From Candidatus Eremiobacteraceae bacterium (GTDB lineage Bacteria; Vulcanimicrobiota; Vulcanimicrobiia; Eremiobacterales; Eremiobacteraceae), in contig DASTCX010000016.1 in NCBI GenBank assembly GCA_035710745.1, forward strand, positions 62,001-126,000: a stretch of DNA of 64,000 bases, read 5' to 3'. The notes below the pieces were generated by a model. It had not been told where the DNA came from. It saw only the letters and a program-made list of their open reading frames with translations, and searched no databases. The position numbers and the translations under genes were made by a program. Shown in pieces: positions 1-64,000 of the stretch. The first letter of the stretch is position 1, and each line of letters opens with the position of its first letter.

Positions 1-33
1 CGCGGGTCGCCGGTAGGCTGGAGCGGTCGAGGG

Positions 34-798
34 TCACTGCTCGTCGTAGCCCGCGAGCGCGGCGCGCAGTCCGACGAGCGCGCGTCCGTGCAGCTGTGAA
101 ACGCGTTGCTTGCTGATGCCGAGGTGGTCGCCGATCTGGCGCAGCGAGATATTGCCCGCGTAGAACGACGAAACGATGAGACGCTCGCGCGCGGGAAGCG
201 ATGAGACCGCCTTGCCGACCGCGCGGCGAAGGGCGAGCCGCTCGAACGCGGCGGCGGGGTCGACGCCGTTCGACGGAAGCTTGTCGCGCAGCGGCTGCGT
301 GTCGTCGGTATTCGGCGCCGGGATATCGATCGATTGGGGCGTCGACCGTCGCAGCGCGATGCGGATCGCGAGAAGCTGGCGTTGATCGAGACCCGCGTTC
401 TGCGCAGCTGCGTCATCTGATGGAGCGACCCCCGACGTCTGCGTCATCGACCAGCGCGATGCTTCGAGCGTTCTGGCGTCACGCCGCACGCGTTCGGGCA
501 CGAAATCCATCCTGCGCAGGCCATTGAAGATCGCGCCGCGCACGATCCGGCCCGCCCAATGCTCGAACGTCGCGCCTTGCACCGGGTCGAATCTGTCGAT
601 CGCGCGGAGCAAACCGATCGAGCCGTCGCCGATGAGGTCGTCGATCGTGAAGTAGTTTGGAAGTCGGCGGAGCACACAGCCGGCGATCTTGCGAACGAGC
701 GGAAGCGCGGCTTCACAAAGAGCGTCGCGATCGTCGACCGTCCGCGTGCGCGAGTAGTCGACGGCGAGCGCTTGAAGAACCGCGCAACCCGCGGTCAC
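34..798 (-). CDS. fliA: FliA/WhiG-type flagellar sigma factor
   Basis: This is an RNA polymerase sigma-70 family factor of 254 residues. Region 2 is visible around residues 45-95 (FTIDDLIGDGSIGLLRAIDR, then FEHWAGRIVRGAIFNGLRR). A region 4 helix-turn-helix lies near the C-terminus (LRQIGDHLGISKQRVSQLH). Size and domain order fit the FliA/SigD/WhiG group, which directs late flagellar and chemotaxis transcription. The start is GTG in a 4-nt GTGA overlap with the upstream flgJ-like gene, so it is the last gene seen of a flgF-flgG-flgJ-fliA operon. A half-copy of the window's palindromic repeat (GGAGCGGTCGAG) ends just beyond its stop codon. Assignment to flagellar sigma rests on both sequence and neighbours. 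Confidence 0.85.
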   Translation of the reverse strand: MTAGCAVLQALAVDYSRTRTVDDRDALCEAALPLVRKIAGCVLRRLPNYFTIDDLIGDGSIGLLRAIDRFDPVQGATFEHWAGRIVRGAIFNGLRRMDFVPERVRRDARTLEASRWSMTQTSGVAPSDDAAAQNAGLDQRQLLAIRIALRRSTPQSIDIPAPNTDDTQPLRDKLPSNGVDPAAAFERLALRRAVGKAVSSLPARERLIVSSFYAGNISLRQIGDHLGISKQRVSQLHGRALVGLRAALAGYDEQ

Positions 799-1058
799 TG
801 TTTGCGCCCCTCGAGAGCATCCATCAGCGACGACTTTAAGCCGATGCCACCGGCGCGCTCGATCGCGCCGGCGAGCGATTGAACGATGAGCTGCGAGAAC
901 GCGTCATCGCCCTCGGGCGATGCCGTCGTGCCGTAGTCCGCAGTGTCATCATCACTCGCCGGAGGCGATTCGTGTCTTCCAATGCCCGCCGTGTGCAGCA
1001 TCTGTCCGAGGATGACTTGTTCGAATTGCCCGCACGTGGCGTCGAGGCTTTCGCTCAC
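795..1058 (-). CDS. flgJ: FlgJ-like rod-binding protein (short, no muramidase domain)
   Basis: An 87-residue protein resembling the N-terminal rod-binding domain of FlgJ. It has a start segment FEQVILGQMLH and an end segment AGAIERAGGIGL, the two conserved ends of that domain. The C-terminal peptidoglycan hydrolase domain of proteobacterial FlgJ is absent, as in many non-proteobacterial flagellar systems. In the family this protein caps or scaffolds rod assembly in the periplasm. It lies 3 nt after flgG and overlaps fliA by 4 nt, which supports the call despite its small size. Confidence 0.7.
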   Translation of the reverse strand: MSESLDATCGQFEQVILGQMLHTAGIGRHESPPASDDDTADYGTTASPEGDDAFSQLIVQSLAGAIERAGGIGLKSSLMDALEGRKQ

Positions 1059-1061
1059 GGC

Positions 1062-1796
1062 TCAACCCTTTTCGAGATTGTTGGCGAGCCGCAGCATCTC
1101 GTCGGCGGCCTGCACGGTCTTCGCATTCGCTTCGTACGCGCGCTGAGCGGCGAGGATCGACATCATCTCGTCGACGACGCTGACGTTCGCGCGCTCGAGA
1201 TAGCGCTGTTCGAGACGGCCGAAGCCGCCGATGCCCGGACGTCCGGACCGGTCGGCGCCGGCCGACTCGGTCGCGTAATACATGCCGTCATCGCCCTGCC
1301 GAAGCGCGTTGACGTCGTCGAACGCGTGCAGGTGGACGTACCCGCACCGGACCAGCCTTGCGTTGCCGGCGACGTGGGCGACGACCGCGCCGTCCGGCGA
1401 CACGTCCATGCGAGTCGTGCCGGACGGCAGTCGCACGCCATCGAGCGACGCGCCGTTCGGAAGCGAGAGCCGACCGTGCGAATCCGGCGTGAAGTTGCCC
1501 GCTCTCGTGTATGCGGTGCGACCATCGCGGCTTTTGACGCGGAATAAGCCCTCGCCGTCGATCGCGAGATCGTGCTCGTCGCCGGTCGACTCGAGGCGTC
1601 CGGGGGCGAACAGAGTTCGCGCGGCCACGAAGCCGGTTCCAAGAGCGGCTCCGTCGGCCCCGATGAGCTCTGCGAATTCCGGACGTGTCGCGCGGAAGCC
1701 GGGCGTGTCGACATTGGCGAGGTTCGAGGAGATCGTATCGAGGGCGGCCTGCTGCGCAGCCATGCCGGCTGCGCCCTCGACGAGCGCGCGATTCAC
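1062..1796 (-). CDS. flgG: Flagellar basal-body rod protein FlgG
   Basis: A 244-residue rod/hook-family protein. The N-terminal signature is SNLANVDTPGFRA (residues about 23-35) and the C-terminal helix is VVDEMMSILAAQRAYEANAK, typical of axial proteins that coil together at both ends. The middle carries FlgE/F/G-like segments (DLAIDGEGLFRV, YTRAGNFTPDSHGRL). FlgG forms the distal rod that passes through the outer envelope. The GTG start overlaps the flgF stop as GTGA. At 244 residues it is slightly shorter than the usual ~260. FlgG and FlgF are hard to tell apart from sequence alone, and the order flgF-flgG guided the naming. Confidence 0.82.
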   Translation of the reverse strand: MNRALVEGAAGMAAQQAALDTISSNLANVDTPGFRATRPEFAELIGADGAALGTGFVAARTLFAPGRLESTGDEHDLAIDGEGLFRVKSRDGRTAYTRAGNFTPDSHGRLSLPNGASLDGVRLPSGTTRMDVSPDGAVVAHVAGNARLVRCGYVHLHAFDDVNALRQGDDGMYYATESAGADRSGRPGIGGFGRLEQRYLERANVSVVDEMMSILAAQRAYEANAKTVQAADEMLRLANNLEKG

Positions 1797-2473
1797 TGTC
1801 GCACCGTCGGAACGTCGGTTACCGCACGACGCAACGTCTCATCTGCACGTTGCGCTGCCTTTTCGTCCGCTTCGTACGCTCGTTGCGCGCCGACAAGCGC
1901 CGTCATCTCTGCGATCGGGTCGACAGTCGATTCTTCCAAGTAGCCGCTATGGACGGTAGTCGACGCGGCTTTGAGCGGCACGGAACTCGCGGATGCGTTT
2001 GGACCGTCAGCGGCGGCGTCTGTCTGCGAGAGGGCGACGAGCCGCAGCGTGTCGACGACTCGACCATCGACGATGACGCGACCGCTCGGTTCGAGATGCG
2101 CTCCGTGCGGGAAGCGGACGGGGCCAAGCGCGCCGAGGAGCTTGTTGCCGCGGATGTCCGCTAGACTCGAGTCGTCGGTCCTCGAAATGCGACCGTCGCG
2201 CGTGTAGCGGACTCCGTCCGCTGTCGCGACCGCGAAGTAGCCTGGGCCGACGAGCGCGAGATCGGTCGGCACGCCAGTCCGACGGAGCGCGCCTTGACGA
2301 GGTGCGCCTTGGGCGGCCGATCCGAGGGTCGAGGCGAACGTGCGACCCGGCCACAGGCGCTCCCGATAACCGATCGTCGATGCATTCGCGAGGTTCTGCG
2401 CGATGAGGTCGAGGCGGTCTGCCTGGAGACGCATGCCGGCCGCCGCGCTCGTCAGGGCATCCGGCGTGTCCAT
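1793..2473 (-). CDS. flgF: Flagellar basal-body rod protein FlgF-like
   Basis: A 226-residue rod-family protein and paralogue of the next gene. The N-terminal motif is LIAQNLANASTIGYRERLW, the central part has PTDLALVGPGYFAV and YTRDGRISRTDDSSL, and the C-terminal coil is PIAEMTALVGAQRAYEADEK. FlgF is a proximal rod protein. The ATG at 2473 was chosen because GGAAGGAG lies 9 nt upstream (2483-2490). A longer reading frame exists but its first ~70 residues do not resemble the family. It is the first gene of the flagellar operon seen here, divergent from the methyltransferase at 2628. Confidence 0.78.
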   Translation of the reverse strand: MDTPDALTSAAAGMRLQADRLDLIAQNLANASTIGYRERLWPGRTFASTLGSAAQGAPRQGALRRTGVPTDLALVGPGYFAVATADGVRYTRDGRISRTDDSSLADIRGNKLLGALGPVRFPHGAHLEPSGRVIVDGRVVDTLRLVALSQTDAAADGPNASASSVPLKAASTTVHSGYLEESTVDPIAEMTALVGAQRAYEADEKAAQRADETLRRAVTDVPTVRQ

Positions 2474-2627
2474 TCGAACGAGCTCCTTCCATTGATATTG
2501 CCGTTGGGACCGCCGCACGCGGTCCCGATCGTGCGTCGCTCGCCCGAGCGAGAGTATGGCAAAGAATAGGCAGGGTGCGCGACAGAAGTAAGTCGCAGAT
2601 GTTGCCGCGTTGTGAACGGGGAGACAA

Positions 2628-3434
2628 GTGACCATGCAAGGGTCGGACGCGATGTGGGTCGACGCCGATTCGTACGAAGCGTACATCGGCCGTTGGAGCC
2701 GAATCGCCGCGATGATGTTCGTCGACTGGTTGGGGCTCGCGCCGCGGTCGGCGTGGCTCGATGTCGGCAGCGGGACCGGCGCCCTGACGCAAGCGATCCT
2801 CGATAGCGCTCAGCCGTCGCGTATCCTCGGCGTCGATCGATCGCGCGCGTTCGTCTCGTATGCGAGAACGAAAATAACCGATCCGCGAGTCGCCTTCGAG
2901 CAAGCCGATGCCGAGCGACTGCCGATGTCGAGCGACTCATTCGAAGCCGTCGTATCGGGCTTGATGCTTAACGCAGTTCCGGATCAGCCCGCGGCGGTTA
3001 GAGAATTCGTGCGTGTCGCGAAACCCGGCGGCGTCGTCGCGACGTACCTATGGGATTTCGACGGCGAGATGCAGGTGTTGCGGTATTTCTGGGATGCGGC
3101 GAAAGCGCTGGATCCTCTCGCAGATGCGGCGTCCGACGACGATCAAGCGTTCGCGATCTCCAAACCGGATCGGCTCAAGTCAGTTTTCGAGACGGCCGGG
3201 CTGTGCGACGTCGAGGTCCGCGCGCTCGACGTGCCCGCGCATTTCCGCGACTTCGACGACTACTGGGCTCCGCTTCAGCGCGGCCACGCGCCGTCGCAAG
3301 AGCACGTCGCGGCCTTATCAGACGTCGACAGATCTCGACTGCGCGATCTTCTTCGTACGACGCTACCGACGAAGCCTGACGGCTCGATCGAGCTCATCGC
3401 TCGTGCTTGGGCGGCTAAGGGGAGAAAAGCCTGA
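2628..3434 (+). CDS. Class I SAM-dependent methyltransferase (UbiE/Methyltransf_11 type)
   Basis: A 268-residue soluble methyltransferase. Motif I is WLDVGSGTGALTQAIL (residues about 42-57), followed by a motif II acidic segment (ILGVDRSRAF), a post-I region FEQADAERLPM, and VRVAKPGGVVATYLWDF, the usual Rossmann methyltransferase order. The substrate cannot be read from the sequence. A GTG at 2628 and an ATG at 2634 are both plausible, with GGGGAG upstream at 2618-2623. It stands alone, divergent from the flagellar operon and convergent with the DUF3298 gene. Confidence 0.75.
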   Translation: MTMQGSDAMWVDADSYEAYIGRWSRIAAMMFVDWLGLAPRSAWLDVGSGTGALTQAILDSAQPSRILGVDRSRAFVSYARTKITDPRVAFEQADAERLPMSSDSFEAVVSGLMLNAVPDQPAAVREFVRVAKPGGVVATYLWDFDGEMQVLRYFWDAAKALDPLADAASDDDQAFAISKPDRLKSVFETAGLCDVEVRALDVPAHFRDFDDYWAPLQRGHAPSQEHVAALSDVDRSRLRDLLRTTLPTKPDGSIELIARAWAAKGRKA

Positions 3435-3443
3435 GCCGTAGCA

Positions 3444-3468
3444 GCCGAGTCGGTCCTGACAACTCGGC
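3444..3468. other. Inverted repeat between convergent genes
   Basis: Arms GCCGAGT (3444-3450) and ACTCGGC (3462-3468) flank an 11-nt loop. They lie exactly in the 36-bp gap between the convergent methyltransferase and DUF3298 genes. Position suggests a bidirectional transcription end, but there is no T-run on either strand, so a Rho-independent terminator is not supported. Confidence 0.35.
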
Positions 3469-3470
3469 CA

Positions 3471-4310
3471 TCAGAACTGTCCGCACGTGTCGCTCGCGCG
3501 ACGAGGTTGTTCGAGCACCGCAATCACAGCCCGGCTTTTGACCACCCCACCCGCGATCAAGTCCATGCCGCTCACAAACGTCGTCACTGAAGCGACTGCG
3601 TGGACGTCGAAGATATCGAAGAAGCGAACGCGGCCGGCGCAAACGAGCGGCTGGAGGTCGCCGGGGAAATCTCCGGCATCGTAGGACTCGACCAGCCCGT
3701 ATTGCTTCGCATACGGCGCGGCGCGCAAACTTTGCTCGATGAGGTCGTGAAGTCTCCTCTTATGCGCGGCATCCGTGAAGAACAGATCGCCGAAAGCGAG
3801 GGACTTGCCAGTCGAAGCGTCCAGGTTCTGTGTCCACCGAAAGTCGTTTGGATGCGCGCTCGGAGTCGCAGCATAAAAACCATCACCGACAACGCTGATG
3901 AAGGAACGCCCGCGAAAGCCAACGCGGAACATCGTACTGACCAAGACCGACGCATGGCCGAACTGTGTCGGGTAACCGTTGCTCTTGAGCTGCGCGTCAA
4001 GCGCCGCCATTCGATGTTCGCACCTCTCCATCGGTGGGTGCACATTCGGCGCTCGGGCGAACGACAGGTCTGGGAAATACGGCGCGGGGAAGTCGAAATA
4101 GCGTTTTCTAAATTCTCCGTTGATCTTCGATTCGATCGAGGCCGACGCCAAGCCGGTGACCTGCGGAAACCTTATATCGACGGAACACCAGCCGTGCGGC
4201 GATGAGTCGAGGAAGTGTACCGAGCCGACGATCGGCAAAGCGCTAGCAAACACTAGAAGTGATGCGACTATCGTTGTCACGCCCCAACGATTTGACGGCG
4301 GGCGCGCCAT
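3471..4310 (-). CDS. DUF3298-domain membrane-anchored or exported protein
   Basis: A 279-residue protein starting with an N-terminal hydrophobic segment (about residues 8-25, TTIVASLLVFASALPIV) that is a signal peptide or anchor. The body resembles the RsiV/PdaC-type DUF3298 region. It contains IRFPQVTGLAS, an FRKRYFDF segment, and near the C-terminus GKSLAFGDLFFTDAAHKRRL followed by LHDLIEQSL. Proteins with this fold are extracytoplasmic and mostly uncharacterised; some bind lysozyme or act on peptidoglycan. The start at 4310 (MARPPSNRW) was preferred because the upstream ATG at 4340 lies inside a palindromic repeat. Function is not assigned. Confidence 0.6.
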   Translation of the reverse strand: MARPPSNRWGVTTIVASLLVFASALPIVGSVHFLDSSPHGWCSVDIRFPQVTGLASASIESKINGEFRKRYFDFPAPYFPDLSFARAPNVHPPMERCEHRMAALDAQLKSNGYPTQFGHASVLVSTMFRVGFRGRSFISVVGDGFYAATPSAHPNDFRWTQNLDASTGKSLAFGDLFFTDAAHKRRLHDLIEQSLRAAPYAKQYGLVESYDAGDFPGDLQPLVCAGRVRFFDIFDVHAVASVTTFVSGMDLIAGGVVKSRAVIAVLEQPRRASDTCGQF

Positions 4311-4328
4311 CCATTTGCCAAGACCGCG

Positions 4329-4402
4329 GCGGTCGACCATAAAGGTCGACCGCTCCCCATCTACGTGGAAATGTCGCGGCGGTCGAGCTGAAGCTCGACC
4401 GC
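4329..4402 (+). repeat. Two palindromic elements (CC/GG and GC/GC subtypes)
   Basis: Copy 1 has arms GCGGTCGACC (4329-4338) and GGTCGACCGC (4344-4353) with a 5-nt loop. Copy 2 has arms GCGGTCGAGCT (4379-4389) and AGCTCGACCGC (4392-4402) with a 2-nt loop. Both read left-to-right in the same orientation (CGCGG flank left, CTCC/CTAC flank right). They fill the gap between gpmI and the DUF3298 gene and contain the alternative start of the latter. Confidence 0.9.
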
Positions 4403-4408
4403 TACGCG

Positions 4409-5944
4409 TCAGACGAGGAGATTGCGGCCTGTCATCTCCGCAGGCTGCGGCAGATCCATGAGCTTGCACATGGTTGGCGCGACGTCGCAGAGCTTGCCGC
4501 CGTCCGCGAGCTTCCCGCTTACAGGTTCGGAGACGAGCACGAGCGGCACGTCGTTGATCGTATGCGCCGTCAACTCGCCGCCGGTGGCGAGGTCGATCTT
4601 CTCCTCGGCGTTGCCGTGGTCGGCCGTGATGATCAGCATCGCACCGGTCTCGAGGGCGGCGTCGACGATCTTGCCGACGCAATCGTCGACGACCACGAGC
4701 GCCTTGATAATCGCATCCCACTTGCCCGTGTGGCCGACCATGTCGGGATTCGCATAATTCATGACGATGAGCGCGTACTTGCGAGAGCGGATCGCCTCGA
4801 GGGCCTTCTCGGTGATCTCAGGCGCGCGCATCTCCGGGAGATGATCGTACGTGCCAACCTCTCGCGCGGAAGGCACGAGGACGCGGTCTTCAAGCGGGAA
4901 CGGGTCCTCGCGGCCGCCGGAAAAGAAATAGGTGACGTGCGCGTACTTCTCGGTCTCCGCGAGCCGCAGCTGCGGCTGCGACGCCGTCGCGACGACTTCT
5001 CCGAGCGTCCATTGTTCGAAGATCTTGCCGAACATGACCGGGTTCTCAAACGTCGCGTCGTAGAGCGTCATGATCGCGAACACGAAATCGTTGAAACGCT
5101 TGACCGGGAATTCCGCAAACGACGGATCGGAAAACGCGCGCGTCAGCTGCCGAGCGCGGTCCGGGCGGAAGTTGAAGAAGAGACACGCATCGCCGTCGTG
5201 GACGATCGGATCGATGTCGCCGATGATCGTCGGCTTGACGAACTCGTCGTCCTCGCCGGCTGAGTACGCCATCTCGAGGCCGGCGATCGCGCTGTCCGCG
5301 TTCAATGCCTTTGCGTTGACGAGGGCCTCGTACGCAAGGCGCGTCCGCTCCCAGCGCTTGTCCCTGTCCATCGCGTAGTAACGGCCGGAGATCATCGAGA
5401 TCGAGGCGTTGCCGTGCTCGGCGAGCTTGCGCTCGAGCCGTTCGAGGTAGGGACCGGCGCTCCGCGGTGGCACGTCGCGTCCGTCGAGAAACGCGGCGAC
5501 CTTGACGGGCACGCCCGCCGCCTTCGCGGCATCGATCAAAGCATCGAGGTGTTCGAACGACGAATGGACGCCGCCGTCCGACACGAGTCCGAACAAATGG
5601 AACGTTCCGCCCGTCCGCTTCGCGTGCGCGAAGCACTGCTGCAGCGTGGGGTTCGTCGCGAACGTCCCTTCCTTTATAGAGCGATCGATACGGGTGACGC
5701 TTTGCAGGACGACGCGGCCCGCGCCGAGATTGAGATGTCCGACTTCGCTGTTGCCCTGTTGGCCGCGCGGGAGCCCCACCGCTTCTTGCGCCGCACCGAT
5801 AACCGTGTTGGGATACTTCTCGAGCAGCGCGCGATAGCGCGGCATCTGCGCCTGCGCGATCGCATTGCCTCGCGTCTCGTGGGAGACGCCGAAGCCGTCG
5901 AGGATGCAAAGAATGACGGGTTTCGATGTCGCGGCATCGCTCAC
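4409..5944 (-). CDS. gpmI: 2,3-bisphosphoglycerate-independent phosphoglycerate mutase
   Basis: Interconverts 3- and 2-phosphoglycerate in glycolysis using two Mn2+ ions, in the cytosol. The protein is 511 residues, the normal iPGM length. Visible residues are the first metal Asp in CILDGFG, the phosphoserine in GQQGNSEVGHLNLGAGR (near residue 60), LDGRDVPPRSA, RPDRARQLTRAF, and a second metal segment IITADHGNAEE near residue 440. GTG at 5944 is the start, overlapping the tpiA stop as GTGA; longer reading frames upstream run antisense into unrelated sequence. It is the last gene of the gap-pgk-tpiA-gpmI operon and is followed by two palindromic repeats. Confidence 0.96.
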   Translation of the reverse strand: MSDAATSKPVILCILDGFGVSHETRGNAIAQAQMPRYRALLEKYPNTVIGAAQEAVGLPRGQQGNSEVGHLNLGAGRVVLQSVTRIDRSIKEGTFATNPTLQQCFAHAKRTGGTFHLFGLVSDGGVHSSFEHLDALIDAAKAAGVPVKVAAFLDGRDVPPRSAGPYLERLERKLAEHGNASISMISGRYYAMDRDKRWERTRLAYEALVNAKALNADSAIAGLEMAYSAGEDDEFVKPTIIGDIDPIVHDGDACLFFNFRPDRARQLTRAFSDPSFAEFPVKRFNDFVFAIMTLYDATFENPVMFGKIFEQWTLGEVVATASQPQLRLAETEKYAHVTYFFSGGREDPFPLEDRVLVPSAREVGTYDHLPEMRAPEITEKALEAIRSRKYALIVMNYANPDMVGHTGKWDAIIKALVVVDDCVGKIVDAALETGAMLIITADHGNAEEKIDLATGGELTAHTINDVPLVLVSEPVSGKLADGGKLCDVAPTMCKLMDLPQPAEMTGRNLLV

Positions 5945-6696
5945 GCGCGCATCTCCGCGCCGCTGGAGACGAGCTTGAGGAACGTCGCGGCGTCGAGACT
6001 CGCCGAGCCGACGAGTCCACCGTCGATGTTCGGCTGGGCGCAGAACTGCGCCGCGTTGTCGGCCTTCATCGATCCGCCGTAAAGCACGCGCGCCTCGTCG
6101 AGTCCGCCGAGGCATTGACGGATGTAGCCGATCGTGCGGTTCGCCGAATCCGGATCGTCGGCAAGACCGGTGCCGATCGCCCACACCGGTTCGTATGCCA
6201 CGACGAGGTTCGCGCGTTCGCCGTCTTCGAGGTGTCCGAGACCGTCGGAGACCTGCTGCATAACGCGCTGAAGGGTCAACCCGCCCTTGTACTCGTCGAG
6301 CGTCTCGCCGACGCAGACGATCGGCGTGATCCCCTCGGCGAGCAGTGCGGTGATCTTCTTCGAGACCATCTCATCGGTCTCGCCGAACAGCCGTCGACGT
6401 TCCGAATGCCCGACGATGCAGTACTCGCACCCGAGCGCGCCGAGCATCGCCGCGCTCACCTCACCGGTGAACGCACCCTGCTGTTCCCAATAGCAGTCTT
6501 GCGCGCCGTAGCCGATCGTCGTGCCGTCGAGCGCGGTGCGTACCGTCTCGAGATCGATGAACGGCGGCAAGAGCGCGATGTCGGTCTTCGGGATGAGTTC
6601 TTCGGCGCCGGGAAGGAACGCGTCGATGTACGCGCGCGTCTCGTCGGGCGTCTTGAAGCATTTCCAATTGGCTGCGAATAGCGGCCGGTGCGTCAC
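5941..6696 (-). CDS. tpiA: Triosephosphate isomerase
   Basis: Interconverts dihydroxyacetone phosphate and glyceraldehyde 3-phosphate. It is a 251-residue TIM barrel with the substrate Lys in AANWKCFKT, the catalytic His in CIVGHSERRRLFGE, the catalytic Glu in VVAYEPVWAIGTG, and a phosphate-binding GGSMKADN segment near residue 212. The start (GTG) overlaps the pgk stop as GTGA and its own stop overlaps gpmI. Standard length and all active-site residues are present. Confidence 0.97.
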   Translation of the reverse strand: MTHRPLFAANWKCFKTPDETRAYIDAFLPGAEELIPKTDIALLPPFIDLETVRTALDGTTIGYGAQDCYWEQQGAFTGEVSAAMLGALGCEYCIVGHSERRRLFGETDEMVSKKITALLAEGITPIVCVGETLDEYKGGLTLQRVMQQVSDGLGHLEDGERANLVVAYEPVWAIGTGLADDPDSANRTIGYIRQCLGGLDEARVLYGGSMKADNAAQFCAQPNIDGGLVGSASLDAATFLKLVSSGAEMRA

Positions 6697-7880
6697 GCTG
6701 GCTTCGCGCTCCGCAGCGCGGCTACGCCGGGCAGGTCCTTGCCTTCGATATACTCGAGCGTTGCGCCGCCGCCGGTCGAGATGTGCGTCATCTTGTCGGC
6801 GAAGCCGAGCTTGTGCGCCGCTGCAGCCGAGTCGCCGCCGCCCACGACCGATACGGCGCCCGAATCGACGATCGCCTGGCCGACTGCTTCGGTGCCCGCA
6901 GCGAAAAGATCGTTCTCGAACACGCCCATCGGCCCGTTCCAGAGCACCGTCTTCGCATCCAGGATGACGCCGCGGTAGTCCATCGCGGTTCCGGCGCCGA
7001 TGTCGAGGATCATGTCGTCCGGCTTGACGTCGGCGATCTTCACATCTTGCGTGTCGACATCGGGCGCGAGCTGCTTCGCAACGATCGCGTCTTTCGGCAC
7101 GTGGAGCTTCGCCTTGAACTTGTGATGTTTGATGCCGTCGAGAACGCCGAGCGCCGGGCCGAGATCCTTGTCGCAGAGCGACTTGCCGATCGGCTGCCCT
7201 TCGGCGGCGAGCAGCGTGTTCGCCATGCCGCCGCCGACGACGACCGAGTCGCAGATCGACATGAGCCGGTCGATGACCTCGATCTTGTCCGACACCTTCG
7301 CGCCGCCGAGCACGGCGACGAACGGGCGCTTCGGATGCTCGAGGATCGAGTCGAGCATCTCGAGCTCTCGCGCCATCAGCGGTCCCATGTACGCAGGTAG
7401 ATATTTCGCGATGACGCTCGTCGACGCGTGCGCGCGGTGCGCGGTGCCGAACGCGTCGTTGACGTAGATGTCGCCGAGCGACGCAAGGCTCCGAGCGAAC
7501 GTGTCGTCGCCCGCCTCTTCTTCTTTGTGGAAGCGCAGGTTCTCGAGCAGGAGCACCTCGCCGTCTTTGAGCGCGTCGACCGCCGCCTGAGCCTGCGGCC
7601 CGATGCAGTCCGGTGCGGTCTTCACGTCGATACCCAACTCCGCCGATAGCGCACTCGCGACAGGCGCCATCCGGAGCGATTCGACGACGGTGCCGTTCGG
7701 CCGTCCGAGGTGCGACATGACGATGACCTTAGCGCCGCGTTCGCTCAAGCTCCGGATCGTCGGCACTGCAGCGTCGATCCGCGTGAGGTCGGTGACCTTG
7801 CCGCCGTCGAGCGGCACGTTGAGGTCTTCGCGGACGAGGACGCGCTTGCCCGCGACGTCGATCGACGCGAAGTCGCTCAA
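6693..7880 (-). CDS. pgk: Phosphoglycerate kinase
   Basis: Transfers the acyl phosphate of 1,3-bisphosphoglycerate to ADP. The 395-residue protein has the N-domain signature [14 protein letters not shown], the substrate-site segments MSHLGRPNG and [13 protein letters not shown], and the C-domain nucleotide-site segments [22 protein letters not shown] and [13 protein letters not shown] at 7880 is the start: it overlaps the gap stop as TTGA and gives the family's normal N-terminus ([16 protein letters not shown]). The upstream in-frame extension is antisense-like, Arg-rich sequence. Confidence 0.96.
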
Positions 7881-8911
7881 GCGCGAGCGCCGGCGGTCAC
7901 GCGCTCTTTTTCGAGGACGAACGCGGTGAGGTCGGCGAGCCGGCACGAGTAGCCCCACTCGTTGTCGTACCACGCGACGACCTTGAGCAGGTTGCCTCCG
8001 ACGACCATCGTCGACAACGAGTCGACGATCGACGAACGGCTGTCGCCCTTGAAATCCGTCGAGACGAGCGGCTCGTCGGTGACGCCGAGGATACCCTTCA
8101 TGCGATCGCTCGATTCGGCTTTTCGGAACAGCGCGTTGAGATCGTCCTTCGTCGTCGGTTTCTCGGTGAGGACGACGAGATCGATGATCGATACCGTCGG
8201 CGTCGGCACGCGAAGCGAGAATCCATCGAGCCGGCCCTTCATCTCGGGGATGACGAGGTAGATCGCCTTCGCGGCGCCCGTCGTCGTCGGGATGACGTTG
8301 ATCGCGGCGGCGCGCGCGCGCCGCAGATCTTCATGCGGGAAGTCGAGGATGCGCTGGTCGTTCGTGTACGAATGCACCGTCGTCATCGTGCCTTTGACGA
8401 CGGTGAGTGCGTCGTGGACGACCTTGAGCGGCGGCGCGAGGCAGTTGGTCGTGCACGACGCGTTCGAGATGATCTTGTGCTTGCTCGGATCGAAATCGTC
8501 TTCGTTGACGCCGAGGACGATCGTCACGTCTTCGTTCTTCGCCGGCGCCGAGATGATGACGCGCCGCGCGCCGGCGTCGATGTGCGCCTTCGCCTTGGTT
8601 GCGTCGGTGAAGAAGCCCGTCGATTCGATGACGAGATCGATCTTGAGATCCTTCCAAGGGAGCTTGGCCGGGTCGCGCTCTTGGATCAGCTTGATCGTGC
8701 GTCCGTCGATGGTGAACGAGTCGGCGGTGTTCGAGACCGTGCCGGGATAGCGGCCGTAGGTCGAGTCGTACTTGAAGAGGTGCGTCGCGGTCTTCGCGTC
8801 GCCCAAGTCGTTGACGGCGACGATCTCGAGCTCGGGGTGGCGCTCCATGAGCGTGCGAAGCGCTTGACGGCCGATGCGGCCGAAGCCGTTGATGGCGATG
8901 CGGGATGCCAC
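7877..8911 (-). CDS. gap: Glyceraldehyde-3-phosphate dehydrogenase (NAD-type)
   Basis: Oxidatively phosphorylates glyceraldehyde 3-phosphate. The 344-residue protein shows the Rossmann motif [13 protein letters not shown] and an Asp after the second strand (VAVNDLGD), which favours NAD over NADP. The catalytic Cys lies in [15 protein letters not shown], and [18 protein letters not shown] and [11 protein letters not shown] are also present. It is the first gene of a four-gene glycolytic operon, 131 bp downstream of whiA on the same strand. No CggR-like regulator is present in the window. Confidence 0.96.
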
Positions 8912-9042
8912 GACGCTATAGCCCTCCAGGAAATCGGTAGGCCGAACAATACCCTCGGCGTCCCGCCCTGCCCTCCCCAGGCTGCGACGAAGGTCGGCCG
9001 ACGAGGCGGTTCGATTTGTCCCACCGCCTGCTTCAAAGGCGC

Positions 9043-9936
9043 TTATTGCCTGTGTTTTGCAGTGCCTCGGCGCGTCCGCGCCGGCTTGCCGATCAGCGCG
9101 AGCGCACGCATCCGATAGCCCATCGCCGCTTTGGTCACGCGCGGTCTTGCGCGCTCGGCAAGCTCTGCGAGCGTCAGCTCCGGATGCGCGATACGGAGTT
9201 GTGCCGCTTGCGCCAAGGCCGGACCGAGCCGCGACAAGCCGACCGATCGGATCGCTCGCATCGCCGCCTCGCGGTGGCGCGCGCTTGATGACGCAGCCCG
9301 AGCGGCGTTGGCGGACTCGCTGTTCACGCGTCTACGAATATCGTTCTTCGTCTGACGCACGGCGCGGACGTTGTCGAGCGCGAAGACCGCTTGTGTCGCG
9401 CCCATCTGGCCGAGAAGGTCGGCGATGCTCTCGGCGCCCTTGACGTAAGCGAGCGGTCTGCCGCGGCGTCTGCTGATCCCAGCGTCGACGGATACCGACG
9501 CGAGCGCTTCGCACAACGCGCGCGCGTCGTCGTCGCGACGGCAGAAGAACTCGAGATGATAGGACCGCGCCGGATCCGACACCGATCCGCTCGCGAGAAA
9601 TGCGCCGCGCAGCCAAGCGCGACGGCAGCAGCTGCGTGCGGGCACCGTCGCCGTCGAAAACGGTACCGCCGGACGTACGGTGAACATCGTTCGGTCGGCC
9701 AGACGTGCCGTGCGCGTGCGATCCGCAACGGCATCGATGCCGGCGGCTTTCGCCGCGGCGAGGGCGGCGCGTGCGACAGCGCTCCGCTCGGTCGCGACGA
9801 TGATCTGCGAGCGACCGGCGTTCGAAAATCGCGACGCGCCGCGGACGAACGCGCCGGGGCAGCACGACCGCTCGAAGCGGACGCGTGCGATCTCGTCCTT
9901 CGCATCGCCTGAATAGCGGGAAGTCAGTGCCGGCAT
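9043..9936 (-). CDS. whiA: DNA-binding protein WhiA
   Basis: A 297-residue WhiA-family protein. The N-terminal half is the degenerate LAGLIDADG-like fold, recognisable from [20 protein letters not shown] and [17 protein letters not shown] (residues about 105-145). The C-terminal helix-turn-helix is [20 protein letters not shown] followed by [10 protein letters not shown]. In Actinobacteria and Firmicutes WhiA affects sporulation, division or chromosome segregation. Its place upstream of the gap operon matches the rapZ-yvcK-whiA/gap neighbourhood of some Firmicutes, though rapZ and yvcK are not here. The ATG at 9936 was chosen because upstream codons lie in a palindromic repeat. Confidence 0.85.
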
Positions 9937-9948
9937 GTCACGACCGCG

Positions 9949-10014
9949 GCGGTCGACCGTGAAGGCCGACCGCTCCATCTTCATACCGCGGCGGTCGAGA
10001 TAGATCTCGACCGC
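9949..10014 (+). repeat. Two palindromic elements (CC/GG and GA/TC subtypes)
   Basis: Copy 1 has arms GCGGTCGACC (9949-9958) and GGCCGACCGC (9964-9973), with one mismatch. Copy 2 has arms GCGGTCGAGAT (9991-10001) and ATCTCGACCGC (10004-10014). Both are in the same orientation, in the ~100-bp gap between the GT4 gene and whiA. They would form hairpins in the whiA leader if the two genes are co-transcribed. Confidence 0.9.
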
Positions 10015-10040
10015 TCCCTTTCAAATCGATCGTTCGCATC

Positions 10041-11213
10041 CTAAGCATCGGCGGTGTGGGCGGTGCGCTCGTCGATGCAGCGGGCGTAGAGCGATTCCAT
10101 CTGATCGGTGAGGCGGTCGATGGAATACGGCAATGCCGCTCGTCGCGCGGCAGCGCGCAAACGCGATCGCTCGGCGTCCCCGGCGCGCAGCAGCGACAGG
10201 ATCGCGTCGGCCAGCGACGACGGATCCTCCGCCGCGAGCGCGCCGGCGTCAGCCGGCACGACTTCCCGCGAAACCGGACAGTCGACGGCAGCGACCGGCA
10301 ATCCATGCGCCATCGCCTCGACGAGGACGAGCCCCTGCGTCTCCGTCGTCGACGCGAATGCGAAGGCGTCAGCGGCTTGGTAGTAGCTGCCGAGGTCCGG
10401 CTTATCGAGCGCTCCGACGAATTCGATGCGAGAAGCGCAATCGAGAGCGGCTGCCTGCGCGCGCAGCTTGCTCTCGTGCGGGCCGACGCCGGCGATGGCG
10501 AGACGCGCTTGCGGCAGCGACGCGGCGACGATCGCGAATGCGTCGATGACGAGCGAGACGTTTTTCTCCTTCCCAAGCCGGCCGGCGTAGAGGACGAGCG
10601 GTCCGCTCGCCGCCGATCGCAACGCTGCGGCGTCCGGCGAACCGCCCCGGAACGCGTCGAGATCGACGCCGGTCGGGATCACGGTGATCGGGCGGTGCAC
10701 GCCGTATTCTCGCAAGACGTGTCCGATCTGCTCCGTCGGCGTGACGACCTCGCTGCAGCGATTGCAGAACTCGCGCGAGATCCAGACCGCCTGCGCTTTC
10801 GTCACGCCGCTGCTCAGCGGCAGGTAGTGCGCGTATTCCGTCCAGCGCGTGTGGTAGGTGAAGACGAGCGGTATCGACCGGCGCTGCGCCAAGAACGCGC
10901 CAAGACAGCCGACGAAGAAGAGCGAGTGCGTGTGGACGAGGTCGAACGGCATCTGAGGCAGCGATAGCATGAGCGCGGCGGGCAGCGGAAACGCCATGCG
11001 GATCTGCTGGTAGAACGGGAACGGAACGGAGCGGAAACGGAAGACGTCGGGATCGCGGTCGTCGATGCTGTCGTGCGCCGGGGCGAAGACGACGACGCGG
11101 TGTCCTCGGCGACGCAGGCTGTCGACGGTGCCCGCGATCGACGTCACGACGCCGTTGATCTCCGGCCGGTACGAGTCGGTGAACATGCCGATCGTGAGAC
11201 GGCGAGCGCTCAA
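10041..11213 (-). CDS. GT4-family glycosyltransferase
   Basis: A 390-residue GT-B fold retaining glycosyltransferase. The N-domain has FTDSYRPEINGVVTSI and FAPAHDS. The nucleotide-sugar domain has VLYAGRLGKEKNVSLVIDAF and the E-x7-E region FASTTETQGLVLVEAMAHG. Closest families by motif are the 1,2-diacylglycerol 3-glucosyltransferases and PimB-like mannosyltransferases, so a glycolipid product at the inner membrane face is plausible. Acceptor and donor cannot be read. TTG start overlaps the rqcP stop as TTGA, which links it to the mazG-rqcP operon. Confidence 0.8.
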   Translation of the reverse strand: MSARRLTIGMFTDSYRPEINGVVTSIAGTVDSLRRRGHRVVVFAPAHDSIDDRDPDVFRFRSVPFPFYQQIRMAFPLPAALMLSLPQMPFDLVHTHSLFFVGCLGAFLAQRRSIPLVFTYHTRWTEYAHYLPLSSGVTKAQAVWISREFCNRCSEVVTPTEQIGHVLREYGVHRPITVIPTGVDLDAFRGGSPDAAALRSAASGPLVLYAGRLGKEKNVSLVIDAFAIVAASLPQARLAIAGVGPHESKLRAQAAALDCASRIEFVGALDKPDLGSYYQAADAFAFASTTETQGLVLVEAMAHGLPVAAVDCPVSREVVPADAGALAAEDPSSLADAILSLLRAGDAERSRLRAAARRAALPYSIDRLTDQMESLYARCIDERTAHTADA

Positions 11214-11482
11214 AGGCCCGGACCGGCGACGCGTTCGTCAGAAAGGATGTCGTAGAGCGTTTCCGGCTTGACGCGCGCACCCGGTCGATCGGGAACCGCC
11301 GTGATGCGCACGCGAACATCTCGCGACGCGTAGTGGATGAGGAGCTCGTCGCCGGCCTTCACCTGATGCGATGGTTTCACGGCGTGGCCGTCAAGCTCGA
11401 TCCGTCCGGCGTCGAGCGCTTCCTTCGCTGCCGTACGGCGTTTCGCAAGACGCGATACTTTAAGGAACTTGTCCAGCCTCAT
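11210..11482 (-). CDS. rqcP: S4-domain RNA-binding protein, RqcP/YabO-like
   Basis: A 90-residue protein consisting almost only of an S4 RNA-binding domain (MRLDKFLKVSRLAKRRTAAK, then GRIELDGHAVKPSHQVKAGD). In Bacillus the homologue RqcP (YabO) binds stalled 50S subunits and helps RqcH add alanine tails. The Hsp15 family has the same fold. The neighbouring mazG supports RqcP rather than Hsp15 because mazG-yabO adjacency is conserved in Firmicutes. Its start lies 23 nt inside the end of mazG. Confidence 0.75.
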   Translation of the reverse strand: MRLDKFLKVSRLAKRRTAAKEALDAGRIELDGHAVKPSHQVKAGDELLIHYASRDVRVRITAVPDRPGARVKPETLYDILSDERVAGPGL

Positions 11483-12653
11483 GATCTTTCGCGCGCTTCC
11501 ACAAGACGTCGAGGTCCTCGAGGCTTCGCCCGGCGAGCGCGGTCGCGCCGCCGCCCGCCATGCGTTCCATCGAGGCGAACCGCTCGCGGAACTTCGCGTT
11601 CGCGGCGCGCAGTGCCGCTTCCGCGTCGACGCCGAGGCGGCGGGCGAGATTGACGATCGTGAAGAGCACGTCGCCGAGCTCCTCGCGGATATGCGCGGTC
11701 TCGCCGCTGTCGAGAGCGACGTGCAGTTCGCGGACTTCCTCGTCCAGCTTGTCGACGACGCCTTCGGCGCGGGGCCAGTCGAAGCCGACCGTCGCCGCCT
11801 TCTCTTGGATGCGTTGCGATCCGAGGAGCGAGGGCAAGCTCTTCGGGATGCCGTCGAGGAGCGACTCCCGATGTTTGATCGCCGCCTCTTGGGTCTTGAT
11901 GAGCTCCCACGACCGCATCTGCTCCTGCGACGTCGAGATGCTCGCGTCGCCGAACACGTGCGGGTGACGGCGGATCATCTTGTTCGCGAGCGCGTCGATG
12001 ACGTCGGCGACCGTGAATTGGCCGCGCTCGGCCGCGATCTGCGAATGGAAGACGATCTGCAAGAGCAAGTCGCCGAGCTCTTCGTACAACTTTTTCGGAT
12101 CGCGTTCGTCGACGGCCTCGACGACCTCGTGCGCCTCTTCGACGAGGTACGGCAAGAGCGACTCATGCGTCTGTTCGCGATCCCACGGACAGCACGCGCG
12201 CAGCCGGGTCATGATCTCGACGAGCTCTTCCCACGTGTGATGGATCGCGACGGGCGGCAGCGGCAAAAGCGGCGCCGATGCCGCGGCCGAGAGAGCCGAG
12301 CGCGGCACGCCGGGGACGATATCGACGTCGACGCCGCGTGCGGCGAGCTCGCGCAACAGATGCGGGAGGCCGGGGAAGTCGATGAGGGGATGTCCGGGAA
12401 CGCCGATTGCGGCATCGCCGGCGGCTGCATACGACGCCGCGGCCGAAACGGCGTCACCGACGCCACGCAATAACGCGGCCGCGTCGAACGGAGCGGCTTC
12501 GATCTTGACGCCGCGCGTTTTGAGATACTCGACGAGCGCCGGCGGCGTCGAGCATACGACGACGCGCCGCGCGCGTTCCAAACGCTCGAGTGAACCGAGC
12601 GTGAGAAGCGCGGCATCGCTCGGTCCTAGTCCGACGATGGACAGCGTGGGCAT
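11460..12653 (-). CDS. mazG: Nucleoside triphosphate pyrophosphohydrolase MazG with truncated methylase-like N-domain
   Basis: A 397-residue two-part protein. Residues about 1-130 resemble the first half of the tetrapyrrole methylase domain fused to MazG in YabN-type proteins (TLSIVGLGPSDAALLTLGSL, then GVPGHP and VDIVPGVPR). The second half of that domain is missing. Residues about 140-395 carry two MazG folds, the first with LRACCPWDREQTHESLLPYL, EEAHEVVEA and YEELGDLLLQIVFHSQIA, the second with EEVRELHVAL and EELGDVLFTIVNLARRLG. MazG hydrolyses aberrant NTPs to NMP and PPi. The ATG at 12653 is preferred; a TTG lies two codons upstream. Confidence 0.88.
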   Translation of the reverse strand: MPTLSIVGLGPSDAALLTLGSLERLERARRVVVCSTPPALVEYLKTRGVKIEAAPFDAAALLRGVGDAVSAAASYAAAGDAAIGVPGHPLIDFPGLPHLLRELAARGVDVDIVPGVPRSALSAAASAPLLPLPPVAIHHTWEELVEIMTRLRACCPWDREQTHESLLPYLVEEAHEVVEAVDERDPKKLYEELGDLLLQIVFHSQIAAERGQFTVADVIDALANKMIRRHPHVFGDASISTSQEQMRSWELIKTQEAAIKHRESLLDGIPKSLPSLLGSQRIQEKAATVGFDWPRAEGVVDKLDEEVRELHVALDSGETAHIREELGDVLFTIVNLARRLGVDAEAALRAANAKFRERFASMERMAGGGATALAGRSLEDLDVLWKRAKDHEAGQVP

Positions 12654-12679
12654 CGCCAAATACGTTAGCCGAAAACCGA

Positions 12680-12733
12680 GCGGTCGACCTTTCGCGACAA
12701 AAAATGGAGCGGTCGACCATTACGGTCGACCGC
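12680..12733 (-). repeat. Palindromic element plus a half-copy; terminator-like on the minus strand
   Basis: A solitary left arm GCGGTCGACC (12680-12689) is followed by a complete element with arms at 12709-12718 and 12724-12733 and a 5-nt loop. Read on the minus strand the hairpin is followed directly by a T-run (CCATTTTTTG, about 12699-12708). This resembles an intrinsic terminator between the foldase gene and mazG. Confidence 0.8.
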
Positions 12734-12775
12734 TACGTCTCGCCTGGAGGTGAACGGAACTCGCGGCCTACCCGT

Positions 12776-13714
12776 TCACTTGCCCGAGGGCTGCGGTGCG
12801 CTGGCAGCCGGCGACGGCTGCGGTGAGGGGAACGTATCGGCGAACTGCGGATCTTGAACCGATATGTTCGATCCCTGCATGATCTTGTCCATGAACGCCG
12901 GGTACTGGGTCTGCTCTTGCGCCGAGAGCATGTTGTCGAGGATCTTCTGGCGCGAGTTCGCGACCGTCGCGACCATCGCGGGCTTCGTCTCCTCGACCTG
13001 GATGATGTGCCAGCCGTACGGGCTGTGCACCGGTGCGCTCGTCTGGCCCGGTTTCATCGCGAACGCCGCGTCGGAGAACTCCTTGACCATCGCGCCTTTC
13101 GTGAAGAAACCGAGCTCGCCGCCCTTATCCTTCGTCCCAGGGTCGGTCGAGTATTGCGCCGCGAGCTTCGCGAAATCGCCGCCGCTCTTGAGCTTCGCCT
13201 CGATCATCTGGGCGGTCGCAAGCGTTCCGACGAGGATATGACGAGCGCGGACTTGCGCCTGCTGGTCGAGCAGCGAATGGTTTTGCGCGAGGTAGTCGTT
13301 CAGCTGCTTGTCGCTGACGTGGATCGTCGCGTCGACGGCCGCTTTGATGATCAGCTGCTGGCGCAGGATATCGCGAAGGTCTTGCTCCGTCATGCCCTGC
13401 TGCTGGAGCGCTTGTTGCAGCTGCGTGTCGGAAAGGCGCGCCTTGATGTCGGTGATCTTCGCGTCGACGTCGGCGTCCGTCACCGTGATGTTGTGGTCCT
13501 TGGCGTACTGGAAAACGAGGTCTTGCTCGACCATGCCGCGCAGCACTTGGCCTGCGACCGGTTGCTTCTCGAGCTTCGCGTCGAGCTCGCCTTTGGTGAC
13601 CTTGTAGCCATTGGCGGACACGAGCGTCTTGTCTTCGGCCGAACAAGCGGACGCCACGAGCGACAGTGCGATGCCGGCGGCCGCGAGGGCCAGCGTCGCG
13701 AAACGGTACTTCAT
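12776..13714 (-). CDS. Peptidyl-prolyl cis-trans isomerase, PrsA/SurA-like lipoprotein
   Basis: A 312-residue exported foldase. The N-terminal signal (residues about 5-20) ends at SLVASACSAE, an acceptable lipobox with Cys at about 21. A SurA-N-like helical region follows (ELDAKLEKQPVAGQVLRGMV). A PpiC rotamase domain occupies about residues 160-265 (RARHILVGTL, GGDFAKLAAQYSTDPG, GGELGFFTKGAMVKEFSDAA, YGWHIIQVEE). The C-terminal tail is Pro-rich. It would assist folding of exported or outer-membrane proteins. Of two tandem ATGs the second (13714) has better spacing to GGAGG. It lies 34 bp after mfd. Confidence 0.85.
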   Translation of the reverse strand: MKYRFATLALAAAGIALSLVASACSAEDKTLVSANGYKVTKGELDAKLEKQPVAGQVLRGMVEQDLVFQYAKDHNITVTDADVDAKITDIKARLSDTQLQQALQQQGMTEQDLRDILRQQLIIKAAVDATIHVSDKQLNDYLAQNHSLLDQQAQVRARHILVGTLATAQMIEAKLKSGGDFAKLAAQYSTDPGTKDKGGELGFFTKGAMVKEFSDAAFAMKPGQTSAPVHSPYGWHIIQVEETKPAMVATVANSRQKILDNMLSAQEQTQYPAFMDKIMQGSNISVQDPQFADTFPSPQPSPAASAPQPSGK

Positions 13715-13748
13715 CATTCCTCCAACGAGATAGTTTTGCAAACCCGGT

Positions 13749-16700
13749 TCAGAGCGCTGCGACGATCGCGCGAACGGTCGTGAGCCGTCCGTCGCCGCCG
13801 TCACCACGCGTCGGCAAGTGCGCCACTATTGCGCCTTGGGTGAATCTGAAGTTGCCCCGGGTGAGGGACGTCAGCGCATCAAGCGCGTTTTCGGATAAGG
13901 AAAATCGCCGCCCGACGTCGAGCGTCAGCCGCCGCTGTTCGAGCGCGAGTTTTGTGACTCCTTTCCCGGCGGCCAGGACACGCACGCGCGACAACTCTAG
14001 CAGTGCGTCGACTTCTTCAGGAAACGCCCCGAATCGGTCCCGCAATTCATCTGACACCATATCGATCTCTTCGATCGTTCGCGCGGCCGCGAGCCGCTGA
14101 TAGAACGCGATCTTCTGACTCGCGCCTTGGACGTAATCCGACGGGATGTATGCGCTCACCGGGATGTCGAGCACCGGCGGGGGTTCGTCGTCGGGCATCG
14201 GTTGATCGCGAAGCTTCGCGACCGCCTCTTGCAATATCTGGCAATAGCCGTCGAAGCCGACGGCCGCGATGAAGCCATGTTGTTGACGTCCGAGCAGATT
14301 GCCCGCTCCGCGTATCTCGAGATCGCGCATCGCAAGCTGCAGACCGGAGCCGAGATGCGAGAACTCGCGGATCGCTTCGAGCCGGGCCGAAGCGGTCTCG
14401 GAAAGCGAGCGATGCGGCTGATAGAGGAAGTACGCGTACGCCTGATGCGCGCTTCGTCCGACGCGTCCTCGCAGCTGATAGAGCTGCGCGAGTCCGAACC
14501 GATCGGCGTTGTTGATGATGATCGTGTTCACGTTCGGTATGTCGAGCCCGTTCTCGATGATCGTCGTCGACACGAGTACGTCGAAGCGTCCTTCGACGAA
14601 GTCGATCATGACCGTCTCGAGTTCGCCTTCGCGCATCTGACCGTGCCCGACGCGGATACGAGCTCGCGGCGCGAGCCGCTGCACGGCCGCCGCGACGCCA
14701 TGGATCGTCTCGATGCGGTCGTGGACGAAGTATACCTGTCCGCCTCGGTCGAGTTCGGCCCGCAGCGCCTGCGCTATGAGCGCGTCGCTCGTGGGGGTGA
14801 CGACGGTCTTGATCGCCATGCGGTTGACGGGCGCCGTCCGGATGAGCGATAGGTCGCGCACGCCGAGCATCGACATGTGGAGCGTCCTCGGTATCGGCGT
14901 GGCCGAGAGCGTGATGACGTCGACGCTGCGGCGCAATTCCTTGAGGCGCTCTTTATGCATGACGCCGAAGCGCTGCTCTTCGTCGACGACGACGAGACCG
15001 AGACGCGAGAAGCCGACGTCCTTCTGCAGGAGGCGGTGCGTGCCGATCGCGATGTCGATCGAGCCGTCGAGCAGGCCGCGGAGCGATTCCTTCTGCTGCT
15101 CGCGCGTCCGGAAACGCGATAGGAGCGCACTCTTCACCGGAAAGGCGGAGAAGCGTTCGGTGAAGTTGCGGAAATGCTGCGCGGCGAGCACCGTCGTCGG
15201 TGCGAGCACCGCGACCTGGCGCCGATCCATGATCGCCTTGAACGCCGCGCGGATCGCGACTTCAGTCTTTCCGTAGCCGACGTCGCCGCACACGAGTCTG
15301 TCCATCGGCCGCGGCTTTTCCATATCTTCCTTGACCGCGTCGATCGCCGCGCGTTGATCCGGCGTCTCGTCGTATGGGAACGACTCTTCGAGCTCGGCTT
15401 GCCACGGCGAATCGGCGGCGAACGCGTGACCCTTCGCCATCTCTCGCTCCGCGTAGAGCTGCACGAGCCCCTCGGCGATCTTCTCGACCGTTTCGCGCAC
15501 GCGCGATTTCGTCCGCGCCCAATCGCTGCCGCCCATGCGCGAAAGCCGGGGCGTGGCGCCGTCGCCCGCGACGTACTTGCGGATGAGATGCATGTGATCG
15601 GTCGGGACGTATAAGCGGTCTTCCCCGAGATATTTGAGCATGACGAAGTCGCGGTCGAAGCCGTCGATCGTGATCTTCTCGAGTCCCAAGTATTGTCCGA
15701 TGCCGTGGTTCGCATGGACGAAGAACTCGCCGACTTTGAGATCGGCCTCGGTGAGCGGCACGCCTTCCTTCGCTGCTCGAAGCTTGTGGCGCCGGGCGGC
15801 GTGTCCGAAGAGTTCGAAGTCGCCGATCACGACGATGCCGTGACGAGTGAGCTCGAAGCCCGCATCGAGCGTGCCCTCGACGACGATCACCGCACCATGC
15901 TTGTCGCTCGCTCGAGTTTCGGCCGGCACCGGCGATAACGATATATCGTGTTCGGCGAGGACCTCACGCACGCGCCGGTGTGCGACGGAAACGACGGCGA
16001 CCGTCTCGCCGGCTCCTGACCGGCGGATCACCTCCTTGGCGAACTCTCCCATGCTGCGCCCGAATGCCGGCGCCGGCTGAGAGGCGATGACGACATGGGT
16101 GTCCGCAGCTCGCGCGACGCGTACGTCGCCGAGCGTCGTCGCGAACGAAACGACCGGATGCGATGCCGTGAGCGCGACAAGGACTTCGAACGGAATCGCG
16201 CGTGGAGCTGGATCGGATTCGTCGCCGGCGCCGAGCTTCGCTCGGCCCTCGGTCGAGATAGATCTCGACCGCTCCCCGGCGTCGACTTCGACCTCGAGAT
16301 CGGCGGCGAGGACGGTGGCGTCGTCGCGCTCGCGCGCGAGCGCATCTTCGATCGCGCTGATCGCCGCCGGATCGTCGAGGACGACGATGCGCCGCGCCAC
16401 GTATTCGAGCGCGCAGCGCCCGCTCTCGCTCGCCTCGTCGCGCCACGGTGCGATGGCGAGGGAATCGACCGCACCGGTCGACCGCTGATCGTGCAGCGCG
16501 AACGCCCGCATCGACTCGATGCGATCGCCGAAGAACTCGAGGCGGACCGGCGCCTGCGCGGTCGATGCGAAGATGTCGATGATGCCGCCGCGGACCGCGA
16601 ACTCGCCGACCGCGTCGACGACGTCGACCCGCTCGTAGCCGAGCTCGACGAGCGAGACGAGCAGCGCTTCCCACGCGCGTTCGTCTCCGACACGCAGCGT

Positions 16701-17135
16701 AAGCGTCGCCGCTCTGAACGCATCTGGATCCCATAACGGCTGTCGCATCGCCGCCTGCGAGATGCAGTATATCCCGGGTGCACCGGCAGCGAGTGCCGCC
16801 AGCGTCTCGAGCCGCGCGCTGCGCTCCGCCGGATTTGCGAGCGCATGTGGCTCGTCGTCGCGCGGCCGCAGCACGCGGACGGGCGAACCTTCGTCTTCGA
16901 GATAAAAGGAACAGTCGCTCGCGAAGCGATCGGCTGCGTCCGCCGTCGCCGTCCAAGCGAACACGCAGCCGCCAAGCTCGCGCCAAAGGGCGGATACGAC
17001 GAACGGGTGCGCGCCGCCGAAGACCTCGCGGATGTCGACGCTGGCGCCCTGGCGGCATGCGCGGACGAGCGCCGCGAACGCGTCGGTGTCGCGCAGCGTG
17101 CGAGCGAGGTAGCGGGCGATGTGCGCCAAGTCCAA
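13749..17135 (-). CDS. mfd: Transcription-repair coupling factor Mfd (carries in-frame palindromic insertions)
   Basis: A 1128-residue helicase-like translocase that removes stalled RNA polymerase and recruits UvrA. The UvrB-like N-terminal module (about 1-330) is followed by the RNA-polymerase-interacting domain at about 465-540 (LKVGEFFVHANHGIGQYLGL) and the RecG-like motor. Walker A is GDVGYGKTEVAIRAA near 617 and DEEQ is VVVDEEQRFGVM near 715. The TRG segment and D7 end the protein. About residues 287-302 (GERSRSISTE then GRAKLG) are encoded by two abutting palindromic repeats, in frame and absent from the family as I know it. A degenerate third copy encodes RSTGAVDS about 75 residues earlier. 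The reading frame stays open, so the gene appears functional. Confidence 0.96.
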   Translation of the reverse strand: MDLAHIARYLARTLRDTDAFAALVRACRQGASVDIREVFGGAHPFVVSALWRELGGCVFAWTATADAADRFASDCSFYLEDEGSPVRVLRPRDDEPHALANPAERSARLETLAALAAGAPGIYCISQAAMRQPLWDPDAFRAATLTLRVGDERAWEALLVSLVELGYERVDVVDAVGEFAVRGGIIDIFASTAQAPVRLEFFGDRIESMRAFALHDQRSTGAVDSLAIAPWRDEASESGRCALEYVARRIVVLDDPAAISAIEDALARERDDATVLAADLEVEVDAGERSRSISTEGRAKLGAGDESDPAPRAIPFEVLVALTASHPVVSFATTLGDVRVARAADTHVVIASQPAPAFGRSMGEFAKEVIRRSGAGETVAVVSVAHRRVREVLAEHDISLSPVPAETRASDKHGAVIVVEGTLDAGFELTRHGIVVIGDFELFGHAARRHKLRAAKEGVPLTEADLKVGEFFVHANHGIGQYLGLEKITIDGFDRDFVMLKYLGEDRLYVPTDHMHLIRKYVAGDGATPRLSRMGGSDWARTKSRVRETVEKIAEGLVQLYAEREMAKGHAFAADSPWQAELEESFPYDETPDQRAAIDAVKEDMEKPRPMDRLVCGDVGYGKTEVAIRAAFKAIMDRRQVAVLAPTTVLAAQHFRNFTERFSAFPVKSALLSRFRTREQQKESLRGLLDGSIDIAIGTHRLLQKDVGFSRLGLVVVDEEQRFGVMHKERLKELRRSVDVITLSATPIPRTLHMSMLGVRDLSLIRTAPVNRMAIKTVVTPTSDALIAQALRAELDRGGQVYFVHDRIETIHGVAAAVQRLAPRARIRVGHGQMREGELETVMIDFVEGRFDVLVSTTIIENGLDIPNVNTIIINNADRFGLAQLYQLRGRVGRSAHQAYAYFLYQPHRSLSETASARLEAIREFSHLGSGLQLAMRDLEIRGAGNLLGRQQHGFIAAVGFDGYCQILQEAVAKLRDQPMPDDEPPPVLDIPVSAYIPSDYVQGASQKIAFYQRLAAARTIEEIDMVSDELRDRFGAFPEEVDALLELSRVRVLAAGKGVTKLALEQRRLTLDVGRRFSLSENALDALTSLTRGNFRFTQGAIVAHLPTRGDGGDGRLTTVRAIVAAL
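16230..16270 (+). repeat. Two palindromic repeats inside the mfd coding sequence
   Basis: GCCGAGC-TTC-GCTCGGC (16230-16246) abuts GGTCGAGAT-AG-ATCTCGACC (16251-16270, followed by GCTCC). The second is the GA/TC subtype of the main family. Both are translated in the mfd frame on the minus strand. Degenerate ends (CCCTC instead of CGGCG on the left) indicate an older copy. Confidence 0.88.
16463..16485 (-). repeat. Possible degenerate palindromic element in mfd
   Basis: AATCGACC, then GCACC as loop, then an intact GGTCGACCGC arm (16476-16485). The arrangement (10-nt arm, 5-nt loop) matches the CC/GG subtype, but the other arm has decayed. It could also be chance in GC-rich coding DNA. Confidence 0.4.
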
Positions 17136-17253
17136 GTCCCCAAAGCGGTATGAGCCGGGTCGCGCCGACCCGGCCTATCGAAGAAAACGCTCGCGAAGGT
17201 TCGGCCCGCGGCCGTACGGTAACCTGTCGCGGGTACACGGCAGTCAAAACCGC

Positions 17254-17706
17254 ATGAGGTCATCTGTGCGAAAAACGGCCGCGGCGTGGATCACCGGAGC
17301 TTGCCTCGCCATCGTCTGTGCGGGCGGCTCGGCCGCAGCCTTGCCCGGACCTGACAGCGATAAAGCGTCGACCGCGCCGGCCTCGGCATCTGCGCATGCG
17401 AGAGCCTTGATCTGCCCGAAGCCTGCCGATCCCATCAAGATCCGAGTGGTGCGCATATCCGAAGATCCGATACGCGTCGGCACGTCGGTCTCGGGAACGG
17501 TCATCGCGACGTGCAACGTCGCAGCCGTGACGGCTCAAGTCGGCACTTTCCGCATCGGTGTGCCCAAGCGGTCGCCGGGCGTATTCCAGACGACCGTCGA
17601 AGTTCCACGACTCGCATGGCCCGGACATTTCAAACTCATCGTCACCGCCATCCGCACCGACGGTTTTTCGATCCACGAGACCATCCCGATCGTCGTGACC
17701 TGGTGA
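17254..17706 (+). CDS. Small secreted protein with Ig-like beta-rich domain
   Basis: A 150-residue protein. An N-terminal signal peptide (about 1-30: RKTAAAWITGACLAIVCAGG, ending near AAA-LP) precedes a short Ser/Ala/Pro-rich linker. The C-terminal domain is about 90 residues of alternating polar and hydrophobic strands (IKIRVVRISEDPIRVGTSVS, FKLIVTAIRTDGFSIHETIP) and looks like an Ig-type sandwich. No enzyme motif is seen and no named family was recognised. ATG at 17254 gives a full signal peptide. It is divergent from mfd (118 bp) and its stop overlaps deoB as GTGA, so it is first in the deoB operon. Confidence 0.6.
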   Translation: MRSSVRKTAAAWITGACLAIVCAGGSAAALPGPDSDKASTAPASASAHARALICPKPADPIKIRVVRISEDPIRVGTSVSGTVIATCNVAAVTAQVGTFRIGVPKRSPGVFQTTVEVPRLAWPGHFKLIVTAIRTDGFSIHETIPIVVTW

Positions 17707-18866
17707 GTCCAGCCGGGCCGCGCGCGGTCGTGCTCGTCGTCGATTCGGGAGGCATCGGCGCCGCACCGGATCACGAGCGCTTCCACGACGCGGCGGATGT
17801 CGACACGCTGGGCAACGCATCGCGGGCGGCGGGCCGCCTCGCGCTTCCGACGTTCGAACGTCTCGGACTGGGTAACATAGCGAAGGTGGCAGGTGTGGCG
17901 CCTGTTACGGCCCCGCTCGCATCGGTCGGACGTTTGCGCGAGCGCAGCGCAGGCAAAGACACGATCACCGGTCATTGGGAGATGATGGGCATCGTCATCC
18001 GCAACGCGTTCCCGACGTACCCGAACGGGTTTTCGCCTGAAGTCGTCGAGCGGTTCGAGAAGATCGCGGGCAGCAAAGTTCTTGGCAATCGGGCCGCGTC
18101 CGGCACGCAGATCATCGAAGAACTCGGCGCGGAACACGTGCGAAGCGGCCGGCCGATCCTCTACACGTCGGCGGACTCCGTCTTCCAAGTCGCGGCACAC
18201 GAAGAAGTGGTGCCGGTCGAGACGCTGTGGGACTGGTGTGCACGCGCGCGAGAGATGCTCGTCGCGCCGGATCGAGTCAACAGAGTCATCGCACGGCCAT
18301 TCATTGGCGAGCAAGGTCACTACATCAGGACCGCAAATCGCCGCGATTACGCCGTCGAGCCGCCGTCGCCGAGCATGCTGGAAATCCTCGAGGACGCCGG
18401 GATTTCGACGTGCGGCATCGGCAAGATCGGCGATATATTCTGCTGCCAGGGTATTGCGGCCGGTCAACGAACAGCCGACAACGACGAGGGCATCGCGCGC
18501 ACCATCGAGTGGCTCGACGGCGACAGCGGCGGTTTTTGCTTCACGAATCTCAACGACTTCGACTCGAAGTACGGCCATCGCCGCGACGCTGACGGTTACG
18601 CGAAAGCCCTGATCGACCTCGACGGCAAACTGCCACGCATCTTGGATCGACTGAGGACAGGTGACCGCTTGATTCTCACGGCAGACCATGGCTGCGACCC
18701 GACCGCGTCGGGCACCGATCACACCCGAGAATACTCACCGCTTGTGGACTACCGGCCCGGCGTCACTGGCGCAGTGCTCGGCGACCTCGAGTCGTTCGCG
18801 CAAGTAGGCGCGCGCGTGCTCGCGACGTTCGGTGTGCCCGTGCCTGGGGAAGCGATCGTCGTATGA
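17703..18866 (+). CDS. deoB: Phosphopentomutase
   Basis: Interconverts ribose or deoxyribose 1- and 5-phosphates in nucleoside salvage. It is a 387-residue alkaline-phosphatase-superfamily protein with the first metal Asp in VVLVVDSGGIGAAPD, the nucleophile Thr in GKDTITGHWEMMG, ARPFIGEQGHY, and the second metal site in LILTADHGCDPTASGTDHTR. The GTG start overlaps the upstream stop (GTGA). The purine nucleoside phosphorylase that would feed it is at 33550, not in this operon; the following genes are surface-polysaccharide genes. Confidence 0.94.
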   Translation: MSPAGPRAVVLVVDSGGIGAAPDHERFHDAADVDTLGNASRAAGRLALPTFERLGLGNIAKVAGVAPVTAPLASVGRLRERSAGKDTITGHWEMMGIVIRNAFPTYPNGFSPEVVERFEKIAGSKVLGNRAASGTQIIEELGAEHVRSGRPILYTSADSVFQVAAHEEVVPVETLWDWCARAREMLVAPDRVNRVIARPFIGEQGHYIRTANRRDYAVEPPSPSMLEILEDAGISTCGIGKIGDIFCCQGIAAGQRTADNDEGIARTIEWLDGDSGGFCFTNLNDFDSKYGHRRDADGYAKALIDLDGKLPRILDRLRTGDRLILTADHGCDPTASGTDHTREYSPLVDYRPGVTGAVLGDLESFAQVGARVLATFGVPVPGEAIVV

Positions 18867-19570
18867 CGGTCCCCGCATCCGTCGCCCTCCTCGAGCGACC
18901 GGCACCGCCGCCGCCGTCGCTCGCGCAGCGGCGGGCGTTTTGGCGGCAAGCGCGCCGGCAAGTGCCGCGCACGTGGATCGTGGCGAAACGCGCCTTCGAC
19001 GTCTGTGCAAGTGTGCTGCTGCTCGTCGTGCTAGCCCCGCTCATGGCGATCATCGCGATCGCGGTCATGATCGCATCGCCCGGTCCGGCGTTCTTCTCGC
19101 AAGTGCGCATCGGCAAGGATGGCCGGCCATTCCGCTTCTTCAAATTCCGGACGATGATCGACGGCGCCCACCTGCTTCACGAACGTGTGTTGCGCTTCAA
19201 TGAATGCGACGGCCCAGCTCTCAAGATCGCGAACGATCCGCGCATGCACGCCCTCGGACCGCTGCTCCGGCGCGCCAGCCTCGACGAACTGCCGCAGCTA
19301 TGGAACGTGTTGCGCGGCGACATGAGCCTTGTCGGACCGAGGCCTGCGCTGCCGGCGGAGGTCGAGGGTTACGAGCCGCACTATTTCGTGCGCCAGTCGG
19401 TCATGCCCGGGCTTACCGGCCTCTGGCAAGTGAGCGGCCGTGCGAACGTGCCCTTCCGCCGATGGATGGCGATGGACGTGTGGTACGCTCGGAATTGGAA
19501 CCCGGTCGTCGATCTAGTGCTGCTCCTCCGCACGGTGCCCGCCGTCGTGCGCCGCGACGGGGCGTGGTAA
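18863..19570 (+). CDS. Polyprenyl-phosphate sugar-1-phosphate transferase (short WcaJ/PglC-like)
   Basis: A 235-residue bacterial sugar transferase that would move a sugar-1-phosphate from UDP/GDP-sugar to undecaprenyl phosphate, starting a surface polysaccharide repeat. After a basic N-terminus there is one hydrophobic segment at about 50-75 (RAFDVCASVLLLVVLAPLMA). The catalytic core then follows: FFSQVRIGKDGRPFRFFKFR, TMIDGA, RRASLDELPQLWNVLRGDMS, LVGPRPALP and PGLTGLWQVSGR. The multi-span N-terminal domain of WcaJ/WbaP is lacking. ATGA overlap with deoB; overlaps the next gene by 7 nt. Confidence 0.88.
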   Translation: MTVPASVALLERPAPPPPSLAQRRAFWRQARRQVPRTWIVAKRAFDVCASVLLLVVLAPLMAIIAIAVMIASPGPAFFSQVRIGKDGRPFRFFKFRTMIDGAHLLHERVLRFNECDGPALKIANDPRMHALGPLLRRASLDELPQLWNVLRGDMSLVGPRPALPAEVEGYEPHYFVRQSVMPGLTGLWQVSGRANVPFRRWMAMDVWYARNWNPVVDLVLLLRTVPAVVRRDGAW

Positions 19571-21285
19571 GGGCGCTCACCCACAAAGGCCTCCTCATCG
19601 TCATCGCGGTCGCCTGCGGCGCGACGATGTTCGACCCATGCGCGGTGCGCGCCGTCGAAGAACCGCAGCCTGTCGGTGATGCTCCGATCACCGTCTCCGC
19701 GACGCGCGTCGAATACTACAGCGATCTGGCGCTCGTCGTGGCCCGCGGCGACGCGTCCGTCGAACTGCCCGACGGCGCCGCGGTCCACGGGGATGTGTTC
19801 CTCATGGATTTGCGCCAGCAGCGGCTCGTCGTCGCCGGTCACGTGACCCTGTCGACGCGCGAGGGCACGTACTCGGGCGCCGCGTTCGCCGACTTCCTCG
19901 CATTCAAGCGCTCGTATTTCATCCCGCTCGATCCGGCAGACCGCTGGACCTATCTCGCGAGCGACTACGCGCATCCGCAGCTCGGGCGGCAAATGCCGGG
20001 CGACGCGTTCTTCCTCACCGGCGTCGGCGGCCACCACCCGTACGTCGTCGGCAAGAGCGCGATCATCGATCCCAATGCGTACGTCAGCTTCGAACCGGCG
20101 ATCGTCGACGTGCTCGACGTCCTCCCGACCCCGCCCTTGCCTTCGTTCGTGGACAACTTCTCGTCCGATCCGAGCTTCGGCGAAAACTCGCTGCCGGGCG
20201 CGACGCTCGACGCGCCGTACACGTTCTACGGCACGCCGCACTCGCTCGATGCGTTCCACTTGCGCTACGACCAGTCGCTGCCGGTCAAAGGCTACATCGC
20301 GTACGAGCATCATTCGGTGTTCGGCGATCGGGGGTACGCGGTGTTCAGCCTCGTCCCGGCGACACAGCCGGACAAACAGTGGAACCTGCTCGCGTACGAC
20401 CCCGCAGGCCCGGTCGACGCGTTCGCGCTTCAGGCGCAACTGTTCACGACGCAAAGCGGTTTCGCCGCACCGACGAGCGCGCACGGATTCGTCGATCTGC
20501 GGCTGCTGCACGTCCTGCGCCAGTCGTCGGTCCAGCTCGACGCGACCGATATGTACGACACGCTCCTCGCGCAAGGACAGCCCGATCATCCATCGATCGT
20601 CGGGATCGATTGGTCGTCGTTCGACGAACCGATCTGGCGGACGGGGATCGAGCTCCGTCTACGATCGGGCATCGCGACGATGCACGACGCGTTCGGCGTC
20701 GCGGGTTCGTCGAAACAAGACGTGCTGTCCGAGCACATCGGCGCGACGGCGGCCTCGCCGGTCGTGCCGGGGCCGCTCGGCTTCGGGTTCGACGCGACCG
20801 CCGGCGCGACGCGCACGTGGCTCTCGTTCCCGAACACGATCGACACGGCGACGGTCGCCGTCAGCGCTGCGAGAGCGCTCGCCCCTCGCGTCTACTCGAC
20901 CTTGACGTGGTCGGTCGGAACGCTCGACGCATCGAGCCCGACACAGGTAGTCATCTCGCCGAACGTGACGACGGGGCTCACTCCGACGCCGCTATCTCCG
21001 AACGGGCTGCCCGTGTTCGGAGTGCCGTCCATCTACAGGCGCACGACGTCGCGCGCGTACGCGCTCATCGGATCGTGGCAGCCGTCGCCGGAGTTCCAGT
21101 TCTCGTCGACGCTGCAGAAGACGGCGTACTCGCCCGTGCAGCTGCCCGCGCCGCTCGCGGTCACCGCGACCGCGCGCATGCGTTTGACGAAATCGCTTTA
21201 CGTGAGCGTCGCCCGCAGCTATTTCTTCAACTTCGAAGGCCAGAGATGGTCGCCGCAATTCGTCCTCCAGGTGACCGGGCAATGA
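19564..21285 (+). CDS. OstA/LptD-like outer-membrane protein 1
   Basis: A 573-residue exported protein. A hydrophobic N-terminus (residues about 8-30) is followed by an OstA/LptA-like beta-jellyroll repeat (ITVSATRVEYYSDLALVVAR, VVAGHVTLSTREGTYSGAAF). A long region of alternating beta-strands ends in RMRLTKSLYVSVARSYFFNF and a C-terminal strand that fits a beta-barrel. LptD-type proteins insert lipopolysaccharide into the outer leaflet, but this one is short and its cargo is unknown. The GTG at 19564 overlaps the sugar transferase by 7 nt. A related protein lies at 37860-39455, also beside polysaccharide genes. Confidence 0.65.
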   Translation: MVRALTHKGLLIVIAVACGATMFDPCAVRAVEEPQPVGDAPITVSATRVEYYSDLALVVARGDASVELPDGAAVHGDVFLMDLRQQRLVVAGHVTLSTREGTYSGAAFADFLAFKRSYFIPLDPADRWTYLASDYAHPQLGRQMPGDAFFLTGVGGHHPYVVGKSAIIDPNAYVSFEPAIVDVLDVLPTPPLPSFVDNFSSDPSFGENSLPGATLDAPYTFYGTPHSLDAFHLRYDQSLPVKGYIAYEHHSVFGDRGYAVFSLVPATQPDKQWNLLAYDPAGPVDAFALQAQLFTTQSGFAAPTSAHGFVDLRLLHVLRQSSVQLDATDMYDTLLAQGQPDHPSIVGIDWSSFDEPIWRTGIELRLRSGIATMHDAFGVAGSSKQDVLSEHIGATAASPVVPGPLGFGFDATAGATRTWLSFPNTIDTATVAVSAARALAPRVYSTLTWSVGTLDASSPTQVVISPNVTTGLTPTPLSPNGLPVFGVPSIYRRTTSRAYALIGSWQPSPEFQFSSTLQKTAYSPVQLPAPLAVTATARMRLTKSLYVSVARSYFFNFEGQRWSPQFVLQVTGQ

Positions 21286-22007
21286 GCGCGCGCCGGATAG
21301 CCGCCGCGGCGGGCGCGCTCGTCGCGATCGTCTTCGCCGCGGCTGTCTCTGCCGCGCCCGCCCCGCTCATCGCGTCCGGGCAGGTTGTCGATCTGGAACG
21401 TGGCTACATCGTCTTCGCGACCGGCGATGCTTTCAAACTCGATCCTGCGGCGCGCATCGTCGACATCAGCACGCGCATCGCGCCGACATATCCGATCGCA
21501 CCGGGCATCTTCGCCTCGATCACGATCGATCGGGCGACGGCGCTCGTCACCGACGTGCGGACGTCGCTCGATCCGCTCGCCGAGGGCATGCCCATCGCTC
21601 AAGTACCACGTGCTCTCGTCTCGGCCGCGTCACCGCCGAAACGGAACCCCGATCTCGCCCCGCCGCCGAAGACGTTCCACAGCCAGTTGTCGAGCGCGGT
21701 GCGCGTCACGATCGACGTCGAAGTGCCGCCCGAAACGCCGCTCGGCGACGACATCTACATCACGACCGATTCGAGCGGCTGGAACGCGCAGGCGATCAAG
21801 ATGCAGCGCGTCAACGGCCGGCACTTCCGCATCCAAGTCGATCTCGGGGTCGGCACGCAGTTCCGCTATCTTTTCACGCGCGGTTCGTGGCAGTCGGTCG
21901 AACGCGCGCGCTCTGGCCTCGAGCGCGACCCGCGCACGCTCGTCGTCGCCAGCGGCGATTCCATGGTGCTCGATGTGACGGTGTATCGCTGGGCGGACAT
22001 CCAGTGA
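21282..22007 (+). CDS. Secreted protein with CBM20/starch-binding-like domain
   Basis: A 241-residue protein with a signal peptide (about 1-25, AAAAGALVAIVFAAAVSAAP) and a central beta-rich region. The C-terminal ~95-residue domain resembles a CBM20-type fold: VPPETPLGDDIYITTDSSGW, then FRYLFTRGSWQSVERARSGL. That domain normally binds alpha-glucans or serves as a general beta-sandwich module. No catalytic domain is visible. ATGA overlap with the OstA-like gene suggests joint translation and a periplasmic partner role. That role is inference only. Confidence 0.6.
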   Translation: MSARRIAAAAGALVAIVFAAAVSAAPAPLIASGQVVDLERGYIVFATGDAFKLDPAARIVDISTRIAPTYPIAPGIFASITIDRATALVTDVRTSLDPLAEGMPIAQVPRALVSAASPPKRNPDLAPPPKTFHSQLSSAVRVTIDVEVPPETPLGDDIYITTDSSGWNAQAIKMQRVNGRHFRIQVDLGVGTQFRYLFTRGSWQSVERARSGLERDPRTLVVASGDSMVLDVTVYRWADIQ

Positions 22008-22116
22008 ACCGTCGTCGCGCGATCGAGCATTGAGACGAACGGCCCGTTTGCCCGGACGCGAAAAGCGCTAGCATTATATATCGCGATCCAGCGGATCTTC
22101 ACAAAAGGAGACCCTC

Positions 22117-23142
22117 ATGCTCCGTCGTCTTCTCGCCGCAACTGCGGTCGTTTTTCTGTCGGCCTGCGCGAGCCGTGGCGTCGTCACGCCTTCGGCGCCT
22201 GGCGGGGGCACCGCATCGCTCGGCATTGCTGCGCATCGCGCCTCACCGGACGCTATCGTCGAAAAGCTCGTGCGTTCGAAGAACGCGGGGCCGCTCGGCA
22301 TCGTCACCGGTCCCGACGGCAATATCTGGTTCACCGAGAATCTGAAGAACAGGATCGGCAAACTCGATTCGACCAACCACATCACCGAGTTCACGATCCC
22401 GACGCTCAAGAGCCATCCCAACCATATCATCGTCGGGCCTGACAACGATCTCTGGTTCAGCGAGTCTACGGGCGACAAGGTCGCGAAGATAACCACAGCC
22501 GGCACGATCACGGAATACCCGCTGCCGAAGCTCGGCTCCGAACCGGGCGGCTTGGCCGTCGGACCGGACGGCGACGTCTGGTTCTCTGAGACGTTCCACA
22601 ACAGGATCGCCAAGATCAGCCCGACGACCGGAGCGATCACCGAGATGAAGCTGCCCGAGGCGCGCTCGGAGCCTGCGTTCCTCGCGAAAGCGTCGGACGG
22701 GTCGATGTGGTTCACCGAGTTCCTCGGCGATCGCATCGGCGAGGTGAAGACGAACGGCACGATCGTCGAATTCGCGATACCGACCGCGAACGCGGCGCCG
22801 GCGGGTATCGCGGCCGGTCCCGACGGAAATCTTTGGTTCGTCGAGGAGGCGGCGAGCAAGATCGGTCGCATCACGAAGACGGGGACGATCACCGAGTTCC
22901 CGACGACGACCGCCGCCGCGAAACCCCTCGTCATCACGCCGGGGCCTTCGGGTCAGAACGACCTCTGGTTCACCGAATCCGGCGCGAACAACATCGCGAA
23001 GATAACGACGAGCGGCGCCATCACAGAGTTCGGCGTGCCGACGGCCAATAGCGAGCCGCACGATATCTTCGTCGGCGCGGGCAGCGTCGTGTGGTTCACA
23101 GAGTTCGCGGCCGACCGGATCGGCTCCGACACGTCGCCGTAA
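22117..23142 (+). CDS. Vgb-like beta-propeller lipoprotein
   Basis: A 341-residue protein with a lipoprotein signal (VVFLSACASRG, lipobox Cys at about 17) followed by about seven repeats of ~42 residues. Each repeat contains variants of GPDGNIWFTENLKNRIGKL. This repeat is that of virginiamycin B lyase and streptogramin-lyase-like six/seven-bladed propellers. Many such proteins have no lyase activity, and a resistance function is not supported by context. The start is well placed, with AAAGGAG at 22104-22110 seven nt before the ATG. The 109 bp upstream hold an AT-rich stretch (TTATATATCG near 22074) that may include a promoter. Confidence 0.75.
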   Translation: MLRRLLAATAVVFLSACASRGVVTPSAPGGGTASLGIAAHRASPDAIVEKLVRSKNAGPLGIVTGPDGNIWFTENLKNRIGKLDSTNHITEFTIPTLKSHPNHIIVGPDNDLWFSESTGDKVAKITTAGTITEYPLPKLGSEPGGLAVGPDGDVWFSETFHNRIAKISPTTGAITEMKLPEARSEPAFLAKASDGSMWFTEFLGDRIGEVKTNGTIVEFAIPTANAAPAGIAAGPDGNLWFVEEAASKIGRITKTGTITEFPTTTAAAKPLVITPGPSGQNDLWFTESGANNIAKITTSGAITEFGVPTANSEPHDIFVGAGSVVWFTEFAADRIGSDTSP

Positions 23143-23160
23143 CGGCCATAGCAAACGCGT

Positions 23161-24057
23161 CTAGGACACGCGGCGCAGCCAAAGGCTCCCGCCGACGTGT
23201 CCGCGGCCTGATTCGAACGACGGGAACGCCTCGCCGGTCGCATCCGGATGTCGCGAGCTCATGAAGCTGCTGCCCCACAGGACCCGGAACGAGTCGTTGA
23301 ACGCGAGAAACGCCTGGAGCAGATATTGCTCCGTCCAGAAGAATCTTTCGCGCATCACCAAGTCCTTGGGATACTGCGCCGGCATGAAGATGTCGTGGAA
23401 GTGGACGAGGACGCCTACGCGCAATCTCGGCACTATCTCGAGCAGCTCGTAGCAGACGTCGCCGCCGATCCGGACGACATGCGTCGAATCGATGAAGAGT
23501 ATGTCGCCCGAGCCTAGCCTATCGAAGGTGTCGAGCGGGATGTCTTCCGCACGCGAGACGTTGATCGAGACGCGTTCGCCGGCGATCGGTGCGAGCATCG
23601 GCGGCGGCGCGGGGTCGTACGAATCGAGGCGGCCTGGAGATCCGTCGCGCGCGTTGAGGTCGAGCGCCTCCTTGGCGAGAAGCGTCGAGAACCCCGAGCC
23701 GATCTCGATGATCCGCTTCGGTCGTTCGCTGCGGATCATACAGTGCAAGATCTCCGCGTCGACGGGACCGAAGAACGGATTCTCCATGTAGAAGCGCGGC
23801 GGAGCATCGCGGCTCGGTACGCGCTCTATCGCGCCGTACTCATGCTTGAACCGCGCGGCGAAGGACTCGAGCAGCTTGAGTTGCTCGGATTCTCGCATAT
23901 CGATGCCGACGAGCTCGGACGGCTCGCTCCAGATGCGAGGCCCGAGCTCGCGCGTGTCCGGAACGGGTTGCGTGTGGTGGACCGGCGTCACGTGGATGCC
24001 GAGCCGCTCGAATACCGGAAAGGCCTTCAGATAAAGCGACTTCAAGACCGAGCGCAT
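23161..24057 (-). CDS. Class I SAM methyltransferase (Methyltransf_24-like)
   Basis: A 298-residue protein with a methyltransferase core: IIEIGSGFSTLLAKEAL at about 110-126 as motif I, then DILFIDSTHVVRIGGDV and VGVLVHFHDIFMPAQYP. The IDSTH and H-x-H-D segments resemble the metal-dependent Methyltransf_24 group. The C-terminal part (RFFWTEQYLLQAFLAFNDSF) occurs in methyltransferases from polysaccharide gene clusters. A sugar or lipid acceptor is therefore likely but not shown. It is downstream of the YfhO-like gene on the same strand with a 27-bp gap. Confidence 0.7.
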   Translation of the reverse strand: MRSVLKSLYLKAFPVFERLGIHVTPVHHTQPVPDTRELGPRIWSEPSELVGIDMRESEQLKLLESFAARFKHEYGAIERVPSRDAPPRFYMENPFFGPVDAEILHCMIRSERPKRIIEIGSGFSTLLAKEALDLNARDGSPGRLDSYDPAPPPMLAPIAGERVSINVSRAEDIPLDTFDRLGSGDILFIDSTHVVRIGGDVCYELLEIVPRLRVGVLVHFHDIFMPAQYPKDLVMRERFFWTEQYLLQAFLAFNDSFRVLWGSSFMSSRHPDATGEAFPSFESGRGHVGGSLWLRRVS

Positions 24058-24084
24058 ACGATCACCCGTGCTCCCGCCGCTGCG

Positions 24085-26478
24085 TTAGTACCTGCCGCCT
24101 CCGCGTGCGAGCAGCATGATAAGGAAGGCGAGCGCTATCCACGACGTCGCGAGCATCATCGCATAAGGGGCGCTCGGCGCGAACTCGATCGAAAGCCTCG
24201 AGGCGTGCGCCGACGGCGCTAACTGCCAGCCGGCCGCATAGCCGTCAGCGATTCGCGCCGCTCCAAGATCGCGACCGTCGATCGTCGCACGCCAATAAGA
24301 AGACCAGCCGGCTCGCAATACGACGAACGAGCTGTCGTGCGCGGGAACGATCGCCTCGAACGATCCGCGCAGACGATCGGACGATAGGCCCTGGAGCGGC
24401 CGCTCTTGTGGCACACCGTTTGGTGCGCCATAAGGTATGTTATGTGGTATGCCGAGCGAAGCTCGGCCGAGCTGGGCTTGCGGTAGCGACGCGGAAACGG
24501 CGACGATCCCCTTTCCATTGCCCTCGAGAGAATCATCGCCTGCCTTCGTCGCAAGCGCTCGCCATTCAACCGCCGGCGCGACGGCCCGGCCGTTCAAGAC
24601 CGCGCCGCTCGGTGCATACACCCAGGTGACGCCGGCCGCCGGCTGTTCCCATCGATATACCAACGTCGAGCGCGTGAACAGCACGGGCCAGCGCGGTTCT
24701 GCTAGATCCGGATCGAGGAGCGCCCAGCGCTCGCCGCCGATCCAAGCCGTCCGCGGATCGTCCGTGCTCGACGCGGTGTCTTCTCGCGGCACGACCGAAA
24801 ACGCCGGATCGCATCGCGCGTATGCCGTCAGATCGAGCATCAGTGCGCCGCGAAGGTCGGGTTCGCACGCGGGCGTGCCCGCGGCGAGCGCGATGACCGA
24901 CGCGACGGGTGGCGACGCGGGTGCGATAGCGGCCCCGACCGTACCTTCGTGAACGCTCGCAGACGTGGCGATCCGCTGGCTGACGAGTCCGCGCCGGACG
25001 ATCGAATCCGCGACGTCGAGCCGCTCGAGCATCGCTGTCGAAAGAGGCCGCGAGCGATCCGCAAGCGCGTCGACGTACGCGAGCACGCCTGTCGGATGGA
25101 ATGCGCTCGCGTCCGGATGCGGGCCAAGCGAAAGCTGATACGGATCGGCGCCCCCGATCGAATTCGGCGGACCGAGCGGAGGCGTCGCGGGCAACCACAA
25201 AATGCGGTCGTCGCCCGGGATGGGCGGCGCTTGCGCAAGGCCGCTGACGAATGGCACGAGCGATGCGGCGCGGCCGGCTACGGTCGGATAGAGCAGCACG
25301 CATGCGAGGCCGAACGCGACGGCGCCCGCGAAAAACCGGAGAACGGAGCGGCGAGCGAGTGCTGCTTCGAGCGCAACAGCTCCTGCCGCCGTCGCGCACG
25401 CGACGACGAGCGGCGCGAGGAAAAGCAGGTCGTAGAATTCGCGGAAGACCTGCATAGGCGTGACGCGTTCGAAGAGCCACACCAAGAGAATCCCGATCGG
25501 GCCGGCGGTTCCGGTCGCGACCAGCCCTAATCCGAGGGCGAACACCGCGACCCGGCGCATCGCACCGCCGAACGCGAGCGCTGCGACGAATGCGACGACC
25601 GACAGCGACGCGAATGAGGCGATCGTGATCGGAAAGGCCGTAGAAGCGAAGTAGTTCGCGAAGTACGCGGTGCCGTCGATCGCGTGCTGCCATGGCACGC
25701 TCTTGTCCGAAAGCCAGATAGCGAGTTGCGCTTCCGGTCCGAAGACGCCGGAGCGATACGCGACGATCGTCGAGTACGCCGCCGGCAACCAGGTGAGCGC
25801 AGCGACCGCCCACACGGCGAGCCACGCGCGAGCGCGCACGCGTCCCCAGCCCGCGACCGGCAGCAGCAAGAGGAGGATGAGCCCGACCTGCACCTGTGCG
25901 AACGCAGAGGCTGCACAGAGCGCGCACGCCGCCCACGCACGGACGCCGCCGCCCTTTGCGACGGCATCGAACGCGATAAGCGCTGCCGGCACGAGCGACG
26001 CGCAAGCGATGAAGCCGAGCTGTCCGCTCGCAAGCTTCGTCGCGAGAAAAGGCGACCCGGCGTAGAGCGCGCCGGCGACGAAGCGCCCCCATCCCTTCGA
26101 AACGCCGAAGAGTTTTTCGGCCGCGACGTCGGTTGCGAAGGCCGCACCGGTGAACGCGATAAGGATGAAGAGGCGCAGTCCTAGCGCCGGTGAGATCCAG
26201 ACGAGCGCGCCGAGCAGCAGCCACGGCAGCGAGACCTGCGGCAACACGTGCGCGACGCCGAGATCGGTATCCCACCACGGCGCGACGAGCGACGGAAGAT
26301 ACGTGCCCCGTTGCTGATCGAGGCACGGATACGCCCAGTCGTGCAATCCCATCGGGCATGCACCGACGTGCGTCCAAAACGGCAGCATCCAAAGGACGCC
26401 GAGGATCGCGTACGCCGCCGCGCGTACGCCAAGGCCGGACAGGTGTGAACGCGGAGCGCTTGAAATCACGCCGCTCAT
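24085..26478 (-). CDS. YfhO-like multi-span membrane protein
   Basis: A 797-residue protein with about 12 hydrophobic segments in its first ~470 residues, a large soluble C-terminal region, and a last membrane span at the C-terminus (MMLATSWIALAFLIMLLA). Layout and the extracytoplasmic loop after the first span (WAYPCLDQQRG) fit the YfhO/GT-C-like family, which takes part in glycosylating lipids or teichoic acids. The enzyme activity is not certain. Near residues 670-691 it carries an insertion-like segment, GRASLG followed by GIPH-NIPY-GAPN-GVPQ, encoded by a palindrome plus four 12-nt tandem units. The start at 26478 is one of three nearby ATGs. Confidence 0.65.
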   Translation of the reverse strand: MSGVISSAPRSHLSGLGVRAAAYAILGVLWMLPFWTHVGACPMGLHDWAYPCLDQQRGTYLPSLVAPWWDTDLGVAHVLPQVSLPWLLLGALVWISPALGLRLFILIAFTGAAFATDVAAEKLFGVSKGWGRFVAGALYAGSPFLATKLASGQLGFIACASLVPAALIAFDAVAKGGGVRAWAACALCAASAFAQVQVGLILLLLLPVAGWGRVRARAWLAVWAVAALTWLPAAYSTIVAYRSGVFGPEAQLAIWLSDKSVPWQHAIDGTAYFANYFASTAFPITIASFASLSVVAFVAALAFGGAMRRVAVFALGLGLVATGTAGPIGILLVWLFERVTPMQVFREFYDLLFLAPLVVACATAAGAVALEAALARRSVLRFFAGAVAFGLACVLLYPTVAGRAASLVPFVSGLAQAPPIPGDDRILWLPATPPLGPPNSIGGADPYQLSLGPHPDASAFHPTGVLAYVDALADRSRPLSTAMLERLDVADSIVRRGLVSQRIATSASVHEGTVGAAIAPASPPVASVIALAAGTPACEPDLRGALMLDLTAYARCDPAFSVVPREDTASSTDDPRTAWIGGERWALLDPDLAEPRWPVLFTRSTLVYRWEQPAAGVTWVYAPSGAVLNGRAVAPAVEWRALATKAGDDSLEGNGKGIVAVSASLPQAQLGRASLGIPHNIPYGAPNGVPQERPLQGLSSDRLRGSFEAIVPAHDSSFVVLRAGWSSYWRATIDGRDLGAARIADGYAAGWQLAPSAHASRLSIEFAPSAPYAMMLATSWIALAFLIMLLARGGGRY
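24406..24467 (-). repeat. Four 12-nt tandem units plus GCCGAGC palindrome inside the YfhO-like gene
   Basis: On the minus strand GCCGAGC-TTC-GCTCGGC (24451-24467) runs into four degenerate 12-nt units (24406-24453). They are read in frame as tetrapeptides of the form G/N-x-P-x. The tandem part is clearly more AT-rich than the surrounding gene. Confidence 0.75.
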
Positions 26479-26538
26479 GGATCGCATCGCGAGCCGCATT
26501 TCACGCCGCTGCGCGCACGCGCCTTCACCGGCGTTCGT

Positions 26539-27426
26539 GTGAACGCATCGGTCGTCGTCCCCGCTTATCAGGAAGAGGCGTCGATCGGCGCGCTGCTCGA
26601 CACGCTGCGCGAACAGGAGACGCGCACACACGCGATCGGTGAGATACTCGTTTTCGACGACGGCTCGACCGACGCGACGGCCGAGGTCGTGCGTGGGCGC
26701 GCACAGCGTGACCGCCGGATCCGTCTGCTCTGCGGCTCGCCGCGAGTCGGACGAGCGGACGCTTGCAACGCCCTCTTCGCTCAAGCCCTCGGTGATGCCA
26801 CCGTCAAGTTCGACGCGGACGTCATTCCTCGCGCAGGCGCCGTCGACGCGCTGTGCGACGCGCTCGCTCGTGGCGCTTCGATGTCATTCGGCGTCTGCGA
26901 GCCGCTATCGCGGCGGCGGTCGTTCGTCGCACGCGGCAGCGCGCACGCGGCGCGCATCGTCCGAATGCTGCAGCGCGGTCCGCGAGGCGCCGACTTCGCG
27001 GTCGGACGGATCCTCGCGCTGCGAGGCGATGTCGCGCGCTCGTTCGCCGTGCCCGGCGACGTCACGAACGAGGACCACTGGCTCTCGTTGAAGGTGCGCG
27101 CGGGCGGCGGCATCGTGGCGCTGGCGCCGGACGCGTCGTGCCGCTTCTTCGCCCCCGACACGTTCGACGATTATCGCCGCCAGTCGAACCGCGTACGCGA
27201 AGGCGAGCGTCAGCTCGAGCGCATCGCAAAGCTCGTACCGATGTCGCTGGGCGATCTCATGCCGGCGATCGCGCGCTGTGCGATCCGCGATCCGATCGGC
27301 GCCGCTTGCTGGGCGACCATCTACGCCGCGTCGTTGTTGACGACGTCGCGCGAGCGTCCGGTCGACGAGATTCCGATCAGGTCGTCGAAGGGCGCGACGG
27401 AGGAGAACGCCGGCGCGCGCTCGTGA
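26539..27426 (+). CDS. GT2-family glycosyltransferase
   Basis: A 295-residue GT-A fold transferase. It has ASVVVPAYQEEASIGALLDT at the N-terminus, the nucleotide-binding EILVFDDGSTDATAEV, and a DXD-like KFDADVIPRAG near residue 95. The segment NEDHWLSLKV at about 176 takes the place of the ED motif of processive GT2 enzymes. It appears soluble apart from a weak C-terminal hydrophobic stretch. GTG start, divergent from the YfhO-like gene by 60 bp. Its 3' end overlaps the convergent GT2 gene by 50 nt. Confidence 0.78.
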   Translation: MNASVVVPAYQEEASIGALLDTLREQETRTHAIGEILVFDDGSTDATAEVVRGRAQRDRRIRLLCGSPRVGRADACNALFAQALGDATVKFDADVIPRAGAVDALCDALARGASMSFGVCEPLSRRRSFVARGSAHAARIVRMLQRGPRGADFAVGRILALRGDVARSFAVPGDVTNEDHWLSLKVRAGGGIVALAPDASCRFFAPDTFDDYRRQSNRVREGERQLERIAKLVPMSLGDLMPAIARCAIRDPIGAACWATIYAASLLTTSRERPVDEIPIRSSKGATEENAGARS

Positions 27427-28387
27427 GAAGGCCGCGGATTAGCCCGACCGTATAGGCGAGATGATGGACGACGATGCCGAACGGCAAGGCGAGCCGGACA
27501 CCGAGCCCGATGCGGCCGGGATGGGCGAGCAGCGCGACCGCGAGGTAGGCGGCGGCGACTCCCGCGAGCGCAGCGGCGCGGTCGATACCAGGCCAGAACG
27601 GCACGCATGCGAGCGCGATCGCCGCAGCGATGACGAGCGGCGGTCCGGCGAAAGTCCAGCGTTTCGAACGCGGGTAGCCCGCGCGGATAAAGCACCCGCG
27701 CGACCATCCGACGTTCTGGATCTGCCAGAAGTGCTTGGGCACGAGAACGCGTCTATAATGGAAGACAAACGCGCTGGGTTCGTACCAGATCAAGCCGCCG
27801 CCGTCGGCGAGGCGGCCGCACAGGTCGGTGTCCTCTCCCCCGTACCAGTCGGTCGCCCAGCCGCCCGCAGCGTCGAGCGCCGCTTTACGGATCGCGAGAT
27901 TGTACGCAGGAAAGTCGTCGCATTCTCGAGGCGCGTCGCTCCAGAATCGAAAGCGTAGGGGGCCGCTTCCGAGCCGCGTTTCCATGACGGCCGCACTCAC
28001 CCGTTCCCAAAAGGTTTGGTCGTCAGGCATGAGCCCCGGTCCGCCGACGCCCGCCGTCCGGGGATGCGCGCGGAGCGCAGCGGCCACGCGGTCGAGCCAG
28101 TCAGGCGGCGGATAGGCGTCGTCGTCGAGATAGACGTACGCGTCGACGCCGGGCAGCGCGGCGGCCGCGATGTCGCGCTTTTCGGCCGGGCTCGTCAAGC
28201 GGTTCGCGCGCGTCACGAGGTTGATGAAATGTGCGTCTGCGGGCAGCTCGACCGTCTCGTCGGTGACGACCGCGATCGTGCGCGGCTCGTATGCGAGAGC
28301 GACACACGCGCGAAAGCAACGCTGCGTGCGGCCGTCCGGATGCGCGACGGGTACGATCACCGCCAGCCGAAGGGGCGCTTCGCTCAC
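27377..28387 (-). CDS. GT2-family glycosyltransferase with C-terminal membrane spans
   Basis: A 336-residue protein. The N-terminal GT-A domain starts with RLAVIVPVAHPDGRTQRC and has a YVYLDDDAYPPPDWLDRVAA nucleotide/metal site near residue 85. WYGGEDTDLCGRLADGG supplies the ED catalytic region. Three or so hydrophobic segments follow at about 245-320 (LVIAAAIALACVPFWPGI, AAYLAVALLAH), giving membrane anchoring like many exopolysaccharide transferases. The GTG start overlaps the PQQ dehydrogenase stop (GTGA). It is the last gene of a metF-GT2-PQQ-GT2 run. Confidence 0.82.
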   Translation of the reverse strand: MSEAPLRLAVIVPVAHPDGRTQRCFRACVALAYEPRTIAVVTDETVELPADAHFINLVTRANRLTSPAEKRDIAAAALPGVDAYVYLDDDAYPPPDWLDRVAAALRAHPRTAGVGGPGLMPDDQTFWERVSAAVMETRLGSGPLRFRFWSDAPRECDDFPAYNLAIRKAALDAAGGWATDWYGGEDTDLCGRLADGGGLIWYEPSAFVFHYRRVLVPKHFWQIQNVGWSRGCFIRAGYPRSKRWTFAGPPLVIAAAIALACVPFWPGIDRAAALAGVAAAYLAVALLAHPGRIGLGVRLALPFGIVVHHLAYTVGLIRGLLTSARRRSPPSRPSTT

Positions 28388-30048
28388 GGCAGTGTGAAGA
28401 CGAAAAGCCTGCCCGGCCGTGAGATCCCCGCGAGCCGCTGGGCGAGCGGGCCCTGGCGCGCAACGCCGCCATCCCAGCCCGCGAATACCGCGACGTACTG
28501 TTTGCCGCCCACTATGTAGATGACCGGTACGCCCGCCACCGCGGCGCCGAGATCGTGTTGCCAAAGCACGGCACCCGTGCGCTCGTCGAACGCGCGGAAG
28601 ACGCCGTCGGCGCCGCCGCTGAACACGAGTCCGGACGCGGTCGCGACCGCGCCGTCGTACCACGGCAGCTCCGAGGGGAATGACCACCGGACTCGACGCG
28701 CGCGTACGTCCCAGGCGATGAACGCGCCGTAGCCGCGCGCGCCCGGCTCGGGATACTGCGCCGCATCTTCGCCGTTATCGGCCTGGGGGTCCACCAGCAT
28801 CCTCGTGCACGCGTGCACGATCCCGAAAAACGCGAGGCCCGTCGCCGGGTCGAACGCCGACGGCGGCCAGTTCTTGCCGCCGACCGTGCCCGGGCACGAC
28901 AGCCGGGCATCGCGCTCTGCAGGCCGCTCCGATCCGTCGGCGTCGTAACCGTCGATCGTCGTCGAGGGCACGAAGGGCGTCGCGGAGATGAAACGCCCGC
29001 CGGCTCGATCCAGGAGGAAGAAAAAGCCGTTGCGGTTCGCTTGGTAGATCGCAGGCTCGACGCGCTTGCCGGCGTGAAGGTCGACGAGCACCGGTTCGTT
29101 CGTGCCGTCGTAATCCCAGAGGTCGTGCGGCGTGAACTGGAAGTGCCACTTCATGCGTCCGGTCGCCGGGTCAAGCGCGAGGAGGCTGTCGGTGTAGAGG
29201 TTCGCGCCCTGGCGTCTGTCGCCACGCCACGGCATCGGATTGCCGACGCCCCAGTAGAGCGTGTCGCTCTGCGCGTCGTACGAACCCGTCTGCCACGCCG
29301 CGCCGCCCCACCGCGCTCCGCGGCGAGGCCATGTGTCGCCGCCGGGTTCGCTTGGCGCGGCGATCGTCTCGTGGCGCCAGCGCAACGCGCCCGTCGCCGG
29401 ATCGAGCGCTGCGATAAACCCGCGTGTCGGGTACTCGCCGCCGGCGCTGCCGACGATGACGCGATCGTCGACGACGAGCGGCGCCCCCGTGAACGAGTAG
29501 CCCCGACCCGCCGGAGCGAGCGATCGCGACCAGACGACGCCGCCGTCCCTCGCGTCGAGCGCGACGACGCGACAGTCGATCGTCGCGATGAAGACGTCGC
29601 CGCCGAACGCCGCAGCACCGCGATTGACGGCGCCGCAGCAGATGTGGTCGGTCGCACCCGGGGTCATCTGATGGTGGTACGTCCATAAGGTGCGACCGTC
29701 GGTTGCGTCGAGCGCGACGACGCCGTCGTCAGGCAGCGTCGCGATGAGGAAGCGGCCGTTGACGATCGGCGCTGTTTCGTGGCTTGCCAGCGACGGATCA
29801 TCGAACGTGAAAGCGACGCGCAAGCGCGCGACGTTGGAGGCGTCGACGCGAGTGAACGGGACGCGAGCGTGACCATCGTACGTGCGGCGGTACATGAGCC
29901 AGCCGTCGTCGCTCTCCGCCGCAAGCAGTCGCGCCGCAGTTACGGGTTCCCATCGAGGTGCCGGCGCGTGGGCCGTATCGCGAGAACATCCAAACGAGAG
30001 ACACGCGAAAGCGATGGCCGCAGCCGCACCAGCGATTCGCAGAGTCAA
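28384..30048 (-). CDS. PQQ-dependent quinoprotein dehydrogenase, lipoprotein
   Basis: A 554-residue eight-bladed propeller dehydrogenase of the alcohol/methanol type. Evidence is the vicinal disulfide Cys pair in HICCGAVNRG, GARWGGAAWQTGSYD, LYWGVGNPMPW, the catalytic-Asp segment PHDLWDYDGTNEPV, NGFFFLLDR and GGKNWPPSAFDP. Repeated tryptophan-docking motifs such as ALDATDGRTLWTYHH and AFDERTGAVLWQHD mark the blades. The N-terminus (IAGAAAAIAFACLSFGCSRD) is a lipoprotein signal. It would therefore act at the membrane in the periplasm. TTG at 30048 overlaps the preceding GT2 stop as TTGA. Substrate unknown; no cytochrome partner or pqq genes are nearby. Confidence 0.85.
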   Translation of the reverse strand: MTLRIAGAAAAIAFACLSFGCSRDTAHAPAPRWEPVTAARLLAAESDDGWLMYRRTYDGHARVPFTRVDASNVARLRVAFTFDDPSLASHETAPIVNGRFLIATLPDDGVVALDATDGRTLWTYHHQMTPGATDHICCGAVNRGAAAFGGDVFIATIDCRVVALDARDGGVVWSRSLAPAGRGYSFTGAPLVVDDRVIVGSAGGEYPTRGFIAALDPATGALRWRHETIAAPSEPGGDTWPRRGARWGGAAWQTGSYDAQSDTLYWGVGNPMPWRGDRRQGANLYTDSLLALDPATGRMKWHFQFTPHDLWDYDGTNEPVLVDLHAGKRVEPAIYQANRNGFFFLLDRAGGRFISATPFVPSTTIDGYDADGSERPAERDARLSCPGTVGGKNWPPSAFDPATGLAFFGIVHACTRMLVDPQADNGEDAAQYPEPGARGYGAFIAWDVRARRVRWSFPSELPWYDGAVATASGLVFSGGADGVFRAFDERTGAVLWQHDLGAAVAGVPVIYIVGGKQYVAVFAGWDGGVARQGPLAQRLAGISRPGRLFVFTLP

Positions 30049-30842
30049 GCGGCGGAATCGGGCAGCGGAGCGCGCGGCCGTCGCGTGCGGAAGAGCCTGT
30101 CGAATGCGGGTACGGCTGAGGCGAAGCGTGAGTGACGGAGCCGCAGCCGAATGACCGCGACGAGCATTCTCGCCGCGCCGCCGGCAAGGTCGACCTTCGA
30201 GCCGCCGACGTGACGCCACCGCACCGGTACCTCGGTGATGTCGCAGCCTCGTCGAGCGAGCGCGACGAGCAGATCGACGTCAAAAGCGAAGTCGGCGGTC
30301 TCGATCTCGACGAGGGTCGGCGCCAGCGCGTCGGCCCTGAAGGCCTTTGCACCGCACTGTGTGTCGGAGACGCGCAAGCCGAAGAGCGTGCGCACGATCC
30401 TGTTGAAGACGCGACTCGCGGCTCGGCGCAACAAGGGCTGGGGGACGACGACGTCGGCTCCCGGCAGCCAGCGCGATCCGACGACCGCGTCACGCGTGCG
30501 AGCCATCTCGCATAGGCGGCGCATCTCCTCGGGTTCGGTGGCCCCATCAGCGTCGGTGAAGGCTACGACGTCGGCGGTCGCGTGCGCCATGCCGGTGACG
30601 ATCGCGCCGCCTTTGCCGGCGCGGCCGGCCGTCTCGATGGCGCGGACGCAGCGATTGGTCGCGGACAGCGCGTGCACGAACTCCGCCGTGCGATCGGTGC
30701 AGCCGTCGAGAACGACGATGATCTCCGAGTCGGCGAAGACCGGCGCGTAGGCGAGAAGCGTCCTCACGATGCGCTTCTCTTCGTTGTACGCTGGGATGAC
30801 GATGGAGAAAACCGGCTTCACGCCGACGACCGTTCCACGCAT
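30045..30842 (-). CDS. Polyprenyl-phosphate glycosyltransferase (DPM1/ALG5-like GT2)
   Basis: A 265-residue GT2 enzyme likely to charge a polyprenyl phosphate with a single sugar. Motifs are FSIVIPAYNEEKRIVRTLL, EIIVVLDGCTDRTAEFV, AGRAGKGGAIVTGMAHA and the DXD in VAFTDADGATEPEEM. VSDTQCGAKAFRADAL and DVDLLVALARRGCDITEVPV are typical of the ALG5/DPM1 class. Start at 30842 (MRGTVVGVKP) follows an AAGGA 10 nt upstream and a 20-bp gap after metF. It precedes the PQQ dehydrogenase with a TTGA overlap. Confidence 0.85.
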   Translation of the reverse strand: MRGTVVGVKPVFSIVIPAYNEEKRIVRTLLAYAPVFADSEIIVVLDGCTDRTAEFVHALSATNRCVRAIETAGRAGKGGAIVTGMAHATADVVAFTDADGATEPEEMRRLCEMARTRDAVVGSRWLPGADVVVPQPLLRRAASRVFNRIVRTLFGLRVSDTQCGAKAFRADALAPTLVEIETADFAFDVDLLVALARRGCDITEVPVRWRHVGGSKVDLAGGAARMLVAVIRLRLRHSRFASAVPAFDRLFRTRRPRAPLPDSAA

Positions 30843-30862
30843 GCGTCGCGCCGGTCCTTCGG

Positions 30863-31819
30863 TCACGTGGCGTGCGGGTCGAGCGACAGAGCAGCTTCGA
30901 CGATCGCGTCGGCGTTTTCGACGTAGCGGAGACCACGCGCCGGTTCCCATGGCCGCGCCGCGAGAAGCGCCGAGACGACGGCACGCGTCGCCGGCGATTT
31001 GTTGAGCGTGTAGAAGTGGATGCCCGGCGCGCCGCGCGACAGAAGATCGACGCACTGAAGCGTCGCATATGCCACGCCGAGATCGACGATCGCTTCCGGC
31101 TCGTCGCACCTCGCCTGCATCTCCGCCATGAGACGCGGCGGGATCGTCGCGCCGCACTGACGCGTGAAACGCTCGATCTGCTCGCGGTTCGTGATCGGCA
31201 TGATGCCCGGGATGATCGGCACGTCGATGCCCGCGCGCCTCGCGCGGCCGACGAAACCGAAATACGCCTCGTCGTCGAAGAAGAGCTGGCTGATGAGGAA
31301 CTGCGCGCCCGCGTCGACCTTCAGCGCGAGGGCACGCATGTCGGACGCCGCGTCGCGCGCCTCGGGGTGCTTCTCAGGATAGCATGCGCCGCCGACGCAA
31401 AACCGGAATTCCTCGCGGATCATGCCCACGAGCTCCGATGCGCGCGCGAAGCCGCCGGCCGCGGGCGAGAAACTCGTCTCGCCGCGCGGCGGATCGCCGC
31501 GCAGAGCGAGGACGTTGTCGATTCCCGATCGCGCCACATCGTCGAGCACGCCGCGCAGCTCGTCGACCGTCGCTGCGACGCACGTGACGTGCGCCATCGC
31601 TTCGATGCCGAGGTCGCGTTTGATCGACTTCGTCACGTCGATCGTCCGCGCGCGCGTGCTGCCGCCTGCGCCGTACGTCACCGAGACGAATGCCGGCTCG
31701 AGCGGTTTGAGCGCCTCGACCGTCGCGAGGAGCGCGGCGCCGCCGGCTTCGTCCTTCGGCGGGAAGAACTCGAAGGAAAACGCCGGCCGCCGCTCCCGCA
31801 GGATGTCGGAGATCTTCAC
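30863..31819 (-). CDS. metF: Methylenetetrahydrofolate reductase
   Basis: Reduces 5,10-methylene-THF to 5-methyl-THF using FAD, in one-carbon metabolism and methionine synthesis. It is a 318-residue TIM barrel with the N-terminal signature FSFEFFPPKDEAG, VSVTYGAGGSTRART, HVTCVAATVDEL, NVLALRGDPP, KVDAGAQFLISQLFFD, PIIPGIMPITN and PGIHFYTLNKS. GTG at 31819 gives the usual N-terminus (MKISDILRERRPAFSFEFF). Divergent from murJ by 80 bp and first in a run with glycosyltransferase genes, with which it has no obvious metabolic link. Confidence 0.95.
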   Translation of the reverse strand: MKISDILRERRPAFSFEFFPPKDEAGGAALLATVEALKPLEPAFVSVTYGAGGSTRARTIDVTKSIKRDLGIEAMAHVTCVAATVDELRGVLDDVARSGIDNVLALRGDPPRGETSFSPAAGGFARASELVGMIREEFRFCVGGACYPEKHPEARDAASDMRALALKVDAGAQFLISQLFFDDEAYFGFVGRARRAGIDVPIIPGIMPITNREQIERFTRQCGATIPPRLMAEMQARCDEPEAIVDLGVAYATLQCVDLLSRGAPGIHFYTLNKSPATRAVVSALLAARPWEPARGLRYVENADAIVEAALSLDPHAT

Positions 31820-31899
31820 GTGCGACAATGTACGGGGCGTCCGCGTCGCTTTCCCATGACGGGTGCGCGCGCGCGACGGCTCGAACCCAAGAGCCCTGC

Positions 31900-33507
31900 A
31901 TGGCCCTGCCTGAGAGGCCGCCTTCGGCTCCGGCGGCAAGCGCCTATCACCGTTTGATTGCCGGCTCCACGATAGCCGTCATGATCGGCACGCTCGCGAG
32001 CATGATCCTCGGGTTCGCGCGCGAGGTCGTCAACGCGCAGTACTTCGGGGAGCATTGGGAGCTCGACGCGTTCTTGGTCGCGGCGATCGTCCCGACGCTC
32101 GTCTTCGGCGTGTTCAACGGGTCGCTCGTCACCGCGCTCGTGCCCGTGTTCAGCGGCTATTTCGCTCGCAACGAACCCGAAGAGGCGTGGCGTCTTTCGA
32201 GCACCGTCATCAACGCGCTCGTCATCGTGCTCTCGCTCTGCGCGCTCGTCGGCTGGTTCGCCGCGCCGTTCATCGTGCGCGTAGTGGCGGCCGGCTTTCC
32301 GCCGAACGAGGTCGACGTCACCGCGCACATGACGCGCATAATGATGCCGACGATCATCGCGACGTCGATAGCGGGCGTGCTCCAAGCGCTGCTCAACGCG
32401 CAGCAGCGTTACCGCGCTGCGTCGCTCCAAGGCGTCGCCCTCAATATCTGCGCGATCGCCGGCGTCCTCGTGCTCTTCAAGACGTACGGGATCTTCGGAC
32501 TCGTCTTCGGCACGGCGATCGGTTCGGTCGCGCAGCTCGTCGTCCAGCTGCCGAGCTACGTGCGGCGCTGCCGCTACCGTTTCGTGCTCGACCTGCACCA
32601 CCCCGGCTTCACGCATCTCTTCGCGATCCTCGGCCCGATCGTCATCGGATCCGCGGTCGGTCAGGTCAACCTGCTCTTCGACAAATACTTCGCTTCGACG
32701 CTCGAACCCGGGAACATCGCCGCGATGCAATACGCGACGAAGGTCGTCGGATTTCCGCAGCAGCTCTTCGCGGCGGCGATCGCGACCGTCATATTCCCGA
32801 TCCTCTCCGCTCACTACGCGAGCAACGACGAGCGCAGCCTGCGCGGCATGGCGTCGAGCGGCCTGCGCATGACCGCGCTCATCACGATCCCGGCGGCGCT
32901 CGGCCTCATCGTTCTCGCGCAGCCGATCATCAGCGTGCTGTTCGAGCGCGGCGCGTTCAACTACGGCGACTTGACGCGAACGGCCGGTGCGATGCAGTTC
33001 TATGCGGTCGGACTGCTCGGCCTCGCCGCGAACATGGTGCTGACGCGCTGCTTCTTCGCGACCCGCGACTCGCGCACGCCGGTCCTCGTCGCCAGCGTCG
33101 TCATGGTCGAGAACGTCGCTTGTTCGGCGCTGCTCGTCCATCCGTTCGGTATCAACGGACTAGCGACCGCGAACTCGCTCTCGTCGCTCACTGAAGCAGC
33201 GGTCCTGATCGCGCTCTTGCAGAGGCGGATCGGCGCGGTCGAGGGAGGGATCTTCGGCGCGTCCGTATGGCGCATCACGGTAGCCGCGGCTGCGATGGGC
33301 TTGGCCGCCTACCTCACCAACGCGATCCTCTGGCACGACGCGGGCACCATCTGGCAGCATACGGCGACGCTCGCGGTCGATCTGCTTGCGGGAGGAGCGG
33401 TGTTCTTCGGGGTGGGAACGCTCTTGCGCGTCCGCGAACTCGCGACGCTGCTCGCGATGGCGGCGGAGTACGTCGGACGACGCGCTGCGCGTGCCGCGCG
33501 CCCCTGA
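31900..33507 (+). CDS. murJ: Lipid II flippase MurJ (MviN)
   Basis: A 535-residue integral membrane protein of the MOP superfamily with about 14 spans that moves lipid II to the outer face of the membrane. Family segments include GFAREVVNAQYFGEHWELDA, AFLVAAIVPTLVFGVFNGS, FVLDLHHPG, INLLF-like QVNLLFDKYFAS, ATVIFPILSAHYASNDERS, and SVLFERGAFNYGDLTRTA. The start at 31900 avoids an N-terminal extension with no family similarity. It stands immediately upstream of punA on the same strand (42-bp gap). Confidence 0.92.
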   Translation: MALPERPPSAPAASAYHRLIAGSTIAVMIGTLASMILGFAREVVNAQYFGEHWELDAFLVAAIVPTLVFGVFNGSLVTALVPVFSGYFARNEPEEAWRLSSTVINALVIVLSLCALVGWFAAPFIVRVVAAGFPPNEVDVTAHMTRIMMPTIIATSIAGVLQALLNAQQRYRAASLQGVALNICAIAGVLVLFKTYGIFGLVFGTAIGSVAQLVVQLPSYVRRCRYRFVLDLHHPGFTHLFAILGPIVIGSAVGQVNLLFDKYFASTLEPGNIAAMQYATKVVGFPQQLFAAAIATVIFPILSAHYASNDERSLRGMASSGLRMTALITIPAALGLIVLAQPIISVLFERGAFNYGDLTRTAGAMQFYAVGLLGLAANMVLTRCFFATRDSRTPVLVASVVMVENVACSALLVHPFGINGLATANSLSSLTEAAVLIALLQRRIGAVEGGIFGASVWRITVAAAAMGLAAYLTNAILWHDAGTIWQHTATLAVDLLAGGAVFFGVGTLLRVRELATLLAMAAEYVGRRAARAARP

Positions 33508-33549
33508 AACCCGCCTTTTCGCACCTAGCCTCGCGTACGGAGCTCGCGC

Positions 33550-34380
33550 GTGCCCGCTCTTCGGCATCACCTGACCCTGACGACGAACTTCCTCGCGAAA
33601 CACACGAAGCTGCGGCCCAAGGTCGCGCTCATCCTCGGCTCGGGCCTCGGAGCGCTCGCCGGCGCGCTGACGGACGCCGTCGATCTCGCGTATCGCGATC
33701 TGCCGAGTTTTCCGGTCACGACCGTGCAAGGACATCGCGGGCGCGTCATCGTCGGCCGCCTGCGCGGTGTGCCGGTCGTCGCGTTCGACGGCCGGATGCA
33801 TCTATACGAAGGGCTTCCGATGTGGCAGGTCGCGTACCCGGTGTACGTCGCGCAGCGGATGGGCGCATCGACGCTCATCGTGACGAACGCCGCCGGAGCG
33901 TTGACGCCGTCGCTGCGTGCGGGCGACGTCATGCTCATACGCGACCACCTCAACCTCACCGGCGATTCGCCGCTGCGCGGCGAGAACGACCCTGACGTCG
34001 GCGAGCGCTTTCCGGATATGCGCGACGCGTACGACAAGCAGCTGCTCGCGATCGGGCAAGAAGTCGCGCGCGAACGGGGGTTTCCCGTGGCGATCGGCGT
34101 CTATGCGGCAGTTCTCGGACCGAGTTACGAGACGGGTGCCGAGGCGAAGATGCTCCGGATCCTCGGAGCGGATGCCGTCGGGATGTCGACGGTGCCCGAA
34201 GTGATCGCGGCACGCCACGCCGGCATTCGAGTGGCCGGGATTTCCGTCATAGCGAACGAGGCGAATCCCGTGTCCGACGGCGCTCCGACGACGCACGAGG
34301 CCGTACAAGCCACGGTGAACTCCGCGTCCGATCGCGTGCGCTCGCTCGTCGAAGGGCTCGTCGAGCGGGCGACGACGTGA
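33550..34380 (+). CDS. punA: Purine nucleoside phosphorylase (trimeric, PunA type)
   Basis: Phosphorolyses purine nucleosides to base and (deoxy)ribose 1-phosphate. A 276-residue protein with the phosphate site ILGSGLGALAG, VQGHRGRVIVGRLRGVPVV, the ribose/phosphate segment DGRMHLYEGLPMWQV, VTNAAGALTPSLRAGDVMLI, the base-site Glu in GPSYETGAEAKM, GMSTVPEVIAARH and the base-site Asn in SVIANEANPVSDG. It starts with GTG at 33550. Together with deoB (17703) it forms a purine nucleoside salvage route, though the genes are 16 kb apart. Confidence 0.92.
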   Translation: MPALRHHLTLTTNFLAKHTKLRPKVALILGSGLGALAGALTDAVDLAYRDLPSFPVTTVQGHRGRVIVGRLRGVPVVAFDGRMHLYEGLPMWQVAYPVYVAQRMGASTLIVTNAAGALTPSLRAGDVMLIRDHLNLTGDSPLRGENDPDVGERFPDMRDAYDKQLLAIGQEVARERGFPVAIGVYAAVLGPSYETGAEAKMLRILGADAVGMSTVPEVIAARHAGIRVAGISVIANEANPVSDGAPTTHEAVQATVNSASDRVRSLVEGLVERATT

Positions 34381-34390
34381 AGCGTTCCGC

Positions 34391-35722
34391 TTGACCGAAG
34401 CGCCTTCGCTCACCCTCGGCGCGGCCGTCGTATTCGTCGCGATCGCGGCCATCACGGCATGGGCTGCGTCGCGCCGCGCATGGCTCGCACCGGCCGCGGT
34501 CGTCGTCACGGCGCCGTTCGCATGGTATCACGCCATCGGACCGACCGACGTGACCATCTCAAAGGCGGCGTTTGCAGGCGCCGTGATCGGCATCGCGGTT
34601 CGCCTGACGCGATCGGCCGAGCTGCGGACGCGCGCACTCGAAGCGTTGAAGTCGCACCGTGCGCTCGTGCCGCTCGCAGCATTCGCCGTCTGGGCGGCGC
34701 TAAGCGCGGCGTGGAGCATCTCGCCGCTCGATTCGGCGCGCGATGCGCTCAAATGGATATGGTACGCCGGCGCGTACGCCTTGACGGTCGTCTCTCTCGA
34801 AGAGCCGGGCGACGCGATGCGCCTCCTGACCGCGATGTTCGCCACGGCCGCCGTGACCGGAGTCGACGGGCTTTGGCAAAGCGTGACCTCGCCGCCCGCC
34901 GGATTCGTCGCGCCGAACGGCGAGGTCGTCGGGCGCATCGCGGCGACGCTCGAAGGTCCGAATCAGTTCGGCGCCTATCTCGAAACGGTGATCGCGCCGC
35001 TCGTCGCTATCCTAGCATTCATGCGCCTGTCGTGGGGCGTCGCGCTCGCCGGCGGCCTGCTCCTCGGCCTGCTCGCGTCCGATCTGCTGCTCACCTATTC
35101 TCGCGGCGCGCTGCTCGCATGTTCGGCCGCGCTGCTCTTCATCGCGATCACGGCCGCGTTCGAGCGCGGCCGCCTCGCCGGAGCGGCGAAGCAGGCGCTC
35201 ATGGTCGCGTTCGTGAGCGCACTCGCGGTCGTCGTGCCGGTGGCCGCGACTTCGATCGGCGCATCCGGATGGCAGCACGAGTTCGCGGCGGTCGGCGGCG
35301 GCACCGCGCCATCCGAGCAGCGTCGTGTGCAGCTCTGGACCTGCGCGTTCGAGGTGTTCGCGCGCCGCCCGCTCGGCGGCGTCGGTGCGGCCGGGTTCGC
35401 GGACGCGAAGCAAGAATGCGGCCCGACGTTGGCGGGCCAAGAACACTTCAACGCGAACGAATGGTACTTGGAGACGGCCGCGGATCTCGGCGTCGTCGGG
35501 ATCACGCTGCTCGCCGCGTTCATCGCAGCGCTTCTCTATGCGTGGCGCGATGAGCGCCTTTGGACGAGCGCCGTCGCCATCGGCGCATACGCCACCGTCG
35601 TCGCATTCGTCCTCCACGGTTTCGTCGACGACGTCCTGACGTACCCGAAGGCGTCGCTCTCGTTTTTCGTCATCGCGGCGCTGTTGCCGTCACGAGCTTG
35701 GAATTTCCGAGCTCCTAAGTGA
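34391..35722 (+). CDS. O-antigen ligase/polymerase family membrane protein (Wzy_C)
   Basis: A 443-residue protein with about 11-12 hydrophobic segments. The family region lies in the second half: LLTYSRGALLACSAALLFI, a long periplasmic loop with FEVFARRPLGGVGAAGFADA, then EHFNANEWYLETAADLGVVG. The last of these matches the conserved H/N-NxxYLExxAExGxxG motif of WaaL, Wzy and related ligases. It would polymerise or ligate a polyprenyl-linked glycan on the periplasmic side. TTG at 34391 is the only start compatible with the 10-bp gap after punA. Confidence 0.78.
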   Translation: MTEAPSLTLGAAVVFVAIAAITAWAASRRAWLAPAAVVVTAPFAWYHAIGPTDVTISKAAFAGAVIGIAVRLTRSAELRTRALEALKSHRALVPLAAFAVWAALSAAWSISPLDSARDALKWIWYAGAYALTVVSLEEPGDAMRLLTAMFATAAVTGVDGLWQSVTSPPAGFVAPNGEVVGRIAATLEGPNQFGAYLETVIAPLVAILAFMRLSWGVALAGGLLLGLLASDLLLTYSRGALLACSAALLFIAITAAFERGRLAGAAKQALMVAFVSALAVVVPVAATSIGASGWQHEFAAVGGGTAPSEQRRVQLWTCAFEVFARRPLGGVGAAGFADAKQECGPTLAGQEHFNANEWYLETAADLGVVGITLLAAFIAALLYAWRDERLWTSAVAIGAYATVVAFVLHGFVDDVLTYPKASLSFFVIAALLPSRAWNFRAPK

Positions 35723-35727
35723 TTGGA

Positions 35728-35771
35728 GCGGTCGACCTTTACGGTCGACCGTAGGCCGAGCGAAGCTCGGC
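35728..35771 (-). repeat. Palindromic element adjoining a GCCGAGC palindrome
   Basis: Arms GCGGTCGACC (35728-35737) and GGTCGACCGT (35743-35752) with loop TTTAC are followed by GCCGAGC-GAA-GCTCGGC (35755-35771). The same two elements abut in mfd (16230-16270), so they may travel as one compound unit. They lie just before rmlD and overlap its likely ribosome-binding region. Confidence 0.9.
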
Positions 35772-35784
35772 GGGGGAATCGACC

Positions 35785-36654
35785 ATGCGCGTTGCCGTGA
35801 TCGGCGCGAACGGACAGGTCGGCACGGATCTCGTCGCCGCGGCGCAGGCCGCCGGTCTCGACGTGCTATCCCTCACGCACGCCGATTGCGACGTCACGGA
35901 TCGTCCATCGCTCGACGCCGCATTTCGCGGGCTTGGCGAAGGCGATTTCGTGGCGAACACCGCGGCGTTCCACCGCACCGATGCCTGCGAAGACGATCCG
36001 GAGCGAGCGATGGCGGTCAACGCGCTCGGGGCGTTCAACGCAGCGGCCGCGGCGAACGAGCGCGGAGCCGGCCTCGTGTTCGTCAGCACCGACTTCGTCT
36101 TCGACGGTTCGAAAGACTCAGCATACTTCGAGAGCGACGCGCCGAGGCCCATCAACGCGTATGGAGTCTCGAAGTTCGCGGGCGAGATGCTCGCCGCACA
36201 TGCGAATCCGTCGCACTACGTCGTGCGCCTCTCGAGCGTGTTCGGCGTCGCCGGCGCGAGCGGCAAGGGCGGCAACTTCGTCGAGACGATCATCTCGAAG
36301 GCGCGCGGCGGCGCGCCGATCGATGTCGTGGACGATATCGTCATGGCGCCGACGTACGCAGCCGACGCGGCGCAGCTCGTCGTCGCACTGCTGTCGACGC
36401 GCGCACCGTTCGGCGTGTATCATCTCGCCAACGCGGGCGAGTGTTCGTGGTTCGAGTTCGCCGATGCGATCCTCGCCGACTCGGGATCCGAAGCGCGCGC
36501 TCGACCGATATCGTCGGCGGACGTGCCGGGCAAAGCGCGCCGCCCGCGCCGCTCGACGCTGGCGAGCGAGAAGCTCGCGCGGCTCGGACTGAGCGCTCGT
36601 CCATGGCGCGCCGCCCTCGACGCGTACTTGATCGAGAAGGGCTACCGCAAATAG
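35785..36654 (+). CDS. rmlD: dTDP-4-dehydrorhamnose reductase-like SDR
   Basis: A 289-residue extended-SDR reductase of the RmlD type, which makes the last step to dTDP-L-rhamnose. It has the nucleotide motif VIGANGQVGTDL, DCDVTDRPSLDAAF, NTAAFHRTDACEDDPERAMA, VFVSTDFVFDGSK, and the catalytic YxxxK in INAYGVSKFAGEML. Near the C-terminus YHLANAGECSWFEFADAIL is typical. RmlA, RmlB and RmlC are not in the window, so the exact substrate (dTDP-rhamnose versus another 4-keto sugar) is uncertain. Confidence 0.82.
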   Translation: MRVAVIGANGQVGTDLVAAAQAAGLDVLSLTHADCDVTDRPSLDAAFRGLGEGDFVANTAAFHRTDACEDDPERAMAVNALGAFNAAAAANERGAGLVFVSTDFVFDGSKDSAYFESDAPRPINAYGVSKFAGEMLAAHANPSHYVVRLSSVFGVAGASGKGGNFVETIISKARGGAPIDVVDDIVMAPTYAADAAQLVVALLSTRAPFGVYHLANAGECSWFEFADAILADSGSEARARPISSADVPGKARRPRRSTLASEKLARLGLSARPWRAALDAYLIEKGYRK

Positions 36655-36691
36655 ACGCTCGATCGCCGCGTTCTTTCGCGAGATAAAGGGA

Positions 36692-36766
36692 GCGGTCGAG
36701 ATTCATCTCGACCGCCGCGTTCTTTCAACAACAAGCTCGTCTCCGGTCGAGCTAAAGCTCGACCGC
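36692..36766. repeat. Two palindromic elements, opposite orientation
   Basis: Copy 1 (GA/TC subtype): GCGGTCGAGAT (36692-36702), loop TC, ATCTCGACCGC (36705-36715), minus orientation. Copy 2 (GC/GC subtype): GGTCGAGCT (36745-36753), loop AA, AGCTCGACC (36756-36764), plus orientation. The right flank of copy 2 (CGCTAC) supplies the TAG stop of the convergent epimerase gene. Confidence 0.9.
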
Positions 36767-37824
36767 TACAAGGCGGGAGACTCGCTTGGCTCGCGACGGC
36801 GAGCCGACCATACGTCGGCGAACGCGCCGTGCGTGCCGATGACCTCGTCGATCATCGTCATCCACGCGATGTTGTAGTAGCGCGGATGTGCGAGCTCGAT
36901 CGGATCGTCGATCGGCAGGAAGCTCAGGATGCGCTCGATCGATTCGAGCACGGTGACGCGGGGCGTGAAGCCGATCGCATCTTGCAGCTTGCGGTTCTCG
37001 CAGCGATAATTGCGATTGATGCTCGGAACCGGCGCGCTTTCGAGACGGACATGGCGGTGATGGAGCGACAGCGATCCGGCGACGAGCATCGCGAGCTGGC
37101 GGATCTGATGGTTCTCGTGCACGACGTTGAAGATCTGACCGCCGACCGCGCTCGCCGGCGCCTCGAGGCAGCGCAAGTGCGCTTCGGCGACGTCGGTGAC
37201 GTCGACGAGCGGTCGCCACATCCACCCGCCGCCGTGCAGATACAACCGTTCGCGCAGGAGCGCATCCTTGATGAACGTGTTGACGACAAGGTCGAGGCGC
37301 ATCCGCGGGCTGTAGCCGTAGACCGTGCCTTGGCGCAAGATGACGGGAGCGAAGCGGCCGTCCGCCGCGCGCATCAGATGCTGCTCGGCTCCGAACTTCG
37401 AGCGCGAATACGCGCCCCGCGGCGAGACCTTCGTCGTCTCGTCGAATAGCCCGTCGCCTAGGCCGTCGTAGATCGACGCACTCGATCCGAACGTGAGCCG
37501 GCCGACACCGCAGCGCTTGCACGCCGCGGCGAGCGTCTCCGTCGCGACGGCGTTCATCTCCCAGTTCGCCGACGGATTGTACTCCGCAGTCGGGTCGTTC
37601 GAGAGGCCTGCGAGATGGACGACGCCGTCGACCCCATCGAGCGCCCGATCGTCGAAATCGCGGACGTCGGCGTGGATGAGCTCGATTCGGTCGGCGATGT
37701 GCTCGATCGGCTTTGTGCCCCAATAGAGCCTATCGAGGACGCGCACTTGATGACCGGCTTCGAGCAACCGCTCGCAAAGCACGACGCCGATATATCCGGC
37801 GCCGCCCGTGACCAGCACTTTCAT
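36766..37824 (-). CDS. NAD-dependent sugar epimerase/dehydratase
   Basis: A 352-residue extended SDR. The nucleotide motif is VLVTGGAGYIGVVLCERLLE, followed by VDGVVHLAGLSNDP, TFGSSASIYDG, and the catalytic SPRGAYSRSKFGAEQHLMRA (Y-x3-K). The C-terminal half has the substrate-binding segment LHGGGWMWRPLVDVTDVAEA. It resembles UDP-glucose epimerase and 4,6-dehydratase relatives in surface-glycan clusters; the sugar is not determinable. Its TAG stop lies in the flank of a palindromic element. It is convergent with rmlD and lies downstream of the second OstA-like gene (35-bp gap). Confidence 0.8.
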   Translation of the reverse strand: MKVLVTGGAGYIGVVLCERLLEAGHQVRVLDRLYWGTKPIEHIADRIELIHADVRDFDDRALDGVDGVVHLAGLSNDPTAEYNPSANWEMNAVATETLAAACKRCGVGRLTFGSSASIYDGLGDGLFDETTKVSPRGAYSRSKFGAEQHLMRAADGRFAPVILRQGTVYGYSPRMRLDLVVNTFIKDALLRERLYLHGGGWMWRPLVDVTDVAEAHLRCLEAPASAVGGQIFNVVHENHQIRQLAMLVAGSLSLHHRHVRLESAPVPSINRNYRCENRKLQDAIGFTPRVTVLESIERILSFLPIDDPIELAHPRYYNIAWMTMIDEVIGTHGAFADVWSARRREPSESPAL

Positions 37825-37859
37825 GACCGTCTAGGTTTCGTCTGGCGCGAAGCTTCTCC

Positions 37860-39455
37860 TCATGGCAGTATCTGGAATCCGATGCTGCCGAGACGCTGAC
37901 CGAGATAGCCGAAACTGTAGGACCTGCTCACGTCGAACGCGAGCGATCGGCTGACGCGGAAGCGGACGTCCAAAGAAGCGAACCACGGTTGGACCTCGAT
38001 GCCCGGCGGCGCGGACAGCGCCGCTTCGTGCGTCAGTCCGAAGCCGAACGAGAACGGCTCGCCGTTGTTGTAGTCGATCGTCGCGACTTGCGCGCTGACG
38101 TACGTGCGCGTTCCCGTGTCGAACGACGGATAGACGTCGACGACCGGGTTCTCGATGTCGGCGAGCTTCGTCGTCATGTATGTATCCCACCGGTGTGTGA
38201 ACGTCGCCGAGTAGATGGCGGCGAACTGACGGTGCGGCTGATCGTCGAAGAGCTGGCGCCAGTCCGCTTGCAGCGACAGGGATGACGACGGATCGAGCAC
38301 GAGCGCCGGCGCTTGGATCGCCGTGTCGAAAGCGGTGTCGTAGATCGGCGTCACGACGGAACCGTACGATTGCGACCGGCCGTACTCGGTGGCGACGTGA
38401 TAGTCGAAGAGATCGCCGAGCCAGCCGGCGCCGAGCGGCTCGTATGCTCCTTGCCAGACCAGCGTCTCGAAATCGCCGCCGAGCGAGTCGGACGCGGACA
38501 AGCTGAGGAACGAGCGATGGAGGCTGTCGATCGCGCCGTACCGCCACAACGAGCCGATGCCGCTTGCGGTCAAGCCGTCGAGCGTCTGCGACGCGTGGCC
38601 GTTCACTTGTTCGTGCCAGGTGAACTCCGCGTCTTTCACGGGGCCGTACAGCGGAGAAATCGAGAACAGGTCGTACGCCTTATCGCCGTCGACGATGCGG
38701 TGATCGAGGCCGACGCCGACCTTCGTCTGCGCGTTGTACGTGAAGTGCGCTCCGGTTATCGAGTCGCGCGTGCTGCCGAAGTAGATCGGTATATCTTCAG
38801 AGCTGCCCGCGACATTGCTCTGCGAATATCCGACTTCGGACGAGAACGTGTAGACGTACGACGGCAGATAGACGTCTTTGCCGCCCGGCACGATGACGCG
38901 TGCGGCGCCGAGGCGGACGTCCGCGCCGAGATGCGCGGTGGCGACCGCGGCGCTTGCGAAGGGCGTCTCACCTTCGAGATCGACGAGCGCGAGCGGCTCG
39001 GGACCCGGCGTCGTGTCTGCCGCGGGCGTCGGCGACGATAAAGGTGGGGGCGATGGTGAGGCCTCGACCGGCGTCACGAGCGAGCCGGTGACCGAATAGG
39101 TCGCCGGCGACGGAGCGATCGAGACGAGCGTGCCGTCGTGCGATGCGAGATCGATGCCGAGCGCGACGCCGCTTTGGATCTGCGCCGCGCCGGTCGCGGC
39201 GCCGGCGATGTGGACGTCGCCTGCAGCGACGTAGCGGTCGTGGTTCAAGTCGACGATGATACGATCGGCGCTGACGTGGAGCACGCCGTCATCGAGCGTC
39301 GCACCACCACGCGCATCGAGCACGAGATGACCGGCGAAGAACTCGACGTCCGCGCCTTTGAGCGTCACCGCAGGATGCAACGTGGCGGCGTCCACGGCGG
39401 CCGCACAGAAAAAACTAGAGCAGATGCTAGCCGAAACGACGGCGCCCCGAATCAG
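37860..39455 (-). CDS. OstA/LptD-like outer-membrane protein 2, apparent CTG start
   Basis: A 531-residue exported protein. The N-terminal OstA-like segments (DVEFFAGHLVLDARGGATLD, VDLNHDRYVAAGDVHIAG) are followed by a Pro-rich linker and a long beta-strand region. It ends in FRVSRSLAFDVSRSYSFGYL and a terminal strand. The nearest ATG/GTG/TTG (GTG at 39395) would remove half of a good signal peptide. CTG at 39455 overlaps the aminotransferase stop as CTGA, in frame, and gives MIRGAVVSASICSSFFCAAA. I take that as the start. It is paralogous to the protein at 19564-21285; the end motif RSYxFxxxGQR is shared. Confidence 0.65.
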   Translation of the reverse strand: MIRGAVVSASICSSFFCAAAVDAATLHPAVTLKGADVEFFAGHLVLDARGGATLDDGVLHVSADRIIVDLNHDRYVAAGDVHIAGAATGAAQIQSGVALGIDLASHDGTLVSIAPSPATYSVTGSLVTPVEASPSPPPLSSPTPAADTTPGPEPLALVDLEGETPFASAAVATAHLGADVRLGAARVIVPGGKDVYLPSYVYTFSSEVGYSQSNVAGSSEDIPIYFGSTRDSITGAHFTYNAQTKVGVGLDHRIVDGDKAYDLFSISPLYGPVKDAEFTWHEQVNGHASQTLDGLTASGIGSLWRYGAIDSLHRSFLSLSASDSLGGDFETLVWQGAYEPLGAGWLGDLFDYHVATEYGRSQSYGSVVTPIYDTAFDTAIQAPALVLDPSSSLSLQADWRQLFDDQPHRQFAAIYSATFTHRWDTYMTTKLADIENPVVDVYPSFDTGTRTYVSAQVATIDYNNGEPFSFGFGLTHEAALSAPPGIEVQPWFASLDVRFRVSRSLAFDVSRSYSFGYLGQRLGSIGFQILP

Positions 39456-40699
39456 CGAGCGCGTGCGAGATAACCCTCGACGAGGTCGCCGAGCCGGCGA
39501 ACGCCCTCGACGATCATGTCCTCGGTCGCGTTGCTGAAATTGAGCCGCATCGTGTTGCGAACGTCACGATTCACCCAGAAAGGCGCTCCGGGTACGAACG
39601 CGACCTTCGACGACGTCGCCATCGAGAGCAGTTCTTGCGTGTCGACGCGATCGGGCGTGCGCGCCCAGAGGAAAAGGCCGCCATCCGGATGCGTCCACGT
39701 GCACCCGTCGGGCATGAGATCGGCGAGCGCTTTGAGCATGACGTCGCGGCGTTTCGCGTAGACGGGAAGCATCTGCTTGACGTGCGCGTCGAGGACCCCG
39801 GGCTTGCGAGCGTACGCGTACACCGCGCGTTGCGTGAAGCTCGAGGTATGCAGGTCTGCGGCTTGCTTCGCAGGGAGCACGCGCTCGTAGAGCCCGCGGT
39901 CTCGGATGACGAGCCACGCGACGCGCATGCCTGGGGCGATCGTCTTGCTCACCGTGCTCATGTATATACAGTTGCGTCCCTCGGCGAGCGCGGCGAGCGA
40001 AGGCAGATGTTCGCCGGAATAGCGCAAGCGGCCGTACGGGTCGTCTTCGAAGATCGGCACGCCGAAGCGGTCGCAGATGGCGATGACTTCTTGGCGCCTG
40101 GAAAGCGAGAGCGTGATGCCGCTCGGGTTCTGGAAGTTCGGAACGAGATAGAGCAGCTTCGGCCGCTGCGGCGCCTGCGCGAGGACCCGCACGAGGTCGT
40201 CGGTGAGGATCCCGTCGTCGTCGGTCGCGACGTTGAGATAGCGCGCCTGATACGCGTCGAACGCTTGGATCGCGCCGAGATACGCCGGATTTTCGATGAC
40301 GACGTAGTCGCCTGGATCGAGCAGCACCTTGCCGATGAGGTCGAGCCCTTGCTGCGATCCGCTGATGATCAGGACGTCGTCGGCGTCGCAACGCAGGTGG
40401 ATCGTCTCGAGCAGATTCGCCGCGACCCAGCGGCGCAAGGGAAGGTAGCCTTCGGTGACGCTGTACTGCATCGCCGCCGGCCCGTCTTCTGCGAGCACCT
40501 CTTGGCACGCGCGCGCGAACTGCTCGACGGGGAAGAGCTCGGGCGCCGGGAGGCCGCCGGCGAAGGAGATGACGTCGGGCATCTCCGTGACTTTGAGGAT
40601 CTCGCGGATGGCGCTGGCCTTGAGGCCGCTCATCCGCGCGGCGAATCGAAACGCGGATGGTTCGTCTTCGCCGGAAGCGCCACGGGCGGCAATCGACAT
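39452..40699 (-). CDS. PLP-dependent aminotransferase, class I/II (LysN/2-aminoadipate type)
   Basis: A 415-residue fold-type I aminotransferase lacking a MocR DNA-binding domain. Visible are the N-terminal VISFAGGLPAPELFPVEQFA, the cofactor segment ISGSQQGLDLIGKVLLDPGD, YLVPNFQNPSGITLS, FEDDPYGRLRYSGEHLPSL, the PLP-lysine in YMSTVSKTIAPGMRVAW, and the substrate Arg in NTMRLNFSNATEDM. Substrates in this group include 2-aminoadipate, aromatic and branched amino acids. Divergent from larB with about 90 bp between; its stop overlaps the OstA-like gene. Confidence 0.87.
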   Translation of the reverse strand: MSIAARGASGEDEPSAFRFAARMSGLKASAIREILKVTEMPDVISFAGGLPAPELFPVEQFARACQEVLAEDGPAAMQYSVTEGYLPLRRWVAANLLETIHLRCDADDVLIISGSQQGLDLIGKVLLDPGDYVVIENPAYLGAIQAFDAYQARYLNVATDDDGILTDDLVRVLAQAPQRPKLLYLVPNFQNPSGITLSLSRRQEVIAICDRFGVPIFEDDPYGRLRYSGEHLPSLAALAEGRNCIYMSTVSKTIAPGMRVAWLVIRDRGLYERVLPAKQAADLHTSSFTQRAVYAYARKPGVLDAHVKQMLPVYAKRRDVMLKALADLMPDGCTWTHPDGGLFLWARTPDRVDTQELLSMATSSKVAFVPGAPFWVNRDVRNTMRLNFSNATEDMIVEGVRRLGDLVEGYLARAR

Positions 40700-40790
40700 G
40701 TTCGAGCCTTACGGAGGTCGTGCGACGGATTCCCCTCGGATGCGGTCGTCCGCGCGGGGTGGCGCAAGCGGCGCGCCGAAATGCGACGCC

Positions 40791-41576
40791 GTGCTCGACG
40801 TCAACACCCTGCGAAGCATCCTCGACGCTGTCCGATCAGGTTCGATGTCCGTCGACGAAGCGCTCTCCTACTGCGGAAAGCGCGCGCCGGATGAACCCGA
40901 GTTGACATATGCGACCCTCGATCATCTCCGACCGGAGCGCACCGGCTTCCCGGAGGTCGTCTATTGCCCGGGAAAGACGGATGAACAAGTCGCGTCGATC
41001 GTCGACCGGCTCGCGCGCCGGACCGGCATCGTCATGGCGACCCGCGCGACTCGCGCGCAATTCGAGGCAGTCAAGAGCATCGTCGGCGATGCGGCGTTCG
41101 AGTCCGACGCGCGTATCATCTCGGTCGAACGAAAGCAGATCCGGCGCGTAGGTCTCGTCGCGGTGGTGTCCGCCGGCACGGCCGATCATCCGGTGGCCGC
41201 CGAGGCCGCCGTCGCGCTCGATCTCATGGGAAACACGGTCGCGCGGATCGAGGACGTCGGTGTCGCCGGCCTCCATCGAGTGCTCGGTCACGTCGGCGCC
41301 CTGCGGAGCGCGAACTGCGTCGTCGTCGTCGCCGGCATGGAGGGGGCGCTGCCGTCGGTCGTCGCCGGTCTCACCGATCGACCGATCGTCGCGGTGCCGA
41401 CGAGCGTCGGGTACGGAGCTTCATTCGGCGGACTCGCGGCGCTCCTCGCGATGCTCAACTCGTGCGCGAGCGGTGTGACCGTGGCGAACATCGACGGGGG
41501 ATTCGTCGGCGCGTGCGCGGCATCGCGGATCAATCATCTCGCGGCGGCGCGGCCGGAGCCGTGCCCTCGCACATGA
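40791..41576 (+). CDS. larB: Nickel-pincer cofactor biosynthesis protein LarB (pyridinium carboxylase)
   Basis: Carboxylates the pyridinium ring of NaAD and releases AMP, the first step to the nickel-pincer nucleotide. The 261-residue protein shows the N-terminal LDAVRSGSMSVDEAL, the conserved GFPEVVYCPGKTDEQV, a VVSAGTADHPVAAEAA segment as in PurE-like folds, VAGMEGALPSVVAGL, PTSVGYGASFGGLAALLAM and the Cys in LNSCASG. GTG at 40791 gives the family N-terminus; an in-frame ATG at 40740 is possible but has no close ribosome-binding site. Its stop overlaps larC as ATGA. Confidence 0.92.
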   Translation: MLDVNTLRSILDAVRSGSMSVDEALSYCGKRAPDEPELTYATLDHLRPERTGFPEVVYCPGKTDEQVASIVDRLARRTGIVMATRATRAQFEAVKSIVGDAAFESDARIISVERKQIRRVGLVAVVSAGTADHPVAAEAAVALDLMGNTVARIEDVGVAGLHRVLGHVGALRSANCVVVVAGMEGALPSVVAGLTDRPIVAVPTSVGYGASFGGLAALLAMLNSCASGVTVANIDGGFVGACAASRINHLAAARPEPCPRT

Positions 41577-42799
41577 GGATAGCGCGCTTCGACTGTTTTT
41601 CCGGCGCCAGCGGCAACATGATACTTGGGGCGCTCGTCGATGCCGGCCTCAGCCTCGACGCGCTTGAGCGCGACCTGCGTAAGCTTCCGGTCGAAGGATG
41701 GTGGATCGAAGCGCGCCGCGTCGATAAGCGTGGCTTGTCGGCGCTCTACCTTGACGTCCGCGTCCCCGGCGAGGACCACGATCGAGGCCATCGCGATCAT
41801 CACGACCACGGCCATCGCACGCTTGCCGATGTCTTGTCGATCTTGCGCCGCGCCGGGTTTCCCGCAGCGGTCGAGAAGGCTGCGAGCGCGATCTACCATC
41901 GATTGGCCGATGCTGAGGCGAAAGTCCATGGGGTCGCGGTCGAAGAGATCGCGTTCCACGAAGTCGGTCAGATCGATGCGATCGTCGACATCGCCGGCGC
42001 CGCGCTCGGCCTTTACTTGATGGGCATCGAACGCGTCTACTGTTCGTCGATGCCGTGCGGACGCGGCTTCATCGATGCGAGCCACGGCCGCATGCCGTCG
42101 CCGGCGCCTGCGACGCTCGAGTTGCTGCGCGGCGCGCCGACGTACGACGTCGACGTCGACGGCGAACTCGTCACGCCGACCGGCGCCGCGATCCTCTCGA
42201 CGATCGCATCGTTCGAGCCGCGTCCGCCGATGGTCGTCGACGGCATCGGCTACGGCGCGGGCAGATCGGAATTCCCATTTCCGAACGTCCTGCGCGTGCT
42301 CGTCGGCGAGACCGTGCAGTCGCATGCCGGGGTTGACGGCGGATCGGGCAGCGACGTCACCGTGCTCGAGACCAACATCGACGACATGAGCCCGCAGCTC
42401 TACGAGCACGCGATAGAGCGGATATTCGCCGCCGGCGCGCTCGACGCGTGGACCCATCCGGTGCAGATGAAGAAAGGTAGGCCGGGCACGCAGCTCTGCG
42501 TCATCGCGCCGCCCGAGCGTGCCGATGCGGTGTCGAGCGCGATGCTCGCGGAGACGACGACGATCGGCGTGCGGCGGTGGAACGTCGCCCGCGACACGCT
42601 CGCGCGCGAAGAGCACGTCGTGACGACCGCGCTCGGGCCGGTTCGCGTCAAACTCGTGCGAGCGCCGTCGGGGCCGCGCGCCCGCCCGGAGTTCGACGAC
42701 TGTCTCGCCATCGCGCAGAAGAACGGCACGACGCTCGCCGAGATAATGCGGCGCGTCGAAGCCGACGTCGACGAATGGCTCGCGAGCCGCTCACCATGA
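41573..42799 (+). CDS. larC: Nickel insertase LarC, single-frame
   Basis: Inserts nickel into the dithio-pincer precursor in a CTP-dependent cyclometallation. The 408-residue protein starts with RIARFDCFSGASGNMILGAL. It has a His-rich stretch (residues about 64-82, DHDRGHRDHHDHGH) as in known LarC, then FHEVGQIDAIVDIAGAALGL, CGRGFIDASHGRMPSPAPAT and ELVTPTGAA. The C-terminal CTP-binding half has LETNIDDMSPQLYEHAIERI, WTHPVQMKKGRPGTQL and TTIGVRR. In Lactobacillus larC needs a programmed frameshift; here one frame covers both halves. ATGA overlaps on both sides. Confidence 0.93.
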   Translation: MRIARFDCFSGASGNMILGALVDAGLSLDALERDLRKLPVEGWWIEARRVDKRGLSALYLDVRVPGEDHDRGHRDHHDHGHRTLADVLSILRRAGFPAAVEKAASAIYHRLADAEAKVHGVAVEEIAFHEVGQIDAIVDIAGAALGLYLMGIERVYCSSMPCGRGFIDASHGRMPSPAPATLELLRGAPTYDVDVDGELVTPTGAAILSTIASFEPRPPMVVDGIGYGAGRSEFPFPNVLRVLVGETVQSHAGVDGGSGSDVTVLETNIDDMSPQLYEHAIERIFAAGALDAWTHPVQMKKGRPGTQLCVIAPPERADAVSSAMLAETTTIGVRRWNVARDTLAREEHVVTTALGPVRVKLVRAPSGPRARPEFDDCLAIAQKNGTTLAEIMRRVEADVDEWLASRSP

Positions 42800-43584
42800 C
42801 GGAACGACAGCTCGAAGCGGCGATCGCGCCGCTGCGACGCGTCATCGTCGCGTACTCCGGCGGCGTCGACAGCGCCGTCGTCCTGGCCGCCGCGTCGCGC
42901 GCACTCCGCGAAGACGTGCTTGCAGTGACGGCCTCGTCGGCGTCGGTCGCGCAGGGTGAGGTGGAGAGCGCGGCGTCTCTTGCGCGCGAGCTCGGCGTCA
43001 CGCACGAGATCATCGAGACGCGCGAATTCGACGACCCCCGTTATCGGGCGAACGCGCCGGACCGGTGCTACCACTGCAAATCGGAGTTGTACTCCGCGCT
43101 ATCGCTCGTCGCGTCGCAGCGAGGGTACGAAGCCGTCCTCGATGGCACGAACGCCGATGACGGGAAAGCGGCGCTCGATCTGCGTCCTGGTCAAGCCGCC
43201 GCGCGGAAGTTCGGCGTACGCAGTCCGCTCGCCCAGCTGGGCATCGGAAAAGCGGAAGTGCGCGCGATCGCAGCGCGCTACGGTCTACGCGTGGCGGACA
43301 AGCCGGCGACGCCGTGCCTGTCGTCACGCGTGCCGCACGGCACCCGCATCGAGATCGACGACCTCCGTCGCATCGACCTAGCCGAGCGCTACTTGCGCGC
43401 GAACGGATTCTCGACCGTGCGCGTCCGCCATTTCGGCGCGACCGCGCGCGTCGAAGTCCCTCTCGAGGACGTCGAACGGATGCGCGGCCTAAAGGAGCGA
43501 GCCGGGCGCGCATTCGCCGCCGTCGGCTACGTGAATATCGACATCGATGAGCGGGGCTACCGTACCGGCAGCCTCAACGAGTGA
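42796..43584 (+). CDS. larE: ATP-dependent sacrificial sulfur transferase LarE
   Basis: Adenylates and thiolates the carboxylated precursor, giving up its own cysteine sulfur. A 262-residue PP-loop protein with VIVAYSGGVDSAVVLAAASR, EIIETREFDDPRY, RCYHCKSELYSALS, AVLDGTNADDGKAALDL, and KPATPCLSSRVPHGTRI, which holds the sacrificial cysteine. The C-terminal RYLRANGFSTVRVRHFG is standard. Last gene of larB-larC-larE; no larA is present in the window, so the client enzyme must be elsewhere. Followed by two palindromic repeats. Confidence 0.92.
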   Translation: MTERQLEAAIAPLRRVIVAYSGGVDSAVVLAAASRALREDVLAVTASSASVAQGEVESAASLARELGVTHEIIETREFDDPRYRANAPDRCYHCKSELYSALSLVASQRGYEAVLDGTNADDGKAALDLRPGQAAARKFGVRSPLAQLGIGKAEVRAIAARYGLRVADKPATPCLSSRVPHGTRIEIDDLRRIDLAERYLRANGFSTVRVRHFGATARVEVPLEDVERMRGLKERAGRAFAAVGYVNIDIDERGYRTGSLNE

Positions 43585-43602
43585 CTTAGTCGGTGGAACG
43601 TA

Positions 43603-43676
43603 GCGGTCGAGCTTTAGCTCGACCGGAGACGACCTCGCACTGGTTAAACCGCGACGGTCGACGTAAACGTCGACCG
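43603..43676. repeat. Two palindromic elements (GC/GC and CG/CG subtypes)
   Basis: Copy 1: GCGGTCGAGCT (43603-43613), loop TT, AGCTCGACC (43616-43624), minus orientation. Copy 2: CGGTCGACGT (43655-43664), loop AA, ACGTCGACCG (43667-43676), plus orientation; this is the only CG/CG copy seen. The spacer between them contains GACCTCGCA, which recurs in the spacer at 51889-51897. Confidence 0.9.
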
Positions 43677-43716
43677 CTCCAACAATCGCGTTGGAAATCG
43701 TTCGATCGAGTATTGA

Positions 43717-44145
43717 TCAGAACTCGTCGATCGAGTCCGCTCCGGCCGACGTGAACAGCTGCCGTAGCGCGGTCGAGTCGGAGTACGAAGGATAGCCGAC
43801 GATCATGCGTCCGTCCTCGACGGCTTTCGCATAGTCGTCGGTGCGGCCGTCTGGGACGCCGAGTTCGGAGAGCGACTCGAGCAGCTCGTCGCCGTGCACT
43901 TCGTTCGGCGAGCGGTTAGTCGAGGTGGGCAGCCCGGTGCCGCCGGTGCCGAGCGTCGGGCCTTCGACGCCGCGCTCGACGTCGCCGATCCACACGAACT
44001 GGACACCGCTGGTCGCGAGCTCCGTCGGCACTTCGTCGGTCGTCAGCGCACGGAGGCGTTCCGGATCGGCGCCGCTCTCGCGCAGGCCGTCGATGATCGA
44101 TTTCAGTGCGCCGCTATTAGAAAATATGCCAACCACCATGCTCAC
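43717..44145 (-). CDS. General stress protein-like small alpha/beta protein
   Basis: A 142-residue soluble protein. It opens with a hydrophobic strand and helix (MVVGIFSNSGALKSIIDGLR) and closes with YAKAVEDGRMIVGYPSYSDS plus a short helix and strand (LRQLFTSAGADSIDEF). This arrangement resembles the YflT/general-stress-17M-like domain (two ferredoxin-like halves), but the match is weak and no function is assigned. GTG at 44145 was chosen because GAGGA lies 8 nt upstream; GTG 44160 and ATG 44139 are alternatives. It is a single-gene unit divergent from the flippase. Confidence 0.5.
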   Translation of the reverse strand: MSMVVGIFSNSGALKSIIDGLRESGADPERLRALTTDEVPTELATSGVQFVWIGDVERGVEGPTLGTGGTGLPTSTNRSPNEVHGDELLESLSELGVPDGRTDDYAKAVEDGRMIVGYPSYSDSTALRQLFTSAGADSIDEF

Positions 44146-44285
44146 GGGTCGGTTCCTCACTCGTGCGGTCCGACACGGTGCGCATCAAACGTCGTGCGAC
44201 CGAAGCCGGGGCCGACCCATTCTGGTCCAACCCATATGCGCCCTCTCCGAAAGGCGCCCGAGTCGGCGCTCCCAAAGGGCCCTGC

Positions 44286-45638
44286 ATGGACCCGTCTGGT
44301 CAAAGACCGGTCGCAAACGATGACGCGATAGCGACGAAGCGAGGCGGATTCCACTGGCCGACGTTCGCCGCCGACGCACTGCTCGTCTGGGGCGGCGGCT
44401 TGCTGGCCAACATCCTCAACTACGTCTACCATTTCGTCTTGTCGCGCGCGCTCGGGCCGGACGCGTACGGTTCGCTCGCGACGCTGCTCGCGATCACGAT
44501 GATCGTCGGCGTGCTCGGGTCGTCGGTCGGCACCCTGGCGATGCAAGAGACCGCGCGGTTGTGGGTCACGCACCGCGACGGCGCGATCGCGGCGTTCGGT
44601 CGAACCGTGCTCCGTTCGGCCGTGCTCATCGGGGGCGTCGTCGGCATCATCATGGCACTCGTCGCGATACCGCTGTCCGCCTATCTCCATGTGACCGACC
44701 GCCTCGCGTGGGCGTTCCTCATTGTCTCGCTCGTCGCCGGCATCGTCGCGGGCGCGGCGCGGGGATCGATCCAGGGGGCTCACCGTTTCGTCGGATATTC
44801 GTCCTCGCTCGTCGCCGAATGCGCGGTCAAGCTGATCTTCGGCGTCGTCTTGGTCCGCGCCGGTTTGTCGGTCGGCGGTGCGATGGGCGGCGTCGCCGGC
44901 GGACTCTTGGCCGGCATCGCGGTCGCGCTCGCGTCGCTCTTCTCGACGCGCAAGCAGTCCGAAGACGACTATCGCTCCGAACCCTACGGCGCGCCGGCGT
45001 TCGCGCTGCTGACGATCAACGCCGCATCGATGGCGCTGCTCTACGTCGATACGGTGTTCGCGAAACACGCGCTTTCGGGGGTCGCGGCCGGCGAGTACAC
45101 GGCGGCAGGTCTTGTCGCGCGGATCATACCCTTCGGGATCGGGCTCGTCGTGCCGCTCGTCATGCCGAAAGCCGCGGCGGCGCGTCACGTCGATCGCGCC
45201 GCTCTCGGACGTTTGCTCGCGGTCGCGTTCGGTATCGGCGTGGGCGGTATACTCGTCGTGCTCGCGATCGTCGAGATATGGCCGACGTCGATCGTCCACG
45301 TCACGTTCGGCGCGGCATACTCGCAAGCCGCACTCATACTGCGGCTGTATGCGATCGACGGCGCGCTGCTCGCGCTGGGGATGCTCGGATCGTCGTACCT
45401 CGTCGCCGTCGGAGATTATCGCATCGGCAAATGGATGGTGGGTTCTCTAGCGCTGCAAGCCGCCGCCATGGCGTTATATGGCACGACGCCGGAGTCGCTC
45501 ATCGCGATCGCCGCAGGCGGCAACGCGCTCATCGTTCCCGTCGTTGCCGTATTGGTCGCAAGCAGCCTTCGCGGCACGCCGCAGGCGCCTGCACCCCGGC
45601 GCGCCGAAACCAAGCATTCCCGACCGGAGCGCGTATGA
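44286..45638 (+). CDS. Polysaccharide flippase (Wzx/MOP superfamily)
   Basis: A 450-residue membrane protein with about 12 spans. The family signature at the first spans is ANILNYVYHFVLSRALGPDA followed by YGSLATLLAITMIVG. Later segments such as ALLYVDTVFAKHALSG and AGEYTAAGLVARIIPFG match the Wzx-type oligosaccharide-lipid flippases. It would move undecaprenyl-linked glycans across the inner membrane, which suits the surface-polysaccharide genes elsewhere in the window. ATG at 44286 starts the protein 14 codons before a basic segment and the first span. Its stop overlaps the aminotransferase gene (ATGA). Confidence 0.78.
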   Translation: MDPSGQRPVANDDAIATKRGGFHWPTFAADALLVWGGGLLANILNYVYHFVLSRALGPDAYGSLATLLAITMIVGVLGSSVGTLAMQETARLWVTHRDGAIAAFGRTVLRSAVLIGGVVGIIMALVAIPLSAYLHVTDRLAWAFLIVSLVAGIVAGAARGSIQGAHRFVGYSSSLVAECAVKLIFGVVLVRAGLSVGGAMGGVAGGLLAGIAVALASLFSTRKQSEDDYRSEPYGAPAFALLTINAASMALLYVDTVFAKHALSGVAAGEYTAAGLVARIIPFGIGLVVPLVMPKAAAARHVDRAALGRLLAVAFGIGVGGILVVLAIVEIWPTSIVHVTFGAAYSQAALILRLYAIDGALLALGMLGSSYLVAVGDYRIGKWMVGSLALQAAAMALYGTTPESLIAIAAGGNALIVPVVAVLVASSLRGTPQAPAPRRAETKHSRPERV

Positions 45639-46999
45639 GCGACGTCTTCTATAGGAAGCTGCACAAGCAGCTCCCGGTGATCGTCAAAGGTGAAGGCGTT
45701 TGGCTGACGGACGCCGCCGGCAAGCGTTATCTCGACGCAAGCGGCGGCGCGATGGTGTGCAACGTCGGACACGGCGTCGCCGACATCGCAGACGCGATCG
45801 CGGCGCAAGCCCGCAAGATTGCCTACGTAAACGGAACCCAATTCACGAACGAGCCGGTCGAAGAGCTCGCGACGATGCTCGCTGCGCGAGCGCCATGGGC
45901 GGCGTTTAAATCGTATTTCCTCTCGAGCGGGTCCGAGGCCGTCGAAGCAGCGCTCAAGCTCGCGCGCCAATACCATGTCGAGCGCGGCGATCTCGCGCGC
46001 AAGACGATCATCGCACGCACGCCCGGTTATCATGGCAACACGCTGCTCGCGCTCTCGGCGTCGGCGCGCGAACATTATCGCCGCGTGTACGCGCCGTGGC
46101 TTCTCGACGTCGTCATGATCGACGCGCCGTATCCATACCGCGCAGGTCCACTCGGCGAAGCATCGCCGGCGATGACCGGCGACGCGCTCGAGACCGCGAT
46201 CCTCTCAGCCGGACCCGGCAACGTCGCGGCGTTCATCGCCGAGCCGATCGGCGGCTCGTCGACCGGCGCGTCGGTGCCGCCGGCGGGCTACTACGCGCGC
46301 GTCCGCGAGATCTGCGACCGCTTCGGCGTGCTCTTCATCGCCGATGAAGTGCTCACCGGCGCCGGACGCACCGGCAAGTTCTTCGCGCTCGAACACTTCC
46401 GGACGCGCGACGGCAAGCCGGTCGTGCCGGACATCATCACGCTCGGCAAAGGACTGAACGGCGGATACGCAGCGCTGTCGGCGGTCATGGCGACATCCGC
46501 GGTCGTCGAGACGATCGCGAAAAGCGGCGGCGATTTCCAGCATGCGCAGACGTATTCGCACCACCCCGTCGCCGCCGCCGCCGGCGTCGCGACGCTCGGA
46601 TATATCGAGCGGAACGACCTGGTCGAGCGCGCGGCGACGATGGGCACCCGCTTGCTGCAGCGGCTTCGCGATGCCACGTCGTCGAGCGATGGGGCCGAGC
46701 TCGTCGGGGACGTCCGCGGCGTCGGGATGCTCGCGGCGGTCGAGCTCGTCGCCGATACGCAGACGAAGCGACCATTTCCACGCGACATGAAGGTGGCTGA
46801 GACGCTCGTGGCAAGCGCCCTCGAACGCGGGCTCGTGCTTTGGCCGAACGTCGGGCACGCCGACGGCCACGACGGAGACCTCATCATGATCGCCCCCGCG
46901 TTCACGCTGACGGCGAGCGAGCTCGACGAGCTTTGCGCCAGGTTGAGCGACGCGCTTGCGGCATGCGCGTCCAAACTGCGCAAAAACGTAACTATGTAG
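45635..46999 (+). CDS. Class III PLP aminotransferase
   Basis: A 454-residue omega-aminotransferase-type enzyme. It shows VWLTDAAGKRYLDASGGAMV, FFLSSGSEAVEAAL-type LSSGSEAVEAALKLARQYHV, the aromatic clamp in TPGYHGNTLLALSAS, AAFIAEPIGGSSTGASVPPA, the PLP-Asp in LFIADEVLTGAGRTGKFFA and the PLP-Lys in IITLGKGLNGGYAALSAV. Substrate not determinable; relatives use taurine, beta-alanine, GABA or DAPA. ATGA overlap with the flippase is probably organisational only. Its TAG stop is the first triplet of the flank of a palindromic element. Confidence 0.87.
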   Translation: MSDVFYRKLHKQLPVIVKGEGVWLTDAAGKRYLDASGGAMVCNVGHGVADIADAIAAQARKIAYVNGTQFTNEPVEELATMLAARAPWAAFKSYFLSSGSEAVEAALKLARQYHVERGDLARKTIIARTPGYHGNTLLALSASAREHYRRVYAPWLLDVVMIDAPYPYRAGPLGEASPAMTGDALETAILSAGPGNVAAFIAEPIGGSSTGASVPPAGYYARVREICDRFGVLFIADEVLTGAGRTGKFFALEHFRTRDGKPVVPDIITLGKGLNGGYAALSAVMATSAVVETIAKSGGDFQHAQTYSHHPVAAAAGVATLGYIERNDLVERAATMGTRLLQRLRDATSSSDGAELVGDVRGVGMLAAVELVADTQTKRPFPRDMKVAETLVASALERGLVLWPNVGHADGHDGDLIMIAPAFTLTASELDELCARLSDALAACASKLRKNVTM

Positions 47000-47020
47000 C
47001 GGTCGAGCTTTAGCTCGACC
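46999..47020 (-). repeat. Palindromic element overlapping a stop codon
   Basis: GCGGTCGAGCT (46999-47009), loop TT, AGCTCGACC (47012-47020), GC/GC subtype. The TAG stop of the upstream aminotransferase (46997-46999) is formed by the GTAGCGG flank, and the aldehyde dehydrogenase ribosome-binding region follows directly. Confidence 0.9.
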
Positions 47021-47032
47021 GGAGAGGACGAT

Positions 47033-48619
47033 ATGGCGACCCAGACTCCTGAGAAAAAATTCAAGATCACATATTCCGCGATCGGCGGCGATCTCGATCA
47101 GATCCATCGGGATTTCGACGAGGCGCTCGATTCGGTTCGCGGCCGCTTCGGCTCGCAGAAGCACCCGTTCATCGATGGTGCGACCCAAAAAGGCGGCGGA
47201 TCGGTCGTCGAGGTCCGCTCGCCGATCGATCGCGACGTCCTCATCGGCACGTTCGCGAGCGCCGACGCCGGGCAGGTCGACAAGGCAGTGCAAAGCGCCA
47301 AGGCCGGGCAGAAGCGCTGGGCGGCGTTGCCCTGGCACGAGCGCGTCGCTACGATGCGGCGCGCCGCCGAGGCGATTCGCGAACGGCGGTACGAGATCGC
47401 GGCGCTCATGAGCATCGAAGTCGGCAAGAACCGGATGGAGTCGCTCGGCGACGCGGAAGAGTCGGCCGATCTCATCGACTACTACGCGCAAAACGTCGAA
47501 GACAACCACGGTTTCATGCAGCCGCTCGGAAAGCTCGCCGACAACGAGAACACGATGGAAGTGCTCCGGCCGTTCGGCGTGTTCGCGGTCATCTCGCCGT
47601 TCAATTTCCCGCTCGCGCTCGCGACCGGCATGTCGAGCGCGGCGCTCGTCGCCGGCAACGCCGTCGTTCTCAAACCATCAGTGCTGTCGACGTTCACCGC
47701 GTCGTTCCTCGCAGACGCGTACGCGAAAGCGGGCGTTCCGGCCGGCGCCTTCAATCTCGTGCCCGGATCCGGCGGCAGCGTCGGGGAGACGCTCATCAAG
47801 CATGCGGGCATCGACGGCATCGCCTTCACCGGCTCGCACAGCGTCGGCATGCGGCTGCTGCGCGAGTTCGGTGCGGGCGGCGCGTTCGCCAAGCCGTGCC
47901 TCGGCGAACTCGGCGGCAAGAACGCGACCATCGTGACGGCCTCCGCCGACGTCGAAGCGGCCGCGGAAGGCGTCATGCGATCGGCGTTCGGATACGGCGG
48001 GCAGAAGTGCAGCGCGTGCTCTCGCGTCTACGTCGAGCGCGGCGTCGCCGACAAGTTCGTCGACCTGCTGCTCGAGAAGACCGCCAAGCTCACGATCGGC
48101 GACCCGACGAAACGCGACGTCTACCTCGGCCCGGTGATATCGGCCGATGCCGCGACGCAGTTCCAACACGCGGCCGCGAAAGCGCGTAAGGACGGGAGCG
48201 TGCTCGCCGGCGGCGAGCGGCTCGGCGGCGATCCGTTCGACCGCGGCAATTTCGTCGAGCCGACGATCGCCGAGCTGCCGCTCGATCACGAGATCTTCCG
48301 AAACGAATTGTTCTTGCCGTTCTTGGTGCTCGCGCGCGTCGACTCGTTCGACCAGGCGTTGGCGGAGAGCAACCGCGTGCCGCTCGGCCTCACCGGCGGA
48401 CTGTTCTCGAAAGACGACGCGCAGATCGATCGCTTCTTCGACGAGATGCAGGCGGGCGTTCTCTACGTGAATCGACGCACCGGCGCGACGACCGGCGCCT
48501 GGCCGGGCGTTCAATCGTTCTGCGGCTGGAAAGGCTCGGGCATCACGGGCAAAGGCGGCTGCGGTCCGTTCTACGTGCAGCAATACATGCGCGAACAATC
48601 TCGAACCAGGATGACGTAG
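47033..48619 (+). CDS. Aldehyde dehydrogenase, 1-pyrroline-5-carboxylate dehydrogenase-like
   Basis: A 528-residue NAD(P)-dependent aldehyde dehydrogenase. It has FAVISPFNFPLALATGMSSA for cofactor binding, the catalytic Glu in CLGELGGKNATIVTASADVE and the nucleophile Cys in GYGGQKCSACSRVYVE. VYLGPVISADA, ELPLDHEIFRNELFLPFLVL and a Gly-rich end FCGWKGSGITGKGG follow. Length and the N-terminal ~50-residue extension fit RocA/PruA P5C (glutamate semialdehyde) dehydrogenases better than short ALDHs, but substrate is inferred. It sits between aminotransferase genes, consistent with amino acid breakdown. Confidence 0.8.
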   Translation: MATQTPEKKFKITYSAIGGDLDQIHRDFDEALDSVRGRFGSQKHPFIDGATQKGGGSVVEVRSPIDRDVLIGTFASADAGQVDKAVQSAKAGQKRWAALPWHERVATMRRAAEAIRERRYEIAALMSIEVGKNRMESLGDAEESADLIDYYAQNVEDNHGFMQPLGKLADNENTMEVLRPFGVFAVISPFNFPLALATGMSSAALVAGNAVVLKPSVLSTFTASFLADAYAKAGVPAGAFNLVPGSGGSVGETLIKHAGIDGIAFTGSHSVGMRLLREFGAGGAFAKPCLGELGGKNATIVTASADVEAAAEGVMRSAFGYGGQKCSACSRVYVERGVADKFVDLLLEKTAKLTIGDPTKRDVYLGPVISADAATQFQHAAAKARKDGSVLAGGERLGGDPFDRGNFVEPTIAELPLDHEIFRNELFLPFLVLARVDSFDQALAESNRVPLGLTGGLFSKDDAQIDRFFDEMQAGVLYVNRRTGATTGAWPGVQSFCGWKGSGITGKGGCGPFYVQQYMREQSRTRMT

Positions 48620-48621
48620 AC

Positions 48622-48675
48622 GCGGAGCAACGCTCCGCGAAACGATTCAGGGAGCGGTCGAGATTCATCTCGACC
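48622..48675 (-). repeat. GCGGAGC hairpin followed by a palindromic element
   Basis: A GCGGAGC-AAC-GCTCCGC hairpin (48622-48638) lies just after the dehydrogenase stop. It is followed by a GA/TC element: GCGGTCGAGAT (48654-48664), loop TC, ATCTCGACC (48667-48675). The remaining ~170 bp to the next gene hold no gene that I can see. Confidence 0.85.
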
Positions 48676-48847
48676 GGAAAATCGCCGAAAAAACCGTCAA
48701 CGCGACGCGCGCGCCGATAGGCGCGCGCACGCTTCGTTCGGAGCGTGCCAAAGGGTAGCCGCAAACGCAGCCGGAAACAGACAAGACGACCTTTTTGCCC
48801 ACTCGCTTGGAAGAAAGCGCCGCCACAGCGCGTCGCCGCATGAGAAC

Positions 48848-50149
48848 ATGAAGAACTATCCGCACATCGTCGTCACGCCGCCCGGACCGAAGGCGCGCAC
48901 GATCATCGAACAAGACACGCGCTACGCGTCGACGTCGTACATCAAAGAGTATCCGCTGGTCGCCGCTCGCGGCGAGGGCGCGATGGTCGAAGATGTCGAC
49001 GGCAATCGGTACCTCGACTGCATGGCAGGCATCGCCGTGTCGTCGACGGGCTACGCGCATCCGTCAGTCGTCGCCGCTGCGAAAGCGCAGCTCGACAAGT
49101 TCTCGCACATGTGCGCGACGGACTTCTACTATCCCGTGTTCGCGCAGCTGTGCGAGCGGCTGTCGAAGCTGGCGCCCGGCCCCGAGCCGAAGCGCGTCTT
49201 CTTGACGAACTCCGGCACCGAAGCGGTCGAGGGCGCGATCAAGCTCGCGCGCAGCCACACGAAGCGGCAGAATATCATCGCGTTCGAAGGGGCTTTCCAC
49301 GGGCGAAGCATGGGCGCGATCTCGCTCGGCTCGAGCAAGGTGAAGTACCGCCGCCACTTCGGTCCGCTGCTCCCCGGCGTCTATCATCTGCCGTACGGCA
49401 ATCCGTATCGCGACGTCGACTACGTCACGCCGGCGAAGAACTTGTTCCGCGAGCGCGTCGGCGAGGACGAGATCGCAGCCGTCATCGTCGAGCCGATACT
49501 CGGCGAAGGCGGATACGTCGTCCCGCCGCGCGCCTTCTTGCAATATTGGCGCGACTTCTGCGACGAACACGGCGCCGTGCTCGTCTACGATGAAGTGCAA
49601 TCCGGCGTCGGCCGTACGGGCAACATGTTCGCCGCGCAAACGCTCGGCGTTCTCCCGGACGTCTATTTGCTCGCGAAGGGGCTCGGGTCGGGCTTGCCGA
49701 TCGGCGCGATCATCGCCAAAGAATCGGTCATGTCGTGGGGGCACGGCAGCCACGGCAGCACGTTCGGGGGCAATCCCGTGGCGTGCGCCGCGGCGCTCGC
49801 GACGCTCGACCTCGTCGAGAACGGACTCATGCAGAACGCCGCGCGCGTCGGTGCGGTCTTGCTCGACGGGCTGCGCGGGCTCGCCCGCAAGCATGACATC
49901 ATCGGCGATGTCCGCGGCGTCGGGCTCATGATCGGCGTCGAGTTCGTCTCCGACCGCGCGACGAAAGAACACCTGCACGGCATCGTGCCGCAGATCGAGC
50001 TCGCGGCGTTCCGCAAAGGGCTGCTGCTCCTCGGCTGCGGTCAGAGCACGATCCGCATCGCGCCGCCGCTCGTCGTCGACGAAGAAGATGCGGCGATCGC
50101 GTTGCGCATCCTCGACGAGGTCCTCGCGGAGCTCCGAGTGCCCGCTTGA
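48848..50149 (+). CDS. Class III aminotransferase (GABA/acetylornithine type)
   Basis: A 433-residue PLP enzyme related to GabT and ArgD. Features are YLDCMAGIAVSSTGYAHPSV, VFLTNSGTEAVEGAIKLARS, FEGAFHGRSMGAISLGSSKV, IVEPILGEGGYVVPPRAFLQ, LVYDEVQSGVGRTGNMFAAQ with the PLP-Asp, the PLP-Lys in YLLAKGLGSGLPIGAIIAK, and HGSTFGGNPVACAAAL. With the neighbouring CoA-transferase subunits and aldehyde dehydrogenase, a role in omega-amino acid catabolism is likely. The exact substrate is open. Its stop overlaps the next start as TTGA. Confidence 0.87.
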   Translation: MKNYPHIVVTPPGPKARTIIEQDTRYASTSYIKEYPLVAARGEGAMVEDVDGNRYLDCMAGIAVSSTGYAHPSVVAAAKAQLDKFSHMCATDFYYPVFAQLCERLSKLAPGPEPKRVFLTNSGTEAVEGAIKLARSHTKRQNIIAFEGAFHGRSMGAISLGSSKVKYRRHFGPLLPGVYHLPYGNPYRDVDYVTPAKNLFRERVGEDEIAAVIVEPILGEGGYVVPPRAFLQYWRDFCDEHGAVLVYDEVQSGVGRTGNMFAAQTLGVLPDVYLLAKGLGSGLPIGAIIAKESVMSWGHGSHGSTFGGNPVACAAALATLDLVENGLMQNAARVGAVLLDGLRGLARKHDIIGDVRGVGLMIGVEFVSDRATKEHLHGIVPQIELAAFRKGLLLLGCGQSTIRIAPPLVVDEEDAAIALRILDEVLAELRVPA

Positions 50150-51078
50150 AGTCCGCCGGCTCGAAGGTCGCCACCTCGAAGGTCGTCACGATGAAGGACG
50201 CCGTCGCGCGCCTCGTGTGCGACGGCGACGTCGTCGTCATCGAGGGCTTCACGCACCTCATCTGCTTCGCGGCGGCGCACGAGATCATCCGTCAGCGCCG
50301 CAAAGACCTGACGCTCTGCCGCCTGACGCCCGACCTCGTCTACGACCAGCTCATCGCCGCCGGCTGCGCGCGCAAACTCGTCTTCTCGTGGGCGGGAAAT
50401 CCGGGCGTCGGCTCGCTGCACGCCTTGCGTCGCGCGATCGAAAAGGGCGTGCCGGTGCCGCTCGAGATCGAGGAGTACTCGCACTTCGGCATGGTCGCGC
50501 GCTTCAGCGCCGGCGCTGCGAAGTTGCCGTTCTGGCCGCTGTCCGATTACCGCGGCAGCGATCTGCCCGCCGCCAATCCGCTCATCAGGACCGTACGGTG
50601 CCCGTACACCGATGTCGAACTCGCGACGGTGCCCGCGCTCAATCCCGACGTGACGATCATCCATGCCCAACGGGCCGACGCCGACGGCAACGCGCAGATC
50701 TGGGGGCTGTACGGCGTGCAAAAGGAAGCAGCGTTCGCCGCGAAACGCGTCATCATGGTCGTCGAAGAGATCGTCGAGCCGTCGGTCGTACGTGCCGATC
50801 CGAACAGGACGCTCATCCCGGGCTTCATCGTCGACGCGGTCGTCTGCGAACCGTGGGGCGCGCACCCGTCGTACGCGCAGGGCTACTACGATCGCGACAA
50901 CGATTTCTACGTCGCCTGGGATGAAGTGTCGCGCGACGAAGCGCGGCTCGGTTCCTGGCTTGACGAGTTCGTCCATGGGGCCGCAGATCGCGCCGCCTAC
51001 ATGGACAAGATGCCTGGGTTGCGCGAGCGGCTCGAGGCGAAGCCGCGCTTCTGCGAAGGAGTCAACTACGGCTTCTGA
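50146..51078 (+). CDS. CoA-transferase subunit A (GctA/IpdA-like)
   Basis: A 310-residue alpha subunit of a family I CoA-transferase. It shows MKDAVARLVCDGDVVVIEGF, LTLCRLTPDLVYDQLIAAGC, SWAGNPGVGSLHALRRAI, EEYSHFGMVARFSAGAAKLP, NPDVTIIHAQRADADGNAQI and EPWGAHPSYAQGYYDRD. The overall pattern is closest to glutaconate CoA-transferase A and the related ring-cleavage hydrolase subunit IpdA; which activity applies cannot be told here. TTG start in a TTGA overlap with the aminotransferase. Subunit B follows. Confidence 0.82.
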   Translation: MKSAGSKVATSKVVTMKDAVARLVCDGDVVVIEGFTHLICFAAAHEIIRQRRKDLTLCRLTPDLVYDQLIAAGCARKLVFSWAGNPGVGSLHALRRAIEKGVPVPLEIEEYSHFGMVARFSAGAAKLPFWPLSDYRGSDLPAANPLIRTVRCPYTDVELATVPALNPDVTIIHAQRADADGNAQIWGLYGVQKEAAFAAKRVIMVVEEIVEPSVVRADPNRTLIPGFIVDAVVCEPWGAHPSYAQGYYDRDNDFYVAWDEVSRDEARLGSWLDEFVHGAADRAAYMDKMPGLRERLEAKPRFCEGVNYGF

Positions 51079-51106
51079 AGCGCCCGAGTACACGAACTCC
51101 GAACTC

Positions 51107-51841
51107 ATGGCTGTGCGAGCAAGCAAGGAGCTCCACGACGGCGACGTCGTGTTCGTCGGCATAGGGCTGCCGAATCTCGCGTGCAATCTCGCGCGCGCGA
51201 CGCATGCGCCCGATCTCGTGCTCATCTACGAGTCCGGTGCGATCGGCGCGGTACCGGACAGACTGCCCGTCTCGATCGGCGACCCGGCGCTCGTCACCGA
51301 TTCGCTCGGCGTCGCGTCGATGGCCGACATCTTCCAATTCTACTTGCAGGGCGGCCGCATCCAGGTCGGATTCTTGGGCGGCGCGCAAGTCGACCGGTAC
51401 GGCAACATCAATTCGACGGTCATCGGGCCGTACGCTAAGCCGAAAGTGCGGTTGCCGGGCAGCGGCGGGGCGTGCGAGATCGCGATCCACGCGGAGCGCG
51501 TCATCGTCGTCGCTCCGCTATCCGCGCGTTCGTTCCCAGCGGCCGTCGACTTCGTGACGTCGCCCGGCCACGCCGGGAAGTACGGAACGCGCAAACAGCT
51601 CGGACTTCCAGGCGGCGGCCCGCAGCGCATCGTCACCGACGTCGGCGTTCTCGAGCCGTCGACCGATGACGGCGAGCTCGAGCTCGTCGGCATCTATCCG
51701 AACGCGAAGATCGACGAGGTCAAGGCAAAGGTCGGCTGGCCGTTGCGCGTCCGTGCCGACCTCGAGAAATATCCGCCGCCGACCGCCGACGAATTGCGTC
51801 TCCTGCGCGAAGTCCTCGACCCCACGCATCTCTACATCTAA
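51107..51841 (+). CDS. CoA-transferase subunit B (GctB/IpdB-like), start uncertain
   Basis: A beta subunit of at least 244 residues. Clear segments are GDVVFVGIGLPNLACNLARA, the catalytic-Glu position in LIYESGAIGAVPDRLPVSIG, FYLQGGRIQVGFLGGAQVDR, VRLPGSGGACEIAIHAERVI and FVTSPGHAGKYGTRKQLGL. The retained ESG suggests CoA-transferase activity. Similarity to the family begins about ten residues before the ATG at 51107 (YTNSEL), where no ATG, GTG or TTG exists. An ACG placed after GAAGGAG near 51060 could be the real start. It ends shortly before a cluster of three palindromic elements. Confidence 0.8.
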   Translation: MAVRASKELHDGDVVFVGIGLPNLACNLARATHAPDLVLIYESGAIGAVPDRLPVSIGDPALVTDSLGVASMADIFQFYLQGGRIQVGFLGGAQVDRYGNINSTVIGPYAKPKVRLPGSGGACEIAIHAERVIVVAPLSARSFPAAVDFVTSPGHAGKYGTRKQLGLPGGGPQRIVTDVGVLEPSTDDGELELVGIYPNAKIDEVKAKVGWPLRVRADLEKYPPPTADELRLLREVLDPTHLYI

Positions 51842-51858
51842 GGCGGACGATCTTTGGA

Positions 51859-51986
51859 GCGGTCGACCTTCATCGTCGACCGCAGATGACCTCGCAATTC
51901 GAAAATCGCGCCGGTCGAGCTAAAGCTCGACCGCTACACGTTCTGCGCGTACATAGCCGCGGCGGTCGACCGTAAAGGTCGACCGC
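51859..51986. repeat. Cluster of three palindromic elements
   Basis: Element 1 (CC/GG, minus): arms 51859-51868 and 51874-51883. Element 2 (GC/GC, plus): arms 51913-51921 and 51924-51932. Element 3 (CC/GG, plus): arms 51962-51971 and 51977-51986, followed by TCCATTTTTC, which makes it terminator-like on the plus strand. They lie in the 178-bp gap between the convergent CoA-transferase and bactofilin-like genes. Confidence 0.92.
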
Positions 51987-52019
51987 TCCATTTTTCTCTC
52001 GCGTGATCGCGGCTGTGAG

Positions 52020-53000
52020 TTACTGCGGGACCGCGGGCGGACCCGAAGGCGGCGGCGGCGACGGAGGCGTGAAGACCGGCGTCGGCGGCGGGGCGTAACC
52101 CGCCGGAGAGAACGATGCCACTTGACGCGGATGGAGGAGCGGCAGCATCGCCGCGCCGAGCGCGACGCAGCTGACGCACGCTTCGAGCACGATGCCCATC
52201 CACAGCGGCAGCAGCGCTTCGACGGCGGTGATGATCACGAGGCCGACCGCTGCGGTCGCAAGCGGCGAGGGTTCGACCGCGTTCGCGACGTCGAAGAGCC
52301 GGCGTCCGAGGAGCTGCGCGACGGTGGCGCGGCCGACGAGATACGCGACGACGACCGCGACGACGACGGCGGGCATGAGCACGATGCCGATGACGGTGAT
52401 CGTCAGCGCGATCATGACGACGACGAGGATGAACGGCCAGCTGAACCCGACGACCGTGCCGAGGACCGGACGGCGCACGAGCTCGTCGCGCAGCATGCGG
52501 ACGGTGCCAGGCGCGATCGCGAATGCGAGCAGGCTCAAGATCCCGAGGACCGCGAGGAGCGTGTACCACGCCGTCGGTGGTCCGTTGTCGTTGTTGATGT
52601 TGTCGGTGTTGTCGGGCACCGGCGGAACAGGCGGGACCGGCACCGGGGGTACCGCGTACGCGCCCGGGTGATGACGTCCGCTGCCGGTATTCGCGTTGGC
52701 CGATTGATTGTCGACGGAACCGCCGAACGCGACGGTGCTGCCGTCGACTTCGCCGGAAGGATAGATGGTGAGATCGCCACCCATGACGGCTGCGTCTCCG
52801 TCGACGTGCCCGTACACCTTGGCGTTGCCGCCGAAGACGACGAGATCGCCCGTCACCTCTTGACCTTCGCGGACGACGACGTCGTTGCCGAACGACACGA
52901 GGTCCTTGCCTTGCTTCGCATCGGCCGGGCTCGTCGCCGCCACAAGCAGTGCGAGCGCAGCGGGCGCGAGCATCACGAAGAAGCGAGACGTACGTTTCAT
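52020..53000 (-). CDS. Bactofilin-like domain membrane protein
   Basis: A 326-residue exported/membrane protein. A signal peptide (about 1-28, FFVMLAPAALALLVAATSPA) precedes a ~55-residue beta-solenoid segment (VTGDLVVFGGNAKVYGHVDG, DLTIYPSGEVDGSTVAFGG) of the polymer-forming bactofilin type. A Pro/Asn-rich linker and about four to five membrane spans (residues ~140-285) follow, then a Pro-rich cytosolic or periplasmic tail. It is the last gene of an ECF sigma / anti-sigma operon (ATGA overlap). It may therefore be part of, or sensed by, an envelope-stress response. TGGAG lies 7 nt before the ATG. Confidence 0.68.
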   Translation of the reverse strand: MKRTSRFFVMLAPAALALLVAATSPADAKQGKDLVSFGNDVVVREGQEVTGDLVVFGGNAKVYGHVDGDAAVMGGDLTIYPSGEVDGSTVAFGGSVDNQSANANTGSGRHHPGAYAVPPVPVPPVPPVPDNTDNINNDNGPPTAWYTLLAVLGILSLLAFAIAPGTVRMLRDELVRRPVLGTVVGFSWPFILVVVMIALTITVIGIVLMPAVVVAVVVAYLVGRATVAQLLGRRLFDVANAVEPSPLATAAVGLVIITAVEALLPLWMGIVLEACVSCVALGAAMLPLLHPRQVASFSPAGYAPPPTPVFTPPSPPPPSGPPAVPQ

Positions 53001-53527
53001 GAGAGAACTCCAGAGAGCGTCGCGCGGACCCGCGACAGATATTTGCGGCCGGCGACGACCATGACCGCGAGGAAAGCGATTTCGATGGCGACACCGAGCG
53101 CGACGATCGGGACCGCGTGGAAGTCGATGGCGACGCCGTAGAGCGTCGTCGCGGCGACGCCGAGCTTCGCGCCGAACGCGGCCGCCCCAGCTGCGATGGC
53201 CTTCCAGCGGATCGCGCCGAATGCGGTGAGCGCGCCGATCGCGATCCAGAGCGCGACGTCGGCGATGACGAGCCACCAGAGGCGCGTCGGTTGACGTTCC
53301 GGCACCGGCATCGCGGCGATGCCCGCCATGACGGCGATCGTGAAGTCCTGCCGCGGCTCGATGCGCGTCAGGCGGACGAGTGACGCTTCGACGGCGTCCA
53401 ACCGGCTGGCGAATGCGCGGCACGAAGCGCAGCTCGAGAGGTGCGACTCGACGAGGCGGGCGTCGCGCGCCGGCAGTTCGCCGTCGCGGAGCGCTCCTAT
53501 CCTTGCCTTACATGCAGAGCAGTTCAC
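52997..53527 (-). CDS. Zinc-finger anti-sigma factor
   Basis: A 176-residue membrane protein. The N-terminal zinc-binding anti-sigma motif is CSACKARIGALRDGELPARD followed by VESHLSSCASCRAF (H-x3-C-x2-C). Three hydrophobic segments lie at about 83-100, 120-135 and 142-160 (LWWLVIADVALWIAIGALTA, VPIVALGVAIEIAFLAVMVV). It would hold the sigma factor encoded just upstream at the membrane. The genes overlap by 20 nt, and its stop overlaps the next gene by 4 nt. Confidence 0.85.
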   Translation of the reverse strand: MNCSACKARIGALRDGELPARDARLVESHLSSCASCRAFASRLDAVEASLVRLTRIEPRQDFTIAVMAGIAAMPVPERQPTRLWWLVIADVALWIAIGALTAFGAIRWKAIAAGAAAFGAKLGVAATTLYGVAIDFHAVPIVALGVAIEIAFLAVMVVAGRKYLSRVRATLSGVLS

Positions 53528-54167
53528 GGCTGGTGACCTCCGCTTCGAGCGTCGCGTGCGCGGTGTGATCGGCCGAGCCCTCGGCCTCGAGCGCGCGCGC
53601 GAGCGCTGCTTTGCCCCTGTGGATGAGCGTCTTGACGTTGCCGAGCGAGACCTGCATCGTGTCGGCTATCTCCTGATATTCCATATGTTTGAAGTAACGC
53701 AGCGCGAGCGCGGCTCGCATCTTCTCCGGCACGCGCAACAGCGCGTCGCGGACGCTGCGCTCGTCGTCCGCCGCAAGAGCCATCGCCTCGGGTGCCGCCT
53801 CGCGGCGCGTATCCGGCAGGCGCTGGTCGAGCGTCTCGTCTTCGAAGAGATCCTCGGTCTTCGGGCGGCGGCTCTCTTTGCCCAAGTGCGTCCGAGCCAC
53901 GTTGCGGGCGATCTGATAGAGCCAGGTCGAGAACTTCGCGATGTTCGGGTTGAAGGTCCGTAGGTGCGCGTATGCTCGCATGAAGGTTTCCTGTGCCAGG
54001 TCGTTCGCGTCTTCGGCGGACCGGACGCTCGCGAAGATGAAGTTGACTATCCCCCGCTTGTGCCGCTCGACGAGCGGCGCAAAGGCGTTTGCGTCTCCCT
54101 TGAGGACGAGCCCGACGAGGGCTTCGTCCGCCACCTGCGCGCCGATCTGAGGACCTCCCGTCTGCAC
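53508..54167 (-). CDS. ECF-family RNA polymerase sigma factor
   Basis: A 219-residue sigma-70 family protein of the extracytoplasmic-function type. Region 2 has LVERHKRGIVNFIFASVRSA, DLAQETFMRAYAHLRTFNP and FSTWLYQIARNVARTHLGK. Region 4 has LRVPEKMRAALALRYFKHM followed by YQEIADTMQVSLGNVKTLIH. GTG at 54167 with AGG six nt upstream gives a normal N-terminus; the frame stays open further upstream but without similarity. Likely autoregulated together with its anti-sigma factor. Promoter not identified; the 99 bp to the divergent thioesterase gene would hold it. Confidence 0.88.
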   Translation of the reverse strand: MQTGGPQIGAQVADEALVGLVLKGDANAFAPLVERHKRGIVNFIFASVRSAEDANDLAQETFMRAYAHLRTFNPNIAKFSTWLYQIARNVARTHLGKESRRPKTEDLFEDETLDQRLPDTRREAAPEAMALAADDERSVRDALLRVPEKMRAALALRYFKHMEYQEIADTMQVSLGNVKTLIHRGKAALARALEAEGSADHTAHATLEAEVTSRELLCM

Positions 54168-54266
54168 GATATACCTAAATTCTGAAGAAAAGTTGCGCCG
54201 CCCGTCGGCTGGGAATCGGCCGTCCCACGACACGGATTCCGCGTCCTTTGGTCGAAAACCCGGCCC

Positions 54267-54797
54267 ATGCACCACAAGCAAAGCACGGACGAGCTGGCCG
54301 GAAAGCCTACTTCGCAGTCGGCGACCGTCCTCGCGACGCTCGTCGAGCCATCACAAACGAACGCGATGGGCAACATCCATGGCGGCACGATCATGAAGCT
54401 CGCAGATCAAGCGGCCGGAGCGGCAGCGATCCGCCATGCCGGCCGCATCTGTGTGACGGCGAGCATCGATCGCCTCGACTTCTTGAACGCCGTCCACGTC
54501 GGCGATCTCGTGACGCTCAAATCGGCGGTGAACTACGTTCATCGGACCTCGATGGAGGTCGGTGTCCACATCGAGGCCGAGAACATGACGACCGGCGTCG
54601 TCAAGCACGTCGCGAGCGCGTATCTCATCTTCGTGGCGCTCGACGAGAATTGCAAGCCGGTGACCGTCGCCCCGGTCATCCCGCAGACCGAATCTGAGAA
54701 GTTGCGCTACCGGCAAGCCGAGCTGCGCTACAGACAGCGTCAAGAAAACCGCGCGCAGCAGCGCGCACTGCTCGAGGCTCAGCGGACGGCTCGATGA
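54267..54797 (+). CDS. Acyl-CoA thioesterase (hotdog fold, YciA/BACH type)
   Basis: A 176-residue cytosolic hotdog-fold protein that hydrolyses acyl-CoAs. Motifs are LVEPSQTNAMGNIHGGTIMK with the catalytic Asn/His region, LADQAAGAAAIRHAGRICVT, DRLDFLNAVHVGDLVTLKSA and the short-chain-type helix end. The last ~30 residues are Arg/Gln-rich and helical (RYRQAELRYRQRQENRAQQR), a common tail in this group. Its stop overlaps the EamA transporter gene (ATGA). Confidence 0.88.
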   Translation: MHHKQSTDELAGKPTSQSATVLATLVEPSQTNAMGNIHGGTIMKLADQAAGAAAIRHAGRICVTASIDRLDFLNAVHVGDLVTLKSAVNYVHRTSMEVGVHIEAENMTTGVVKHVASAYLIFVALDENCKPVTVAPVIPQTESEKLRYRQAELRYRQRQENRAQQRALLEAQRTAR

Positions 54798-55681
54798 CGG
54801 CGGGCGCGCGCTACGGCCTGCTGTTCGTTGGAATAGCAGGCTTGTCGCTCGCCGGCGTCTTCTACCGCGCCGCATCCGCGCCGCCTATCGCGATGGTCGC
54901 GTGGCGCATGCTCATCGGCGCCGCCGTGCTCCTGCCGGTCACGGCAGTCACATCGGCGATGCATCGCCGCTATCGTATCGCATCGAACGATCTCATCTGG
55001 AGCATCGTCTCGGGGACGTGCTTTTGCATCGATCTCGTGTTGTGGGCGATCAGTCTTCGTTATACGTCGATCGCGAGCGCTGCGCTCTTCGTGAGCACGC
55101 AGCCGATCTTCGTCGCCGCGTTCTCCACGACGGCACTCGGCGAGCGCCCATCGCGCGCGACGATCGTGGGTATCTCGCTCGGGATCGTGGGCATGGTGGT
55201 CGTCGGAGCAGTCGACCTCCGGCTCGCAGGTCATGCGCTCGTCGGCGACCTGCTCGCGGTGAGCGCAGCGTTCGCGGAGACCGCCTATTTATTGATCGGA
55301 CGTCGCGTCCGCCGTCACGTCGACGCGCCTCGCTACGCGCTCGTCGTCTACACGACATGCGCGGCGTGCTGCTGGATCGCATTGGCCGCGTTGCGCGTGC
55401 CGGCATCGATGAGCGGCCACGACATGATGATGGCGCTCGGCGTCGCGCTGTCGGCGACCGTCATCGGGCACACGCTCGTCTCGTTCTCGCTCGGGCACAT
55501 GCCCGCGCCGGTCGTCGCGGTCTCGTTTCTCGCGCAGCCGCTGCTCGCAGCGTTTTTCGCTTATGCCATCTTGCATCAGTCGATCCCATGGACGACCGCG
55601 GCCGGCGGCCTGATAGCGCTCGCGGGGATAGGCATCGTGGCGTACGCGAACGAACGGCAACCGCTCGCCGCGGGCATGTGA
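54794..55681 (+). CDS. EamA/DMT-family transporter
   Basis: A 295-residue inner-membrane protein with ten predicted spans in two EamA repeats. Examples are [19 protein letters not shown], the loop [20 protein letters not shown] after span 4, [20 protein letters not shown], and in the second half [18 protein letters not shown] then [16 protein letters not shown]. Such proteins export small metabolites such as amino acids. Nothing identifies the substrate. It follows the thioesterase gene with an ATGA overlap. Confidence 0.85.
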
Positions 55682-55697
55682 ACGCGGGGGGAAGTCA

Positions 55698-57713
55698 TTG
55701 CAAAAACGCGCGCTCATAACCGGCATCACCGGTCAAGACGGATCGTATCTCGCCGAGCTCTTGCTCGAAAAGGGCTACGACGTCTTCGGCATCACGCGGC
55801 GCTCGAGCACGAACTCGTTCGACCGCATCGAGCATATCATCGATCGCATCACGCTGCTGTCGGGCGATCTGCTCGACGAGCATTCGCTCGTCGCCGCCGT
55901 GCGGGAATCGCAGCCAGACGAGATCTACAATCTCGCCGCGCAGAGCTTCGTTCCGACGTCGTGGTCGCAGGCCGTTCTCACCGCGGAATTCACGGCCGTC
56001 GGCGTGACGCGCATGCTGGAAGCGATGCGCGCGGTCAAACCCGATGCGCGCTTCTATCAGGCATCGAGCAGCGAGATGTTCGGCAAGGTCGTCGAGACGC
56101 CGCAGACGGAGAAGACGCCGTTCTATCCTCGCAGTCCGTACGGCGTCGCAAAAGTGTACGGCCATTGGATCACGGTGAACTATCGCGAGTCGTACGGATT
56201 GTTCGCGTGCTCAGGAATACTTTTTAACCACGAAAGCTTATCGAGCAACAGCCCGGTTATCATCCGCGAGCGCGGTCTCGTAGACATCCTACCGATCAGC
56301 GAAGTGGTGTCGGTGCTGCCAAAGGGACCGGCCTATCAGCGCTTTGATACAAGCGGGCTAGAGGTGTGGGATGGCGACAGCTTCGTTCGAGTTCTGGGTG
56401 GAACGGCTTATCATCATGCGCCGCTTAAGCGCAACAAGGACGTTCGCCGGATCGAGGCACGATGCGGGAGCGTGACGACCACCGGCGATCACGTCGTTTT
56501 TCTGGACGATGAAGAACGAGCCAATCGCGACGTTCGTCAAGGTGATAGAATGCTGCGAGCTTCGTTGCCGCCGGCGCCCGGCGTTACGACAGTGAGCAGC
56601 GAACTTGCTTGGCTCCTAGGGGCTTTCGTCGGCGACGGAAGCGCCTATCTTCAAAGGGGTAACGCTAGGGCCAAATTCGTCAACAATGACTTGTCCCTAC
56701 GGCGCCGCTTTGCAGAAGCGTGGCAGCGAGTGACCTGCGGATGGTCTTCCGAGGCACGGGGAGTGTCGGGCTTCAGGGCAGGCGCCGTCGTGGGTGCGCT
56801 TGCGCTAAACGGAGCGTCGACGTTCGTCCAGTGGTTGCGCGACGAGTGCTACACCGACGACGGATACAAGCGGATACCGCGCATCGTCCTCAACGCCGAT
56901 GAGCAGACGATGGTCGCGTTTCTCGAGGGGTACAACGCGACGGACGGGCTCAAAGCCGGCAGCCCCCGTTACCAATTCAAGAACTTCAAGACGAACTCGC
57001 CGACGCTTGCGATGGGCCTTTGGTGGCTCGCTCGAGTCGCTCTCGATCAGCAGCCGGTGCTCAACGTCGATGTCGGACCACGCGAGCGTCCAGGACCGTT
57101 CTACTCCATGAACTTGCGGACGCCGGTAATCTCGAATCAGGGAGCGCACCTCCGGAGGGATCTTGCGGAAGTCAAGCGAGTTGTGTCGATACCCAACTAC
57201 GACGGTTGGCTCTACGATCTCACGACCGAGTCGGGCAAATTCCACGCCGGCGTCGGCGAGTGCGTCATACATAACTCGCCGCGTCGCGGTCTGGAGTTCG
57301 TCACGCGCAAGGTAACCGATGGGGTTGCTCGCATCAAGCTCGGGCTCGCTAAAGAACTACGTATGGGTAACCTCGACGCGCAACGCGATTGGGGTTACGC
57401 GCCCGACTACGTACGTGCGATGTGGATGATGCTGCAGCAGCCCGATGCGGACGACTACGTCATCTCGACGGGGCGCACGCACAGCGTGCAGCAGCTCGTC
57501 GAGACGGCGTTCTCGCATGTCGGGCTAGACTGGAAGAAACACGTCGTCATCGATCCGAAATTCATCCGCCCTGCCGAAGTGGACATGCTGATCGGCGACG
57601 CCACGAAAGCGCGCACGAAGCTCGGGTGGCAGCCCGAGGTGTCCTTCGAACAGCTCGTCGCCATCATGGTCGACGCCGACCTAGCGCGCCTCAAGCAGCA
57701 GCATCGAGCCTGA
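55698..57713 (+). CDS. gmd: GDP-mannose 4,6-dehydratase interrupted by an intein
   Basis: Converts GDP-D-mannose to GDP-4-keto-6-deoxy-D-mannose. The reading frame is 671 residues; removing the intein (residues 180-526) leaves 324, close to normal Gmd length. The N-extein has [20 protein letters not shown] (NADP motif), [22 protein letters not shown] and the catalytic [12 protein letters not shown]. The C-extein starts at Ser527 and continues with the expected [25 protein letters not shown] and [16 protein letters not shown] at 55698 follows a GGGGGGAAG site. It overlaps rmd by 1 nt. The enzyme is presumably inactive until splicing, because the insertion splits the NHES-PRRG motif near the cofactor. 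Confidence 0.92.
56235..57275 (+). mobile_element. Intein with LAGLIDADG homing endonuclease domain
   Basis: 347 residues inserted between Glu179 and Ser527 of Gmd. It starts with Ser ([14 protein letters not shown], block A). Block B contains the T-x-x-H element in [14 protein letters not shown]. Two DOD motifs are [16 protein letters not shown] (about 303-318) and [14 protein letters not shown] (about 405-418). Block F is [20 protein letters not shown] and block G ends GECVIHN, with Ser as the +1 extein residue. All residues needed for class 1 splicing are visible, in the Ser1 ... His-Asn / Ser+1 form. The DNA has visibly more A/T than its flanks, which suggests separate ancestry. Endonuclease activity is unproven. 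Confidence 0.93.
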
Positions 57714-58681
57714 TGAAGGCGTTCGTCACCGGCCTCGACGGCTTCGCCGGCCAGTGGCTGGCGCGCGAACTCATAGCGGCCGGAGCCGACGTCGCAGGAG
57801 GCTCGCGCGTCGCTCTTCCTTCCTATAGTATTCTGTCGCAGACGGAGGCCGGTGCACTCGGCTGGTTTGGGTTCGAACTGACCGACCGCGAATCCGTTGA
57901 GAGAGCTCTGGCCGGCGCACGACCCGACACGGTCTTCCATCTCGCCGCGCAGGCGTCGGTGAGCGAGTCGATCGCCGACCCCGTCGCGACGTACGAGACG
58001 AACGTCGTCGGCACCGCGATGCTGCTCGAATCGATCGCGACGGTGACTCCCGACGCGACGGTCGTGTGCGTCGGCTCGGCGGACGCCTACGGACCCGTCA
58101 AGCCTGAAGAACTGCCGCTACGCGAAACGGCGGAGCTGCGGCCGACGAATCCGTACGCCGCGAGCAAAACGGCGGCAGAATCGATCGCGATGCAGTACGC
58201 CCGCTCCGCGCGGCTCAGAGTCATCGCGACGCGCTCGTTCAACCACACGGGTCCGGGTCAACGCCCCGCGTTCGCGGTCCCGGCGTTCGCGAAGCAGATC
58301 GCGGACATCGCCATAGGGTCCGCTCCTCCCGTTCTCCGCGTCGGCAATCTCGATGCGCGTCGCGACTTGTCGGACGTGCGCGATGTCGTGCGCGCGTATC
58401 GCCTCCTCGCGGAACGCGGCGAGTCCGGCGTCGCTTACAACGTCTGCAGCGGGTCATCGGTCTCGATGCGCTCCATCGTCGACCGGTTGGTGAGCATCGC
58501 CGGTATCAATGTCACGATAGAGATCGACCCGCAGCGCCTGCGCCCGTCGGACACGCCCGAGCTCGTCGGCGACAACAGCCGCCTGTGCGAAATGACCGGC
58601 TGGACGCGGCAGATCCCGCTCGAGCAGACGTTGCGCGATGTCTACTCATGGTATGCGGCAAAGGGCACGAACGCTCGTTAG
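57713..58681 (+). CDS. rmd: GDP-6-deoxy-D-lyxo-4-hexulose reductase
   Basis: Reduces the Gmd product to GDP-D-rhamnose. The 322-residue extended SDR has AFVTGLDGFAGQWLARELIA, VFHLAAQASVSESIADPVAT, VCVGSADAYGPVKPEELPLR, the catalytic NPYAASKTAAESIAMQYAR (Y-x3-K), RSFNHTGPGQRPAFAVPAFA and VGNLDARRDLSDVRDVVRAY. These segments are those of Rmd rather than GDP-fucose synthase. Its ATG overlaps the gmd stop by one base, so both enzymes of the pathway are made together once Gmd splices. Confidence 0.88.
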   Translation: MKAFVTGLDGFAGQWLARELIAAGADVAGGSRVALPSYSILSQTEAGALGWFGFELTDRESVERALAGARPDTVFHLAAQASVSESIADPVATYETNVVGTAMLLESIATVTPDATVVCVGSADAYGPVKPEELPLRETAELRPTNPYAASKTAAESIAMQYARSARLRVIATRSFNHTGPGQRPAFAVPAFAKQIADIAIGSAPPVLRVGNLDARRDLSDVRDVVRAYRLLAERGESGVAYNVCSGSSVSMRSIVDRLVSIAGINVTIEIDPQRLRPSDTPELVGDNSRLCEMTGWTRQIPLEQTLRDVYSWYAAKGTNAR

Positions 58682-58695
58682 TCAATTCCCGTCGC

Positions 58696-59319
58696 ATGCA
58701 GGTCAGATCGGGCGGCTGGCGGACGATCGTCTTCAAGAACCGCGGGGCGCTCCTCGTGCCGGTCGCGCTCGTCTTGCTCATTTTCGGAAGACCGTCGATG
58801 CTGAGCGCGCAGATCGGCATCGCCGTCGCCGTGCTCGGCGAAGTGCTGCGTATCTGGGCTGTCGGCTATTCGGGCGAGACGACGCGGGCCGACATCGTCA
58901 CTGCGCCCGCGCTCGTGACGGCCGGGCCGTACGCCCTGACCCGAAATCCGCTTTACGTGGCGAACGCGATCATCGCGCTCGGGTTCTGGTATGCGTTCGC
59001 GGGCGGCATCTCGATCGCCGAAGCGTCGATGACGTTCGTCGTCGTCGTCGCACTCGTCGTCGGCGTGTACGCGATCATCATCCCGCTCGAAGAAGCATAC
59101 CTCGCCGGCCACTTCGGCGACGCGTATCGCCGCTATGTCGAGACGGTGCCCCGCATCGTACCCACCGGCAGCTCGCTCGCACCGGCTGACCGTTCGGGCA
59201 CATGGAAGCCCAACGTGATCATGAGAGCGGAGATCATCACGCTCATCTTTTTCATCCTGATGCTGACGATCGTTTACCTCAAGCTCGGCCAGTGGGCTGA
59301 TTGGGGGATCTACTTCTAG
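58696..59319 (+). CDS. Isoprenylcysteine/phospholipid methyltransferase-family membrane protein
   Basis: A 207-residue membrane protein with about five spans. It carries the ICMT/PEMT signature ALTRNPLYVANAIIALGFWY and, after two spans, EEAYLAGHFGDAYRRYVETVPRI (two parts: EEAYLAGHFG and YRRYVETVPR). These bind AdoMet in the family. Bacterial members methylate diverse hydrophobic substrates and mostly lack known roles. ATG at 58696 is the first start after the rmd stop that gives a normal N-terminus; the ribosome-binding site is weak. Confidence 0.78.
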   Translation: MQVRSGGWRTIVFKNRGALLVPVALVLLIFGRPSMLSAQIGIAVAVLGEVLRIWAVGYSGETTRADIVTAPALVTAGPYALTRNPLYVANAIIALGFWYAFAGGISIAEASMTFVVVVALVVGVYAIIIPLEEAYLAGHFGDAYRRYVETVPRIVPTGSSLAPADRSGTWKPNVIMRAEIITLIFFILMLTIVYLKLGQWADWGIYF

Positions 59320-59374
59320 GACGGCTCCAGCGAAAGAGCTCCCGAGCCGGCGCGAGCTCTAAGGCGAAATCGCG

Positions 59375-59399
59375 GCGGTCGACCGTAAAGGTCGACCGC
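59375..59399 (+). repeat. Palindromic element (CC/GG subtype)
   Basis: Arms GCGGTCGACC (59375-59384) and GGTCGACCGC (59390-59399), loop GTAAA, perfect 10-bp stem with the usual CGCGG left and CTCC right flanks. Its core is identical to the third copy of the 51859-51986 cluster. Confidence 0.93.
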
Positions 59400-59439
59400 T
59401 CCCCGGGACATTGGGAGGCCAGCGCAAGAATTCCGAATC

Positions 59440-59674
59440 GTGGGACCATCTCATCAGCCATTGCGAACGCCCGTTGGCTTGCTGGCGGAAGGACCGCGAT
59501 GCTACCCTTGGAATGCACCCATCCCGCCGGTACGCTTCGGGCCGATTCTGCGGAGATCAGGCGAGCGCCGCCGCCTGAATATCGGCCCAAGCAAGGCAAA
59601 AAGTGTGGCGATTTTCGAGAACGCCGGCGGGGAAATGCAACCACGGCCGCTGCCAACAGCGGCCGCTTTTTTTG
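59440..59674 (+). ncRNA. Candidate structured RNA or attenuated leader ending at a terminator
   Basis: Upstream of the terminator at 59645 lies about 200 nt of non-coding sequence. It contains an outer helix GGGCCGAT (59539-59546) with ATCGGCCC (59581-59588). Inside this lies a 7-bp hairpin TCAGGCG (59557-59563) with CGCCTGA (59572-59578). Nested perfect helices followed by an intrinsic terminator are what a small RNA or a riboswitch/attenuator would show. I do not recognise 6S, SRP, RNase P, tmRNA or a named riboswitch. The 5' end is a guess. Confidence 0.4.
59645..59674 (+). terminator. Rho-independent terminator
   Basis: A perfect 9-bp stem CGGCCGCTG (59645-59653) and CAGCGGCCG (59658-59666) with a CCAA loop is followed by C and seven T (59668-59674). 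This is the clearest intrinsic terminator in the window. It ends transcription upstream of the thiolase gene, or controls read-through into it. Confidence 0.88.
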
Positions 59675-59767
59675 TTCCCACCAAAGGCGCGTCCGGCGAA
59701 GTGCCGTAACGTGCGAAGGTCGAAACATCGCGTTATCACACCGGTCCACAACAGGAGCCTTTCATCC

Positions 59768-61081
59768 GTGCCCGACACCGTTGTCGTCGCCGCCGTCCGC
59801 ACGCCGGTCGGCAAGCTCGGCGGCTCGCTCTCATCGCTCGCGGCGACGTCCCTCGGCGGCGAAGCGATCCGGGTCGCCGTCGCGCGCTGCGGCATCGACC
59901 CTTCGCAGATCGACCACTCGATCGTCGGCCAAGTCATCCAAGCCGGCGCCGGGCAAGCGCCGCACCGTCAGGTGACCTTCATCGCCGGCCTGCCGAAGAC
60001 GGTCACATCTGAGACGGTGAACAAAGTATGCGCGTCGGGAACGCTCGCCATCGCGTCGGCGCATCGGTTGATCCAAGCGGGCGCACATCGCTCGATCGTC
60101 GCGTCGGGTATGGAAAGCATGTCGCGCGCGCCCTATCTCGTTCCGGAAGCGCGCTTCGGATATCGCATGGGCGACGCGAAGCTCATCGATTCCATGATGA
60201 ACGATGGCCTTTGGGATGCGTTCCTCCACCAGACGATGGCGCAAGAGAGCGATCGGGTCGCAAGCCACCTCGGACTCGGTCGCGAGCGACAGGATGAATT
60301 CGCTCTGCGCAGCCACCATCACGCGGTCGATGCGTTCGAAAATGGACGCCTCGCCGACGAGATGATCCCGCTCAAGGTGGCGTCGAAGGCGCGCGGACGC
60401 CTCATCATCGACAAGATCCCCGCGTCGCGCGAGCTCGTCGGCGTCGGCGCGATGCGCATCGATGAAACACCCGACGAGTTCGTCGCCAAGCCTGAGAAGT
60501 TCTCGCCGTATCTCGCGGACCCAAGCGCGCCGTTCGCGCTCGTCGATCGCGACGAGGCGCCGCGAAAGGACACCAGCCTCGACGCGCTCGCGAAGCTGAA
60601 GCCGCTCAATCCTGGCGGGTCGATCACGGCAGGCAATGCTCCGGGAGTCAATGACGGCGCAGCTGCCCTCGTTCTCGTGTCGTCCGACTTCGCGCGGCAG
60701 AACGGTCTTACGCCGCTCGCCAAAGTGCTCGGCCACGCGACCGCCGCCTGGGATCCGCCCTACCTTCCTGTGACGCCCGCGATGGCCGCGGCCAAGCTCC
60801 TCGATGAACACAGGCTGCGTGTCGAAGACATCGCGCTCTGGGAGATCAACGAGGCGTTCGCCGCCGTCGCGCTCTCGTCGATCGACCGGCTCGGCCTCGA
60901 TCAAGAACGGGTCAACGTCGATGGCGGCGCGATCGCGATCGGGCACCCGCTCGGCGCGAGCGGCGCGAGAATCGTCGTCCATCTCATCCATGCCCTGCGC
61001 AAGCGCGGCGGCGGACTCGGCGTCGCGGCCATCTGCAGCGGCGGCGGTCAGGGAGATGCCCTGCTCGTCGAGGTCGGTTGA
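59768..61081 (+). CDS. Acetyl-CoA acetyltransferase-type thiolase
   Basis: A 437-residue thiolase (acetoacetyl-CoA or 3-ketoacyl-CoA). The acyl-accepting Cys is in VNKVCASGTLAIASAHRLI, with GGMESMS-like SGMESMSRAPYLV, the NEAFAAVALSSIDRLGL segment, and the C-terminal catalytic pair in GGAIAIGHPLGASGAR (His) and AICSGGGQGDAL (Cys). It is longer than the usual ~392 residues owing to an insert around 200-280 in the loop domain. GTG at 59768 with AGGAG at 59753-59757. It is followed after 15 bp by acyl-CoA dehydrogenase, forming a beta-oxidation or butanoate unit. Confidence 0.9.
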   Translation: MPDTVVVAAVRTPVGKLGGSLSSLAATSLGGEAIRVAVARCGIDPSQIDHSIVGQVIQAGAGQAPHRQVTFIAGLPKTVTSETVNKVCASGTLAIASAHRLIQAGAHRSIVASGMESMSRAPYLVPEARFGYRMGDAKLIDSMMNDGLWDAFLHQTMAQESDRVASHLGLGRERQDEFALRSHHHAVDAFENGRLADEMIPLKVASKARGRLIIDKIPASRELVGVGAMRIDETPDEFVAKPEKFSPYLADPSAPFALVDRDEAPRKDTSLDALAKLKPLNPGGSITAGNAPGVNDGAAALVLVSSDFARQNGLTPLAKVLGHATAAWDPPYLPVTPAMAAAKLLDEHRLRVEDIALWEINEAFAAVALSSIDRLGLDQERVNVDGGAIAIGHPLGASGARIVVHLIHALRKRGGGLGVAAICSGGGQGDALLVEVG

Positions 61082-61096
61082 GACTAAGGACGGGCG

Positions 61097-62314
61097 ATGG
61101 ATTTCGAACTCGGCGAAGAACAGCGCGCCGTCCGTGACATGGTAGCCGTGTTCGCAGCGCGCGAAGTAGCACCGCACGCGAACGACTGGGACCGCGAACA
61201 CACCTTCCCGGCTGACGTCTTCCGCAAGCTCGGCGAGATCGGTATCATGGGCATGACCGTGTCCGAGCGCTACGGCGGGGCCGCGCTCGACTCGATCAGC
61301 GCCGTTCTCGCGATCGAAGAGCTCAGCCGCGCGGACGCAGGTGTCGGCGTCACCGTCTCGGTCCACACGGGCCTAACCTCGCGCATCGTCGAGCTCTTCG
61401 GCTCCGAAGCGCAGAAGAAGCACTACCTCCCGCGCATGTGCACCGGGGAATGGCTTGGCGGCTTCGCCCTCACGGAAGCGGATTCCGGAAGCGATGCGGC
61501 ATCGCTGCGCACGCGCGCCGCGCGCCACGGCGACTGCTACGTCCTCGACGGCACGAAGCAGTGGGTCACGAACGGCGGTCACGCCAGGGTCTTCATCGTG
61601 TTCGCGCGCACCGGCGGACCCGGACCGAAAGGCATCTCAGCATTTCTCGTCGACCGCGATACGCCCGGCCTATCGCTCGGGCGCGTCACGGACAAGCTCG
61701 GGATCCACTCGTCCGACACGACCGATCTCGTCTTCGAGCACGGCGAAGTCCCGGCGGACGCGCTGCTTGGCGAAGAGAACGGCGGCTACAAGATCGCGCT
61801 CGCCACGCTGGGCAACGGCCGGCTCGGAATCGCGGCGCAAGCGGTCGGCATCCTCGCCGCCTGCCTCGATACCTCGCGTGCGTACGCGAAGGACCGCTTC
61901 CAGTTCGGCCGCCCGATAGGCGCGTTCCAGGGCATCGCGTTCAAGGTCGCAGACATGGCCGTCGACTTGGACGCCGCGCGGCTGCTGCTCTATCGCGCGG
62001 CGTGGCTGAAGGACCGCGGCGTCACATCGATCGACGCGTCGTCGAAGGCCAAACTCTTCGCGTCGACGGCTGCGCGCAAGCACGCCGCCGAGTGCATCCA
62101 GATCCTCGGCGGATACGGATACACGACCGAGTTCCCCGCCGAGCGCTACTATCGCGACTCGAAGATCACCGAGATCTACGAGGGCACGTCGGAGGTGCAG
62201 CGTATCGTCATCGCTCGCGAGCTCATCGGCCGGCTCGACGAGCGCACCGCGAAAGACCGGCCGGCGCCCCGGCTCACCGACGGCGCGGCGAAGGAGCCCG
62301 CCACAAAACACTAG
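61097..62314 (+). CDS. Acyl-CoA dehydrogenase (short/medium-chain type)
   Basis: A 405-residue FAD enzyme introducing the 2,3-double bond in acyl-CoAs. It has FELGEEQRAVRDMVAVFAAR, GFALTEADSGSDAASLRTRA (FAD/substrate), YVLDGTKQWVTNGGHARVF, DRFQFGRPIGAFQGIAFKVA, ECIQILGGYGYTTEFPAERY and the catalytic Glu in ITEIYEGTSEVQRIVIARE. The last ~20 residues are a polar tail beyond the usual end. It lies between thiolase and sucC; an electron-transfer flavoprotein is not in the window. Confidence 0.93.
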   Translation: MDFELGEEQRAVRDMVAVFAAREVAPHANDWDREHTFPADVFRKLGEIGIMGMTVSERYGGAALDSISAVLAIEELSRADAGVGVTVSVHTGLTSRIVELFGSEAQKKHYLPRMCTGEWLGGFALTEADSGSDAASLRTRAARHGDCYVLDGTKQWVTNGGHARVFIVFARTGGPGPKGISAFLVDRDTPGLSLGRVTDKLGIHSSDTTDLVFEHGEVPADALLGEENGGYKIALATLGNGRLGIAAQAVGILAACLDTSRAYAKDRFQFGRPIGAFQGIAFKVADMAVDLDAARLLLYRAAWLKDRGVTSIDASSKAKLFASTAARKHAAECIQILGGYGYTTEFPAERYYRDSKITEIYEGTSEVQRIVIARELIGRLDERTAKDRPAPRLTDGAAKEPATKH

Positions 62315-62325
62315 GCCAGACCACG

Positions 62326-62349
62326 GCGGTCGAGCTAAAGCTCGACCGC
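62326..62349 (+). repeat. Palindromic element (GC/GC subtype)
   Basis: GCGGTCGAGCT (62326-62336), loop AA, AGCTCGACCGC (62339-62349), a perfect 11-bp stem. It lies in the 57-bp gap before sucC, ending about 13 bp upstream of the sucC ribosome-binding site, and would form a hairpin in any transcript reading from the dehydrogenase into sucC. Confidence 0.93.
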
Positions 62350-62371
62350 TACAAAATAATCGGGAGTGTAA

Positions 62372-63535
62372 ATGAGACTGCTCGAGTATCAAGGCAAAGA
62401 ATTGTTCGCCCGAGCGGGCATCCCGGTGCCCAAGGGCAAGGTCGCGTCAACGGTCGAGGAAGCGGTTGCGATCATGCACGCGAACCCGGCGCCGTCCGCC
62501 GTCAAAGCGCAAGTGCTCATCGGCGGCCGCGGCAAAGCCGGCGGCATCAAGTTCTGCAGCGACGAGCGCGACGTCGTCGAGCCCACGAAGGCGATCCTCG
62601 GCATGCGAATCGCGAACGCCCAAGACCCGGTCGGCGAGATCGTCAAGCGCGTCTGGATCGAGCAGCGCATGGACATCGCCAAGGAGTTGTACCTCTCGAT
62701 AACCGTCGATCGCGCATCGAAGCGCCCTATCATCATGGCGTCTGCGATGGGCGGCATGGACGTCGAAGAGGTCGCTGAGAAGCATCCCGAGGCGATCGCG
62801 AAGTATCGCGTCGATCCGTCCGTCGGCTATTGGCCGTTCATCGGCCGCCGGCTCGCCCGCGAAGCGGACCTGCCCAAAGAAGTGAGCAACGAGTTCGCGT
62901 CGATCGTCGGCAAGCTCTACGCGCTCTTCTTCGACGTCGGGGCATTGCTCGTCGAGATCAATCCGCTCGCCGTGACCAAAGACGGCAAGCTCGTCGCGTC
63001 GGATTCGAAAGTCGACCTCGACGACAATGCGATGTTCCGCCACAAGGAGCTCGCCGCATGGAAGCCCGAGGGCGAACGCGATCCGCTCAAGGAGCGCGCG
63101 ATCGCGGCCGGCCTTGGTGAGAACAACTACGTCCAGCTCGACGGCGACGTCGGCATCATCGGCAACGGCGCCGGCCTCGTCATGGGCACGCTCGACGCCG
63201 TCAAAGCCGCCGGCGGTCAGCCTGCGAACTTCCTCGATATCGGCGGGGGCGCTAAGGCAGACGTCATGCGCGAAGCGGTCAACATCGTCACGTCGAACCC
63301 GAAAGTCCGCTCGCTCTTCATCAATATATTCGGCGGCATCACGCGCGGCGACGAAGTCGCGAAAGGACTCGTCGAGGCGTTGGCAGGCGGCGGCTGGGAT
63401 CGCCGCAAGCTCGTCATACGATTGACGGGCACGAACGAAAAAGAAGGCCGTGAGGTGCTCCGCCAAAACAACATCGAAGCGGTCGAGACCATGAACGAAG
63501 GGGCGAAGCACGCGGTCGCCCTCGCACGAGCATAG
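62372..63535 (+). CDS. sucC: Succinyl-CoA synthetase beta subunit (ADP-forming)
   Basis: The nucleotide-binding subunit of succinyl-CoA ligase in the TCA cycle. The 387-residue protein has [20 protein letters not shown], the ATP-grasp segments [18 protein letters not shown] and [20 protein letters not shown], the metal/nucleotide segment [39 protein letters not shown] and [20 protein letters not shown]. Standard length and N-terminus. SucD follows 10 bp later. Confidence 0.95.
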
Positions 63536-63545
63536 GAGCAAAATC

Positions 63546-64000
63546 TTGTCCATCTTCCTCAACGAACGATCGGAAGTCATCGTCCAAGGCATCACCGGAC
63601 GAGAAGGCCTCTATCACGCCAACCGCATGCGCGCGTACGGCACGAAACTCGTCGGCGGCGTCACGCCGGGCAAGGGCGGCCAGACGGTCGAAGGATTCGC
63701 GGTGTTCGACGGGGTCCGCGAAGCGCGCGCGAAGACCGGCGCGAACGTCAGCGTCATCTTCGTGCCTCCGCCGTTCGCCGCAGATGCGATCCTCGAAGCC
63801 GCCGACGCCGGCGTCGAACTCGTCATCTGCATCACCGAAGGCATCCCCGTCCACGACATGCTCAAAGTGATGGCGTCCGTTCCGTCGACGACGCGCGTCA
63901 TCGGTGCGAACTGCCCGGGCGTCGTCACGCCGGGAGTCGCGCTCGCCGGCATCATGCCCGGACACGTGTTCAGCGACGGAAACGTCGGTTTGATCTCGCG
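63546..64000 (+). CDS. sucD: Succinyl-CoA synthetase alpha subunit, truncated by window end
   Basis: The first ~151 residues of the CoA-binding, phosphohistidine-carrying subunit. The CoA-binding Rossmann region is visible ([98 protein letters not shown]). TTG at 63546 is the start, with AGGAG at 63535-63539 overlapping the sucC stop region. The catalytic His near residue 245 lies beyond the window. Confidence 0.93.

Follow-up and report, generated by a model that had tools for sequence, protein, structure and literature searches.

What does the gene-free DNA in front of a thiolase gene of Candidatus Eremiobacteraceae bacterium encode, and does it control the genes that follow? The locus is part of a contiguous stretch of 64,000 nucleotides, referred to here as the window. 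The first-pass annotation of the window reported a gene-free gap of 448 bp, and the gap stands, bounded by the end of the methyltransferase ORF at 59319 and the GTG start codon of the thiolase gene at 59768. It is almost certain that the gap contains a structured RNA under selection. The features of the locus are listed in Table 1.

Table 1. Positions in the window of the RNA, its signals and the neighbouring genes
Feature	Position	Strand	Evidence
Methyltransferase (PEMT/ICMT-like), synteny anchor	58711–59316	+	Pfam PF04191/PF04140; ortholog in 14/14 family genomes
Spaced palindrome TTCCG-N6-GGGAC, probable regulator site	59431–59446	+	Starts 48 nt upstream of -35 (start to start)
CGAAC-N4-GTTG box, operator-like	59464–59476	+	15 nt before -35
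Promoter TTGCTG, 18 nt, TACCCT, with TGC before -10	59479–59508	+	Pattern in 10/13 homologs
Predicted transcript, about 160 nt	59515–59673	+	Inferred from promoter and terminator positions; start put 7 nt after -10
P1 outer helix, 5' strand TGCACCCATCCCGCCGGT	59514–59531	+	Arms co-vary; 0/20,000 permutations as good, also with one genome per genus
P2, 5' strand GGGCCGAT	59539–59546	+	2/6 model pairs changed on both sides; permutation p 0.00015, one genome per genus
Invariant UCUGCGGAGA, P2/P3 junction	59547–59556	+	Found in 13/13 homologs
P3 hairpin TCAGGCG (59557–59563)/CGCCTGA (59572–59578), 8-nt loop	59557–59578	+	3/7 model pairs changed on both sides; permutation p 0.005, one genome per genus
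P2, 3' strand ATCGGCCC	59581–59588	+	As P2 5' strand
P1 outer helix, 3' strand GCCGGCGGGGAAATGCA	59623–59639	+	As P1 5' strand
Intrinsic terminator	59644–59673	+	Stem 59644–59665, seven T 59667–59673; predicted in 13/13 homologs
Thiolase, first downstream gene	59768–61081	+	Pfam; NCBIfam acetyl-CoA C-acyltransferase above cut-off
Acyl-CoA dehydrogenase, after thiolase	61097–62314	+	
sucC-like gene, after acyl-CoA dehydrogenase	62372–63535	+	
sucD-like gene, after sucC-like gene	from 63546	+	

A palindromic dispersed repeat with GGTCGACC arms (window positions 59359–59404) is located just upstream of the RNA and is separate from it. Genomes G000 and G001 have many copies of the repeat, and G003, G009, and G012 have partial matches to it. 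A GDP-mannose 4,6-dehydratase gene of the window (55698–57713) is interrupted in frame by an insertion of about 300 amino acids. The ORF matches the gmd family in two stretches, and its residues 246–418 have a weak match to a portion of a long model for ribonucleotide reductase. The insertion ends with VIHN before a serine and is presumably an intein; a similar ORF of 323 amino acids in G009 has no interruption.

Structure of the RNA

The individual folds of the intact copies converge on one architecture, in which P1 leads to P2, P2 to UCUGCGGAGA and P3, and the terminator follows. The nested helix of the first-pass annotation is recovered as P2 enclosing P3, whereas the outer helix P1 around it, the promoter, and the two boxes upstream of the promoter had been overlooked. 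The minimum-energy folds disagree in the interior of the RNA, notably those of G002, G006, and G009. It is possible that UCUGCGGAGA forms a mini-hairpin of UCU and AGA with a GCGG loop; the sequence does not vary across the homologs, and therefore gives no covariation signal either way.

The folding energy of a 301-nt region is unremarkable, with a z-score of -1.1 and 12 of 100 shuffled sequences folding as well. The segment 59509–59673 is matched by none of 200 shuffles (z -3.5), and by one of 200 after removal of the terminator (z -2.7). With the terminator left out, ten of the 11 intact copies have a more stable fold than 95% of their 200 shuffles, with z-scores from -1.8 to -5.0. That level is not reached by G007 (z -0.7), the shortened copy of G003 (z +1.1), or that of G012 (z -1.0).

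The sequences of the P1 arms differ among the nine genera, and the pairing is kept within each genome. The mean energy of P1 is -25.4 kcal/mol for the true pairs and -17.6 kcal/mol for re-paired arms from 11 genomes, and none of 20,000 permutations is as good. The main test omits the degenerate copies of G003 and G012, but the result holds when both are added, giving all 13 copies, and when each of the nine genera is represented by one genome. Some true pairs are not top-ranked in the tests of P1, P2, and P3; the P1 of G007 has rank 3 of 9.

Two covariance models of the RNA were used: R1, a model of the core from five family members, and R2, built from nine. The R2-guided alignment of the core comprises ten copies, nine of them distinct, and because it is fitted to the structure it leans towards it. 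Standard pairs occupy 95.1% of the paired cells in this alignment, and five of the 16 pairs changed on both sides. None of 500 shuffles reaches four of the five covariation measures, including the share of standard pairs and the changes on both sides; 140 of the 500 reach the fifth, further pair types. Moving the partner by one column reduces the pairing to 57–62%. The paired cells contain 11 G-U and one A-C combination, which points to the plus strand as the RNA. A comparative alignment of relatives had been proposed as a check in the first-pass annotation; the helices in it covary, so that a lack of covariation cannot be held against the element.

Promoter and upstream boxes

A promoter pattern, TTGNNN-N18-TA[TC][CT][CT]T with a spacer of 17 in G006, precedes the RNA in ten of the 13 copies and always has TGN before the -10 hexamer. 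It is missing from G003, G007, and G012. Promoter prediction run on the window reports none at this site, where the window copy matches the consensus poorly. The palindrome, in the form T[CT]CC[GA]-N5/6-GGGAC, is found in all 13 copies, and its distance from the -35 hexamer is exactly that of the window in all ten copies with the promoter pattern. The second box, CGAAC-N4-GT[TA]G, occurs in nine of the 13 homologs, also with a constant start relative to the -35 hexamer. The patterns were written after the sequences had been seen, so the chance of 0.001–0.008 per pattern per sequence, estimated by mononucleotide shuffling, is flattering. Judging from these signals and the terminator, it is likely that a discrete transcript is made.

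The lexA-like gene of the same genome is preceded by two boxes, CGAACATATGTTTG and CGAACAGATGTTTG. The CGAAC half of the RNA's second box is identical to their left half, and the other half deviates. LexA binding or SOS control at this site would be a guess from the sequence. G003, G012, and G007 have no promoter pattern of the RNA and yet retain the palindrome, which may serve something other than the RNA promoter. A regulon-wide role of the palindrome was rejected: a search with ATYCCG-N6-GGGACM gave 13 matches in 14 genomes, of which nine are at the RNA locus and four elsewhere, compared to four for a reversed control.

Distribution and decay of the RNA

Of the 14 genomes of the window's family, 13 have the element after the same methyltransferase gene; the contig of G001 stops within that gene. 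UCUGCGGAGA and the terminator are present at all 13 readable loci. The copy of G008, which is divided between two contig ends, both containing the core, is counted once, and the adjacency of its halves is inferred. A DNA search of 61 genomes found matches to parts of 59430–59580 in five other family genomes, whereas at E ≤ 1 there were matches in 59 of the 61, mostly to the dispersed repeat or by chance.

Among 117 genomes of the class, R1 finds the window copy with an E-value of 5e-9. At E ≤ 0.05 it has matches in 19 genomes: six are strong, two are weak and confirmed by synteny (G004 and G011), and 11 are weak and unconfirmed, ten in sister family f2 and one in G001; the alignments read among these 11 are those of G100 and G097. 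In the same 117 genomes, R2 finds ten family genomes and one weak f2 match (G114, E 0.008). It misses G003, G007, and G012, the copies of which are known by synteny only. Matches of R1 and R2 to their own members arise by construction; G000 belongs to neither set and is found by both. Outside the family, the matches among the 117 genomes are weak and mostly unverified, and since the searches scored 48 candidates per genome, absence from the rest of the class is not proven.

Two sister species, G003 and G012, have lost the -10 hexamer and P3 and have a shortened RNA, whereas they keep the terminator and the downstream gene. The copy of G007 fits poorly throughout, in its promoter region, the energy of its body, and the rank of its P1, and could be decaying. 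UCUGCGGAGA is in none of 16 examined genomes of the sister families f2 and f3, all of which have the methyltransferase gene. This distribution suggests that the RNA arose in the window's family or was lost outside it. Two pattern matches in viruses are not backed by the models, and no plasmid copies were found at E 1e-5. A conserved short ORF within the RNA was also rejected, as the longest ORFs do not share a reading frame across the motif but use three.

A different, highly structured RNA candidate of about 390 nt was seen in four genomes of f3 (L219:1501–1903 of G022, and L220, L221, and L222), which are all the f3 genomes among the matches listed. It has a long closing stem and a promoter-like start with TATACT, and its copies are 81–91% identical to that of G022. 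The candidate is in the same methyltransferase–thiolase gap in G022 and G039, and in G061 and G062 it is followed by thiolase. It has no Rfam match up to an E-value of 0.5 in L200 and L201.

Terminator and downstream genes

The textbook terminator described in the first-pass annotation about 95 bp before the thiolase gene is present, with its T-tract ending 94 nt before the GTG codon. In all 13 homologs the finished terminator forms with the remainder of the fold in place, at a probability of 1.00. Its core GGCCGC/GCGGCC is identical in all of them, although the sequences of P1–P3 turn over freely. In a classic attenuator, an upstream segment would be expected to compete for the first arm of the terminator. 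When transcripts are cut after this arm, its partner lies in the 5' (P1) region for 11 of the 13 homologs, with mean pairing probabilities of 0.13–0.83, the strongest being in G004. In G006 the arm pairs with the core region, at the 5' strand of P2 (0.93), and in the window it has almost no partner (0.01). The partner bases shift from species to species, and the folds of the 13 homologs contain no strong shared antiterminator. The GCGG loop could form four base pairs, identified by eye, with CCGC of the terminator arm; however, the fold of the cut transcript gives this no support. The modelled folds favour a constitutive terminator, and an antiterminator competing with P1 may form in some species.

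A gene of acyl-CoA metabolism comes directly after the RNA in all 13 genomes: thiolase in five and 3-hydroxybutyryl-CoA dehydrogenase in eight. The distance from the end of the T-tract to the start codon of this gene is 15–94 nt, with start codons chosen among several candidates. In the genomes of genus g4 (G004, G011, and G013) it is 15–17 nt, which is too short for a promoter, so the operon must be either read through the terminator or started inside the RNA. As judged from this spacing, the operon is probably transcribed through the terminator in g4.

The order of methyltransferase and thiolase is not confined to the family. In the 14 f2 genomes, thiolase is close behind the methyltransferase gene in four, about 1 kb on in six, apparently with another gene between, and not within 1.5 kb in four. 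The four f2 genomes with the close arrangement (G017, G018, G030, and G031) showed no motif and no run of six T. A thiolase scan of genome contigs gave 80 distant loci (L031–L110), which were left out of the comparison. As it is found in f2 as well, the order of methyltransferase and thiolase is old, and gene order alone does not prove control in cis. The different RNA candidate at this place in f3 further lowers the weight of position as evidence. Furthermore, G003, G012, and G007 keep the downstream gene without the promoter pattern, which indicates that this gene does not always need the promoter of the RNA. From its position, it is plausible that the RNA controls the thiolase and acyl-CoA dehydrogenase genes.

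Comparison with known RNAs

The first-pass annotation could not match the element to a known class, and the Rfam covariance search that it called for agrees. There are no Rfam 15 matches at the gathering score in the 64-kb window. At a lax threshold the RNA region has six sub-threshold matches, the best of which, sroB, scores 21.2 bits against the 44 needed (E 3.2). Ten of the 12 other homologs were searched and have no match inside the RNA up to E 0.5, and two sub-threshold matches outside it. No title among the papers listed refers to an RNA of this kind, from which we do not claim its absence from print. The RNA family is absent from Rfam 15, and any function given to it is a guess.

6S RNA has a long closing stem and a length similar to that of the element. 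However, the element gives no 6S match, and the genome's one match to 6S RNA (RF00013, 86.7 bits) is on contig C4. The genome's one match to the bacterial small SRP RNA (RF00169) is likewise away from the RNA locus, on contig C13. The element resembles stand-alone small RNA genes in its gene-free position, its own promoter pattern (10 of 13 homologs), its predicted discrete length, and its strong predicted terminator (13 of 13). It differs from them in having one long enclosing helix and an invariant junction, with no obvious open seed region and no Rfam match. With terminating riboswitches, including orphan candidates before metabolic operons, it shares a structured domain with conserved unpaired junction nucleotides and covarying helices, and a terminator just before a metabolic operon. 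In contrast to these riboswitches, there is no strong shared antiterminator, and the terminator and P1 form together.

Possible functions of the RNA

The structure and its covariation, the conserved promoter pattern, the terminator, and the lack of room for a promoter between terminator and operon in one genus are all established by comparison of sequences. The first-pass annotation had proposed a small RNA or an attenuating riboswitch. A structured RNA with covarying helices and a terminator, followed by an acyl-CoA gene in all homologs, is indeed present, but a switching attenuator is not borne out by the terminator, which forms in every homolog, or by its weak and shifting partners. We hold with moderate confidence that the element is a family-specific structured RNA gene yielding both a discrete RNA and the leader of an operon. 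The dedicated promoter with its two fixed upstream boxes would start the transcript near 59515, and the transcript would fold into the long closing helix P1 around the junction of P2, P3, and the invariant UCUGCGGAGA. With its own intrinsic terminator at the end, it would be made and accumulate as a discrete RNA of about 160–180 nt, the invariant junction of which may bind a protein or a metabolite. The same transcript would serve as 5' leader for the acyl-CoA operon downstream, so that the fraction of polymerases reading through the terminator would feed that operon, from its first gene, thiolase or 3-hydroxybutyryl-CoA dehydrogenase, onwards.

The promoter pattern, the terminator that folds in every homolog, and the lack of a strong shared antiterminator would also be expected of a purely stand-alone RNA that acts in trans or binds protein, with the operon served by other transcription and the position reflecting conserved gene order. 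The degenerate RNA in G003 and G012, where the downstream gene stays, and the methyltransferase–thiolase order in f2 fit this explanation, but the short distance between terminator and start codon in G004, G011, and G013 would demand either read-through or a promoter hidden within the RNA, and we regard this explanation as rather unlikely. A ligand-sensing riboswitch or attenuator, the junction of which would bind a metabolite of the acyl-CoA pathway and change termination before the operon, appears somewhat less likely still. The invariant junction with covarying helices is aptamer-like, the terminator is just before an acyl-CoA gene in every homolog, and the pairing of the terminator arm with the P1 region in most cut transcripts is what a P1-competing antiterminator would need. 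However, the partners of the arm shift among species, are absent in the window and are elsewhere in G006, the finished terminator wins in all 13 homologs, and G003 and G012 lost P3 and the promoter and kept the terminator and the downstream gene. It is doubtful that the RNA founds a new class of sensors or antiterminators, in which the UCUGCGGAGA junction would recognise a CoA-pathway metabolite or the polymerase and set the read-through of the invariant GGCCGC terminator.

RNAs of the CsrB/RsmZ type have GGA in a loop, as does the element, in which GGA is within UCUGCGGAGA, and the window's genome contains csrA. The gene is patchy in the family, f1, with matches in eight of 14 genomes. An RNA sequestering CsrA through the conserved loop is largely refuted by this distribution and highly improbable, because the motif persists in the six genomes without a csrA match (G004, G005, G006, G007, G011, and G013, the last of which is 72% complete). 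Equally improbable is a chance fold next to an ordinary terminator that belongs to the upstream gene. Taken as a whole, the 301-nt region does not exceed its shuffles in stability, but the comparative evidence is decisive: the covariation, the invariant motif, and the conserved geometry of the promoter refute this explanation.

The element adds to the known RNAs a structured family that is absent from Rfam 15 and has a covariation-tested model. It also has an evolutionary record: most genera of one family have it intact, two sister species have a decayed copy, and in two sister families it was not seen after the methyltransferase gene in any of 16 genomes. Its position before a gene cluster linked to beta-oxidation and the TCA cycle makes RNA control of acyl-CoA metabolism in this lineage directly testable.
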